Made by a program: the position numbers and the translations under genes
The notes under the pieces: model-generated
What the model was told of the DNA's origin: nothing
What the model saw: the letters and a program-made list of their open reading frames with translations, nothing else
Database searches by the model: none
Assembly: GCA_937858895.1 (NCBI GenBank)
Contig: CALLZN010000445.1
Coordinates: 1 to 34,677, forward strand
Length of the DNA stretch: 34,677 bases
Source of the DNA: an uncultured bacterium
GTDB lineage: Bacteria > Planctomycetota > UBA1135 > GCA-002748355
Direction: 5' to 3'
Shown: positions 1-34,677 of the stretch, piece by piece
Layout of the letters: every line of letters begins with the position of its first letter
How positions within the stretch are numbered: the stretch's first letter is position 1

Positions 1-1915
1 CTGGGAAGGCCCCCTCGCCCCGGACACCGCGCCCCCCGGGGTGGTCACCCGCCTCGAAGCTCCAAGTCGCGTTCTCGCCCAAGAAGCGCGGAGCGCGCGC
101 GACCGCGAGCCGCGCCGTCCCCGAACCAGGATCGCGGTCCGGAAAGCGCGCGGCCTTGCCGTGCAAGTACGAGAACAAGTGCGCGATCGAGAGGTCGGGC
201 GGCTCGTTGAACTGGTCGATGCGCACCGTCGTGTTGCGCGGACCAGTCTGCCAGTAGCTGCGTGAGCGCGCCGTGCGCGTCGCCTCGTCGAGGTCGTTCT
301 GACTCGTGAGGAGGGGGGCGCCGCGGGGGGGGGGCGGGGGGGGGGCCAGGCTTGGCCGCCCCGGGGGGGGGGGGGTCCCCCGGAGGCCGGAGTAGCCGGG
401 CCCGGGGACGGGGTAGAAAGCGAGCCCCGCCGATGTGAAGGTGATCGGGATCGTCGCGCGGTCGAGCTTGGTCTGTGTGCCGTGCAGGAGCGCGGTGTAG
501 ACATACTGCAGTTCTTGCTGCGAGATGGCCTTCTCGTTCTCGACGAGCGGGAAGAGCACACGGGTCGCGAGGTCTTCGAAGCACTCGTAGGGACGCACGT
601 TCGGATCGACGGCATCGGCATCGGCCACTGCAACCGAAGCTCCGCGCAACTGCACGATGCGCTCGGCGATGAGCTGGGCCTTGCTCTTCGAGAGCGGCAC
701 CCGCAGAGGCCGATGGTCACCCGTGCCGACTGCCTGGTTGAACTGTCGAACGCCCATGAGCAGGGCCGCGACGACCTCGACGGGCGCGGTGTTGACGTTG
801 ATCGGGACCGGCTGAAGGGCCTCGACGACCGCCATCCCTTCATCGGCGTTCAGCTTCGTGACCCGGTGCAGGACGACGTTCCAGATCGGTCCGGCGACGG
901 TCGTCCGCCGCGGGCCGCCGCGCGTGAGGCCGACGACGAGCGCCCATTCGTATTGGTCTTGGACGCGGATGCGAACGATCGATCCGGCCGTGATCGAGGC
1001 GGGGTCGCGGACGGCGAGGATCGAAGTCTCGCCAGCGACCAGTTGACTGAAGATCCGCTCGGGTTTGGAGAAGCTCGAGCCAATCGGCCGCGCGCCCTCG
1101 AAGGTGAGGAAGGCGCGCAGCGACTCGAGGCGGTCGAGGTCGAGGGCGCCGCGCTCGAAGCGATCGACCGTGCGCAGGTCTTCGAGCCGCTTCCACGGCC
1201 AGAAGCGTGAGCGGTCCTCTTGCCCATCGTCGAATTGGGCCGTCACGAGCAGACGCACGCGAGCGTCGACGATGGCCGTTCCGTCGATGTGCAGGACCGC
1301 GGGGCCGTAGGGATCCGGCGCCGCACCTTCGTCGCCTGCCAGGACGCCGCGCTCGAGGCCCTCGAAGCCACGCGGGCCCTTCTTCGTGTAGCGGATCAAC
1401 TCCTGGTCGATCCAAATGTAGCCCTGGTCGGGGAAGGCCTCGAGGCCGCTCGCCTCGATGAGGTCCTCCTCGTCCTTGTCGAGGTCCTTGGCGAGCGTCG
1501 CCGAGAGGCCGAAGAGATTGGACCAGACCTGGAGCGGCGCGGTCGGCGCGTGGATGCGGCCTTGGAGGTCGATGATCTCACCGCTGACCCGCCGGCGATT
1601 GCCGAGTGGGGACTCCGTGCCAGCCTCCGCCAGCTCGAGGCGCGGCGGGAACTCATCGAGGCCGTCGAAGTCGGGGCTCACGTCTTCACGGCCCTGCGTG
1701 CGCGCCACCCGCTGGATCAGCGTGCGCCGCGCGGCGTCGACGAGCAGGTCGGCTTCGCTCTCGCTCGCCTCGGCGTAGGCGTCGTTGCCGGCCTGCCCCA
1801 TCGTCATCATGAAGGGGCCGAGCATCGCCAGGAGGATCCCTAGGAGAACGAGGACGGCGAGCAGCGCGATGCCGCGCTCGTCACGCCGAGCGCCAACGAC
1901 AGGTCGTGCATTCAT
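1..1915 (-). CDS. gspK: GspK-like minor pseudopilin (type II secretion), C-terminus cut by window edge
   Basis: Probable minor pseudopilin of a type II secretion pseudopilus, acting at the inner membrane/periplasm. The frame opens at ATG 1915, overlapping the stop of the upstream pseudopilin gene (ATGA), and stays open to the window edge, giving at least 638 codons. The N-terminus has a short basic leader, then RGIALLAVLVLLGILLAML, a prepilin peptidase site followed by a hydrophobic helix. Further in (near positions 800-850) is VPINVNTAPVEVVAALL, the helix-hairpin-helix-like motif typical of GspK. The usual GspK is about 300-350 residues, so this one is clearly long. Near positions 308-383 the frame crosses G runs encoding a proline-rich stretch. 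The frame is the same on both sides and the far side still reads like protein (for example SYWQTGPRNTTVRIDQFNEP). GspK assignment is fairly sure; the long C-terminal part is unrecognised. Confidence 0.82.
   Translation of the reverse strand, partial: MNARPVVGARRDERGIALLAVLVLLGILLAMLGPFMMTMGQAGNDAYAEASESEADLLVDAARRTLIQRVARTQGREDVSPDFDGLDEFPPRLELAEAGTESPLGNRRRVSGEIIDLQGRIHAPTAPLQVWSNLFGLSATLAKDLDKDEEDLIEASGLEAFPDQGYIWIDQELIRYTKKGPRGFEGLERGVLAGDEGAAPDPYGPAVLHIDGTAIVDARVRLLVTAQFDDGQEDRSRFWPWKRLEDLRTVDRFERGALDLDRLESLRAFLTFEGARPIGSSFSKPERIFSQLVAGETSILAVRDPASITAGSIVRIRVQDQYEWALVVGLTRGGPRRTTVAGPIWNVVLHRVTKLNADEGMAVVEALQPVPINVNTAPVEVVAALLMGVRQFNQAVGTGDHRPLRVPLSKSKAQLIAERIVQLRGASVAVADADAVDPNVRPYECFEDLATRVLFPLVENEKAISQQELQYVYTALLHGTQTKLDRATIPITFTSAGLAFYPVPGPGYSGLRGTPPPPGRPSLAPPPPPPRGAPLLTSQNDLDEATRTARSRSYWQTGPRNTTVRIDQFNEPPDLSIAHLFSYLHGKAARFPDRDPGSGTARLAVARAPRFLGENATWSFEAGDHPGGRGVRGEGAFP
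313..381. repeat. Cluster of long G homopolymers inside gspK
   Basis: On the plus strand there are runs of 6 G (313-318), 10 G (325-334), 10 G (336-345) and 13 G (363-375), followed by a run of five C. Read in the gspK frame on the minus strand they encode proline-rich segments and keep the frame open. Such tracts can be slippage-prone (contingency-type) sequences. They can also be assembly or two-colour Illumina poly-G artefacts. The sequence alone cannot decide between these. Confidence 0.9.
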
Positions 1916-2979
1916 CGCGTGAGTCCCTCGCGTTCGAAGACCAGGCTCCCCTTCTGTTCGCCGAGCGTGAAGGAGAAGCCAGCAGGTTCTGGATGGCTGC
2001 GTCGATCGAGGAAGCCCGCTTCATCGAAGGCGAGACGCCGTGGCCCGTCGACCAGGAGGTCCTCGTCGAAGAGCTCTTCGGCGCTCAGCTCGAGGCCGAA
2101 GAGCGAGACCGTGTCGACCGCGCCGAAGACGGGCTTGGCGCCGTCCGAGACGACGAACCAGCCGGCCTTGTCTCGCCAGATCGGCGCGTCGATGTCCTCG
2201 CGGGCCTCCGCAATGCCGTCGAGGGCGAGGACCGCTTCGCCATGCGCAGCCTCGATCGACAAGCGATACCAACGCCGTGGCCGCAGGCGCTCACGGCCGG
2301 TGAGCGTGACGCGACGGCCCGCACTACCGTCGTCGCGGGTCAGGGTCACGAAGGCGCTGAGCACGCCGCTTTGGCCCACACCGAGTTCGAAGGACTCACC
2401 GATGCGCACAGCGACGCAAGCGTCGACCTCCTCGAGGAAGACGTCACAGCGACAGAGGAAGCCGGCGTGGAGGTCGAAGGTCGGCAGGGTTCGCACGTCG
2501 AAACGCAGCCCATGCCCCTCGGCGTCGCCATCGATCCAGAGCGCCTCGCCGAAGCGCCCCCCGGGTGCGATGCGCCCGGCTCCGAGCTCGCCGCCGAGAC
2601 CGCCACTGCCGTCCGCACGCCCGCGGTCGAAGTTCCACTCGCCGATGCGCCGCTGCGCGAAGACCTGGACCTTGCGCCGCTCTTCACCGGCGTCGACCCA
2701 AGGCGGCGGCACGATCTCGACCACGGCCGGTGAGCGGGTGAACTGCGCGAGCGCTCGCGCCGAGCGCGCGAGGTCGCGCAAGCGCGCGACTTCACGATCG
2801 AGGCTCCCCTCGCGCTTCATCAAGAAGCCGAGCCCCATCCCACTGAGCGAAGCGACGATCAGCAGGACGATCAGTAGTTCGATGAGGGTATAGCCGGAGC
2901 GAGGCTCGCGGCGTCGCCCATCAACCGATGTCAGGGGTTTCGAAGTTGCCGACGTCGTCACTCGTGTTGTAGACCCCAT
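1912..2979 (-). CDS. Minor pseudopilin fused to a LamG/concanavalin-like domain
   Basis: Type II secretion-like minor pseudopilin (GspH/I/J position) with an unusual C-terminal domain. The prepilin motif is RSGYTLIELLIVLLIVASLSG, with cleavage expected after the G before YTLIE. After the hydrophobic helix and a short helical spacer comes a beta-rich region of about 200 residues. It contains PRRWYRLSIEAAHGEAVLAL followed by DG, a pattern typical of LamG/jelly-roll domains (W-Y-x-L/V-x-I ... V-x-L-x-L-D-G). The start is uncertain. ATG 2979 and GTG 2961 are in frame, both inside the end of gspG; the ATG at the gspG stop (TGATGG) is in the wrong frame. The gene ends in an ATGA overlap with gspK. 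The pseudopilin call is firm; the LamG fold is inferred from pattern only. Confidence 0.75.
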   Translation of the reverse strand: MGSTTRVTTSATSKPLTSVDGRRREPRSGYTLIELLIVLLIVASLSGMGLGFLMKREGSLDREVARLRDLARSARALAQFTRSPAVVEIVPPPWVDAGEERRKVQVFAQRRIGEWNFDRGRADGSGGLGGELGAGRIAPGGRFGEALWIDGDAEGHGLRFDVRTLPTFDLHAGFLCRCDVFLEEVDACVAVRIGESFELGVGQSGVLSAFVTLTRDDGSAGRRVTLTGRERLRPRRWYRLSIEAAHGEAVLALDGIAEAREDIDAPIWRDKAGWFVVSDGAKPVFGAVDTVSLFGLELSAEELFDEDLLVDGPRRLAFDEAGFLDRRSHPEPAGFSFTLGEQKGSLVFEREGLTR

Positions 2980-3619
2980 CCGGTCCGGCAGAGAAGATCT
3001 GGAAGGTCTTGAGATTGAGGTAGCGGTTGCCGTCCTTCCAAGCCTGGACGGGCTGCTCGGCCTCGTCCAGGTCCCCCGCCTCCTCCGACAGCCGATAATT
3101 TTGCTCGACCGTGTAGTTGCGGTGGTGGAAGTAGGCGAAAGGATTGCCCCAGGCATCGAGGATCTCGACCCGCTCGGGGCGCTCGAGCTTGGCGATCATC
3201 GGCTTGCCATTGTCGTTGTCGGTGTTGCCGATCGACCGGTCGTCGCTCTTCGGGAAGGCCGGGTCTTGGCTGTCGGCGCGGTTCACGAAGAACATGAAGG
3301 ACTCGATGCCGACGTTCGTGCCGTTGCCGCGCGTGATCTCGAGCGTTCCGCTCGTATCGCGGAAGTCATCGGGCGGGTAGTCGCCAAAGCGACGCTGGCG
3401 CTCGTAGCCGTTGGCGGCCTCGACCATCGCGGCGATCGTCGCCTTGGTCCTCGAGATCTTCTCCTGCGCTTCGGCCCCCGTGATCATCGGCATGAGCGCG
3501 ACGAAGAGCATCGCGAGGATGCCGATCACGATGAGGATCTCGATCAGGGTGAAGCCCTTGGCCGTTCGCTGCTCGTCAGCGAGTGGCGCCCAGGAATCGT
3601 CGAAGTGAGCCTTTCTCAT
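2921..3619 (-). CDS. gspG: Major pseudopilin GspG
   Basis: Major pseudopilin forming the periplasmic pseudopilus of type II secretion. From ATG 3619 (ATGA overlap with the upstream TPR gene) it encodes 232 residues. A 22-residue leader ends in KG, followed by FTLIEILIVIGILAMLFVAL, the canonical N-methylated phenylalanine and Glu5. The C-terminal region has SAGPDGVYNTSDDVGNF, matching the S-x-GPDG-x(3)-T-x-DD calcium-site signature of GspG. Between them are aromatic, Asn/Asp-rich loops and NPFAYFHHRN. The length is somewhat above the usual 140-150 residues, with an enlarged middle. A longer frame to 3763 exists but overlaps the TPR gene and adds no sensible sequence. Confidence 0.9.
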   Translation of the reverse strand: MRKAHFDDSWAPLADEQRTAKGFTLIEILIVIGILAMLFVALMPMITGAEAQEKISRTKATIAAMVEAANGYERQRRFGDYPPDDFRDTSGTLEITRGNGTNVGIESFMFFVNRADSQDPAFPKSDDRSIGNTDNDNGKPMIAKLERPERVEILDAWGNPFAYFHHRNYTVEQNYRLSEEAGDLDEAEQPVQAWKDGNRYLNLKTFQIFSAGPDGVYNTSDDVGNFETPDIG

Positions 3620-6369
3620 TGCCCGAGCCTCACGAGGCGGAACTTGGCAAAGCGTGCGTCGACCTTGGAGCCGAGCCGGGGCACGCAGCGGATGTCGACG
3701 TAGAGTTCGCGGTTGCCGGCCGCGATGCGCATCTTCTTGCGAGCGACCTCTTGCCCGCCCCAACGCAGAACGATGCTGCCTTCCTCGGTCTCGGTCGTGA
3801 CGTCGATCACGTACTCGATCTCGAGAGTCGTGAAGGTGCCACGCTGCGTCGGGAAGAGCTCAGGGCGCTCCTCGGCGTCGATCTTGGTGGTCGTCTTCTC
3901 GGTCTCCTGGGCACCGCGCTTCAGGTAGGCGAAGGGGCGGCGTCCATCGAAGCCGATGCGCGCATCGATCGTCGACCGCAGTTCGCCACCGCCCGCCTCC
4001 TTCTCGTCCGAGACGCGCAGGTAGATCTCGGCCCCTGCCGTCGCACCGAAGTCGGCGTCGATCGCGACGCTCACGAAGTCACCACCACGATCGATCGTGT
4101 AGCGCGTGAAGCACGGCACTTCGCGACTCGACTCGCCGCGGACGGTGAGTTGGCCGTCCGCGAAGATCCAGAGGATCTTGTCCTGGCCCTTGCGCTCGGT
4201 GCGCCAGTGCGGAGCCTGGGCTTCGAAGTCATCGGACAGCTGGCGCTTGCCGCGATGGTAGGCGAGGCGCTTTTGGGTCACCTCCGCCCACTTCTTCATC
4301 GGGTCCTCGGCGTCCTTGATGAACTGGGCCGTGTCACGCAGCATCGCGACCGCGTCCGGTGTGTAACCGAGGCGGTTGCGCAGCAGCGCCTGCCAGATCT
4401 TGGCGTGAACTTCGCCACCTTGACTCTGCGCGACCTCGAACGAGTTGCGCGCGCGGTCGTTCTTGCGCAGGTGGTAGCGCACGATCCCCAAGTACTCGTG
4501 GTAGAGCGGCTCCTTGCGGCGTCCGGCCTTGGCCCGCTCCAACTGCTCGGAGCAGGCGCGCGCCGCGATGCGCTCGGCGTTCTCGAGCAAGGCAAAGGCC
4601 CCGCTCCCGCCGATGCGCGCCTCTTCGAGCTGCACGCGCGTGAGTTCCATGGCGGCCTCGACGAAGTCGAAGCGTTCGCGCAAACAGAGGTCGAGCACTT
4701 CGCGGGCCTCGGCCTGTCGCTGCGACTTGCGGTAGGCGCGACCGAGCAAGTAGAGCACGTAGGGGTCGCGCGGCGCGACCTTTTGCGCGCGCTCGAGAAC
4801 CGCGACCGCGTCGCCGATGCGCGCCGGGTCGAGGAGCAACAAGAAGCCTTCGGCTGCGAGTGCGAGTTGGCGTTGCAGCGGATCGCGCGTCTGGGCATTG
4901 CGAAACGCGACCAAGGCCTCGTCATAGCTCTTGGCTTCGAAGGCACAGAGGCCGGCCCCTACGAGGGCGATGGCCGACGCCGTATCGGTCGTCGCCGCCG
5001 CGAGGAAGGCAGAGCGCGCCTTGGCGATGTCGCCACGCGCCATCTCCACCGCCCCGCGCAGCAGCAGGACCTGCTCGCTCGAAGCGATCGCGCTGACTTC
5101 GTCGAGCGTGCGCGCCGCGAGATCGACGTCGGCCTCGGCGAGGGCAGCGCGGATGAGCTGTGACAAGACCGAGAAGCGCAGTTCAGGCCCGTGTGCCGGC
5201 GAGATGCGCACCCGCGCTTCCCGCGCGAAGCGCAGGGCCTCGACCTCGCGACCGCGTTCGGACAAGAAGGTCGAGAGCGCGAGAGCGTTACGCGGGTCCG
5301 TTTCGTCCGTGCGAACAGCCTCGAGCAGATGGTCTTCGGCGGCCTCGTCGAGGCGCAGGCGCGCTTCGAGAACACCACGCTCGCGAGCAACAAAGGCCGC
5401 ACTCGCGAAGGGCCCCGTCGCTAGCTCGTCGAAGAGCGCGACTTCTTGCTCGAAGTCGGCCGTCCGGGCGTAGACGTCGAGGAGCAGCTCGTAGCCACGC
5501 TGGGCGTTGGGCGCGATCTCGATGTACTTCCGCGCTTGGGCGACGGCCTCGTCGAGCGCCTCAGGATGCTGAGCCTCGCGACCGAGCAAGGTCGCAATGA
5601 AACGCTCGCGATCGCGCAGTCCGTCCTCGCCGCTCGGGATGCGCCGGCGCGCGAGCGCGATACGATTCTCGATCGAGTCCGCAAACTCGATGCGCGCGAC
5701 TTGCCCGGGCTCGAAGCTCTGCTGAGCGACGATGACCTTGCCCGTCTCGGGATCGACGCGCCGCAGGAGCACCGGCGCGCGGAAGGGCGAGCTGAGCACG
5801 CGGACGTCATCGTCGGTCGTGCTGCCATGCAGATAGCGTTGCTCGCCGATGACGAGTCCCCAGTAGCTACGATTGTCGACGGTGTCGAGCTTGTCATAGC
5901 GCTGCTCCCAGGCCGCCTCGCTGCTCGCTTCGCTGGCCCCGCCGCTCGAGACGTCGCTGCTCGCCTCGTTCGCGCCGACGCTTCCCACGGCTTCGGTCTC
6001 AGGCTTGAGGACGACGCTGTGGACCGCCGCGTCGACGCGCAGACGATCGTAGTGGCGCACGGCGATGCCGATCGGCAGCGGCGGCCGCACGAGCGGCAAG
6101 TCCGGCAAGGGCGGCAACTCGAGCTCGGGCCAATCGAGGGGCAACAACGGCAACGTGCGCGTCGGCACCAAGAAGGGATCGCGCAGCGCGGCCAATTCGA
6201 TCTCGCTCGCCGAACGCACGAGGCGCTCGGGGATCGCGACCCGCTCGTAGTCCTTGGTCTTGGCGCGCGGCGACGCACGCTCGGCGTCCCCACCTCGCGA
6301 CGTCACGAAGAGGAGGGCCAAGAGGGCCCCCGTGCAGAGCAGCAAGACTTGTTCTTTGCGCAGAGCCAA
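3616..6369 (-). CDS. GspC/PilP-like anchor fused to TPR repeats and a beta-sandwich-like C-terminus
   Basis: Encodes a 917-residue inner-membrane-anchored periplasmic protein. Residues 6-23 are a hydrophobic anchor (QVLLLCTGALLALLFVTS). Residues 63-66 are RDPF, followed by a proline/leucine linker and a small beta-rich segment; RDPF right after a flexible linker is characteristic of GspC/PilP family proteins that connect the inner platform to the outer-membrane secretin. Residues of roughly 250-680 are helical and TPR-like (LYLLGRAYRKSQRQAEAREV, LALSTFLSERGREVEALRFA). Roughly the last 220 residues, starting near DDFEAQAPHWRTERKG, are beta-rich and resemble LamG/DUF1080-type sandwiches. It lies 4 bases after the PilO-like gene and overlaps gspG. 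Membrane anchor and TPRs are clear; GspC/PilP equivalence is inferred from the motif and gene order. Confidence 0.72.
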   Translation of the reverse strand: MALRKEQVLLLCTGALLALLFVTSRGGDAERASPRAKTKDYERVAIPERLVRSASEIELAALRDPFLVPTRTLPLLPLDWPELELPPLPDLPLVRPPLPIGIAVRHYDRLRVDAAVHSVVLKPETEAVGSVGANEASSDVSSGGASEASSEAAWEQRYDKLDTVDNRSYWGLVIGEQRYLHGSTTDDDVRVLSSPFRAPVLLRRVDPETGKVIVAQQSFEPGQVARIEFADSIENRIALARRRIPSGEDGLRDRERFIATLLGREAQHPEALDEAVAQARKYIEIAPNAQRGYELLLDVYARTADFEQEVALFDELATGPFASAAFVARERGVLEARLRLDEAAEDHLLEAVRTDETDPRNALALSTFLSERGREVEALRFAREARVRISPAHGPELRFSVLSQLIRAALAEADVDLAARTLDEVSAIASSEQVLLLRGAVEMARGDIAKARSAFLAAATTDTASAIALVGAGLCAFEAKSYDEALVAFRNAQTRDPLQRQLALAAEGFLLLLDPARIGDAVAVLERAQKVAPRDPYVLYLLGRAYRKSQRQAEAREVLDLCLRERFDFVEAAMELTRVQLEEARIGGSGAFALLENAERIAARACSEQLERAKAGRRKEPLYHEYLGIVRYHLRKNDRARNSFEVAQSQGGEVHAKIWQALLRNRLGYTPDAVAMLRDTAQFIKDAEDPMKKWAEVTQKRLAYHRGKRQLSDDFEAQAPHWRTERKGQDKILWIFADGQLTVRGESSREVPCFTRYTIDRGGDFVSVAIDADFGATAGAEIYLRVSDEKEAGGGELRSTIDARIGFDGRRPFAYLKRGAQETEKTTTKIDAEERPELFPTQRGTFTTLEIEYVIDVTTETEEGSIVLRWGGQEVARKKMRIAAGNRELYVDIRCVPRLGSKVDARFAKFRLVRLGQ

Positions 6370-6372
6370 GCT

Positions 6373-7194
6373 TCAGTTCCTCGCCTCGATGTCGCTGGTT
6401 GCGGGGACGATCGCCTCGTGCGTGATGCGACACTCCATCGGTTCTCCCGGCTCGTCACCAGCCTTGGTCTGGAGCTCGTGGACGAGCAACGGACGACGAT
6501 CGTCGGTGCCGATGCAAGCCTCGAGGTAGGCCTGCATCGTCATCGGATCGCAGTGGAAGCGCAGGGATACACGCACGACTTGGCCGAGGTCGACGCTCTT
6601 GGATCTGGACCCTCGTGTCGGTCCTTTGGTCGCGCTGCTCTCGATGCGGATCTGATCGACCGCCGCGAGCCCGAGCGCATCGGGCTTGGCCGCGAGCACC
6701 GTGCGGCTCGCTTCGAGCAAGCGCGCGAGCGCGTCGTCGACGAGGTCGAGGGCGATCAAGGTCTCCTGGATCTCGTCCCGCTCGACCGGGTTGTTCGGCG
6801 GCATACCGAGCTGCGGCGCGCCGAACTGGACGTTCGCGATGTCCATCTGCTGGCGCACCGTCCGTTGGATACGCGATTGTGTCTCGATGTAGTGGAAGGT
6901 CGTGTCGCCCTTGCCTTCGAGGTCGAAGCTCGGCCGCTTCGTGAAGAAGGTCCTCTTGCCGACCGCTTCGAGCTCCTTGTCGAGCAAGCTCGAGTCGTCG
7001 CGGGCGCTCTTGCGCTCAGCGCTTCCGAAGAAACTCTTCTTCATCTCCGCGCGCGAACGCGAAATGCGCGCGTCGAGCGACGAAGTATCGAAGCGCCGTG
7101 AGATCCACGTGTTCGCGAGGAAGAAGACGATACAGGCGCCGAGGATCCCGCAGATCCACGCCTTGTGTTGTTGCCAGATGTCGTTGAGGTCCAT
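6373..7194 (-). CDS. PilO/GspM-like inner membrane protein
   Basis: Encodes 273 residues: a short cytoplasmic N-terminus (MDLNDIWQQHKAW), one membrane helix at about 13-30 (ICGILGACIVFFLANTW), a charged helical stretch likely to be coiled coil, then an alpha/beta periplasmic domain. This architecture, and the position between the PilM-PilN fusion and the GspC/PilP-like gene, match PilO/GspM, which pairs with PilN/GspL in the assembly platform. Sequence identity to known PilO is not obvious by eye, so the call rests on topology and gene order. The 45-base gap before it contains the 12-mer GCTGAAGGCGCA twice. Confidence 0.62.
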   Translation of the reverse strand: MDLNDIWQQHKAWICGILGACIVFFLANTWISRRFDTSSLDARISRSRAEMKKSFFGSAERKSARDDSSLLDKELEAVGKRTFFTKRPSFDLEGKGDTTFHYIETQSRIQRTVRQQMDIANVQFGAPQLGMPPNNPVERDEIQETLIALDLVDDALARLLEASRTVLAAKPDALGLAAVDQIRIESSATKGPTRGSRSKSVDLGQVVRVSLRFHCDPMTMQAYLEACIGTDDRRPLLVHELQTKAGDEPGEPMECRITHEAIVPATSDIEARN

Positions 7195-7239
7195 CGTTGC
7201 TCGTTTGCTTGCGCCTTCAGCGATCAGCGATCTGCGCCT

Positions 7240-8943
7240 TCAGCCCTGCTTGTCGTTCGCCTTCGATGCGTCTTGCTTGGGCGTGACGTCGAGCCAATCC
7301 ACCTTGAACGAGAAGGCGAAGTCGCCACCGCTCTGGTTGACTTGAGTCTCGCGCACGGGCACGCCGCGCCGCAGCAGCTCGTCCTTGAAGCCCTGGAAAC
7401 TGCTCACGAGGTCCTTGCCCGAGATCGACTTGCCGCCACCCGAGACGATGAGGTGAGGACGCGGCGGGAGCTTCTTGGGCCTGCCAGTGCCCGTCGCGGC
7501 GTCGCTTTGGCCCGCCTTGATCCAAGTCGGCTCACCGACCTTCGTCTCGAGCTTCGCGATCCAGAGGTCACCCGGCAGGACTTCGCGCATCGCACGAAGC
7601 GTGAGCGCGCTCCCATAGAGCGGGACCGCGCGCGTGCGCAGCTCGGCCAGCATTTTTTCGCGGGTCTCGTTCTTTTCGGCGAGGGCCGTGGTCTCGTTGT
7701 TGACCGAGTTGAGGGCCCTGACCTTGGTCGAGAGCGCGCTCTCTTGGCGCTGAGCCTCTTCGAAGCGCGACTTCGCGTCGAACCAGCGCCAGCCGAGGAA
7801 GGCAAGCGCGAGGACCGCCGCGACGATGTTGAAGATCGTACGCGTCTGGAAGCGACGACGCTTCTTGACGGCCTCCGGCAAGATCTCGATCGAGTAGAGC
7901 TCGTCGAAGAGCGGGGTCAGAGCGAGGCCGATCGCGAGCGCGGCTTCGGGACCCTGCTCGGTCAGCAGCGCCTGCTCCTCGGCCGAGAGCGCCGACATGT
8001 CGAGGTTCTCGATCGGATCGAAGACCGCGACCCGACAGCCGAGCCCGTCCGCGAAAAAGGCTGCCATGCCGCGGATGCGCACGCCCGGACCACAGATGTA
8101 AACGCGGTCGAGCTTGAGGTTCTCGACGCCGGTCTGCGTCTGGCAGAAAGCGAGCGTCGAGCGCAGCGCCGCCTGGAGCTGGCCGGCAACGCCCTGAACG
8201 GAGTGCGTCGCCTTCTCTTCTTGTGAACTCGCGTAGCGTCCGCGGGACTTCGGGTCGAGGTCGAGCAGCTCGTCGCGGATCTTCTGCGCGCGATTCTCAC
8301 GCACGTTGAAGGTCTGGGCGATCGCCGTATCGAGGACTTGCAAGCCGCCCGACACGTTGCGTGCGAACAGCAAGTTCGTGCCCTGCAACAAGGCAATGTC
8401 GATCGCCGTTTCACCGATCCACGCGACGAGCGAAACGTCGTCGGTCGAGACCGGACCGAGCGTGAGGAAGGCGTTGTAGAGCGCGACGGCGTTCGGCACA
8501 TAGGCCTCGACCGTGCCCTTGCGGGACGCCAGCATCGAAGAGATGCCATCGAGGTGGCTGTCCTTCGCGAGCGCGAGCAAGACCGTGTCCTCGCCGGTCA
8601 TCTCGTTCGCGACCGGCAAGAGGTTGTAGTCGGCGCTCAAGGAACCGCCAGCTTGCCCGGAGATCTCATCGACTTCGAAGTCCATGAGCTTCGCGAGCTG
8701 CCAGTCGGGAACCTGGGGCACGCGCACGTAGCGCAAGATCAGCTCCCGGCCCGACAAGCCGGTCACGACGTTGCCGAGCGTCGCAGCCCCGCCGAGCCGC
8801 TGCCCGTCGCGCGCGAGGACTTCACAGGCGACGACCTGGAAGCTCGTGCCCTTTTTCTTGCCGCCGACCTTCTTGCCCTCGACGAGGAGGGCGTCCTGAT
8901 TGCGCAGGTCGAGCCCACGCGCGCTGCTTCCCATGAACGTCAT
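7240..8943 (-). CDS. PilM-PilN fusion (GspL-like platform protein)
   Basis: Encodes 567 residues joining two components of the type IV pilus/type II secretion inner platform. Residues 1-350 are an actin-like PilM-type domain, with SLVAWIGETAIDIALLQGTN (about 171-190) and DRVYICGPGVRIRGMAAFF (about 279-297) as the phosphate/adenosine-loop-like segments. Residues 352-363 read IEILPEAVKKRR, equivalent to the INLLP motif that opens PilN. A membrane helix follows (about 370-387), then coiled coil (390-440) and a periplasmic PilN-like domain. GspL has the same cytoplasmic-actin/TM/periplasmic layout, so this is a GspL equivalent. It starts at ATG 8943 in an ATGA overlap with the upstream gene; Met4 is an alternative start. 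Confidence 0.82.
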   Translation of the reverse strand: MTFMGSSARGLDLRNQDALLVEGKKVGGKKKGTSFQVVACEVLARDGQRLGGAATLGNVVTGLSGRELILRYVRVPQVPDWQLAKLMDFEVDEISGQAGGSLSADYNLLPVANEMTGEDTVLLALAKDSHLDGISSMLASRKGTVEAYVPNAVALYNAFLTLGPVSTDDVSLVAWIGETAIDIALLQGTNLLFARNVSGGLQVLDTAIAQTFNVRENRAQKIRDELLDLDPKSRGRYASSQEEKATHSVQGVAGQLQAALRSTLAFCQTQTGVENLKLDRVYICGPGVRIRGMAAFFADGLGCRVAVFDPIENLDMSALSAEEQALLTEQGPEAALAIGLALTPLFDELYSIEILPEAVKKRRRFQTRTIFNIVAAVLALAFLGWRWFDAKSRFEEAQRQESALSTKVRALNSVNNETTALAEKNETREKMLAELRTRAVPLYGSALTLRAMREVLPGDLWIAKLETKVGEPTWIKAGQSDAATGTGRPKKLPPRPHLIVSGGGKSISGKDLVSSFQGFKDELLRRGVPVRETQVNQSGGDFAFSFKVDWLDVTPKQDASKANDKQG

Positions 8944-10403
8944 TCGTCGCGCCCTCCGTCGGAAGCCTCGTCGCCATCACCCGCGGCACCCGCGCCTCCC
9001 GAAACCGGCAGCCGCGTCTTGACGAAGTCGCGCACCACGCGCGCGAGCCGCTCTTGCTTGGATGCAGCCAGCGCATCGGCGAGGCGGGTCAACGTCGTCG
9101 AGCGACGCTCCGCACGTGCGGAGCGCACGGCATCGAGGCGGCCCTGGACCTTCTGGCGGAAGGCGGCGATCGCTTCCTTGAGTTCGTCCTGGGTCTTGTC
9201 GAGCTCGGCGGCGCGAGCGAGCAAGCTCTCGAAGAGGCCGTCGTACTGGAAGGCACGCGCCTCGTCGAAGTCGCGCTCGAGCTCGACCAAGCGGTTCTGC
9301 GCCTCACCGAGCATCGTCGCGCGCGCACTGCGCGCGGTGCGCACCGCTTGCTCATCGAAGGGCTTCTCTTGGATGATCTTTCGATAGGTCCGCAGGGCCT
9401 CGGCGCTGCGACCTTCGGACCGTGCGGCCTCGGCAGCGCGAGCGAGACGCATGCTCTCGAGGCGCTGCTCCTGGAAGTCGAGTCGCAGGGTCGCGCTGCG
9501 CGGCGTGTCGAGGATGAACAGCAGCATCTCACCCGCAGACTGGACCGCGAGCCGGGTCGCGGTATCGACTTCGAGGAGCAAGGCCTGCTGCCCGCTCCCC
9601 CAAAGGAGGCCTGTGCACGCTTCGTGAACACCCGCGCCAGCGTGTTGTTCGAACTTGCCCGCGTCGCCGCCGCGAACGCGGTAGCTCGACGCGGCCTCAC
9701 GCGGCACGTGAAGGACCATGCGCCCGCGCGCGTCCGCAACATCGAGCTTGGCGAGGCCGTTTTCGACGACCAGGCCCGAGGGAGCAAAGACGTCCGGACA
9801 GGGGAGCGCCAAGGCTTCGGCGAGCGCGCTCAATGCGGGATCAGCACTCTTGCCCTCGGCCTTGCCCTCGGCCGCCGTGGCCGGGAGCGCGGACATCGAA
9901 GCGAGGAGGACCGAAGCGCCGCTACGCACGCGCACAAGTGCTCGCTCGGCTTGCGCGAAGAGCGTGGTCCCCGCGAACTCGCTCGAGCTGCCGGGGCAGG
10001 TCTCGGCATCGCTCGTCGCATCCAGCAACGCAATCTCGTCGACCGCGACGCGCGCATCTTCGGTCGCGCCATCCACGAGGACCGCGACGATCGCGATCCC
10101 GACCTCCGCGACATCGGGTGGAAGCTTCGAAGCGACCTCGAGGGTCGTCCACGAGTTGGGCTCGAGCTCTTTCAGGGCATCGCCGGTAACGGCGAGCGGC
10201 ACGCGCGTGAAGCGCTCGGCGTTGGCGGCGGCGCCGTCGCCGCTCTCTTCGCCGTCTTCTTCGCTGCCGACGCTCGGCAAGACGATCGGCGCCTTTTCGA
10301 AGAACACGAGGCGCAGGCCCACACGCACGCGACCATCGGTCCGCACCTGCGCGCTGGCCCGAAAGGCCGTACGGCGCGCGACATCGACAGGCTTGGGGCA
10401 CAT
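8940..10403 (-). CDS. Probable periplasmic protein with helical C-terminus; likely C-terminal part of the FHA protein
   Basis: Not recognised as a known family. From the first in-frame ATG (10403) it encodes 487 residues. Residues up to about 290 look beta-rich (VRVGLRLVFFEKAPI, GRMVLHVPREAASSYRVRGG). The C-terminal part from about 300 is helical: a TPR-like unit (AEALRTYRKIIQEKPFDEQA) then long charged helices that could form coiled coil. No signal peptide or membrane helix follows the ATG, so this start is suspect. The same frame continues upstream with protein-like sequence to a TAA at 10608-10610, immediately beyond which lie the membrane helix and FHA domain. The simplest reading is one gene of about 710 codons interrupted by a stop. 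It ends in an ATGA overlap with the PilM-PilN gene. Confidence 0.6.
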   Translation of the reverse strand: MCPKPVDVARRTAFRASAQVRTDGRVRVGLRLVFFEKAPIVLPSVGSEEDGEESGDGAAANAERFTRVPLAVTGDALKELEPNSWTTLEVASKLPPDVAEVGIAIVAVLVDGATEDARVAVDEIALLDATSDAETCPGSSSEFAGTTLFAQAERALVRVRSGASVLLASMSALPATAAEGKAEGKSADPALSALAEALALPCPDVFAPSGLVVENGLAKLDVADARGRMVLHVPREAASSYRVRGGDAGKFEQHAGAGVHEACTGLLWGSGQQALLLEVDTATRLAVQSAGEMLLFILDTPRSATLRLDFQEQRLESMRLARAAEAARSEGRSAEALRTYRKIIQEKPFDEQAVRTARSARATMLGEAQNRLVELERDFDEARAFQYDGLFESLLARAAELDKTQDELKEAIAAFRQKVQGRLDAVRSARAERRSTTLTRLADALAASKQERLARVVRDFVKTRLPVSGGAGAAGDGDEASDGGRDE

Positions 10404-10610
10404 GGCGACCGCGAAGAGCCGCTCTGCAACTTCGGCGCTGCCCGGGCCGAGCTCCGCGACCAGAGCGCCCTTGCCCGACTTCGCAAGTGAAGCGCGCGTG
10501 AAGCCCGCGCCCGATGCAGCCGGGAGCCACGAGACTTCGTCGCTCTCGACTTGCGCGAGGCTCTCCGGCAGGAGATTGCCCGGTATCGCGACGATCTTGC
10601 GCTCGCGTTA
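10404..10610 (-). other. In-frame TAA and coding-like continuation linking the FHA gene to the next gene
   Basis: Reading the FHA gene past its TAA (10608-10610) without changing frame gives RERKIVAIPGNLLPESLAQ, then DEVSWLPAASGAGFTRASLA and GPGSAEVAERLFAVA, leading straight into the downstream frame at 10403. There is no ATG, GTG or TTG start and no ribosome binding site in this stretch. The TAA comes just after the membrane helix (AAWWFFLRED). This is where a one-pass FHA protein would continue into the periplasm. It may be a recent nonsense mutation, a base-call error, or readthrough. Confidence 0.7.
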
Positions 10611-11072
10611 TGGCCCGACGCTCGCGTCTTCACGCAAGAAGAACCACCAAGCGGCACCGCCACCGACGAGCAACAAGAGCAGCGAAACGAGGGCAAGAGG
10701 ACTGCGCTTGCGGCTGCGAGCGAGGACGGCGGCGTCGATTCCGATCGAGGTCTGCGCTTCGACGAGCGCGTCGCCGGCTTCGCTGTCGACAAGCAGAATG
10801 ACGCTCTGCCCGATCTGGAAGCGATCGCCGGACGCGATCGGCAGCTCTTGGACACGCTTGCCATCGACGCGCGTGCCGTTTGTGGAATCGAGGTCTCGCA
10901 GCAAGACGCCGCCGCCTTCGAGCACCACTTCGCAGTGCCGCCCGGACAGCTTCTCGTCCTGGTCGAGGACCAGGTCGCAGCCAGCCCGACGTCCGATGGT
11001 CAAGTCGGTCGAGAGCTCCTGTCGTTTGCCAGCGTGAGGTCCCTCGACGATCTGCAGGACGTATTTCGCCAT
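10608..11072 (-). CDS. FHA-domain single-pass membrane protein
   Basis: From ATG 11072 it encodes 154 residues. The forkhead-associated domain occupies about 1-95, with LTIGRRAGCDLVL, KLSGRHCEVV and LRDLDSTNGTRV carrying the conserved G-R, S-x-R-H and N-G phosphothreonine-binding residues. A basic segment (ARSRKRS) precedes one membrane helix (LALVSLLLLLVGGGAAWWFF), so the FHA domain should be cytoplasmic. FHA proteins often couple Ser/Thr kinase signals to secretion systems. Here it heads the secretion operon, which suggests phospho-dependent control or assembly of the platform (inference). The frame stops soon after the helix; see the linked TAA entry. An upstream ATG at 11135 is possible but adds unconvincing sequence. 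Confidence 0.85.
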   Translation of the reverse strand: MAKYVLQIVEGPHAGKRQELSTDLTIGRRAGCDLVLDQDEKLSGRHCEVVLEGGGVLLRDLDSTNGTRVDGKRVQELPIASGDRFQIGQSVILLVDSEAGDALVEAQTSIGIDAAVLARSRKRSPLALVSLLLLLVGGGAAWWFFLREDASVGP

Positions 11073-11418
11073 GAAGAATGCAACGGCTTCGAGAACAGGT
11101 CCGGGGCTCAGTGTCCCGAGGGGGCTTCGGGGCACGATCGACGACCTGAGTGCAGCGCCGCCTGCAAAGCACGAACGCGTCCTTGTGAAGGAACGGCGCC
11201 CGGGTCACTTGCAAACTCACTGCGATCCGCGCTTAGGTCGGCGACTAGGAACTAAGCTGGGCAGTGTAACCGGAAGCCCCGCGAGGCCACGAGGATTCTC
11301 GGGGTCCATTGTGGCAGCTTCAGGAATCCGGCCTTGCATGCAACGGAGGCGCGAGGACGATCGGCGGACCGCTGGCCTGGTCTCCGTGCCATGCCGTCCT
11401 CGTCCTTCATCGATCGCC
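11073..11418. promoter_or_regulatory. Divergent intergenic region between the secretion operon and rsmE
   Basis: 346 bases with no convincing gene. It must contain the promoter of the minus-strand secretion operon and that of rsmE. No clear -35/-10 pair could be assigned. At 11229-11249 it carries GCGCTTAGG, the spacer TCG, then GCGACTAGG, which recurs without the spacer at 18153-18170 in another divergent region. Short open frames on both strands here look like chance in GC-rich DNA. Confidence 0.45.
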
Positions 11419-12162
11419 ATGGCGCTACGTTACTTCGTCGAAGAAGTCCCCGTCCGAGGTGAGTGCAGCTTGTCGAAGGACATCGCGCGCCACCTCGCGA
11501 CCGTGCTGCGCGCGCGCGTCGGCGACATGTTCTGCCTCTTCGACGGACGCGGCGTGGAGGCCGAGGTCCGCGTCATCGCGATGGCGAAGCGCGAGCTGCG
11601 CATCGAGGTCATCGAGCTTCGCCGCCACGAACGCCCAGCGAGCGCCACTATCACGGTCGCGTTCTCGCCGCCACCCGAGGCGCGCCTCGCGCAGATCCTC
11701 GAGCACGGCACCGAGCTCGGGGTCGCGTGCTTTCAGCCCACTCGCTTCGAGCGCAGCAAGCCGAGCGCGGGCGCGGCGAGCGACCGGCGTCGACGCATCG
11801 TGCAGGCGGCCGCAGGCCAATGCGGTGCGCTCTTTGTCCCAAGCATCCACGAGGACATCACGTTGAAGGACCTCGTCGCCAACTTCACAGAGCGGCCCGA
11901 CCGTACGTGCCACCCGGTCTTCGTCGCCGAGCGACCGAGCGCTTGGCGCGGCGCGAGCATCGCGTGCCACGAACTCGCTGGCGCGTTACAGCACGCTGAC
12001 GATGTGTTCGTCGTCGTCGGCCCGGAGGGCGGCTTCACGGAGCTCGAAGTCGAAGCCCTCCGGTCGATCGGGGCGCGCGCTCTTTCGGTCGGCGACCTCG
12101 TGCTCCGCGTCGAGACGGCTGTCCTCGCGGCGACGGCCATCGTCCGATCGTCACTGCCATAA
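11419..12162 (+). CDS. rsmE: 16S rRNA m3U1498 methyltransferase RsmE
   Basis: Encodes 247 residues, the normal RsmE length. RsmE uses S-adenosylmethionine to N3-methylate U1498 of 16S rRNA. An N-terminal PUA-like part (HLATVLRARVGDMFCLFDGR) is followed by the SPOUT trefoil-knot domain. The latter carries the family hallmarks VVGPEGGFTELEVEAL and LSVGDLVLRVETAVLAATAI (equivalent to GPEGGFS...E and LG-x-RILR-x-ETA). RFERSKP corresponds to the conserved region ahead of the knot. Start ATG 11419 (ALRYFVEE) was chosen because the upstream extension is not protein-like; no Shine-Dalgarno is visible. It is convergent with the histidine kinase gene. Confidence 0.93.
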   Translation: MALRYFVEEVPVRGECSLSKDIARHLATVLRARVGDMFCLFDGRGVEAEVRVIAMAKRELRIEVIELRRHERPASATITVAFSPPPEARLAQILEHGTELGVACFQPTRFERSKPSAGAASDRRRRIVQAAAGQCGALFVPSIHEDITLKDLVANFTERPDRTCHPVFVAERPSAWRGASIACHELAGALQHADDVFVVVGPEGGFTELEVEALRSIGARALSVGDLVLRVETAVLAATAIVRSSLP

Positions 12163-12193
12163 GCTATGTTCGCCAGGGCAGCAGCTCGATGCG

Positions 12194-13897
12194 TCAGCGC
12201 CCCGCAGTCCTGGCAGCCCAGACCCACGAACTCTCGAAGACGCTGTTTCTCTCCTTCGAGAGGTCATCCCATTCCGTATCGCCAGCGATCGCGCGATCGA
12301 TGGGCCGCGGCGATTCGGGCTCGACTTCGGGCAGCAAAAAGCGGAAGACGGCTCCCCCACCCGGATTGTCTTCACAGGCGATGAAGCCGCCGTGCATGTT
12401 GACGATCTCCTTCGAGATCGGCAGGCCGAGCCCGGTCCCCTCGGGCTTGTCCGTGAGGTTGTGCACGCCCTGGCGGAAGCGATCGAAGATGCGCTCCTTC
12501 TCACCATCATCGGGCACACCTGGGCCGCGGTCGGAGATGCGCACTTCGATACCACCATCGAGGCGCGCTACGCGGACGGTCACGTCCGTCCCGTCGGGCG
12601 AGAACTTCCACGCGTTCGTGAGCAGGTTCGTGAGCACTTGGTGCAGACGATCGCGGTCGCCGAAGTAGGAGATCTTCTCATCGGGGAGCTCGACCTTGAA
12701 GCCGACGGGCTTGTTGTGCTCGAGGCCCGAGAGGGCTTTGACCGCGGCTTCGACGAGTTCGCGGAAGTCGAAGTTCGCGAGCTCCCAAGTCATGCACCCG
12801 GCTTCGATCTTGGCGAGGTCGAGGACCTGGTTGATGAGGCGCGACAAGCGCTCCGACTCGGCCTTGATGATCGTCAAGAACTCGCGTCGCAGCTCGGGGT
12901 CCTCCTCGTCACCATAGTCGAGCAGGATCTCGGAGAAGGAGCGGATGCTCGTGAGCGGCGTGCGCAGTTCGTGGCTGACCGACGAGAGGAAGCTGTCCTT
13001 GGCGCGATCGAGGGTCTGGAGTTCCTCATAGGCGCGCAAGAGTTCGCGCGTGCGCGCGGTGACTTTCTGCTCGAGTGTTCGGTTCTGCTCTTCGATGCGC
13101 CGACGTGAGAACTCGAGTTTCTCGCTCATCACGTTGAAGCTCATCGCGAGGGCCGAGATCTCGTCATCGCCGTGGACCGGGATCTTGACGTCGCGCGTAC
13201 CTTGTCCGAGCGAGACCGCGGCCTCGGTCAGACCGCGGAGGTGGCGCAGGACGCCGGCGGTCAAGAGCAAGCCGAGCCCCATCGCGAGCACGAGGAGGGC
13301 CATGCCGACCGGGGCAATCGCCTGCACGTACGCAGCGAGCGCAGCAACGATCGGCTCGCGCGATGCCCAGATCAGGAGCGTGCCGAGGCGACGCGCTGCC
13401 TTGCGGTCACCGGGGTCGAGAAGGCCCCCTTCGTCGCCGGCTCCCGTGGCGGGATCTTTGGCGTCACCGAGGATGGCGGCTGCCACGCTGTAGCCCTCGA
13501 CGTCCGCACTACGGAAGGGCTTGACGCCATCCTCACCGAGTTCCCCCCAGGCCTCCAGGTTGCTCGGCCCCACCGGACCCGCCACGAGGAGTTGGTCGAC
13601 TTCGCCGCGATCGCCGTTGCGCCAGATCTCGACGCGAAGCACCGAAGGCACGAGGGCCAGCATGGAGTCCACGGCCTCACGCGCCGGATCCTGGTTACCA
13701 GCCTTCGTCGCTTGGCGGATGCTGCTGTCCCGCGCGAGCATCTCGGCGGCGCCGACGAGCTTCTGCCGGTGCTGCTCCTCCATGGTCATGCCGACGCGCT
13801 GCACGGTGTAGCGCGCAAAAGCGAGCACAGCGACCGAGGTCGTGAGGATCGCCGGCAAGACGAGCTTGGATCGGAGGCTCAGGCGCAGGACGGACAT
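12194..13897 (-). CDS. Membrane sensor histidine kinase (periplasmic sensor, HAMP, HisKA, HATPase)
   Basis: Encodes 567 residues from ATG 13897, preceded by GAAGAG about 10 bases upstream. Layout: membrane helix 1 at about 10-28, an extracytoplasmic sensor region of about 165 residues, membrane helix 2 at about 190-215, HAMP at about 215-265, then coiled coil. HisKA holds SSVSHELRTPLTSIRSF with the phosphorylated His near 309. The HATPase_c boxes are N (TNLLTNAWKFSPDG, about 423-436), G1 (SDRGPGVPDDG) and G2 (EGTGLGLPISKEIV). No response regulator gene lies nearby, so it is an orphan kinase and its partner and signal are unknown. A frame extending to 14002 is rejected because MSVLRLSLRSKL is a natural start before helix 1. 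A 203-bp repeat element lies just upstream (14013-14215). Confidence 0.9.
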   Translation of the reverse strand: MSVLRLSLRSKLVLPAILTTSVAVLAFARYTVQRVGMTMEEQHRQKLVGAAEMLARDSSIRQATKAGNQDPAREAVDSMLALVPSVLRVEIWRNGDRGEVDQLLVAGPVGPSNLEAWGELGEDGVKPFRSADVEGYSVAAAILGDAKDPATGAGDEGGLLDPGDRKAARRLGTLLIWASREPIVAALAAYVQAIAPVGMALLVLAMGLGLLLTAGVLRHLRGLTEAAVSLGQGTRDVKIPVHGDDEISALAMSFNVMSEKLEFSRRRIEEQNRTLEQKVTARTRELLRAYEELQTLDRAKDSFLSSVSHELRTPLTSIRSFSEILLDYGDEEDPELRREFLTIIKAESERLSRLINQVLDLAKIEAGCMTWELANFDFRELVEAAVKALSGLEHNKPVGFKVELPDEKISYFGDRDRLHQVLTNLLTNAWKFSPDGTDVTVRVARLDGGIEVRISDRGPGVPDDGEKERIFDRFRQGVHNLTDKPEGTGLGLPISKEIVNMHGGFIACEDNPGGGAVFRFLLPEVEPESPRPIDRAIAGDTEWDDLSKERNSVFESSWVWAARTAGR

Positions 13898-14012
13898 CGA
13901 CACTTCACTCTTCGGCCGGCTGGGCCTCGCGTCTTTGCTGCCGCTTGGCGCATTTTCTGTGCGCGAGACAGCACGTGAGGCGATCGCGGGACAAAGCCCC
14001 ACGCCAAGGTGA

Positions 14013-14215
14013 ACCTCACTGTTGCATAAGATCCGCCCGAAGTCGTGCGGCGTGGGCCTCTGGGCCCACGCTGCACGACTGTTCTGGCGAGTCGCTGGAG
14101 GTCACATTTTGTGACGAGCGCGCGCAGGCGACCCGTTGGGTCGTCGAGCACGATTCGGCACAAAACGGGGCCTCCAGAGGCCGCCAGACGGGTGGAGGTT
14201 ATGCAACATTGAGGT
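14013..14215. mobile_element. 203-bp MITE-like structured repeat, copy 1
   Basis: Non-coding element matching 15740-15942 with only three substitutions and no indels, in the same orientation. The ends form imperfect inverted repeats: left ACCTCACTGTTGCATAA, right TTATGCAACATTGAGGT (16/17 complementary), extending to 27 bases at 23/27. The flanking dinucleotide is GA on both sides, consistent with a 2-bp target duplication. Internal hairpins are at 14042-14079 (17-bp stem, one G.T pair in this copy), 14101-14115 (GTCACA/TGTGAC), 14129-14143 (CGACCC/GGGTCG) and 14169-14182 (GGCCTC/GAGGCC). It separates the 3' end of the Clp-like gene from the histidine kinase start. No transposase is visible, and open frames across it look like chance. 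Confidence 0.8.
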
Positions 14216-14235
14216 GAAATCCCGCGCGTTCGAGC

Positions 14236-15603
14236 TCAGACCTTGCAGGTCTCGAGCTCGGGCGCGTCTTCGAAGACTCGCTTCGTCGTGCGACCGTCGT
14301 CGACAACCTCGACGAGCACCTTACCCGCTCGCACGCGCACGTAGAGCCGGGCGCCGCGACCGAGGCCATGGTCGAGGATGGCTTCTACGAGCCGATCTTC
14401 GACCTCGCGCTTGATCAAGCGGTCGAGCTCGCGAGCGCCGTACTCTTCGCTGAAGCCGCTGCGCGCCAAGTGTCGCCGGAGGCCGCTCGAGAAGCGGATC
14501 TCGAAGCCGCGCTTGCCGAGCAAGTCCGAGATCTGGGCGAGCATCTTGCCGGCGATGCGCACGCAGTCCTCGATGTCGAGCGGGTTGAAGACGACGATCT
14601 CGTCGATGCGGTTGAGGAACTCGGGGCGGAAGGACTCGCGCAGAGCCTCGCGCGTGATCGACTTGTGGTCGATCTGGACGAGGGTCGCGCGCTTCTTCCA
14701 ATCGAAGCCCATGCGCGAGCGGACTTGGTCGATCTGCTCGATGCCGACGTTGCTGGTCAGCAAGATGATCGCATCCTGGAACGAGATGGTCTCGCCGCGA
14801 CTGTCGGTCAGCATGCCCTCGTCGAGGATCTGCAAGAGAAGGTTGTGCACCTTGTGGTGGGCCTTCTCGATCTCGTCGAAGAGGACGACGCAGTGCTTCT
14901 TGGCCTTGACGGCCTCGGTGAGGTAGCCACCTTCGGCGTGGCCGATGTAGCCCGGCGGCGAGCCGATCAGCTTCGCGTACTCGTGCGGCAGGGCGTACTC
15001 GCTGCAGTCGATACGCACGAGCTTGCCAGGCTCGGACCACAGCGAGGCAGCGAGCGCCTTGGCAATCTCGGTCTTGCCCGTGCCCGTGCGCCCGACGAGG
15101 AAGAAGGTCCCGACCGGCGTGTTCGGCCGCTTGAGGCCGATGGCCGCCTTGAGGATGGACTTGACGAGACGCCCAACGGCTTCGTCTTGACCGACGATGC
15201 GGCGCTTGAGCGAACGCTCGAGACCGGCCACCTCGCGTGGCACGGCGAGCAAGTGCCCGTCGGCATCGCTGCCGACTTGCGCGCTCGTCGCGGTCTCACC
15301 CGGTGCCGGCAGCGACACGTGGTGGATCTCGAGGCTCGGGTTGACATCGATGCAGACCTGGTAGAGCAGGTCTTCGATGGTCGTCGGATCGTAGTCGTCC
15401 TCGAGGGCCTTGAGGCGTGATCGCACGGGCCCTTGGGCGTCGGGCAAGCACTCGCGTATCACCGCTTGGCGATACTCGGCCTTGTTCGTGACGTCGACAC
15501 CACTGACGAGCCCGAGTTCATGGTCCGCGAAGACGCGGACTCGAATGAACTCATCGAGCAGGTCGAAGTACTTCAGGACCAGGTTGCCGTCTTCGTACTT
15601 CAC
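14236..15603 (-). CDS. Clp/Hsp100-like ATPase with a single AAA domain
   Basis: Encodes 455 residues from GTG 15603, with GGAG 6 bases upstream. The N-terminal 130 residues are not a recognisable Clp_N repeat (MKYEDGNLVLKYFDLLDEFI). Then comes one AAA module of the ClpA/B/C D2 type: Walker A GRTGTGKT (171-178), pore-loop GYIGHAEGG (219-227, canonical GYVGYEEGG), Walker B VVLFDEIEKAH (239-249), sensor 1 LLTSN, arginine-finger region FRPEFLNRIDEIVVF (325-339), and a ClpB D2-small-like C-domain with sensor 2 GAREL. Clp unfoldases with two AAA domains exceed 750 residues, so this is a short form. No ClpP-binding loop (I/L-G-F/L) is evident. ATPase activity is well supported; the substrate and partner are unknown. 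The gene is bracketed by the two 203-bp repeats. Confidence 0.88.
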   Translation of the reverse strand: MKYEDGNLVLKYFDLLDEFIRVRVFADHELGLVSGVDVTNKAEYRQAVIRECLPDAQGPVRSRLKALEDDYDPTTIEDLLYQVCIDVNPSLEIHHVSLPAPGETATSAQVGSDADGHLLAVPREVAGLERSLKRRIVGQDEAVGRLVKSILKAAIGLKRPNTPVGTFFLVGRTGTGKTEIAKALAASLWSEPGKLVRIDCSEYALPHEYAKLIGSPPGYIGHAEGGYLTEAVKAKKHCVVLFDEIEKAHHKVHNLLLQILDEGMLTDSRGETISFQDAIILLTSNVGIEQIDQVRSRMGFDWKKRATLVQIDHKSITREALRESFRPEFLNRIDEIVVFNPLDIEDCVRIAGKMLAQISDLLGKRGFEIRFSSGLRRHLARSGFSEEYGARELDRLIKREVEDRLVEAILDHGLGRGARLYVRVRAGKVLVEVVDDGRTTKRVFEDAPELETCKV

Positions 15604-15739
15604 GAAGTCTCCATGCCGTTCGCAAAGGGTCTAGCACGTGAACGCACGCGCTGGCTCCGCTGTCATCGACGCGAACGACGCCTCGACTTGACCCCACTGG
15701 TGCAAAGCAGGGTGTTTCTCGTCATCGCGTGAGGGGTAC

Positions 15740-15942
15740 ACCTCACTGTTGCATAAGATCCGCCCGAAGTCGTGCAGCGTGGGCCTCTGGGCCCACGCTG
15801 CACGACTGTTCTGGCGAGTCGCTGGAGGTCACATTTTGTGACGAGCGCGCGCAGGCGACCCGTTGGGTCGTCGAGCACGATTCGGCACAAAAGGGGGCCT
15901 CCGGAGGCCGCCAGACGGGTGGAGGTTATGCAACATTGAGGT
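15740..15942. mobile_element. 203-bp MITE-like structured repeat, copy 2
   Basis: Second copy, same orientation as 14013-14215 and 98.5% identical. Terminal repeats are at 15740-15756 and 15926-15942; the flanking dinucleotide is AC on both sides. The main hairpin (15769-15806) is perfect here: GTCGTGCAGCGTGGGCC, loop TCTG, and the exact complement. The fourth hairpin is a perfect 14-base palindrome, GGCCTCCGGAGGCC. The right end lies 12 bases before the GTG start of the rhomboid gene, so the element forms its upstream region and may be transcribed as 5' leader or act as a terminator for opposing transcription. Confidence 0.8.
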
Positions 15943-15954
15943 ACACTCCGCGCC

Positions 15955-16674
15955 GTGTTCCCGCTCAAGGACAGCGTTCCCGCAAAGCACCCATCGATCA
16001 TGATGTGGGTCGTCATCGCGGCCAACGTCTTGGTCTTCTTCGTGCAGAACGACCTCGCGCGGGCGAATCCCGAGCAGCCAGCCTGGCTCGACTACGCGAT
16101 CGTGCCGGCGCTCGTTTCCTGGAACGATCCGCTGACTTGGTTTCCGCTCGTCTCGAGCCAGTTCTTGCACGGCGGCCTCGGCCACCTCATCTCCAACCTC
16201 TGGATCCTCTGGATCTTCGGGGACAACGTCGAGGACCGCATGGGGCCGCTCCTTTTCGCGGTCTTCTATATCGCGTGCGGCTGTGTCGCCGGCCTCGTGC
16301 ACATCGCCTTCGGGCCGTCGTCCCTCGTGCCGACGATCGGCGCGTCGGGCGCCATCGCGGGCGTCCTCGGCGCCTACCTCGTCCTCTATCCGCACGCGCG
16401 CGTGCTGACGCTCGTGCCGCTCTTGTTCTTGCCGCTCGTCTATGACTTGCCGGCCTACTTTTTTCTCATCCTCTGGTTCGGGCTCCAGGTCTTGAACGGC
16501 AGCTTGAGCCTCTTCACGAGTGAAGCGCTGAGCTCGGTCGCGTGGTGGGCCCACGTGGGTGGCTTCGTGGCAGGCGCGCTGCTCTGTCGCCTCTTCGCGC
16601 GTCGGCGCCTGCACCCGCGCGAACTCCAGTTGGACGAATGGACCCTGCAAGACCTTTGGAAGCGCATGCGATGA
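15955..16674 (+). CDS. Rhomboid family intramembrane serine protease
   Basis: Encodes 239 residues with about six membrane helices. Rhomboids cleave transmembrane segments within the bilayer using a Ser-His dyad. Seen here: HGGLGHLISNLWIL (H-x(4)-H-x(3)-N on helix 2, Asn about 81), PTIGASGAIAGVLGAYLVLY with the nucleophile Ser about 131 in GASG, and WWAHVGGFVAGALL with catalytic His about 200. The start is GTG 15955 (FPLKDSVPAKHPS), only 12 bases past the end of repeat copy 2. No good ribosome site is seen except the GAGG supplied by the repeat end, which is rather distant. The gene overlaps the following membrane protease gene by 4 bases, suggesting coupled expression. Confidence 0.92.
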   Translation: MFPLKDSVPAKHPSIMMWVVIAANVLVFFVQNDLARANPEQPAWLDYAIVPALVSWNDPLTWFPLVSSQFLHGGLGHLISNLWILWIFGDNVEDRMGPLLFAVFYIACGCVAGLVHIAFGPSSLVPTIGASGAIAGVLGAYLVLYPHARVLTLVPLLFLPLVYDLPAYFFLILWFGLQVLNGSLSLFTSEALSSVAWWAHVGGFVAGALLCRLFARRRLHPRELQLDEWTLQDLWKRMR

Positions 16675-17534
16675 TGCTGATCCCGCCGGCGACGCTCTTT
16701 GCGGCCTTTGATTGGACGTGGCTCTTGATCGCCTTCGTCCTGCTCCAACCGATGCTGCGCCAGCGCATGATCGCCTACGCGCGGCAGCGAAAGCTGAGTG
16801 ACTTCGAGCAGCACCGCGGCAGCCGCGCCATCCTCCTCGTGCACCGACAGGAGACGATGAGCCTGTTTGGCTTTCCGCTCCTCAAGTACATCGACATCAA
16901 CGACTCCGAGGAGGTCCTGCGCGCGATCCACATGACCGATCCGAGCGTGCCGATCGACCTCATCATCCACAGTCCCGGAGGCTTGGTCTTGGCCGCAACG
17001 CAGATCGCGCGCGCCATCCATCGTTGGCCGGGCAAGGTCACGGTCTTCGTGCCCCACTACGCGATGTCAGGTGGGACCTTGATCGCACTGGCTGCCGACA
17101 AAATCGTGATGACCGAGCATGCCGTGCTCGGTCCGGTCGACCCGCAGATCCAGAACTACCCGGCCGCGTCGATCCTCGAGGCTGTCCGGCGCAAGGCCAT
17201 CAATGACGTCGACGACACGACGCTCATCCTTGCCGACGTGGCCCAGAAGGCGATCAGTCAAGTGCGCGCCCTCGTCGTCGAAGTCTTGACCGAGCGGCAC
17301 GGCGAGGAGCGGGCGCGCGAGCTCGCTTCCATCCTCGCCGAGGGCACGTGGACTCATGACTTTCCGATCCACTGCGACGACGCGCGTCGCATCGGCCTCG
17401 ACGTCGATTGCCAGATGCCCGAAGAGGTCATGCAGTTGATGGCGCTGTTTCCGCAACCGACGCGGCAGCCGAACGTCGAGTACACACCCGAGCGTCGCGT
17501 GCCGCGCGCGCGCGACCGTAGCGCTCGCGATTGA
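16671..17534 (+). CDS. SDH_sah/SppA-type ClpP-fold membrane serine protease
   Basis: Encodes 287 residues from ATG 16671 (ATGA overlap with the rhomboid gene; a second ATG follows at 16674). One membrane helix lies at about 9-27 (LFAAFDWTWLLIAFVLLQPM). The rest has the crotonase/ClpP fold: DLIIHSPGGLVLAATQIARA (oxyanion glycines) and VFVPHYAMSGGTLIALAADK, with the likely nucleophile Ser about 133 in the M-S-G-G turn, then HAVLGPVDPQI. This arrangement matches the serine dehydrogenase proteinase (SDH_sah) family, related to SppA signal peptide peptidase. Paired with a rhomboid, it may act in sequential membrane-protein or signal-peptide degradation (inference). It is convergent with hsp20. Confidence 0.85.
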   Translation: MMLIPPATLFAAFDWTWLLIAFVLLQPMLRQRMIAYARQRKLSDFEQHRGSRAILLVHRQETMSLFGFPLLKYIDINDSEEVLRAIHMTDPSVPIDLIIHSPGGLVLAATQIARAIHRWPGKVTVFVPHYAMSGGTLIALAADKIVMTEHAVLGPVDPQIQNYPAASILEAVRRKAINDVDDTTLILADVAQKAISQVRALVVEVLTERHGEERARELASILAEGTWTHDFPIHCDDARRIGLDVDCQMPEEVMQLMALFPQPTRQPNVEYTPERRVPRARDRSARD

Positions 17535-17562
17535 AGGGACGCCACGGCCGCTGCGCTCGTTG

Positions 17563-18063
17563 TCAGGCGCGGACTTGGATCTGGACCTTGCGCTTGCCGG
17601 CCTGCTTGGGCAGACGAATCTCGAGGACGCCGTGTTCGAGCTTGGCTTCGGCGGCCTGCGCGTCGATGTCGTGCGGCAACTGAATCTTGCGTGCGAAGGT
17701 ACGGTAGACGCGCTCGCGACGATGCCAGGTGCGTTGGCTTGCAGCAGCTTCCGCAGGTGGCGAGACCTCCGCGTCGCTCACAGCACTTGCGTTTTCCGTC
17801 GGCGTTGACGAGGCGGTCTCGTTCGCCGTCGCGGCGGCGTGGCGCGCGACCACACAGAGTTCGTGGTCGTCGACGCTCAGCTCGATGTCCTCGAGGCGGA
17901 AGCCCGGTAGCTCGATCGCCAGGCCGTAGGCCCCCTCTTCTTCCCAGATGTCGAGGCGCGGGGTTACGGTCGGCTCGACCGTCGGCAGCGCCTGCATCAT
18001 GAGGTCATCGAAGAGGCGGTGGAAGTTGCCGAAGCGGGGTAGGTGCAGAGGTAGGTTGCGCAT
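17563..18063 (-). CDS. Small heat shock protein Hsp20 with a central insertion
   Basis: Encodes 166 residues. Hsp20 proteins are ATP-independent holdases binding unfolding proteins in the cytoplasm. The alpha-crystallin domain begins near 35 (PRLDIWEEEGAYGLAIELPG, then FRLEDIELSVDDHELCVVAR) and resumes near 113 (HRRERVYRTFARKIQLPHDI, then KLEHGVLEIRLPK). Between them, residues of about 76-110 are an Ala/Ser/Thr/Glu-rich low-complexity insertion not usual in bacterial Hsp20. The C-terminal VQIQVRA offers an I-x-V match to the usual I-x-I/V oligomerisation motif. The start ATG 18063 has GGAG upstream (near 18075). Confidence 0.92.
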   Translation of the reverse strand: MRNLPLHLPRFGNFHRLFDDLMMQALPTVEPTVTPRLDIWEEEGAYGLAIELPGFRLEDIELSVDDHELCVVARHAAATANETASSTPTENASAVSDAEVSPPAEAAASQRTWHRRERVYRTFARKIQLPHDIDAQAAEAKLEHGVLEIRLPKQAGKRKVQIQVRA

Positions 18064-18316
18064 GTTCGGATCTCCGTTGTCTCAGGTTGTGGCCGCCTGT
18101 TCTCAAGGCGCGTGCCACCTGACTGCTCGTAACGCAAGATGCTTATGGCCTTGCGCTTAGGGCGACTAGGTCTCGCCTACACCACCTCGCCACCTGCAAG
18201 TTTGGCAGCGCCACGCCACAATGGCAGATACCCCTGAAGTCAGTCGTTACGACTTCCAATCTCTCGGGCTAGGGGGCCCAGCAAAAGTCCCCATGCAGCA
18301 AGACTCGGATTTCACG
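18064..18316. promoter_or_regulatory. Divergent intergenic region between hsp20 and the beta-propeller gene
   Basis: No convincing gene. The region must hold the hsp20 promoter (minus) and that of the secreted beta-propeller gene (plus). No CIRCE inverted repeat was recognised. At 18153-18170 it contains GCGCTTAGG directly followed by GCGACTAGG, two 9-mers matching at 7 of 9 positions. The same pair, with 3 extra bases between, is in the 11229-11249 divergent region. This could be an operator or promoter element; function is unknown. Confidence 0.4.
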
Positions 18317-20140
18317 ATGACAACGACACGGATTTTCACCCCCCTGGTCCTAGTGGCAGCGACCCTGCAGTGCGCACGAGTCGCCGCGCAGACGACGACG
18401 ACACCGGTGCCGGTTGAACGCATCGCCGAGGTCGTCACGAATGCCCCGGTCGCGCCCGAGGCGATCTACATCGGGCGGCGAGGCGGCCTCTCGGTGATCG
18501 ACCTCAATGGCTTCGGACAAGGCACCGGATCCATCGCTCACTTACGCGACCCGCAGCAGCCCTTCGGCTTCAAACGCAACCCGAACATCGGCAGACCAGG
18601 TCTACTGCCGCAGGTACGTCTCGGGACATCCAACCGGGATGCTGGTAGCAGCGGCGCCTTGACCCTGACCACGGACTCGAGCATGAAGACACTGCTCGGC
18701 GACCTCACGAGCGCCGACGCGATTGCGGTCGGACAGCCGCTCGACCTCGTCTACAACAACGAGAACATCAACCGCAACGCGATCTCGGCCATGCAAGTCA
18801 ACCCGTGGTCGGGCTTACCGATGCCAGGGAACACGATCGCGGTTGCGCCGCACCCGAATCCACCGGCGTTGGTCGAGCCGTCGCCGAATCCGTGGCGCGG
18901 AGTCGACGGCAGCGAGCCGACGGCGACGACTTCGATCCCCGTCAACGGCCGCATCACGGTCACGGCGCCGCCGTGCTTCCCGAGCCCTCTGAACCACCTG
19001 AAGAACGGTGACCCCTTCGCGCTCAATGCAGCGCAGATCGGCGTCTTCCACCAGAACTTCGACGGCGTCTTCAACGGTCCCCAGCCGGCTCCGCCGAGCC
19101 CGCCGCCGCCGCCGCCCTTCTGTCCCTTCACGGCGCGCCAGCAGATCGGTCACTTCCTCTATGTGCTCGAGGGCGGCGCGGACCGCATCGCTGTCCTCAA
19201 CAGCAATCGCATGACCCGACTCGCGACGATTGCGGTCCCCTCGCCGTCGGCGATCGCCATGGCGCCGCACCTGAAGCTGCTCGCCGTTGCGAGCGCGATC
19301 CAGGGGACCGTGACCTTCATCGATACCGATCCGAAGAGCCGGCTCTTCCACAAGGTCGTGGCGACGCTCCAAGTGAGCACGTCACCGACCTGCCTCGCGT
19401 GGCAACCCGAGGGTGAGGCCCTCATCGTCGGCAGCTCGACTTCGGCGAGCCTGTCGATCATCGACGGCGCGTCCTTCCAAGTCGGCACCGTCTCGCTCCC
19501 AGCCGCTGCGATCGACGTGGCGGTGTCGTCGCGGCAGTTCCGCATCGGCATCGACTCGTGGACGTGGTTCGCCTACGTGTTGCACCAAAACGGAGGCATG
19601 TCGGTCTACGAGTCCGGTCCTCAACCCTTCGGGCCCGACCGCGTGTGGACGACCGCCCTCTCGTTCCCGAAGGCGACCAAGCTCCACATCGCAGCATCTG
19701 TCGAGCCTGGCTGCTATGTCGCGCACCAGGACGCGGGCGGCCTCGGCCAAGTAAGCCTCGTCACGACGACGATCACGAACCAGCAACGGCTCACGAGCGT
19801 CGCGACGCGTTATGGCGGCAGCACGGCGACGACGCCGGTCAAGGATCGCTTCTCGGGACAGAACATCGTCGACATCGCCTTCGACGAGATGAAGAACTTG
19901 GGCGCACACCCGGAGTACCAGTCGGCGCTCTTGCCGTCGTTGCCGCACGCTCTACACAGTGGCAAGAGCCTCGCGCGCTTCGACAACGGCAAGTACCGAC
20001 CGACCTATGAACCGCGCTTCCTCTTCGTCGCCCTCGCCGACAGCGGTCGCGTCGATGTCGTGGAGATCTCGACCGGACGGGTGCTGCGCTCGCTCGACGC
20101 CCAAGGTGTGCGCTCCCTCGGTCACTACTTCGATCAGTGA
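18317..20140 (+). CDS. Secreted YVTN-type beta-propeller protein
   Basis: Encodes 607 residues from ATG 18317, chosen because MTTTRIFTPLVLVAATLQCA followed by RVAAQ is a good signal peptide with cleavage near VAAQ; in-frame ATGs at 18221 and 18293 lie upstream. The second half contains repeating blade-like units: LYVLEGGADRIAVLNSNRMT, LAVASAIQGTVTFIDTD, ALIVGSSTSASLSIIDGA and FVALADSGRVDVVEISTGRV. They resemble YVTN/NHL surface propellers. A proline run (PAPPSPPPPPP) separates an N-terminal region of about 255 residues from the propeller. No catalytic motif is seen, so the role is unknown; binding or surface display is plausible. It is convergent with the Mrp operon, with 24 bases between stops and no obvious terminator hairpin. 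Confidence 0.78.
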   Translation: MTTTRIFTPLVLVAATLQCARVAAQTTTTPVPVERIAEVVTNAPVAPEAIYIGRRGGLSVIDLNGFGQGTGSIAHLRDPQQPFGFKRNPNIGRPGLLPQVRLGTSNRDAGSSGALTLTTDSSMKTLLGDLTSADAIAVGQPLDLVYNNENINRNAISAMQVNPWSGLPMPGNTIAVAPHPNPPALVEPSPNPWRGVDGSEPTATTSIPVNGRITVTAPPCFPSPLNHLKNGDPFALNAAQIGVFHQNFDGVFNGPQPAPPSPPPPPPFCPFTARQQIGHFLYVLEGGADRIAVLNSNRMTRLATIAVPSPSAIAMAPHLKLLAVASAIQGTVTFIDTDPKSRLFHKVVATLQVSTSPTCLAWQPEGEALIVGSSTSASLSIIDGASFQVGTVSLPAAAIDVAVSSRQFRIGIDSWTWFAYVLHQNGGMSVYESGPQPFGPDRVWTTALSFPKATKLHIAASVEPGCYVAHQDAGGLGQVSLVTTTITNQQRLTSVATRYGGSTATTPVKDRFSGQNIVDIAFDEMKNLGAHPEYQSALLPSLPHALHSGKSLARFDNGKYRPTYEPRFLFVALADSGRVDVVEISTGRVLRSLDAQGVRSLGHYFDQ

Positions 20141-20164
20141 CGCGCCTGTGTCGTCGCGGCGAAC

Positions 20165-21859
20165 TCAGACGTAGACGCTGACCAAGTAGACGACGAGCAA
20201 GATCGCGGCCACGAGCGCGGCCGGCCCTGTGGGCCACGGCTCGCCGAGCGGGCCCGGCGGTTGGTAGAGCTTGCGCAGGACATGGCCAACTCGTCGCGTG
20301 ATGGCAGCAGCCATCCCGACCAGGGTGAGGTACACGAAGGCGCACGCGATTCCGACGCGCACGCCTATTGCCGGCAGGGGCCGGCGATAGAACCAGTCGG
20401 CGCCGAGGATGGTCGCGCGGCGCTCACTCGGATAGAGGCGCAGCTTCTGCAGGACGAGGAAGGCCAAGATCGCGAAGACGAGGAGCTGCAGCTGCGTCAC
20501 GATGTGAGCCATCGTGTAAGGCGTGTAGTCGACTCGGTAGGGCAGCAGCGCGTAGAGCGGCCCGTAGAAAACCCCGAGGCCGATGCAGAGCGCCGCCGCG
20601 ATGCCCATGGCGACGAGCATGTTCTTGGGCGCTTCCTTCGGGCGCTTGCCGCTGTCGTGCGCGAAGAAGGCGAAGTACGGGATCTTGATGCCGCTGTGCT
20701 CGAGCACACCGGCGGATGCGAAGAGCAAGATCAAGAAGACGACGTCATGGTGCCCCTCGGCGGCGGCGCTCAAGATCATCGACTTGGACGTGAAGCCGCT
20801 GAAGAGCGGAAAGGCCGAGATCGCCGCCGCCCCGATGATGCAGAAGGTGGCCGTCCACGGCATCGACTTGTAGAGCCCGCCGAGTTCGCTCGCCTTCACG
20901 GTTCCAGCGCGGTAGAGCACGGCCCCCATCGCCATGAAGAGCAGCGACTTGTAGAGGATGTGCGCGAAGGCATGGGCAGCCGTGCCGTTGAGCGCGAGCT
21001 CGGTACCAATGCCGATGCCGACAACCATGAAGCCCAACTGGTTGTTGAGGCTGTAGGCCAAGACGCGCCGCAGGTCGTTCTCGATGACCGCGAAGAAGAC
21101 CGGGAAGACCGTCATCACGCAGCCGATCGGGATCAGGATCTCCGTGCCCGCGTAGCCGCGCGCGAGCGCGTAGATCGCTAGCTTGGTCGTGAACGACGAG
21201 AGCCAGACCGACCCGGTCGCCGTCGCCTCCGGGTAGGCGTCCTGCAGCCAGCCGTTCAAGAGCGGGAAGGCCGCCTTGATGCCGAAGGCAACGAAGATGA
21301 GGTCGCGCCCGAGGCTGCCGAGGCCCAAGGCGCCGAAGGCGAGCGACCCTGTCTCGCCGTAGTGCAGCAAGGTGCCTGCGAGGAGCAGCACACCCGAGAG
21401 AACTTGAACGACGAGGTAGCGCAGCGCGGTGCGCGTCGCTCGATCCGTTCGTCGCGCGAGGATGAGGAAGACCGAGGTCACCGCCGTCAGCTCCCACCAG
21501 ACGAAGAGCGTGACGAGGTCGCCAGCGAAGAGCGCCGCCACGCCGCTGCCCGCATAGGCGATGCCAGCGCTCTGCTGCATCGTGTCCTTGACGTGCAGCG
21601 AGAAGATGACGCTGATCAGCGCAGCGAGATAAAATACGTAGCCGAAGACCCGGCTCAACGCGTCGACGCGCACGACTTCGAAGAGGTAGCCCTCGAAGGG
21701 CTGCCACTGCATCGAAAAACCGTTCGGCAGCAACGCCAGTTGCACGGCGCCCAAGATCGGCAAAGCGATGAGGACAGCGCTGCGCAGTGAGCCGCGCAAG
21801 AAGAGCGCGAGCACGCCGCCAAGGACGAGGAAGAGGCCTGGTGGCACGGCTTCAAACAC
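20165..21859 (-). CDS. Third Mrp/NuoL-M-N-type ion-translocating subunit
   Basis: Encodes about 564 residues with some 14 membrane helices, homologous to MrpA/MrpD and complex I antiporter-like subunits. LVTLFVWWELTAVTSVFLIL carries the conserved helix-5 glutamate. FGIKAAFPLLNGWLQDAYPE carries the helix-7 lysine and the loop before helix 8. FTTKLAIYALARGY and DLRRVLAYSLNNQLGFMVVG are also typical. The C-terminal portion extends past the antiporter core (WFYRRPLPAIG onward), as in long D-type subunits. GTG 21859 overlaps the upstream small gene by 8 bases (GTGTTTGA). It probably fills the place of the missing MrpA N-terminal half. Confidence 0.85.
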   Translation of the reverse strand: MFEAVPPGLFLVLGGVLALFLRGSLRSAVLIALPILGAVQLALLPNGFSMQWQPFEGYLFEVVRVDALSRVFGYVFYLAALISVIFSLHVKDTMQQSAGIAYAGSGVAALFAGDLVTLFVWWELTAVTSVFLILARRTDRATRTALRYLVVQVLSGVLLLAGTLLHYGETGSLAFGALGLGSLGRDLIFVAFGIKAAFPLLNGWLQDAYPEATATGSVWLSSFTTKLAIYALARGYAGTEILIPIGCVMTVFPVFFAVIENDLRRVLAYSLNNQLGFMVVGIGIGTELALNGTAAHAFAHILYKSLLFMAMGAVLYRAGTVKASELGGLYKSMPWTATFCIIGAAAISAFPLFSGFTSKSMILSAAAEGHHDVVFLILLFASAGVLEHSGIKIPYFAFFAHDSGKRPKEAPKNMLVAMGIAAALCIGLGVFYGPLYALLPYRVDYTPYTMAHIVTQLQLLVFAILAFLVLQKLRLYPSERRATILGADWFYRRPLPAIGVRVGIACAFVYLTLVGMAAAITRRVGHVLRKLYQPPGPLGEPWPTGPAALVAAILLVVYLVSVYV

Positions 21860-22178
21860 GGCGGTGGTCCTCTGCTTCACGAGCCTCGGGTTCGACCTCC
21901 GCGTCTTCGCTCGGCATTGCCGACCGCTGACTGCCGTTGTGGCGCTCGTAGTAGTCTTCGCTACGCGCGACGACGAAGCGCAGCAAGGCGCCGACCGCGA
22001 CGATGAAGGCAAAGGCCGCGAAGCCGAACCAAGCGTGGAAGAGCGGCAGCTTCTCGAAGCCGAAGTGCGGGTGCTTGTCGAAGACGAAGTCCGCGACGAC
22101 GAGCACGGCGCACGTGGCGAAGAGCACGCGCAGCCACTTCCTAGCGGAACCCGGGATCGATGACTCGTTGGACGTCAT
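21852..22178 (-). CDS. Small two-helix membrane protein in the Mrp operon
   Basis: Encodes 108 residues with membrane helices at about 14-32 (WLRVLFATCAVLVVADFVF) and 47-67 (HAWFGFAAFAFIVAVGALLR). The intervening loop is rich in His and Phe (DKHPHFGFEKLPLF), and the C-terminus is charged. It lies 4 bases after the preceding pump subunit gene and overlaps the next by 8 bases, so it is almost certainly co-expressed and probably an accessory subunit. The family is not recognised. Confidence 0.75.
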   Translation of the reverse strand: MTSNESSIPGSARKWLRVLFATCAVLVVADFVFDKHPHFGFEKLPLFHAWFGFAAFAFIVAVGALLRFVVARSEDYYERHNGSQRSAMPSEDAEVEPEAREAEDHRRV

Positions 22179-22182
22179 GGGC

Positions 22183-23730
22183 CTAACCTCCGACCGATCC
22201 GTCCTTCACGACGGGCGCGAGCAGCGCGTAGAGGTCGCTCGCAAAGTAGAAGAGGAGCAAGCAATAGACTGCGGTGATCGTGAGCGGCACGACGCACAAC
22301 ATCGGCGCCTCGTGCACGCCCCCCGTCTCACCGTGCGCCGCGTGGTCACCGTGCGCCGCGTGGTCACCGTGCACGCCGTGATCACCGTGGCCATGCCCCG
22401 CCCCCACCTCGGGCCGGCAGAAGAAGCCCCGCAGCACGACCGGCATCAAGTAGCCGATCGAGAGCAGCGAACTCAGCATGTAGACCCCAGCAAAGATCGC
22501 GTGGTGCGCATCGACGGCCCCCATCGCGAGGAAGAACTTGCTCCACGACCCACCGGTCGGCGGCAGGCCAATGATGCTGAGCGAAGCCACGAAGAAGGCG
22601 CCGAAGGTCACCGGCATGCGCCGCCCAAGCCCGCGCATCTGCGACACGTCGGTCTTGTGCGTCGCGACCATGATCGCGCCCGCGCAAAAGAAGAGCGTGA
22701 TCTTGGCCGCCGCGTGCATCGCGATGTGCATGCCGCTGCCGATGATCGCCGCCGGCGTCGCGAGCGCCGCGCCGAGCACGATGTAGGCGAGCTGGCTGAT
22801 CGTCGAGTATGCGAGCCGCGCCTTGAGGTTGTCCTTGGTCAGCGCGACCAGCGACGCCGACACAATCGTGAAGGCGGCGACGTAGCCGAGCCAGAGCGTC
22901 GCATCGCCGTCTCGCAAGAAGTCGATGCCGAAGACATAGACCACGATCTTGACGACCGAGAAGACACCAGCCTTGACGACCGCGACCGCGTGCAAGAGCG
23001 CGCTGACCGGCGTCGGCGCGACCATGGCCGCCGGCAGCCACTTGTGGAAGGGCATCAACGCCGCCTTGCCGATGCCGAAGGCAAAGAGCAAGAGCAGCAC
23101 CGGCGTCAGCGAAGGGTCGAGCTTACCCGCGAGGATGCCGCCACTGCGGAACTCGAGCGTGCCAGCGCTCGCATAAGTCCACGCGATCGCAAAGAGCAAG
23201 AAGGCGACCGACGTCGAGACGAGGATACCGAGGTACTTACGCCCCGCTTGCTTGGCCGCCTCGGTCCCCGCGTGCGTCACAAGCGGATACGTCGAGAAGG
23301 TCAAGAGCTCATAGAAGAGGAAGAGCGTGAAGAGATTCCGCGCAAACGCGATCCCGAGCGCCGCCGCGATCGCGAGCGCGAAGCACAAGAAGAAGCGCGT
23401 CTGGTGCTCTTCGTTGTGGCCTCGCATGTAGCCGAAGGCATAGATCGACGTCAGCGGCCACAAGCCCGCCGCGACGAGCGCATAGACCAGCCCCAACGGC
23501 TCCACTTCGAAGGCCAGCGCGAGGCCCGGCAGGACCTCGAGCAGCTCGAGCGAGAGCCGCGCGTCGTCGCCGTGGAAGCGCGCGATCACGATCACGAAGC
23601 CGAGCGTCGCGAGGCCAACGATGACCGATAGCGTGTCACGCACGTTCGGCCAACGACCGAAGAGCAGAACGAGGAGCGCACCACAGCAGGGCGCGAGCAG
23701 GGCGGCCTGTATCGCTTGCTCGGGGGTCAT
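22183..23730 (-). CDS. Second NuoL/NuoM-type ion-translocating subunit with His-rich loop
   Basis: Encodes 515 residues from ATG 23730 (ATGA overlap with the upstream mrpD). About 13-14 membrane helices. Antiporter signatures: NLFTLFLFYELLTFSTYPLV (helix-5 Glu), GIGKAALMPFHKWLPAAM (helix-7 Lys, PFH-x-WLP) followed by APTPVSALLHAVAVVKAGVF (helix-8 Lys/His), and KARLAYSTISQLAYIVLGAA. These match NuoL/NuoM/MrpA-D closely. Near the C-terminus, between the last helices, is a histidine-rich hexapeptide repeat region (GDHAAH), which is unusual. A frame running further upstream is rejected because it overlaps mrpD wholly. Confidence 0.88.
   Translation of the reverse strand: MTPEQAIQAALLAPCCGALLVLLFGRWPNVRDTLSVIVGLATLGFVIVIARFHGDDARLSLELLEVLPGLALAFEVEPLGLVYALVAAGLWPLTSIYAFGYMRGHNEEHQTRFFLCFALAIAAALGIAFARNLFTLFLFYELLTFSTYPLVTHAGTEAAKQAGRKYLGILVSTSVAFLLFAIAWTYASAGTLEFRSGGILAGKLDPSLTPVLLLLFAFGIGKAALMPFHKWLPAAMVAPTPVSALLHAVAVVKAGVFSVVKIVVYVFGIDFLRDGDATLWLGYVAAFTIVSASLVALTKDNLKARLAYSTISQLAYIVLGAALATPAAIIGSGMHIAMHAAAKITLFFCAGAIMVATHKTDVSQMRGLGRRMPVTFGAFFVASLSIIGLPPTGGSWSKFFLAMGAVDAHHAIFAGVYMLSSLLSIGYLMPVVLRGFFCRPEVGAGHGHGDHGVHGDHAAHGDHAAHGETGGVHEAPMLCVVPLTITAVYCLLLFYFASDLYALLAPVVKDGSVGG
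22328..22390. repeat. 18-bp tandem repeats coding a His-rich loop
   Basis: The plus-strand unit TCACCGTGCGCCGCGTGG occurs twice exactly (22328-22345, 22346-22363), then once diverged (22364-22381) and once partially. On the minus strand each unit encodes a hexapeptide such as H-G-D-H-A-A. The resulting loop has about ten histidines alternating with Gly/Asp, a composition suited to binding divalent metals. Confidence 0.9.
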
Positions 23731-25265
23731 GGCGCAGTTCCGAGGAGTTGTTGGGCGGCGAGCCGCGCGATGCCAGCGCTGTGGTCGGTCGAGATGCCGA
23801 ACCAGAGCGAGGCCAGGGCCAGGAGCCAGACGGGCAGCAACATCGCGAGCGGCGCTTCGCGCACGGTCTGCGCGCTCGAGCCTTCCGAGGCTTTGCTGAA
23901 CCACGCAACCTCGACCAAGCGCCACACGTAGACGACGGCGAGCAGAGAGCTCACGAGCGTCAAGAAGGCGACAACGTGGAGATCACGCTCGATGGCGCCG
24001 ACGACCAAGTACCACTTGGAGACGAAGCCGACCGTGCCCGGCACACCAATGAGGCCCAAGCCGAAGATCAGGACCGCCCCCATCGTCCACGGCATGCGGC
24101 GACCAAGGCCTCGCATGTCTTCGATCTTGACCGACCCGAGGCGGAAGAGAATGCAGGCGACAGCGAGGAAGAGCCCGCCCTTCATCACGGCGTGGTTGAA
24201 GAGGTGGACGATGCCGCCAACGAGCCCGCTCTCGCTATTCAGGCTGATGCCGAGCGTCATGTAGCCGATCTGCGCGATCGACGAATAGGCGAGGAGGCGC
24301 TTGATGTTCAGCTGATAGATCGCCGCGATCGACCCCATGAACATGGCCGCGACCGAGAGCGGCAAGAGGATGCGGTCGAGGTTCATCTGCTCGAAGGAGC
24401 GCTCACGTCCGAAGATCGTGAAGATGACCCGCAGCATGACGTAGAACGCGACCTTGGTCGCGGTCGCCGCCAAGAAGGCCGAGACCTTCGGCGGTGCGAA
24501 GGTGTAGGCGTTGGGCAGCCACTGGTGCAGCGGGAAGACTGCGAGCTTGATCGACAGCCCGATGAAGAGCATCGCGAAGGCCACCGAAAGAGTCCGGACA
24601 CTCGAGACGTCCGCGAGCCGCTCCGACAGATCGACGATGTTGAGGGTGCCCGTCATCTGGTAGAGCATCCCGACGCCGATCAAGAAGAAGAGCCCGCCGA
24701 TCGTGCCCATCGTCAGGTACGAAAAGGCCGACATCAGGGCGCGCCGCTCCGAGCCGATCGCAACCAGCGTGTAGGCGGAGAGCGAGCTGATCTCGAGGAA
24801 GACGTAGATGTTGAAGAGGTCGCCCGTGACCGTCATGCCGAGCAAGCCGGCAGCGCAGAGCGCGTAGACGGCGTAGACGACGTTGTGCCGCCCGGGCGGC
24901 ACCGCGAAGGCACGCGGGTTCTGCCCGAAGGGGATGACGATGGCCGCCATCGCCGAGACGATGAGCGCGACGAAGGTGTTGATGAGGTCGTAGCGATACT
25001 CGATACCGAGCGGCGGCGGCCAACCGCCAAGACGGTAGGACACGACGCCTTCGTCGAGCACGCGGCCGAGCAGTTGGACGACCATCGCGAAGCAGGCGAC
25101 AGCCGCGAGGCCCCCGATCGCCCTTGCCAGGTTCGCGTGACGAACCAAGAAGCACAGCGGCGCCGCCAACATCGGCAGCACGACGACGAGGACCGGGAAG
25201 TGCTCGGTCAAGGCCTCGAGCGACGAGGCCCAGTCGGCTAAGGGCGCGAACATGTGAGCGATCAC
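23727..25265 (-). CDS. mrpD: MrpD/MnhD-like antiporter subunit
   Basis: Encodes 512 residues from GTG 25265 (GTGA overlap with mrpC; ATG 25253 is an alternative). About 14 membrane helices. The conserved antiporter residues lie in GDLFNIYVFLEISSLSAYTL (helix-5 Glu), IKLAVFPLHQWLPNAYTFAP (helix-7 Lys and the PLH-x-WLP-x-AY motif), SAFLAATATKVAFYVMLRV (helix-8 Lys), and LNIKRLLAYSSIAQIGYMTL. Its position directly after mrpC matches the standard Mrp gene order. In Mrp complexes the D subunit exchanges Na+ (or K+) for protons. Confidence 0.92.
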   Translation of the reverse strand: MIAHMFAPLADWASSLEALTEHFPVLVVVLPMLAAPLCFLVRHANLARAIGGLAAVACFAMVVQLLGRVLDEGVVSYRLGGWPPPLGIEYRYDLINTFVALIVSAMAAIVIPFGQNPRAFAVPPGRHNVVYAVYALCAAGLLGMTVTGDLFNIYVFLEISSLSAYTLVAIGSERRALMSAFSYLTMGTIGGLFFLIGVGMLYQMTGTLNIVDLSERLADVSSVRTLSVAFAMLFIGLSIKLAVFPLHQWLPNAYTFAPPKVSAFLAATATKVAFYVMLRVIFTIFGRERSFEQMNLDRILLPLSVAAMFMGSIAAIYQLNIKRLLAYSSIAQIGYMTLGISLNSESGLVGGIVHLFNHAVMKGGLFLAVACILFRLGSVKIEDMRGLGRRMPWTMGAVLIFGLGLIGVPGTVGFVSKWYLVVGAIERDLHVVAFLTLVSSLLAVVYVWRLVEVAWFSKASEGSSAQTVREAPLAMLLPVWLLALASLWFGISTDHSAGIARLAAQQLLGTAP

Positions 25266-25672
25266 AGCGCCGCGCTCTCCCGCTTCGAAGTCTCGTGGTC
25301 GGCCGCGAGGATCTCGTCCTCTTCAGCGCTTCCGTAGCTCGCCTTGATGCGCACGACGAAGGACAAGCCGAGCGCGTTGGTCGCGACGCCGACGACAATG
25401 GCCGTCAGCATGAGGACGTGCGGAATCGGATTGGAGTAGTCCACGTCGCGCGCGGCGGTCGCCACGGCCTCGGCCTCCATCGTCGCCAGGATCGGCGCGG
25501 TCCCATCGCGCACCTTGCCCATGGCGACGAAGAACATGATGACCGAGACCTGCGTGATCGTGAGACCGAGGATCTTCTTCACGAGGTGCTGTCGCGAGAT
25601 GACGGCGAAAAGGCCGACCATCATCAACACGATGCACGCGTGGTAATGCCAGAGTCCGAGGTAGGCGCTCAT
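25262..25672 (-). CDS. mrpC: MrpC/MnhC antiporter subunit (NuoK-like)
   Basis: Encodes 136 residues with three membrane helices, related to complex I NuoK: LMMVGLFAVISRQHLVKKIL, GLTITQVSVIMFFVAMGKV, and PHVLMLTAIVVGVATNALGL then SFVVRIKASYG. The N-HVLMLTAIVV-A-ALGL segment is diagnostic for MnhC/NuoK. An acidic tail follows. ATG 25672 overlaps the mrpB stop (ATGA). Confidence 0.92.
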   Translation of the reverse strand: MSAYLGLWHYHACIVLMMVGLFAVISRQHLVKKILGLTITQVSVIMFFVAMGKVRDGTAPILATMEAEAVATAARDVDYSNPIPHVLMLTAIVVGVATNALGLSFVVRIKASYGSAEEDEILAADHETSKRESAAL

Positions 25673-26112
25673 CGGCCGCGTTCCGCAAAGAGATAGAAAA
25701 TGAGAGTCATCCCGCTCGCGACCGCCATGAGGACACCGAACTCTACGAAGAGGATGCCTAGGTGCTGGCCGTGGACCGGGTGGGCGACATCGAGCTTGCC
25801 GTACTCGAGGTAGCGTCCCCCTTCGAGCATCGTCGCGACGCCGGTAGCGATCCAGATCAGGACGCCGAGAGCGACGCCGACCTCGACCCAGGGCTTGGGG
25901 ATCACGGCCTTCGCGGCGTCGACCCCGTAGATCAAGCCGTAGAGCACAACTCCTGCCGCGAAGATCACGCCGGCCTGGAAGCCGCCGCCGGGACCGAAGT
26001 CACCGTGGAACTGCACGTAGAACGCAAACAGGAAGAAGAACGGCAGCAACGACTTGGCGGCGACGCGCAAGATGGTGTTCTCGCGCATGCGCATGTGCTT
26101 GGGCCTTGTCAC
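25669..26112 (-). CDS. mrpB: MrpB/MnhB antiporter subunit
   Basis: Encodes up to 147 residues with four membrane helices. HGDFGPGGGFQAGVIFAAGV (the H-x-x-PGGGFQ-G signature) and GQHLGILFVEFGVLMAVASG are characteristic of MnhB. It starts at GTG 26112 (GTGA overlap with the preceding gene), with the downstream RENTILRVAAKSLLP being the usual family beginning, so an internal ATG is possible. Confidence 0.92.
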   Translation of the reverse strand: MTRPKHMRMRENTILRVAAKSLLPFFFLFAFYVQFHGDFGPGGGFQAGVIFAAGVVLYGLIYGVDAAKAVIPKPWVEVGVALGVLIWIATGVATMLEGGRYLEYGKLDVAHPVHGQHLGILFVEFGVLMAVASGMTLIFYLFAERGR

Positions 26113-26639
26113 GGCTTCGCCCCCTTGCCCGTTCCGAGCATGAGGATGACGCCGAGCACGGCCGTGAAGACCACGAAGCTCTCACCGAAGGTGTCGTAAC
26201 CGCGATAGCTCGCGAGGACCGTCGTGACGACGTTCGGGATCTCGAGCTCGGCTGAGCCGCGGATGAAGTCGGGCGCCAAGTGACGGTGGATGACCGCGTT
26301 GGCATCACCATAGTGCGGCATGTCGAGCGTCCCGTAGATCAGCGCAGCACCCGTCAATGTGACGACGACGAAGGGAAAGATCTGCCCGCGCTTCTTCGCT
26401 TCGCGGCTGCCGGTCAGCGAGAGCGCGCCGAGGCTCAAGACCGTGGCGACACCGGCGCCGACGGCGGCTTCGGTGAAGGCAACGTCGACCGCGTCCATGA
26501 GGACGAAGAGCCCCGCTGACAACAAGCTGAAGATGGCCGTCATCATCGACGCCGCGTAGAGATCGCGCAGACGCGCGACCTGGACGGCAGTCACGAGCAG
26601 CAGCAAAAAGAGAAACGCCTCGACCGGGACGTCCATCAC
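26109..26639 (-). CDS. MrpA C-terminal-like subunit (DUF4040 plus MbhE-like)
   Basis: Encodes 176 residues with about five membrane helices. The first half (LRDLYAASMMTAIFSLLSAG, then MDAVDVAFTEAAVGAGVATV) is the NuoJ-like segment found at the MrpA C-terminus and in MbhD. The second half (EIPNVVTTVLASYRGYDTFG followed by ESFVVFTAVLGVI) matches MbhE and the end of MrpA. So the MrpA C-terminal half is a separate gene here, as in membrane-bound hydrogenase-type (Mbh) operons. It starts at GTG 26639 or ATG 26636, overlapping the mrpG stop. Confidence 0.88.
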   Translation of the reverse strand: MMDVPVEAFLFLLLLVTAVQVARLRDLYAASMMTAIFSLLSAGLFVLMDAVDVAFTEAAVGAGVATVLSLGALSLTGSREAKKRGQIFPFVVVTLTGAALIYGTLDMPHYGDANAVIHRHLAPDFIRGSAELEIPNVVTTVLASYRGYDTFGESFVVFTAVLGVILMLGTGKGAKP

Positions 26640-26983
26640 TCCTGCCCTCCGCCGGATTCGTCATCGCCGACGTTGTCGCAGTGCACACGCAAGCCGCCCG
26701 CATAGGCTGCCTTGACGAGGGCATGCGTCGCGGTCGGGCTCGCGATCAAGATGAGCCAGAAGATGATCACGAGCTTGACGACGACGAGGAAGGACGGTGC
26801 TTGCAACGCGAGCCCGGCGAGGACGAGGCCAGCGCCGAGCGTGTCGATCATCGATGCGGGGTGCGTGCGCGCGTAGAAGTCGGGCAAGCGCAAGAGGCCG
26901 ATCGCTCCGATGATGCACCAGATGGCGCCTGCCGATAGCAGCAACCAACTGAGCGCGTCGAGCACGAAGTCGAGGACGACCAT
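26636..26983 (-). CDS. mrpG: MrpG/MnhG antiporter subunit
   Basis: Encodes 115 residues with three membrane helices. LLLSAGAIWCIIGAIGLLRL and PDFYARTHPASMIDTLGAGL are the classic MnhG signature (GLLRLPDFY-R-H). The following hydrophobic stretch, KLVIIFWLILIASPTATHAL, is also conserved. ATG 26983 overlaps the mrpF stop by one base (TGATG). The longer frame reaching 27319 is not real. Confidence 0.93.
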   Translation of the reverse strand: MVVLDFVLDALSWLLLSAGAIWCIIGAIGLLRLPDFYARTHPASMIDTLGAGLVLAGLALQAPSFLVVVKLVIIFWLILIASPTATHALVKAAYAGGLRVHCDNVGDDESGGGQE

Positions 26984-27264
26984 CAAGGCTGCTCCTTCAC
27001 GCGCTCGTCGTCGGCGAGCCCGCCGAAGCGCGCATACTTGGCGACCGCCACCGTGCCCACGAAGTTGACGAGGGCATAGACGATCGCGAGGTCGAGCCAC
27101 TCGGGTGGACCGGTCCAGAAGCCAGCGACCGGGATCAGTAGAATCGTCACGGTGCCGAAGGCGTTGGCCGCGAGCAAGCGGTCGTAGGCCGTCGGGCCAA
27201 GGACTCCGCGTACCAAGACGAGCAGCATGGTCACGAGGACGCCGCCGAGGGCGACGTCGAACAT
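26983..27264 (-). CDS. mrpF: MrpF/MnhF antiporter subunit
   Basis: Encodes 93 residues with three membrane helices. RGVLGPTAYDRLLAANAFGT matches the MnhF signature (R-GP-x-x-DR-x-A-x-N), and LDLAIVYALVNFVGTVAVAK then YARFGG is the conserved C-terminus. Start ATG 27264 lies 8 bases past the mrpE stop; the upstream in-frame extension is within mrpE. Confidence 0.93.
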   Translation of the reverse strand: MFDVALGGVLVTMLLVLVRGVLGPTAYDRLLAANAFGTVTILLIPVAGFWTGPPEWLDLAIVYALVNFVGTVAVAKYARFGGLADDERVKEQP

Positions 27265-27272
27265 GGAGAGAC

Positions 27273-27767
27273 TCAAGGTGTCGGTCCTCCCGGCAGCGGT
27301 TGCCCTTCGAGGGCAGCACAACGCCGCCCCATGTCGCCGGTCAGCACACCGTCCGCAGCCTCCTTCGTGAGCGCGTGGACGAGCAGCGAGCCCGCTCGCA
27401 GGTCGAGGGTCGTCGTGCCCGGCGTGAGTGTGATGGAGTTCGCATAGACGACTTGCGCGAGCTCGGACTTCGGCGTCGCCTCGACCCGAAGCAGGCGCTG
27501 CTGGATTTGCATACGCGGCGAAAGAATGACGCGCGCGAGCTGGAGATTGGACTTCACGATCTCGCTCAGCAGGTAGGGCAGGTAGCGCAGCGGCCGCAGC
27601 CCGAGCTCGTACTGGATGTCATCGCCGTCGAAACGATCCATGCGGGCGGCGAGCCACGTGACAACGAGACAGGAGCCGAGGCCGAAGCCGAGCAAGAGCT
27701 TCGTGAAGTAGCCCGACAGAACGATCCAGGTCGCCGCGAGCATGACGAAGACCATGAGGGAGCGCAT
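27273..27767 (-). CDS. mrpE: MrpE/MnhE antiporter subunit
   Basis: Encodes about 164 residues with two N-terminal membrane helices (LMVFVMLAATWIVLSGYFTK, LLLGFGLGSCLVVTWLAAR) and a cytoplasmic domain. RYLPYLLSEIVKSNLQLARV and YANSITLTPGTTTLDL are diagnostic for MnhE (the N-SITLTPGT motif). Start: ATG 27767, or GTG 27770 just before it. The stop codon of a 21-codon cysteine-rich frame overlaps this start (TGATG), implying translational coupling. Confidence 0.93.
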   Translation of the reverse strand: MRSLMVFVMLAATWIVLSGYFTKLLLGFGLGSCLVVTWLAARMDRFDGDDIQYELGLRPLRYLPYLLSEIVKSNLQLARVILSPRMQIQQRLLRVEATPKSELAQVVYANSITLTPGTTTLDLRAGSLLVHALTKEAADGVLTGDMGRRCAALEGQPLPGGPTP

Positions 27768-27832
27768 CACGCGGGCTGGCCTTTGCAGCCGTAGCTATTG
27801 CAGCCGTGGCCTTTGCAACAGTCGGGTCGCAT
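27767..27832 (-). CDS. 21-residue cysteine-rich mini-gene coupled to mrpE
   Basis: A 21-codon frame from ATG 27832 (or GTG 27835) that ends in TGATG with mrpE. The core reads DCCKGHGCNSYGCKG: four cysteines, one histidine and repeated glycines, with an internal repeat G-C-(K/N). It is preceded by GAGGAG at 27843-27848, the clearest Shine-Dalgarno in the window, 7 bases before the GTG or 10 before the ATG. No family is recognised. It could be a metal-binding peptide, or a leader peptide whose translation controls mrpE. That it is translated is inferred from the ribosome site and the coupled stop. Confidence 0.6.
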   Translation of the reverse strand: MRPDCCKGHGCNSYGCKGQPA

Positions 27833-27842
27833 CACTACTAAG

Positions 27843-27848
27843 CTCCTC
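27843..27848 (-). promoter_or_regulatory. Strong Shine-Dalgarno before the cysteine-rich mini-gene
   Basis: GAGGAG on the minus strand, spaced 7 bases from GTG 27835. It is notable because most starts in this window lack a clear ribosome site. It serves the mini-gene rather than mrpE, whose start is about 75 bases further on. Confidence 0.65.
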
Positions 27849-27888
27849 GAGACTCGATCGCGATGCGAACAGGGGGAGAGTGCGCACC

Positions 27889-27923
27889 GGGTCCCGCCGG
27901 CAAGTTCCGTTGCGAGGGGACCC
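27889..27923 (-). promoter_or_regulatory. Possible leader hairpin upstream of the Mrp operon
   Basis: On the minus strand GGGTCCC (27917-27923) can pair with GGGACCC (27889-27895). Inside the loop GCAA pairs with TTGC (27910-27913 and 27900-27903), giving a two-step hairpin. It lies about 50 bases upstream of the mini-gene in the 172 bases between rlmI and the Mrp operon. It could be a leader regulatory structure or part of a terminator for rlmI, though no U tract follows. No known sodium riboswitch consensus could be confirmed by eye. Confidence 0.4.
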
Positions 27924-28004
27924 TCCCGTATCGGCCGCCGACGCGACAACGCTAAAACTGCGGCCGCCAAAATGCGAGGCCACGGGTGACAAGCTCGCGG
28001 GATT

Positions 28005-29201
28005 TCAGGAGCGCGTGCGTTCGAGGGCGTGGACCTTCAAGTAGTCGGCGTCGGCGTGACCGAGGAGGACGCGGTGGTCGAGGGCGACCGCAAGTCGACC
28101 ACGATCGACGAAGCTGCGCTCAGCGCGGCGTGCGGCCTCAGCCAAGATCTTGACGAAGGCTTCATCGCGCAGACCATAGCTACAGGAACACGTGACGAGC
28201 ACACCGCCAGGGGCGACGACCTGCATCGCGCGCGCGTTGAGTTCGAGGTAGCCGCGAGTCGCCCGCAGCAGGTCGCCCTTGCTCTTGGCGAAGGCCGGCG
28301 GATCGCAGATGACGATGTCGAAGACTTCGCCCTGTGCCGCGAGCTCGCGCAAGAGCGGCGCGACCTTGGCGCGCCGCGCTTCGATGTGATCGAGGCCGTT
28401 GCGGGCCATGCCCTTCTCGACCTCGAGGATGGCACGTTCGGACGAGTCGACGGCGAGGACCGACTCTGCCCCACCGCGGCGCGCATGAAAGGCGAAGGCG
28501 CCCTGGTAGCAGAACAAATCGAGGACACGGCCGCGCGCATGCTCGCGCACGTAGCGCCGCGCTTCGCGTTGGTCGAGGAAGGCGCCGGTCTTCTGGCCGA
28601 CCCACGGGTCGACGACGAAGCTGAGGTCGTGGTCCCGGTAGCTCACCTCCGAGACCCGACGCCCGTGCAGCAGCGCGATGCCGGCATCGAGTCCCTCGAG
28701 GCCGCGCACGCGCAGGTCGTTGCGCGCGAGGACCATGCGCGGTGCCAGGCGCTCGACCAGGGGCGGGACGATGAGGTCGATCTGAGCGTCGACGAAGGGC
28801 GTCAGAGCTTGGAGCACGAGCACGTCGGCGTAGCGATCGACGATGAGGCCGGGCAGGCCATCGCCCTCGGAGGCGATGACACGGTAGGCATCGGTCACTG
28901 CTTCGAGCGGGCGCCGCAAGGAGATGGCCGCGTCGATGCGCGCCGCAAAGAAGGCCTCACGCTCGGAGGAGGTCGAACCCGGACTCGAGCGGCCGAGGTC
29001 GCGCAGCGCGATCTTCGAATGCGGCGACGAGGCCGCGAAGCCGAGTTCACGCCCCTCTTCGTCGACGACGCGACAGACATGGGTCGGTGTCGTCTCACAG
29101 ACCTTCGTGTCGTCACGGAAGATCCACGGATGTCCCGAGGCATGCCAGCGCGCCCCCTTGCGCGTGACGACGGCTCGACCGATGGCAAAGCGCTCGACCA
29201 C
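28005..29201 (-). CDS. rlmI: RlmI-like 23S rRNA m5C methyltransferase
   Basis: Encodes 398 residues, typical for RlmI (m5C1962 of 23S rRNA, S-adenosylmethionine dependent) and its close relatives. An N-terminal PUA-like region (GHPWIFRDDTK) is followed by the central RlmI domain (ASEGDGLPGLIVDRYADVLV). The Rossmann methyltransferase domain has VLDLFCYQGAFAFHARRGGA (motif I), CDPPAFAKSK (motif IV, with catalytic-type DPP) and VTCSCSYGLRDEAF (motif VI, with cysteines). GQKTGAFLDQREAR is a strong family signature. The start is GTG 29201, 3 bases after the preceding gene's stop, so it is co-transcribed with the HEAT/TPR gene. Confidence 0.9.
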   Translation of the reverse strand: MVERFAIGRAVVTRKGARWHASGHPWIFRDDTKVCETTPTHVCRVVDEEGRELGFAASSPHSKIALRDLGRSSPGSTSSEREAFFAARIDAAISLRRPLEAVTDAYRVIASEGDGLPGLIVDRYADVLVLQALTPFVDAQIDLIVPPLVERLAPRMVLARNDLRVRGLEGLDAGIALLHGRRVSEVSYRDHDLSFVVDPWVGQKTGAFLDQREARRYVREHARGRVLDLFCYQGAFAFHARRGGAESVLAVDSSERAILEVEKGMARNGLDHIEARRAKVAPLLRELAAQGEVFDIVICDPPAFAKSKGDLLRATRGYLELNARAMQVVAPGGVLVTCSCSYGLRDEAFVKILAEAARRAERSFVDRGRLAVALDHRVLLGHADADYLKVHALERTRS

Positions 29202-29204
29202 GGA

Positions 29205-31583
29205 TCAGCGTGTCCGCACGAGCTCTTCGAAGCGCGCATCGCCGCGCAGACTCTCGAGGTCGTGGTCGTTGCGCGCCCATTCGCGCTGACGATTGCGGGC
29301 CTTCTCGGTCGCGTGGTTCCAGGTCAAGTCGAGCGCGAGGTGCTCGAGGGCATGGTCCTTTTGCCCGCTCAAGGCGTAGGTGCAGGCCATGTTGTAGTAG
29401 AGCGGTGGCGACGGGTCGACGCTCTGCAGGAGCGTGGCCGCCTCCGCGAACTTCTTGTCGCGCGCGAGGTAGCACGCGTAGAGCACGCGATTGAAGGGAC
29501 TGTCCTCGAGCGCGTAGGCCTTGCGGCAGTGGTCGCGTGCGATGTCGACCTGCGCGAGCACGACGTTGTGCAGGACGGCCATCGAGATGTGCCCCGTCGC
29601 GAGGCGCGAGGCAAAGAAGGCCTCGGCCGCACCAGGGTCGACGTAGCGCTCGGGCGCCTGCCGCACGTCACGCAGCGACTCTTCGTAGTAGGCGATGTAC
29701 TTCTCGAGGCTCGCTTTGGCACCATCCGCGCGCCTTCGATCGATCTCGATGCCAGCGTGGTCGAAGAGGTAGCCAGCCCAAGCCCTTCGATTGCTCCAGA
29801 GACCGGCGGCGTCGAGATCATGGATCAAGGACTCGTAGATGGCCGCCGCCTCGCTCTGGTCTCCGAGGCGATGCAAGAAGCGCGCATAGGCGCCGGTCAC
29901 GTCGAGGTAGGCGCGCTCGCGACCATTGGCGCTCGCCCTGTCGCCGCGCGGCATGCCGGGCAGAGGCAGCACGCGTGCCGGCAGGACGGCGTGCAGCCCT
30001 TCGACGAGGGCGCGGAAGGCCTTGCGCGCAGCTCCGCGCCGCGCTTCGAAGGCGGCGGGGTCGCTGCGCCGCTTCATCGCTTCGTTGCCTTCGAGGGCGC
30101 GCTCGAGCACTTCGGACGGTCCACAGCGCAAGAAGATCGCCGCCTCGAGGTCGCCCGGTTCGCCCGACGCGGCAAAGTCCCACTCGGCCTCGAGGGTCTC
30201 GACGACATCGCGCACGGCCTCGAAGCAGCGAGCTGCCTCGAGGCTGTCGTCTTCGAGCACGTGAAAGATCGCCGCGACGAGCAGGGTCGCGAGAAGGCGG
30301 CGCCCCTTGGCCCGAAAGGCACTACCTTGCAGCCCCCCTTCACTCACGAAGCGGCGACGGCGCAGCTCAACTTCGTCCGCTCCGAGTGCTGGCTTTAGCA
30401 GGCTCCGCCAGCGCCGCTGGTACTCGTACTCGACGTCAGCGATGCCGAAGCGCGAGGATGGACCACCAGTCTGCTGCTCGGCCTCGAAGGCTCGTTCGGC
30501 GAGCTCGCGCGCCCGACGCATCCAAGCACGCGCGCTCGCCCCCGCGACGTGCCCCTCGACCTGCTCCTCGAAGTAATCGGCGACAGCCTCCAGCACGGCG
30601 GCCTCGACGGCCGCGTCGCTGGTCTCCAGCTCCCGTCGCGCGAGCGCATCGAGGGGCTCGCGTGCGAGCTTCGCTTCGCCAACGTCCATCAAAGCGGCGT
30701 GGGCAGCTCGCAGCGCCCATTCGCTGTTGCGCGGGTCGACCCGGCGGAAGCGCTCGAAGAGCTGGACCCGACGTTCGTGTTCGAGGCCGGTGTGGAGGTC
30801 GCGGTCCAGGTCGACGATGAGGCGGTCGAAGGCGGCCGCCACGGCTGGGACCGGCGAACGACACCAGGGATCCAGGCGGCCAAGGAGGACGCGCGCCGGC
30901 AGGCGGCGGAAGGCCGGCATGAGCGTCGGAGCGACCCAGGGCGCCGCGCCTTCGCAATAGGTGAAGAGCGCTTCGGCCTCGGCGCCAGCGGCGCGCAAGC
31001 CAGCGAAGGACCGCGCGCAGACGAGGATCAAGTCACGCGAGCCGAAGCCCTCGACGAGGGTATGCACGCGCTCGGCCAAGCCGCGAGCCACGATGGGCAG
31101 GTCGTAAGATGCGAGTCCGCGTGCAGCGAGCATGGCGAGCTCGTCGCCGCTACCCAGGAAGGTGAGCAGGGCCTCGGCCCGCTCGACCTCGTGGTCGCGC
31201 ACGGAGTCGACGTCACGACGTGCGAGCCAGTTGATGAGACGGGTGCGCGTCGCCGTGTCGACGCGATCGCCGCCGAGCAAAGTCGCGAGGCGCTTGCTCA
31301 CGCCGGCCGGCGCGACCTCGAAGACGAAGTCGACAACGCGCGGCGGCAGCTGCGCGCTTGGGTCCGCGCTCTCGAGGCGTGCGAGCAAGGGTTCGATTGC
31401 GGCACTACCAGCAGCGCGAAGTGCTGCCTCGGCGCGCGCTCGCTCGTCCGGCAGGGCCTCGACGAAGTCGCGGACGAGGTCGGCGACGACCTCTGCTCGG
31501 GTGCTGGTCGCGCCTTGGGCGGAAGCGGTGCCCATCGCCACGCAGCAAAGGATCAAGACCTTGGTCGACCAGCGGAGACTCAT
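29205..31583 (-). CDS. Large secreted HEAT/TPR-like helical repeat protein
   Basis: Encodes 792 residues from ATG 31583 (ATGA overlap with the GNAT gene). A signal peptide is evident (WSTKVLILCCVAMGTASAQG). The first ~300 residues look like HEAT-type helical repeats (AEAALRAAGSAAIEPLLARL, RTRLINWLARRDVDSV). The last third resembles TPRs (AYARFLHRLGDQSEAAAIYE, YYNMACTYALSGQKDHALEH) and ends LESLRGDARFEELVRTR, a common ending of planctomycete TPR proteins. No enzymatic motif was seen; a protein-protein scaffold at the cell surface or periplasm is likely but unproven. Confidence 0.78.
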   Translation of the reverse strand: MSLRWSTKVLILCCVAMGTASAQGATSTRAEVVADLVRDFVEALPDERARAEAALRAAGSAAIEPLLARLESADPSAQLPPRVVDFVFEVAPAGVSKRLATLLGGDRVDTATRTRLINWLARRDVDSVRDHEVERAEALLTFLGSGDELAMLAARGLASYDLPIVARGLAERVHTLVEGFGSRDLILVCARSFAGLRAAGAEAEALFTYCEGAAPWVAPTLMPAFRRLPARVLLGRLDPWCRSPVPAVAAAFDRLIVDLDRDLHTGLEHERRVQLFERFRRVDPRNSEWALRAAHAALMDVGEAKLAREPLDALARRELETSDAAVEAAVLEAVADYFEEQVEGHVAGASARAWMRRARELAERAFEAEQQTGGPSSRFGIADVEYEYQRRWRSLLKPALGADEVELRRRRFVSEGGLQGSAFRAKGRRLLATLLVAAIFHVLEDDSLEAARCFEAVRDVVETLEAEWDFAASGEPGDLEAAIFLRCGPSEVLERALEGNEAMKRRSDPAAFEARRGAARKAFRALVEGLHAVLPARVLPLPGMPRGDRASANGRERAYLDVTGAYARFLHRLGDQSEAAAIYESLIHDLDAAGLWSNRRAWAGYLFDHAGIEIDRRRADGAKASLEKYIAYYEESLRDVRQAPERYVDPGAAEAFFASRLATGHISMAVLHNVVLAQVDIARDHCRKAYALEDSPFNRVLYACYLARDKKFAEAATLLQSVDPSPPLYYNMACTYALSGQKDHALEHLALDLTWNHATEKARNRQREWARNDHDLESLRGDARFEELVRTR

Positions 31584-32125
31584 CGACAAACAAGACTGTA
31601 GCGCAGCGTGCCACGATCGATCGCCGCTGCTGGTGCCAGCTCGAGCACGAAGCCGAGACGCTCGAAGAAGTGCCGAGCAATGAGGTTCTCCGCCTCCACA
31701 TCGACGAAGAGCAGTCCAGCGTCGTTGCCGATCTGGGCAATCGCGTGGGCGACGAGTAGGGCGCCTAGCCCGGCGCGACGATGGTCGCGCAGGACCGCAA
31801 GGGTCAGCTCGGCGCCGAAGGCGCTGCGATCGATGACGACGAGGCCGACGGGCGCGGCGTCGGAGAAGGCGACATGCGCGCTTCGTCCAGGCCGCTGGGG
31901 CAGCCCACCGTCACTCCCGCGACGCGAAAAATCGACCCAAAGATCGCCCTCGAGGGCGTCAAGGAGCACATGGGCCCGAGCGTCGAGCGCACGGATTTCG
32001 ACGGCCAACGAGGCGCGGGCTCCAACATCGCCGGTTCCGACACCGCGGGACACAGTCCCAGGATCTTCGGGGTCAAGGAGGGGCGGGGCCAGGAGGGCCG
32101 GGGCAAAAAGGGGAACGTCACCCAC
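31580..32125 (-). CDS. GNAT family N-acetyltransferase
   Basis: The frame from GTG 32125 encodes 181 residues. The core GNAT fold is visible: a beta strand PVGLVVIDRSAFGAELTLAV, acetyl-CoA pyrophosphate loop DHRRAGLGALLVAHAIAQI (the R/Q-x-x-G-x-G/A motif), then LLFVDVEAENLIARHFFERL and GFVLELA, the usual end. The acceptor substrate cannot be predicted. The first 40 residues are proline/glycine-rich and doubtful; the true start may be internal, near VEIRALDARAHVLLDALEGD. The stop overlaps the following gene by ATGA. Confidence 0.78.
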   Translation of the reverse strand: MGDVPLFAPALLAPPLLDPEDPGTVSRGVGTGDVGARASLAVEIRALDARAHVLLDALEGDLWVDFSRRGSDGGLPQRPGRSAHVAFSDAAPVGLVVIDRSAFGAELTLAVLRDHRRAGLGALLVAHAIAQIGNDAGLLFVDVEAENLIARHFFERLGFVLELAPAAAIDRGTLRYSLVCR

Positions 32126-32558
32126 CCCCCAGAGGATAGCAGGAGCAACCCTCTACAGAAGCACTTCGGGTAACACGACACGGCCTCGCCCTTGACCTTC
32201 GGAGTCTTGGCCCTAACCTTTGCGCGCAACTGTCGGTTCCGGAGGGCAAACCTCGGCGTCGGGTCGTCTCGACCCGGAGCAGGGAACCGTCGGCCGAGTC
32301 ATCGCTCCGGCGACGGACCCGGCTCGCAGTGCTGAAGAGGGCGGCCTCGCAGTCTCGATCCCGACGTGCTCCCCACGAGGGGTGAGTCGGTTCGGGCGTG
32401 AGTTCCGTCCTCAGCCCGTTCGCGAACTCGAGGAGCTCGCTGCGCTGCGACGCCGCGATCCTCGTTCGGGCGGCATCGGCCGTCGGCTCCGTGACCGATG
32501 GGTTCACCGAAAGAGCACGAGCTGAGAGCACGAGCCCTAAGACAGCGAGCAGCTTCAT
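32118..32558 (-). CDS. Doubtful secreted small protein divergent from nusA
   Basis: A 146-codon frame. For it: the N-terminus MKLLAVLGLVLSARALS resembles a signal peptide, residues 20-80 are reasonably protein-like (SQRSELLEFANGLRTELTPE), and its stop overlaps the GNAT GTG start in an operon-like GTGGGTGA. Against it: the last 60 residues are Arg/Ser-rich as in shadow frames, no ribosome site is seen, and its ATG overlaps the nusA ATG head-to-head, leaving nusA no leader of its own. If it is not real, the 430 bases before nusA hold only the nusA promoter region, with no rimP. Confidence 0.25.
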   Translation of the reverse strand: MKLLAVLGLVLSARALSVNPSVTEPTADAARTRIAASQRSELLEFANGLRTELTPEPTHPSWGARRDRDCEAALFSTASRVRRRSDDSADGSLLRVETTRRRGLPSGTDSCAQRLGPRLRRSRARPCRVTRSASVEGCSCYPLGGG

Positions 32559-33777
32559 GAACGCCGATCTGGTCCGCTACATCGACAGCATCCACCGCGA
32601 CAAGGGCATCGAAATCGAAGTCCTCTGGGTCGCGCTCGAGGACGCCCTGATCTCGGCGATCAAGAAGCGCTACGACATCGACGAAGAGTTCACCCTGAGC
32701 TTCGACCGCAACAGCGGCGCCCTCGACTGCGAGTACGAGATCGACTTCGAAGAGTTCGGACGCATCTTCGCGATGACGGTCAAGCAGTCGTGGTTCACGC
32801 GCATCAAGGAAGCCGAGCGCGACGTGCTCTTCAACGAGTGGGAAGCCAAGGTCGGCGACATCGTGACCGGCACGGCGCGACGCTTCGAAGGCGATTCCGT
32901 CATCATCGACCTCGTCAAGATCGAAGGCATCCTGCCGCGGTCGGAGCGCGTGCGTGGCGAGAACTACCACATCGGCGACCGTATCCGCGCCCTCATCCTC
33001 GAGGTCAAAAAGGTCGGCCTCAAGGTCAAGGTCATCCTTTCGCGCACGTCGACCGGCCTCGTCCGTCGCCTCTTCGAACTCGAAGTGCCAGAGATCGACG
33101 ACGGCATCATCGAGATTCGCAAGCTCGAGCGCGAGCCCGGCTACCGCACCAAGATCGCTGTGACGTCTTCGGACCAGCGTGTCGACTGCGTCGGCGCCTG
33201 CGTCGGGGTGCGCGGCACGCGCATCAAGTCGATCATCGACGAGCTCGGCGGCGAGCGCATCGACATCATTCGGTGGAACGACGATCCGCAGCAGATGCTG
33301 ATCAACGCCTTGCAGCCCGCCGAGGTCAGCCACATCGAGCTCGATCCGGACAATCACAAGGCGCTGGTCCTCGTCGAAGAGGACCAGCTCTCGCTCGCGA
33401 TCGGTCGAAAGGGACAAAACGTGCGCCTCGCTTCGAAGCTCTGCGGCTGGGACATCGACATCATGACCCGCCAGGAACTCGAAGACACCTTCCGCGAGGA
33501 CGGCGCAGCGCGCGACGAAAATCAGCCGGCGGCCGAGGGTGCAACCGAAGACGGTGCTGCTGAAAACGGTGCTGCTGAAGACAGCCAGAGCGCTAGCGGA
33601 GATGATGCTGGCGCAGCGACTGACATCGAAGCGGCGTCGGACGAGAGTTCGACGGGCGACGATGCAGCGAACGAAACAACCGCCGATGCGGGAACGAACG
33701 ACGAAGGCACGCTACCTGACTTCGACAGCGCAAGCAGCGAAGGCGGCGAAGGCAATATCGAGGAAAAGGTCGGCTGA
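32557..33777 (+). CDS. nusA: Transcription termination/antitermination factor NusA
   Basis: Encodes 406 residues. NusA binds RNA polymerase and nascent RNA, modulating pausing, termination and antitermination. Domains: N-terminal RNAP-binding domain (EVLWVALEDALISAIKKRYD), S1 domain at about 105-175 (GDIVTGTARRFEGDSVIIDL), then KH1/KH2 (CVGVRGTRIKSIIDELGGER; LSLAIGRKGQNVRLASKLCG). Instead of the C-terminal acidic repeats of proteobacterial NusA, there is a tail of about 90 residues that is low-complexity and Glu/Asp/Ala/Ser-rich, with the repeat ENGAAED/EDGAAEN. The ATG at 32557 begins NADLVRYIDSI; an in-frame upstream ATG at 32398 is not convincing. infB follows after 47 bases, the conserved nusA-infB order. 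Confidence 0.95.
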   Translation: MNADLVRYIDSIHRDKGIEIEVLWVALEDALISAIKKRYDIDEEFTLSFDRNSGALDCEYEIDFEEFGRIFAMTVKQSWFTRIKEAERDVLFNEWEAKVGDIVTGTARRFEGDSVIIDLVKIEGILPRSERVRGENYHIGDRIRALILEVKKVGLKVKVILSRTSTGLVRRLFELEVPEIDDGIIEIRKLEREPGYRTKIAVTSSDQRVDCVGACVGVRGTRIKSIIDELGGERIDIIRWNDDPQQMLINALQPAEVSHIELDPDNHKALVLVEEDQLSLAIGRKGQNVRLASKLCGWDIDIMTRQELEDTFREDGAARDENQPAAEGATEDGAAENGAAEDSQSASGDDAGAATDIEAASDESSTGDDAANETTADAGTNDEGTLPDFDSASSEGGEGNIEEKVG

Positions 33778-33824
33778 TCGAGCCGCATCGGAGACTGCGC
33801 CGCATCGCGTGCGCGAGGTGATAC

Positions 33825-34677
33825 TTGGCGAAGCGAAGGGTTTACGAGTTTGCGAAGGACTACGGGATGCGAGGTCCCGAGTTCGTGGAGATATTGCACA
33901 ACCTCGGCTACGAGAAAGTCGCAACCCACATGGCCGTCCTCGACGACGCCGACCAAATGGTCCTCGAGATCCGGCTCGAAGCAGCAGGGTTCACGAAGAC
34001 CGCCGGTGGCGAGGGCGACACTGTCGAGGACGACAAGCCGTCTCCGCTGCGCAAGAAGAGCCCGATCCGCAAGAAGTCAGCCTCGTCAGGACCCGGGACA
34101 GGCACGCGCGACGACGATGCGCGGCAGACACGGGACGCCGACGACGCGACATCCGCGGACCTTCCCTTGCGCAAGAAGGCACTGCCCCTCCGCGACGCGC
34201 CGGGTCGCCAAGCACCCGCGGCCTCACGCGAGGCGCCGTCGACCGAGGCCGCGAGCGAGTCGGTCATCCCGCGCCCGCAAGTCGTCGAAGCGAAGGGTGC
34301 CGGCCCCGCGCTTCAGCGCGAGCCTGGCGACGAACCCACGCGCAAGGTCCCGGAGGCTCCACGTGTCGAGCCGACAAATGCGCCAGAAGTCGTGAACGCG
34401 GGGCACCGCCCCAGCGCTTCCCCGGAGCCGCGCGCGCCAAAGACAACATCCGACGAAGGCACGCCGCAGACGCCCGCTGCACGCGAGCCCGCTGCACGCG
34501 ACGTACCCGAGCCCGTCACCGCGCCTCGCGACATTTCTTCGCGGCCGGCGGCCGTGGCCCAAGCGGGATCGGGCGAGACCAAGGTCGAAGCCGCGCCCGA
34601 AGCCCAGCGTAGCCCTGCGACCGCCGACGCTCCGGCTCAGCCTGCCGAACAGCGTCAACCCGAACCGCGTCAACCCG
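33825..34677 (+). CDS. infB: Translation initiation factor IF-2, N-terminal part (runs off the window)
   Basis: The frame opens at TTG 33825, with GAGGTG 4 bases upstream, and stays open to the window end (284 codons). The first 55 residues form an IF2_N domain (KRRVYEFAKDYGMRGPEFVE, ILHNLGYEKVATHMAVLDD). A long disordered linker rich in Pro, Ala, Arg and Glu follows, with the repeats SPLRKKSP, LPLRKKALPLRD. The GTPase domain lies beyond the edge. The position directly behind nusA confirms the call. IF-2 delivers initiator tRNA to the ribosome. Confidence 0.93.
   Translation, partial: MAKRRVYEFAKDYGMRGPEFVEILHNLGYEKVATHMAVLDDADQMVLEIRLEAAGFTKTAGGEGDTVEDDKPSPLRKKSPIRKKSASSGPGTGTRDDDARQTRDADDATSADLPLRKKALPLRDAPGRQAPAASREAPSTEAASESVIPRPQVVEAKGAGPALQREPGDEPTRKVPEAPRVEPTNAPEVVNAGHRPSASPEPRAPKTTSDEGTPQTPAAREPAARDVPEPVTAPRDISSRPAAVAQAGSGETKVEAAPEAQRSPATADAPAQPAEQRQPEPRQP

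Follow-up and report, generated by a model that had tools for sequence, protein, structure and literature searches.

The stretch of DNA analysed here (the window, 34,677 nucleotides) contains two nearly identical repeats, recorded in a preliminary description as 203-bp units at 14013–14215 and 15740–15942. Direct comparison confirmed that the two units have the same orientation and differ by three substitutions, with no insertions or deletions. The element proper measures 201 bp once a 4-bp target duplication is set outside. The gene between the copies, described earlier as Clp-like, encodes a protein of 455 amino acids that matches the AAA_2 and ClpB D2-small families. A sensor histidine kinase gene and a rhomboid-family gene lie on the outer sides (Table 1). 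Our dicodon gene caller assigned no protein-coding gene inside either copy. The insertion point of copy 2 falls on the opening bases of TACACT, a short way upstream of the GTG start of the rhomboid gene (15942–15957). In G001, a genome of the same genus, TACACT is also found a few bases before the rhomboid start (extract L113, about 4345–4372), where it resembles the −10 box of a leaderless gene.

Table 1. Features of the two element copies and the adjoining genes, in window coordinates.
Feature	Position	Strand	Remark
Sensor histidine kinase gene (HAMP-HisKA-HATPase)	12194–13897	-	neighbour, outside the element
Target-site duplication TGAA, left of copy 1	14010–14013	.	TGAA on both sides
Element copy 1, 201 bp, subfamily A, CCTCACTGTTGCATAA...TTATGCAACATTGAGG	14014–14214	+	sequence comparison
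Left terminal inverted repeat of copy 1	14014–14039	+	5' side of the closing stem
Arm A of copy 1	14041–14080	+	18-bp hairpin, 4-nt loop; pairing kept, most pairs differ in other genera
Arm B of copy 1	14083–14188	+	long imperfect hairpin, apex near 14136–14138
Right terminal inverted repeat of copy 1	14189–14214	+	3' side of the closing stem
Target-site duplication TGAA, right of copy 1	14215–14218	.	
AAA_2/ClpB-D2-small ATPase gene	14236–15603	-	between the copies, outside the element; stop codon starts 17 nt from the copy 1 target
Target-site duplication TACA, left of copy 2	15737–15740	.	TACA/TACA; G001 has one TACA at the corresponding empty site
Element copy 2, 201 bp, subfamily A	15741–15941	+	3 substitutions relative to copy 1
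Target-site duplication TACA, right of copy 2	15942–15945	.	
Rhomboid-family gene	15955–16674	+	outside the element; GTG start 13 bp from the end of copy 2

A genome-wide search, as had been proposed earlier, located the element at about 40 places in the host draft genome (5.77 Mb in 449 contigs, 87.6% complete). Many copies lie at contig ends, which is expected of a repeat, and some partial copies may therefore be two halves of one. The copies fall into two subfamilies that are about 84% identical, one ending in CCTCA and the other in CCCCA, and both element ends were recovered in many of them. Boundaries read from the flanks place a 4-bp duplication outside CCTCA...TGAGG. The terminal inverted repeats pair at 23 of 26 positions, with opposed mismatches at position 6 and positions 17–18. 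The imperfect 27-base inverted ends reported earlier are thus real, but their outer A and T belong to the duplication. The duplication itself had been read as 2 bp (GA/GA and AC/AC). It is 4 bp long, TGAA/TGAA at copy 1 and TACA/TACA at copy 2, so the 2-bp repeat is the middle of a longer one. Identical 4-mers are present on both sides of 10 of the 14 copies with two flanks (50 of 56 positions match), and the maximum reached in 100,000 permutations was 8. The target is TNNA, with T at position 1 and A at position 4 in 29 of 34 sites each.

The kinase, AAA ATPase and rhomboid genes occur in the same order in G001, and the ATPase proteins are 87% identical. At the site of copy 2, the alignment shows CCACTACACTCGCCGCGTG in G001, with one TACA and no element. 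An empty site in a relative had been suggested as a check, and copy 2 supplies it. The interval between the kinase and ATPase genes, where copy 1 lies in the window, is filled in G001 by about 0.9 kb of unrelated sequence (contig C143, extract L113, about 1800–2840) in which the element is absent. This interval is thus altered in both genomes and is uninformative save for the absence of the element. Two near-identical direct repeats flanking one gene could also be the ends of a composite transposon in which the ATPase gene travels together with both copies, as the preliminary description had considered. This is extremely improbable, as each copy has its own 4-bp duplication, there is no common outer duplication (TGAA versus TACA), and the gene lies between the same neighbours in G001, where neither copy is present. 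It also has orthologues across the family. The different outer duplications together with the conserved synteny rule out a composite transposon, and the two repeats in the window are independent insertions.

The element is short and carries no transposase gene; it has terminal inverted repeats, a constant 4-bp duplication, dispersed multiple copies and an empty site. These are the properties of a MITE, and the earlier proposal of a non-autonomous transposable element is upheld by the copy number, the inverted ends, the duplication and the empty site in the same-genus genome. An old local duplication, or a REP/BIME-type repeat spread by a RAYT (HUH) enzyme without target duplication, would suit an extragenic palindromic repeat whose many copies lie near the ends of genes. 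Neither is easy to reconcile with the perfect 4-bp duplications, the true inverted ends and the single-target empty site, and HUH-type movement leaves no duplication. We regard both as barely credible.

Shorter forms of the element measure about 53, 101 and 137 bp. They keep both ends and have, or nearly have, their own duplications. On contigs C27 and C137 the element is reduced to about 53 bp and has both ends but neither arm; similar copies lie on C31 and C134. The copy on C232 has arm A without arm B, and one copy in another genus is without arm A. As the ends-only forms have matching or nearly matching duplications, these derivatives suggest that a transposase acts on the ends in trans and that the element would be mobilised in this way. 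There are also three 77-bp half elements (C381, C63 and C181), all of which start at the tip of arm B, with their first positions no more than 2 nt apart. Cleavage of the hairpin tip or a one-ended insertion could have produced them. One of the three has matching TCTA on both sides. At contig ends, copies on C400, C241, C22, C339 and C11 diverge at position 190 into a common hairpin-like ATCGGGTCAGCCGGGCCGTTGCCAGCCCGGCTTCCCACAG, which may be a different repeat or belong to a longer version of the element.

The fold of the unit as a whole is far more stable than expected by chance. The RNA fold has an energy of −145.3 kcal/mol, compared with a shuffled mean of −81.7 kcal/mol (z = −13.4), and the corresponding value for the DNA fold is z = −12.6. 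In the minimum-energy fold of the top strand, a closing stem carries two arms, and arm A is an 18-bp hairpin with a 4-nt loop. The preliminary description had predicted a closing stem with four arms. The single closing stem and a fold beyond chance were borne out, but the arms number two: hairpins 2 and 4 of that description are the two sides of a single long arm, the tip of which is hairpin 3. A search of Rfam gave no match at the gathering threshold in the window, and none over the element in three lineages at E values up to 0.5.

Pairing is maintained where the sequence varies. Between the consensus sequences of the two subfamilies, 13 pairs differ and 12 of these remain paired, seven by two-sided change. 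A run of TTTT:AAAA in one is CAGG:CCTG in the other, with the pairing intact. In an alignment of 16 copies, 98.3% of cells are paired and the covariation score is 0.105, compared with 0.060 in shuffles (0 of 500 as high). The number of pairs with two-sided changes is less decisive in this set (44 of 500 shuffles). Searching all 154 available genomes of the class (the order also has 154) identified homologues in two other genera of the order, with 67–71% identity. These have 4-bp duplications of their own (CTTA, TCGA and TTCA) and exactly the same layout of 27 nt followed by 18-4-18 and the long arm, with most letters of arm A changed. The 18-4-18 plan of arm A is present in four lineages, and at least two types of base pair are seen at 15 of its 18 positions. 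Once the other genera are added, 24 of 84 pairs have two-sided changes (0 of 500 shuffles; slid controls reach at most 7). In this larger set, 97.7% of cells are paired and the covariation score is 0.226, compared with 0.098 in shuffled alignments (0 of 500) and at most 0.047 in slid controls. The earlier remark that substitutions between the two window copies keep pairing therefore holds, and the covariation count extends it to other genera. On the evidence of these alignments, compensatory changes, in the host genome and among three genera alike, are shown to have preserved the closing stem and the two arms of the top strand. Arm A may have been exchanged in one piece, not altered pair by pair. 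The folded structure is probably of importance for the life or the movement of the element.

If only duplex palindromes were important, G.T and A.C departures from pairing would be equally frequent on the top strand. The alignment has G.T in 23 column pairs and A.C in 7 (P = 0.005), and for columns that are Watson–Crick in copy 1 alone the numbers are 16 and 5 (P = 0.027); these statistics are suggestive, not final, as the copies share ancestry and the sequences are related. When G.T pairing is allowed, the top strand is more stable than the bottom strand in 14 of 14 copies, by 13–36 kcal/mol. With G.T pairing turned off, both strands of most copies fold about equally well. The excess of G.T over A.C and the greater stability of the top strand in every copy, both drawn from copies of common ancestry, together suggest that one strand, as RNA or single-stranded DNA, is kept folded.

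A competing account treats the element as an ordinary palindromic MITE. The fold would simply follow from the long inverted repeats, and template switching or gene conversion within hairpins, with no selection on a folded strand, would account for the paired changes. Palindrome correction can indeed yield paired changes. Extensive base pairing of the transcript is common in bacterial MITEs (PMC2229807, PMC10969869), and the deletions at the arm bases mark such hairpins as mutational hot spots. Yet correction would give perfect palindromes with both strands alike, whereas here G.T departures outnumber those of A.C, unpaired 1×1 sites persist and the top strand is consistently the more stable. 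The arm lengths (27 / 18-4-18) are moreover identical across genera. The G.T excess is a moderate argument against template switching, given P values of 0.005–0.03 from related sequences. On balance, we consider this account possible, leaning towards unlikely, and prefer a fold that is kept for the element.

The element tends to lie beside gene ends. Genes were predicted with a home-made dicodon caller trained on long open reading frames of the host genome, and its calls in the window agree with the family matches. Among the 20 insertions with both flanks, 9 are at most 5 nt from a predicted stop codon, compared with 9% of TNNR sites outside genes (P = 3e-5), and 13 are at most 20 nt away, compared with 15% (P = 5e-7), a statistic that makes no distinction between targeting and selection. 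The clustering fits landing where genes are unharmed, or a true preference for targets that resemble stop codons (TGAA, TTGA and those containing TAG). Copy 2, which lies 13 bp upstream of the rhomboid start, is an exception. By hand count, the orientation of the element relative to the adjoining gene is balanced, with 8 copies in the same and 9 in the opposite direction. A cis-acting 3'-UTR role with fixed orientation was rejected for this reason.

The enrichment beside stop codons, the very stable and conserved fold and the top-strand bias would all suit a structured non-coding RNA, or a 3'-UTR or riboregulator cassette, that serves host genes at these sites and was spread by transposition. 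The balanced orientation does not fit such a cassette, nor do the missing Rfam match and the result of a simple scan, in which no promoter-like site was found. The sites also differ between genomes, so no conserved host gene is involved. A role in the service of the host is thus quite unlikely.

The best explanation as a whole, to which we assign a probability of about 0.8, is that the copies are independent MITE insertions made by a transposase supplied in trans, and that the fold is kept for the element's own cycle. The ends are inverted repeats of the CCYCAMTGTTGCATWA type, and a 4-bp TNNA target is duplicated. A DDE transposase from a partner insertion sequence, acting in trans, would cut and join these ends. 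The folded single strand, either RNA or single-stranded DNA, would contribute to recognition, stability or regulation. That it would serve the element and not the adjoining genes follows from the random orientation relative to those genes. A stricter version is tentative and in our view rather doubtful. It holds that the top strand must fold into two arms on a three-way junction, as RNA or single-stranded DNA, for the element to propagate, that selection keeps this fold across genera as the sequence drifts, and that landing at stop codons is preferred. If true, a DDE-type element with inverted ends and a 4-bp duplication would have a step that depends on a single strand or on RNA. To our knowledge, this combination is not known from described MITEs.

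As a MITE, the element is of a known kind. What is new is the fold with a closing stem and two arms, its compensatory conservation across genera, and the strand bias. A MITE fold is usually presented from a single sequence and put down to the inverted repeats as a side effect. Here, several diverged lineages, many compensatory changes and a strand bias make selection on the folded strand of a MITE testable from sequence alone and afterwards in the laboratory. With its clear empty site, its deletion series and its clustering at stop codons, the family is also a good model for the low-harm spread of small elements in a GC-rich genome.

Several described families share features with the element. 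Bacterial MITEs such as ERIC, RUP, Correia/NEMIS and QMITE (PMC2229807, PMC10969869) are likewise non-coding, 100–200 bp long and multi-copy, with inverted ends, a target duplication, a highly base-paired transcript, deletion derivatives and a transposase presumably supplied in trans. They are A+T-rich, commonly duplicate TA and form one long stem-loop, whereas the present element is G+C-rich, duplicates 4-bp TNNA and has a closing stem with two arms, a fold kept between genera though most letters of one arm differ. CIR of Caulobacter and Brucella also has a two-armed predicted RNA fold that is conserved between genera (PMC2229807). Its arms are joined by a linker, and it lacks a stem that closes the element end to end as well as clear inverted ends or duplications, whereas our element has a 26-nt closing stem, inverted ends and 4-bp duplications. 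YPAL/RU-2 of Yersinia (about 168 bp) is similar in being not A+T-rich, in its strong fold and target duplication, and in having empty and filled sites (PMC2229807). Its duplications, however, vary in length (3–26 bp), its targets extend across or border on dyad symmetry and its inverted repeats are internal, in contrast to the constant 4 bp and terminal repeats seen here.

A transposase with the element's ends, which the preliminary description had proposed to look for, was not found in the host draft genome, and a search there by end pattern gave no autonomous copy with a body. Five contigs end in an identical 52-bp sequence starting with CCCTGATGTTGCATTC and preceded by TTGA, AGAA, TGAA, TACA or TTTA. 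These contig ends are similar to the element ends and follow the same target rule, and the body is absent from the assembly. We take them for one end of a partner insertion sequence that is present in multiple copies and the body of which the assembly has lost. The candidate ends of the full element are CCCTGATGTTGCATTC... or CCYCACTGTTGCATWA.... Across all 154 genomes of the order, the partner end was found in the host genome only. The genome-wide end pattern gave two matches in public genomes, no more than chance, and plasmids, phages and viral contigs gave nothing convincing.

IS1380 and piggyBac-like DDE transposons have ends starting with CC and short duplications, of 4–5 bp in the IS1380 family (PMC12116815). 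The 4-bp duplication and CCY ends of our element are within this rule; there is no identity of end sequence. Four actinobacterial IS1380 plasmid elements have CC-starting ends of other sequence, three of them with 5-bp duplications. The length of the duplication and the CC start thus make the IS1380 family plausible rather than demonstrated, and an IS1380-type transposase as the source is only a guess. The sole gene of this type in the host genome lies on C278 and is cut by the contig end. It was set aside as a likely source, as the sequenced side has no matching end. Around the start of this gene there is a 20-nt inverted repeat of 90% identity (ACTCGAAACGCCCCTCCCAG; extract L074, 1421–1498), possibly a regulatory site or an end. 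On the reverse strand of the first 60 bases of C384 (L094), the sequence GTGCGCCAGGAAAGCCTGGTGGAGGTAAG... breaks into a partner-like end, CCCTGATGTTGC. The interrupting sequence resembles the start (5') of a group II intron, as if such an intron had entered the insertion sequence at its end.

Follow-up and report, generated by a model that had tools for sequence, protein, structure and literature searches.

The window (the whole stretch of DNA analysed, 34,677 nucleotides) carries on its minus strand an mrp operon with the gene order E-F-G-(mbhD/E-like)-B-C-D-A, spanning 22183-27770. Its first gene is mrpE (27273..27770, minus; Pfam MNHE PF01899, E 3.4e-28), followed by mrpF, mrpG, the mbhD/E-like gene, mrpB, mrpC, mrpD, and mrpA (22183..27276, minus), as assigned from Pfam matches and frame coordinates. 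The mbhD/E-like gene is separate from mrpA, with a Pfam MbhD match of 2.4e-14 and MbhE below the cut-off, and Mrp gene clusters of irregular order are already known as Group 3, according to the available text of PMC5703873. Each of the seven junctions within the operon is an overlap by ATGA/GTGA/TTGA or TGATG, the mrpF junction being counted from its TTG start, and since this holds for every junction, translation through the operon would probably proceed by coupling. In the case of mrpE, its own ribosome site is weak and no upstream gene lies close enough for coupling. The gene upstream of the small frame described below gave a Pfam match to a SAM-dependent methyltransferase with a PUA-like domain, which we take to be RlmI-like. 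Within mrpA, we also observed an 18-bp repeat at 22328-22389 (minus; 3.4 copies, Tandem Repeats Finder score 96) encoding the histidine-rich stretch GDHGVHGDHAAHGDHAAHGE, which is possibly metal-binding.

Directly before mrpE there is a short leader frame at 27767..27835 of the minus strand, starting at a GTG (27835) or an ATG (27832), ending at a TGA (27769-27767), and encoding (V)MRPDCCKGHGCNSYGCKGQPA. The original prediction had described a cysteine-rich frame of 21 codons here without naming the strand, and the plus strand at these coordinates reads differently; on the minus strand, the frame has 21 codons from the ATG or 22 from the GTG, and the four cysteines claimed for it are indeed found in the 21 residues of MRPDCCKGHGCNSYGCKGQPA. 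The claimed stop/start overlap is there as well, with the leader TGA lying inside the GTGATG (27765..27770, minus) that provides the mrpE start, either GTG or ATG, in the stretch GCGTGATGCG. A Shine-Dalgarno-like (SD) AGGAG at 27843..27847 (minus) lies 7 nt from the leader GTG and 10 nt from its ATG. The reading frame remains open further upstream (67 codons counted from a TTG), and among its listed starts, only for the ATG and the GTG do at least 4 bases match the SD.

The anti-SD duplex energy of the leader site is -8.1 kcal/mol vs. -3.2 kcal/mol for the bases upstream of mrpE itself. The AGGAG is thus real, but it is not the best ribosome binding site in the window, as had been asserted, given that 15 of the 567 ATG/GTG starts of frames of at least 100 codons in the window equal or exceed it. 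Within the operon, the leader site is surpassed by those of the mrpF TTG (-10.3), the mbhD-like gene (-10.0), and mrpB (-10.5), and the mrpG ATG at 26983 is found at -8.0. Several genes of the window are without strong ribosome sites, and the other starts in the range of -3.2 to -3.5, namely those of mrpC, mrpA, and the RlmI-like gene, have an upstream gene that overlaps them or ends within 4 nt.

Most of the leader cysteines lie in a 15-bp tandem repeat of about 2.7 copies at 27777..27817 (minus; Tandem Repeats Finder score 61), whose units TGCAAAGGCCACGGC, TGCAATAGCTACGGC, and TGCAAAGGCCAGCCC encode CKGHG-CNSYG-CKGQP, each unit opening with a cysteine codon. Lag-15 matching within the repeat reached 20 of 26 positions, with a maximum of 17 over 2000 shuffles. 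Three of the four cysteines and their appearance of a spaced motif are therefore explained by a short repeat with one cysteine per unit. Tandem duplication of a 15-bp stretch beginning with a TGC codon would have produced these cysteines in the lineage of the window, and we infer an expansion of the repeat in this lineage, as opposed to a contraction in that of G001, the other species compared below. Further tandem repeats with a 15-bp period occur in the 35-kb window at 8855-8883, 20171-20201, 32068-32112, 33547-33579, 34472-34501, and 34645-34677, and duplication of this length may be frequent in this genome. Frames of 15-30 codons having at least four cysteines number 2 of 94 in the window.

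The close-relative comparison was made with one other genome of the genus (G001), where the RlmI-like gene, mrpE, F, G, the mbhD-like gene, B, C, D, A, and the next gene follow each other in unchanged order, with protein identities to the window of 75-92% across the locus and 56% for the last gene. Between the RlmI-like gene and mrpE, this genome has GGAGG, 7 nt, a GTG, the peptide VVPVVRTSGA, and a TGA overlapping a GTGATG, with GCGTGATGCG identical to that of the window. Its frame has 10 codons vs. 22 in the window and no cysteine. What the two leaders share is limited to a GTG start, a ribosome site equally far from it, and a TGA that overlaps mrpE; the 7-nt spacing is matched in the window by the leader GTG and not by the ATG. 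Conservation in close relatives had been named in the original prediction as the check, and the outcome is divided: the G001 frame has none of the cysteines and about half the length, while it does have a ribosome site spaced at 7 nt and a stop that overlaps mrpE. At the DNA level, identity between the two genomes is 76% in mrpE, 72% at the end of the RlmI-like gene, and 74% in the upstream non-coding block, but it falls to 59% over the 29 aligned bases of the leader and to 38% in the 13 bases that make up the ribosome site and its spacer, with no alignment between the SD bases of the two species. A ribosome site found at the same spacing without aligning bases is compatible with selection for the site and also with chance. 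The peptide has changed from one species to the other, VVPVVRTSGA vs. (V)MRPDCCKGHGCNSYGCKGQPA, with the architecture kept, and this conservation of spacing and overlap in spite of the divergence is suggestive, though no proof, of a leader in use.

In a wider survey, MrpE was found in 11 of the 61 genomes in the set of relatives, counting the window's own, in 3 of the 8 genomes of the family, and in 23 of the 154 genomes of the order (E up to 1e-20), besides 80 loci from a genome contig collection. Removing 3 identical copies and 2 loci with less than 150 bases upstream from the 106 MrpE loci left 101 distinct ones. A coupled leader was defined as an ATG/GTG frame, 5-60 codons long and preceded by at least 5 bases matching the SD, whose stop overlaps or abuts mrpE. 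Six of the 101 loci have one: the window, G001, and four distant loci with unrelated peptides. By the same definition, none was found in the same-family genome G004, whose locus (L003) is identical to L013 in the compared stretch. The pattern CxxxxCxxxxC occurs upstream of mrpE in 1 of the 101 loci, that of the window. Three further loci (L023, L073, and L076) have at least four cysteines within 15 residues in some upstream frame, none of them with the cysteine spacing of the window and none in a coupled leader as defined above.

Searches with the peptide pointed in the same direction. Among the 154 genomes of the order it was found only in the window's own genome. As a candidate conserved small protein it was rejected, since a search of the eight genomes of the family returned itself (3.1e-11) and six other matches with E of at least 0.6, taken as chance, one of which sits in the window's own genome. 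The plasmid search gave no match, Pfam and NCBIfam gave none at E up to 10, and the PDB search gave a single match at E 2.4, also taken as chance.

Between the RlmI-like gene and the leader lies a conserved non-coding block (27893..27979, minus) with 73.6% identity to G001 over 87 aligned bases, or 75% over 84 bases by BLAST (E 4.6e-9), which is about as conserved as the flanking genes and contains CTCGCATTTTG, GTTTTAGCGTTG, and CCGATACGG. It is possibly a candidate promoter or 5' UTR element; it gave no sigma-70-type and no Rfam match. RNAalifold on this block gave 24 pairs, 2 of them changed on both sides, which with two sequences is too little for a claim of structure. A structured RNA was considered for the locus and set aside, given that Rfam over the whole window found nothing at gathering scores and the matches near the site were weak and far below the cut-offs. 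An attenuator was likewise set aside, with a z of 0.04 for the RNA fold, no better than shuffles, and neither a sigma-70-type promoter nor a terminator-like site.

We lean, with somewhat more than even confidence, towards the leader being a minicistron whose role would be to deliver ribosomes to mrpE. A ribosome would bind the leader AGGAG, read the 21-22 leader codons, stop at the TGA overlapping the mrpE GTGATG, and re-start on mrpE. For such delivery it would be enough that the leader has a ribosome site, stays open, and ends in the stop/start overlap, whatever the peptide sequence, and the leader peptide is therefore probably incidental. We infer, from the letters of the two genomes, that the leader is translated and coupled to mrpE; what stands of the coupling originally predicted is a small frame with a ribosome site, so placed that its translation would feed mrpE. 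In favour of delivery, G001 keeps the site, the 7-nt spacing, the GTG, and the overlap, although site and spacer are only 38% identical. The -8.1 of the leader vs. the -3.2 of mrpE, the upstream genes that adjoin the other weak starts, the overlaps throughout the operon, and the repeat origin of three cysteines speak for it as well. The serious competitor, which we consider possible and less probable, is that the frame arose by chance and is unused, mrpE starting alone at its weak-site GTG/ATG or from a nearby transcript start, with a GTGATG that merely resembles coupling. When the upstream stretch was dinucleotide-shuffled, a coupled frame with at least 5 SD-matching bases appeared in 1.7% of the shuffles for the window and 3.9% for G001, and 4 of the 99 other MrpE loci have one, rates that are not negligible. 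TGATG occurs 55 times on the two strands of the window, and one of these sites has a coupled leader. The TGA adds no chance cost because GTGATG contains it, and the two shuffle rates are not independent tests, since the window and G001 are related. The absence from G004 of a coupled leader as defined above, the SD bases that do not align between the two species, the several genes here without strong sites, and the fact that one relative carries the comparison all weigh on the same side. Against a chance frame, both members of the genus have the site, identical spacing, and the overlap despite their divergence and despite frames of 10 vs. 22 codons.

The cysteines invite other readings; metal or redox sensing and an antiporter subunit had been part of the original prediction and find no support here. 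That the leader senses metal, redox state, or cysteine, with slowed or stalled translation gating mrpE, is unlikely: four cysteines in 21 residues and the published cysteine-bearing upstream frames (CutF, the mycobacterial cysteine-rich frames, and CruR) speak for it, while the syntenic frame of G001 has no cysteine, CxxxxCxxxxC recurs in none of the 100 other MrpE loci, and the peptide has neither a match in the 153 other genomes of the order nor one in Pfam or NCBIfam. The fold no better than shuffles and the missing terminator-like site count against it too; moreover, there is no room for a hairpin between the leader stop and the mrpE start because they overlap, and for the same reason a ribosome stalled late in the leader would be expected to cover the mrpE start instead of freeing it. 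To our knowledge, mrpE is not a metal or cysteine gene, which also counts against sensing. We regard as very unlikely a newly arisen, species-specific gate, in which the repeat expansion would have made a delivery frame on the Mrp operon responsive to cysteine or metal, with fewer ribosomes delivered to mrpE when the four cysteine codons are decoded slowly or the nascent peptide binds metal. As for a tiny, species-specific extra subunit of the antiporter, the first position in the operon is in its favour, but the peptide is not kept in G001 in an otherwise complete operon, no relatives of it were found, and its 21 residues are hydrophilic (hydropathy judged by eye) vs. neighbours that are membrane subunits, so that we give this idea hardly any credence.

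If ribosome delivery is correct, the locus would show clearly, in sequence, how a coupling leader can retain its architecture while its peptide changes wholly within a genus, with a modest bearing on how translation starts at the first gene of operons in which all genes are coupled. It would also be a caution against assigning function to residue-rich small frames made by short tandem repeats. In the titles and abstract openings of the literature on the Mrp antiporter, mrpE, and leader peptides, none concerned a leader frame before mrpE.

Among known systems, CruR (DUF2946) and CutF share with the window leader a cysteine-bearing upstream frame heading an operon, but according to the available text of PMC9426467 and PMC9973294 they are far longer (bp2923/CruR has 145 residues), their cysteines are conserved as CXXC or CxxxC, a proline-containing stalling motif stands at the C-terminus, and the target is preceded by a stem-loop in CutF and by Rho-dependent termination in CruR; neither these motifs nor either form of termination was found at the window leader, whose peptide ends in GQPA, has no CXXC or CxxxC, and gives no Pfam match (E up to 10) that would place it in DUF2946. 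The mycobacterial cysteine-rich uORFs share the short frame with several cysteine codons, but, in the available text of PMC4633059, they are conserved among mycobacteria and some precede cysteine-metabolism genes, neither of which is true of the window leader. The closest likeness is to the mycobacterial ribosome-delivering uORFs (Shell et al. 2015, PMC4633059; PMC12548453), for which it is described, in the text available, that a short frame may just deliver ribosomes to the next gene independently of its peptide. Those uORFs come with ribosome profiling and are partly leaderless, whereas the window leader is SD-led, belongs to a Planctomycetota MAG, and is known from its sequence alone. Both have a short frame with its own initiation signal, a stop overlapping the next start (here also in G001), and a peptide that, in the window leader probably, is of no importance; the leader before mrpE is real in its anatomy and ordinary in its kind.
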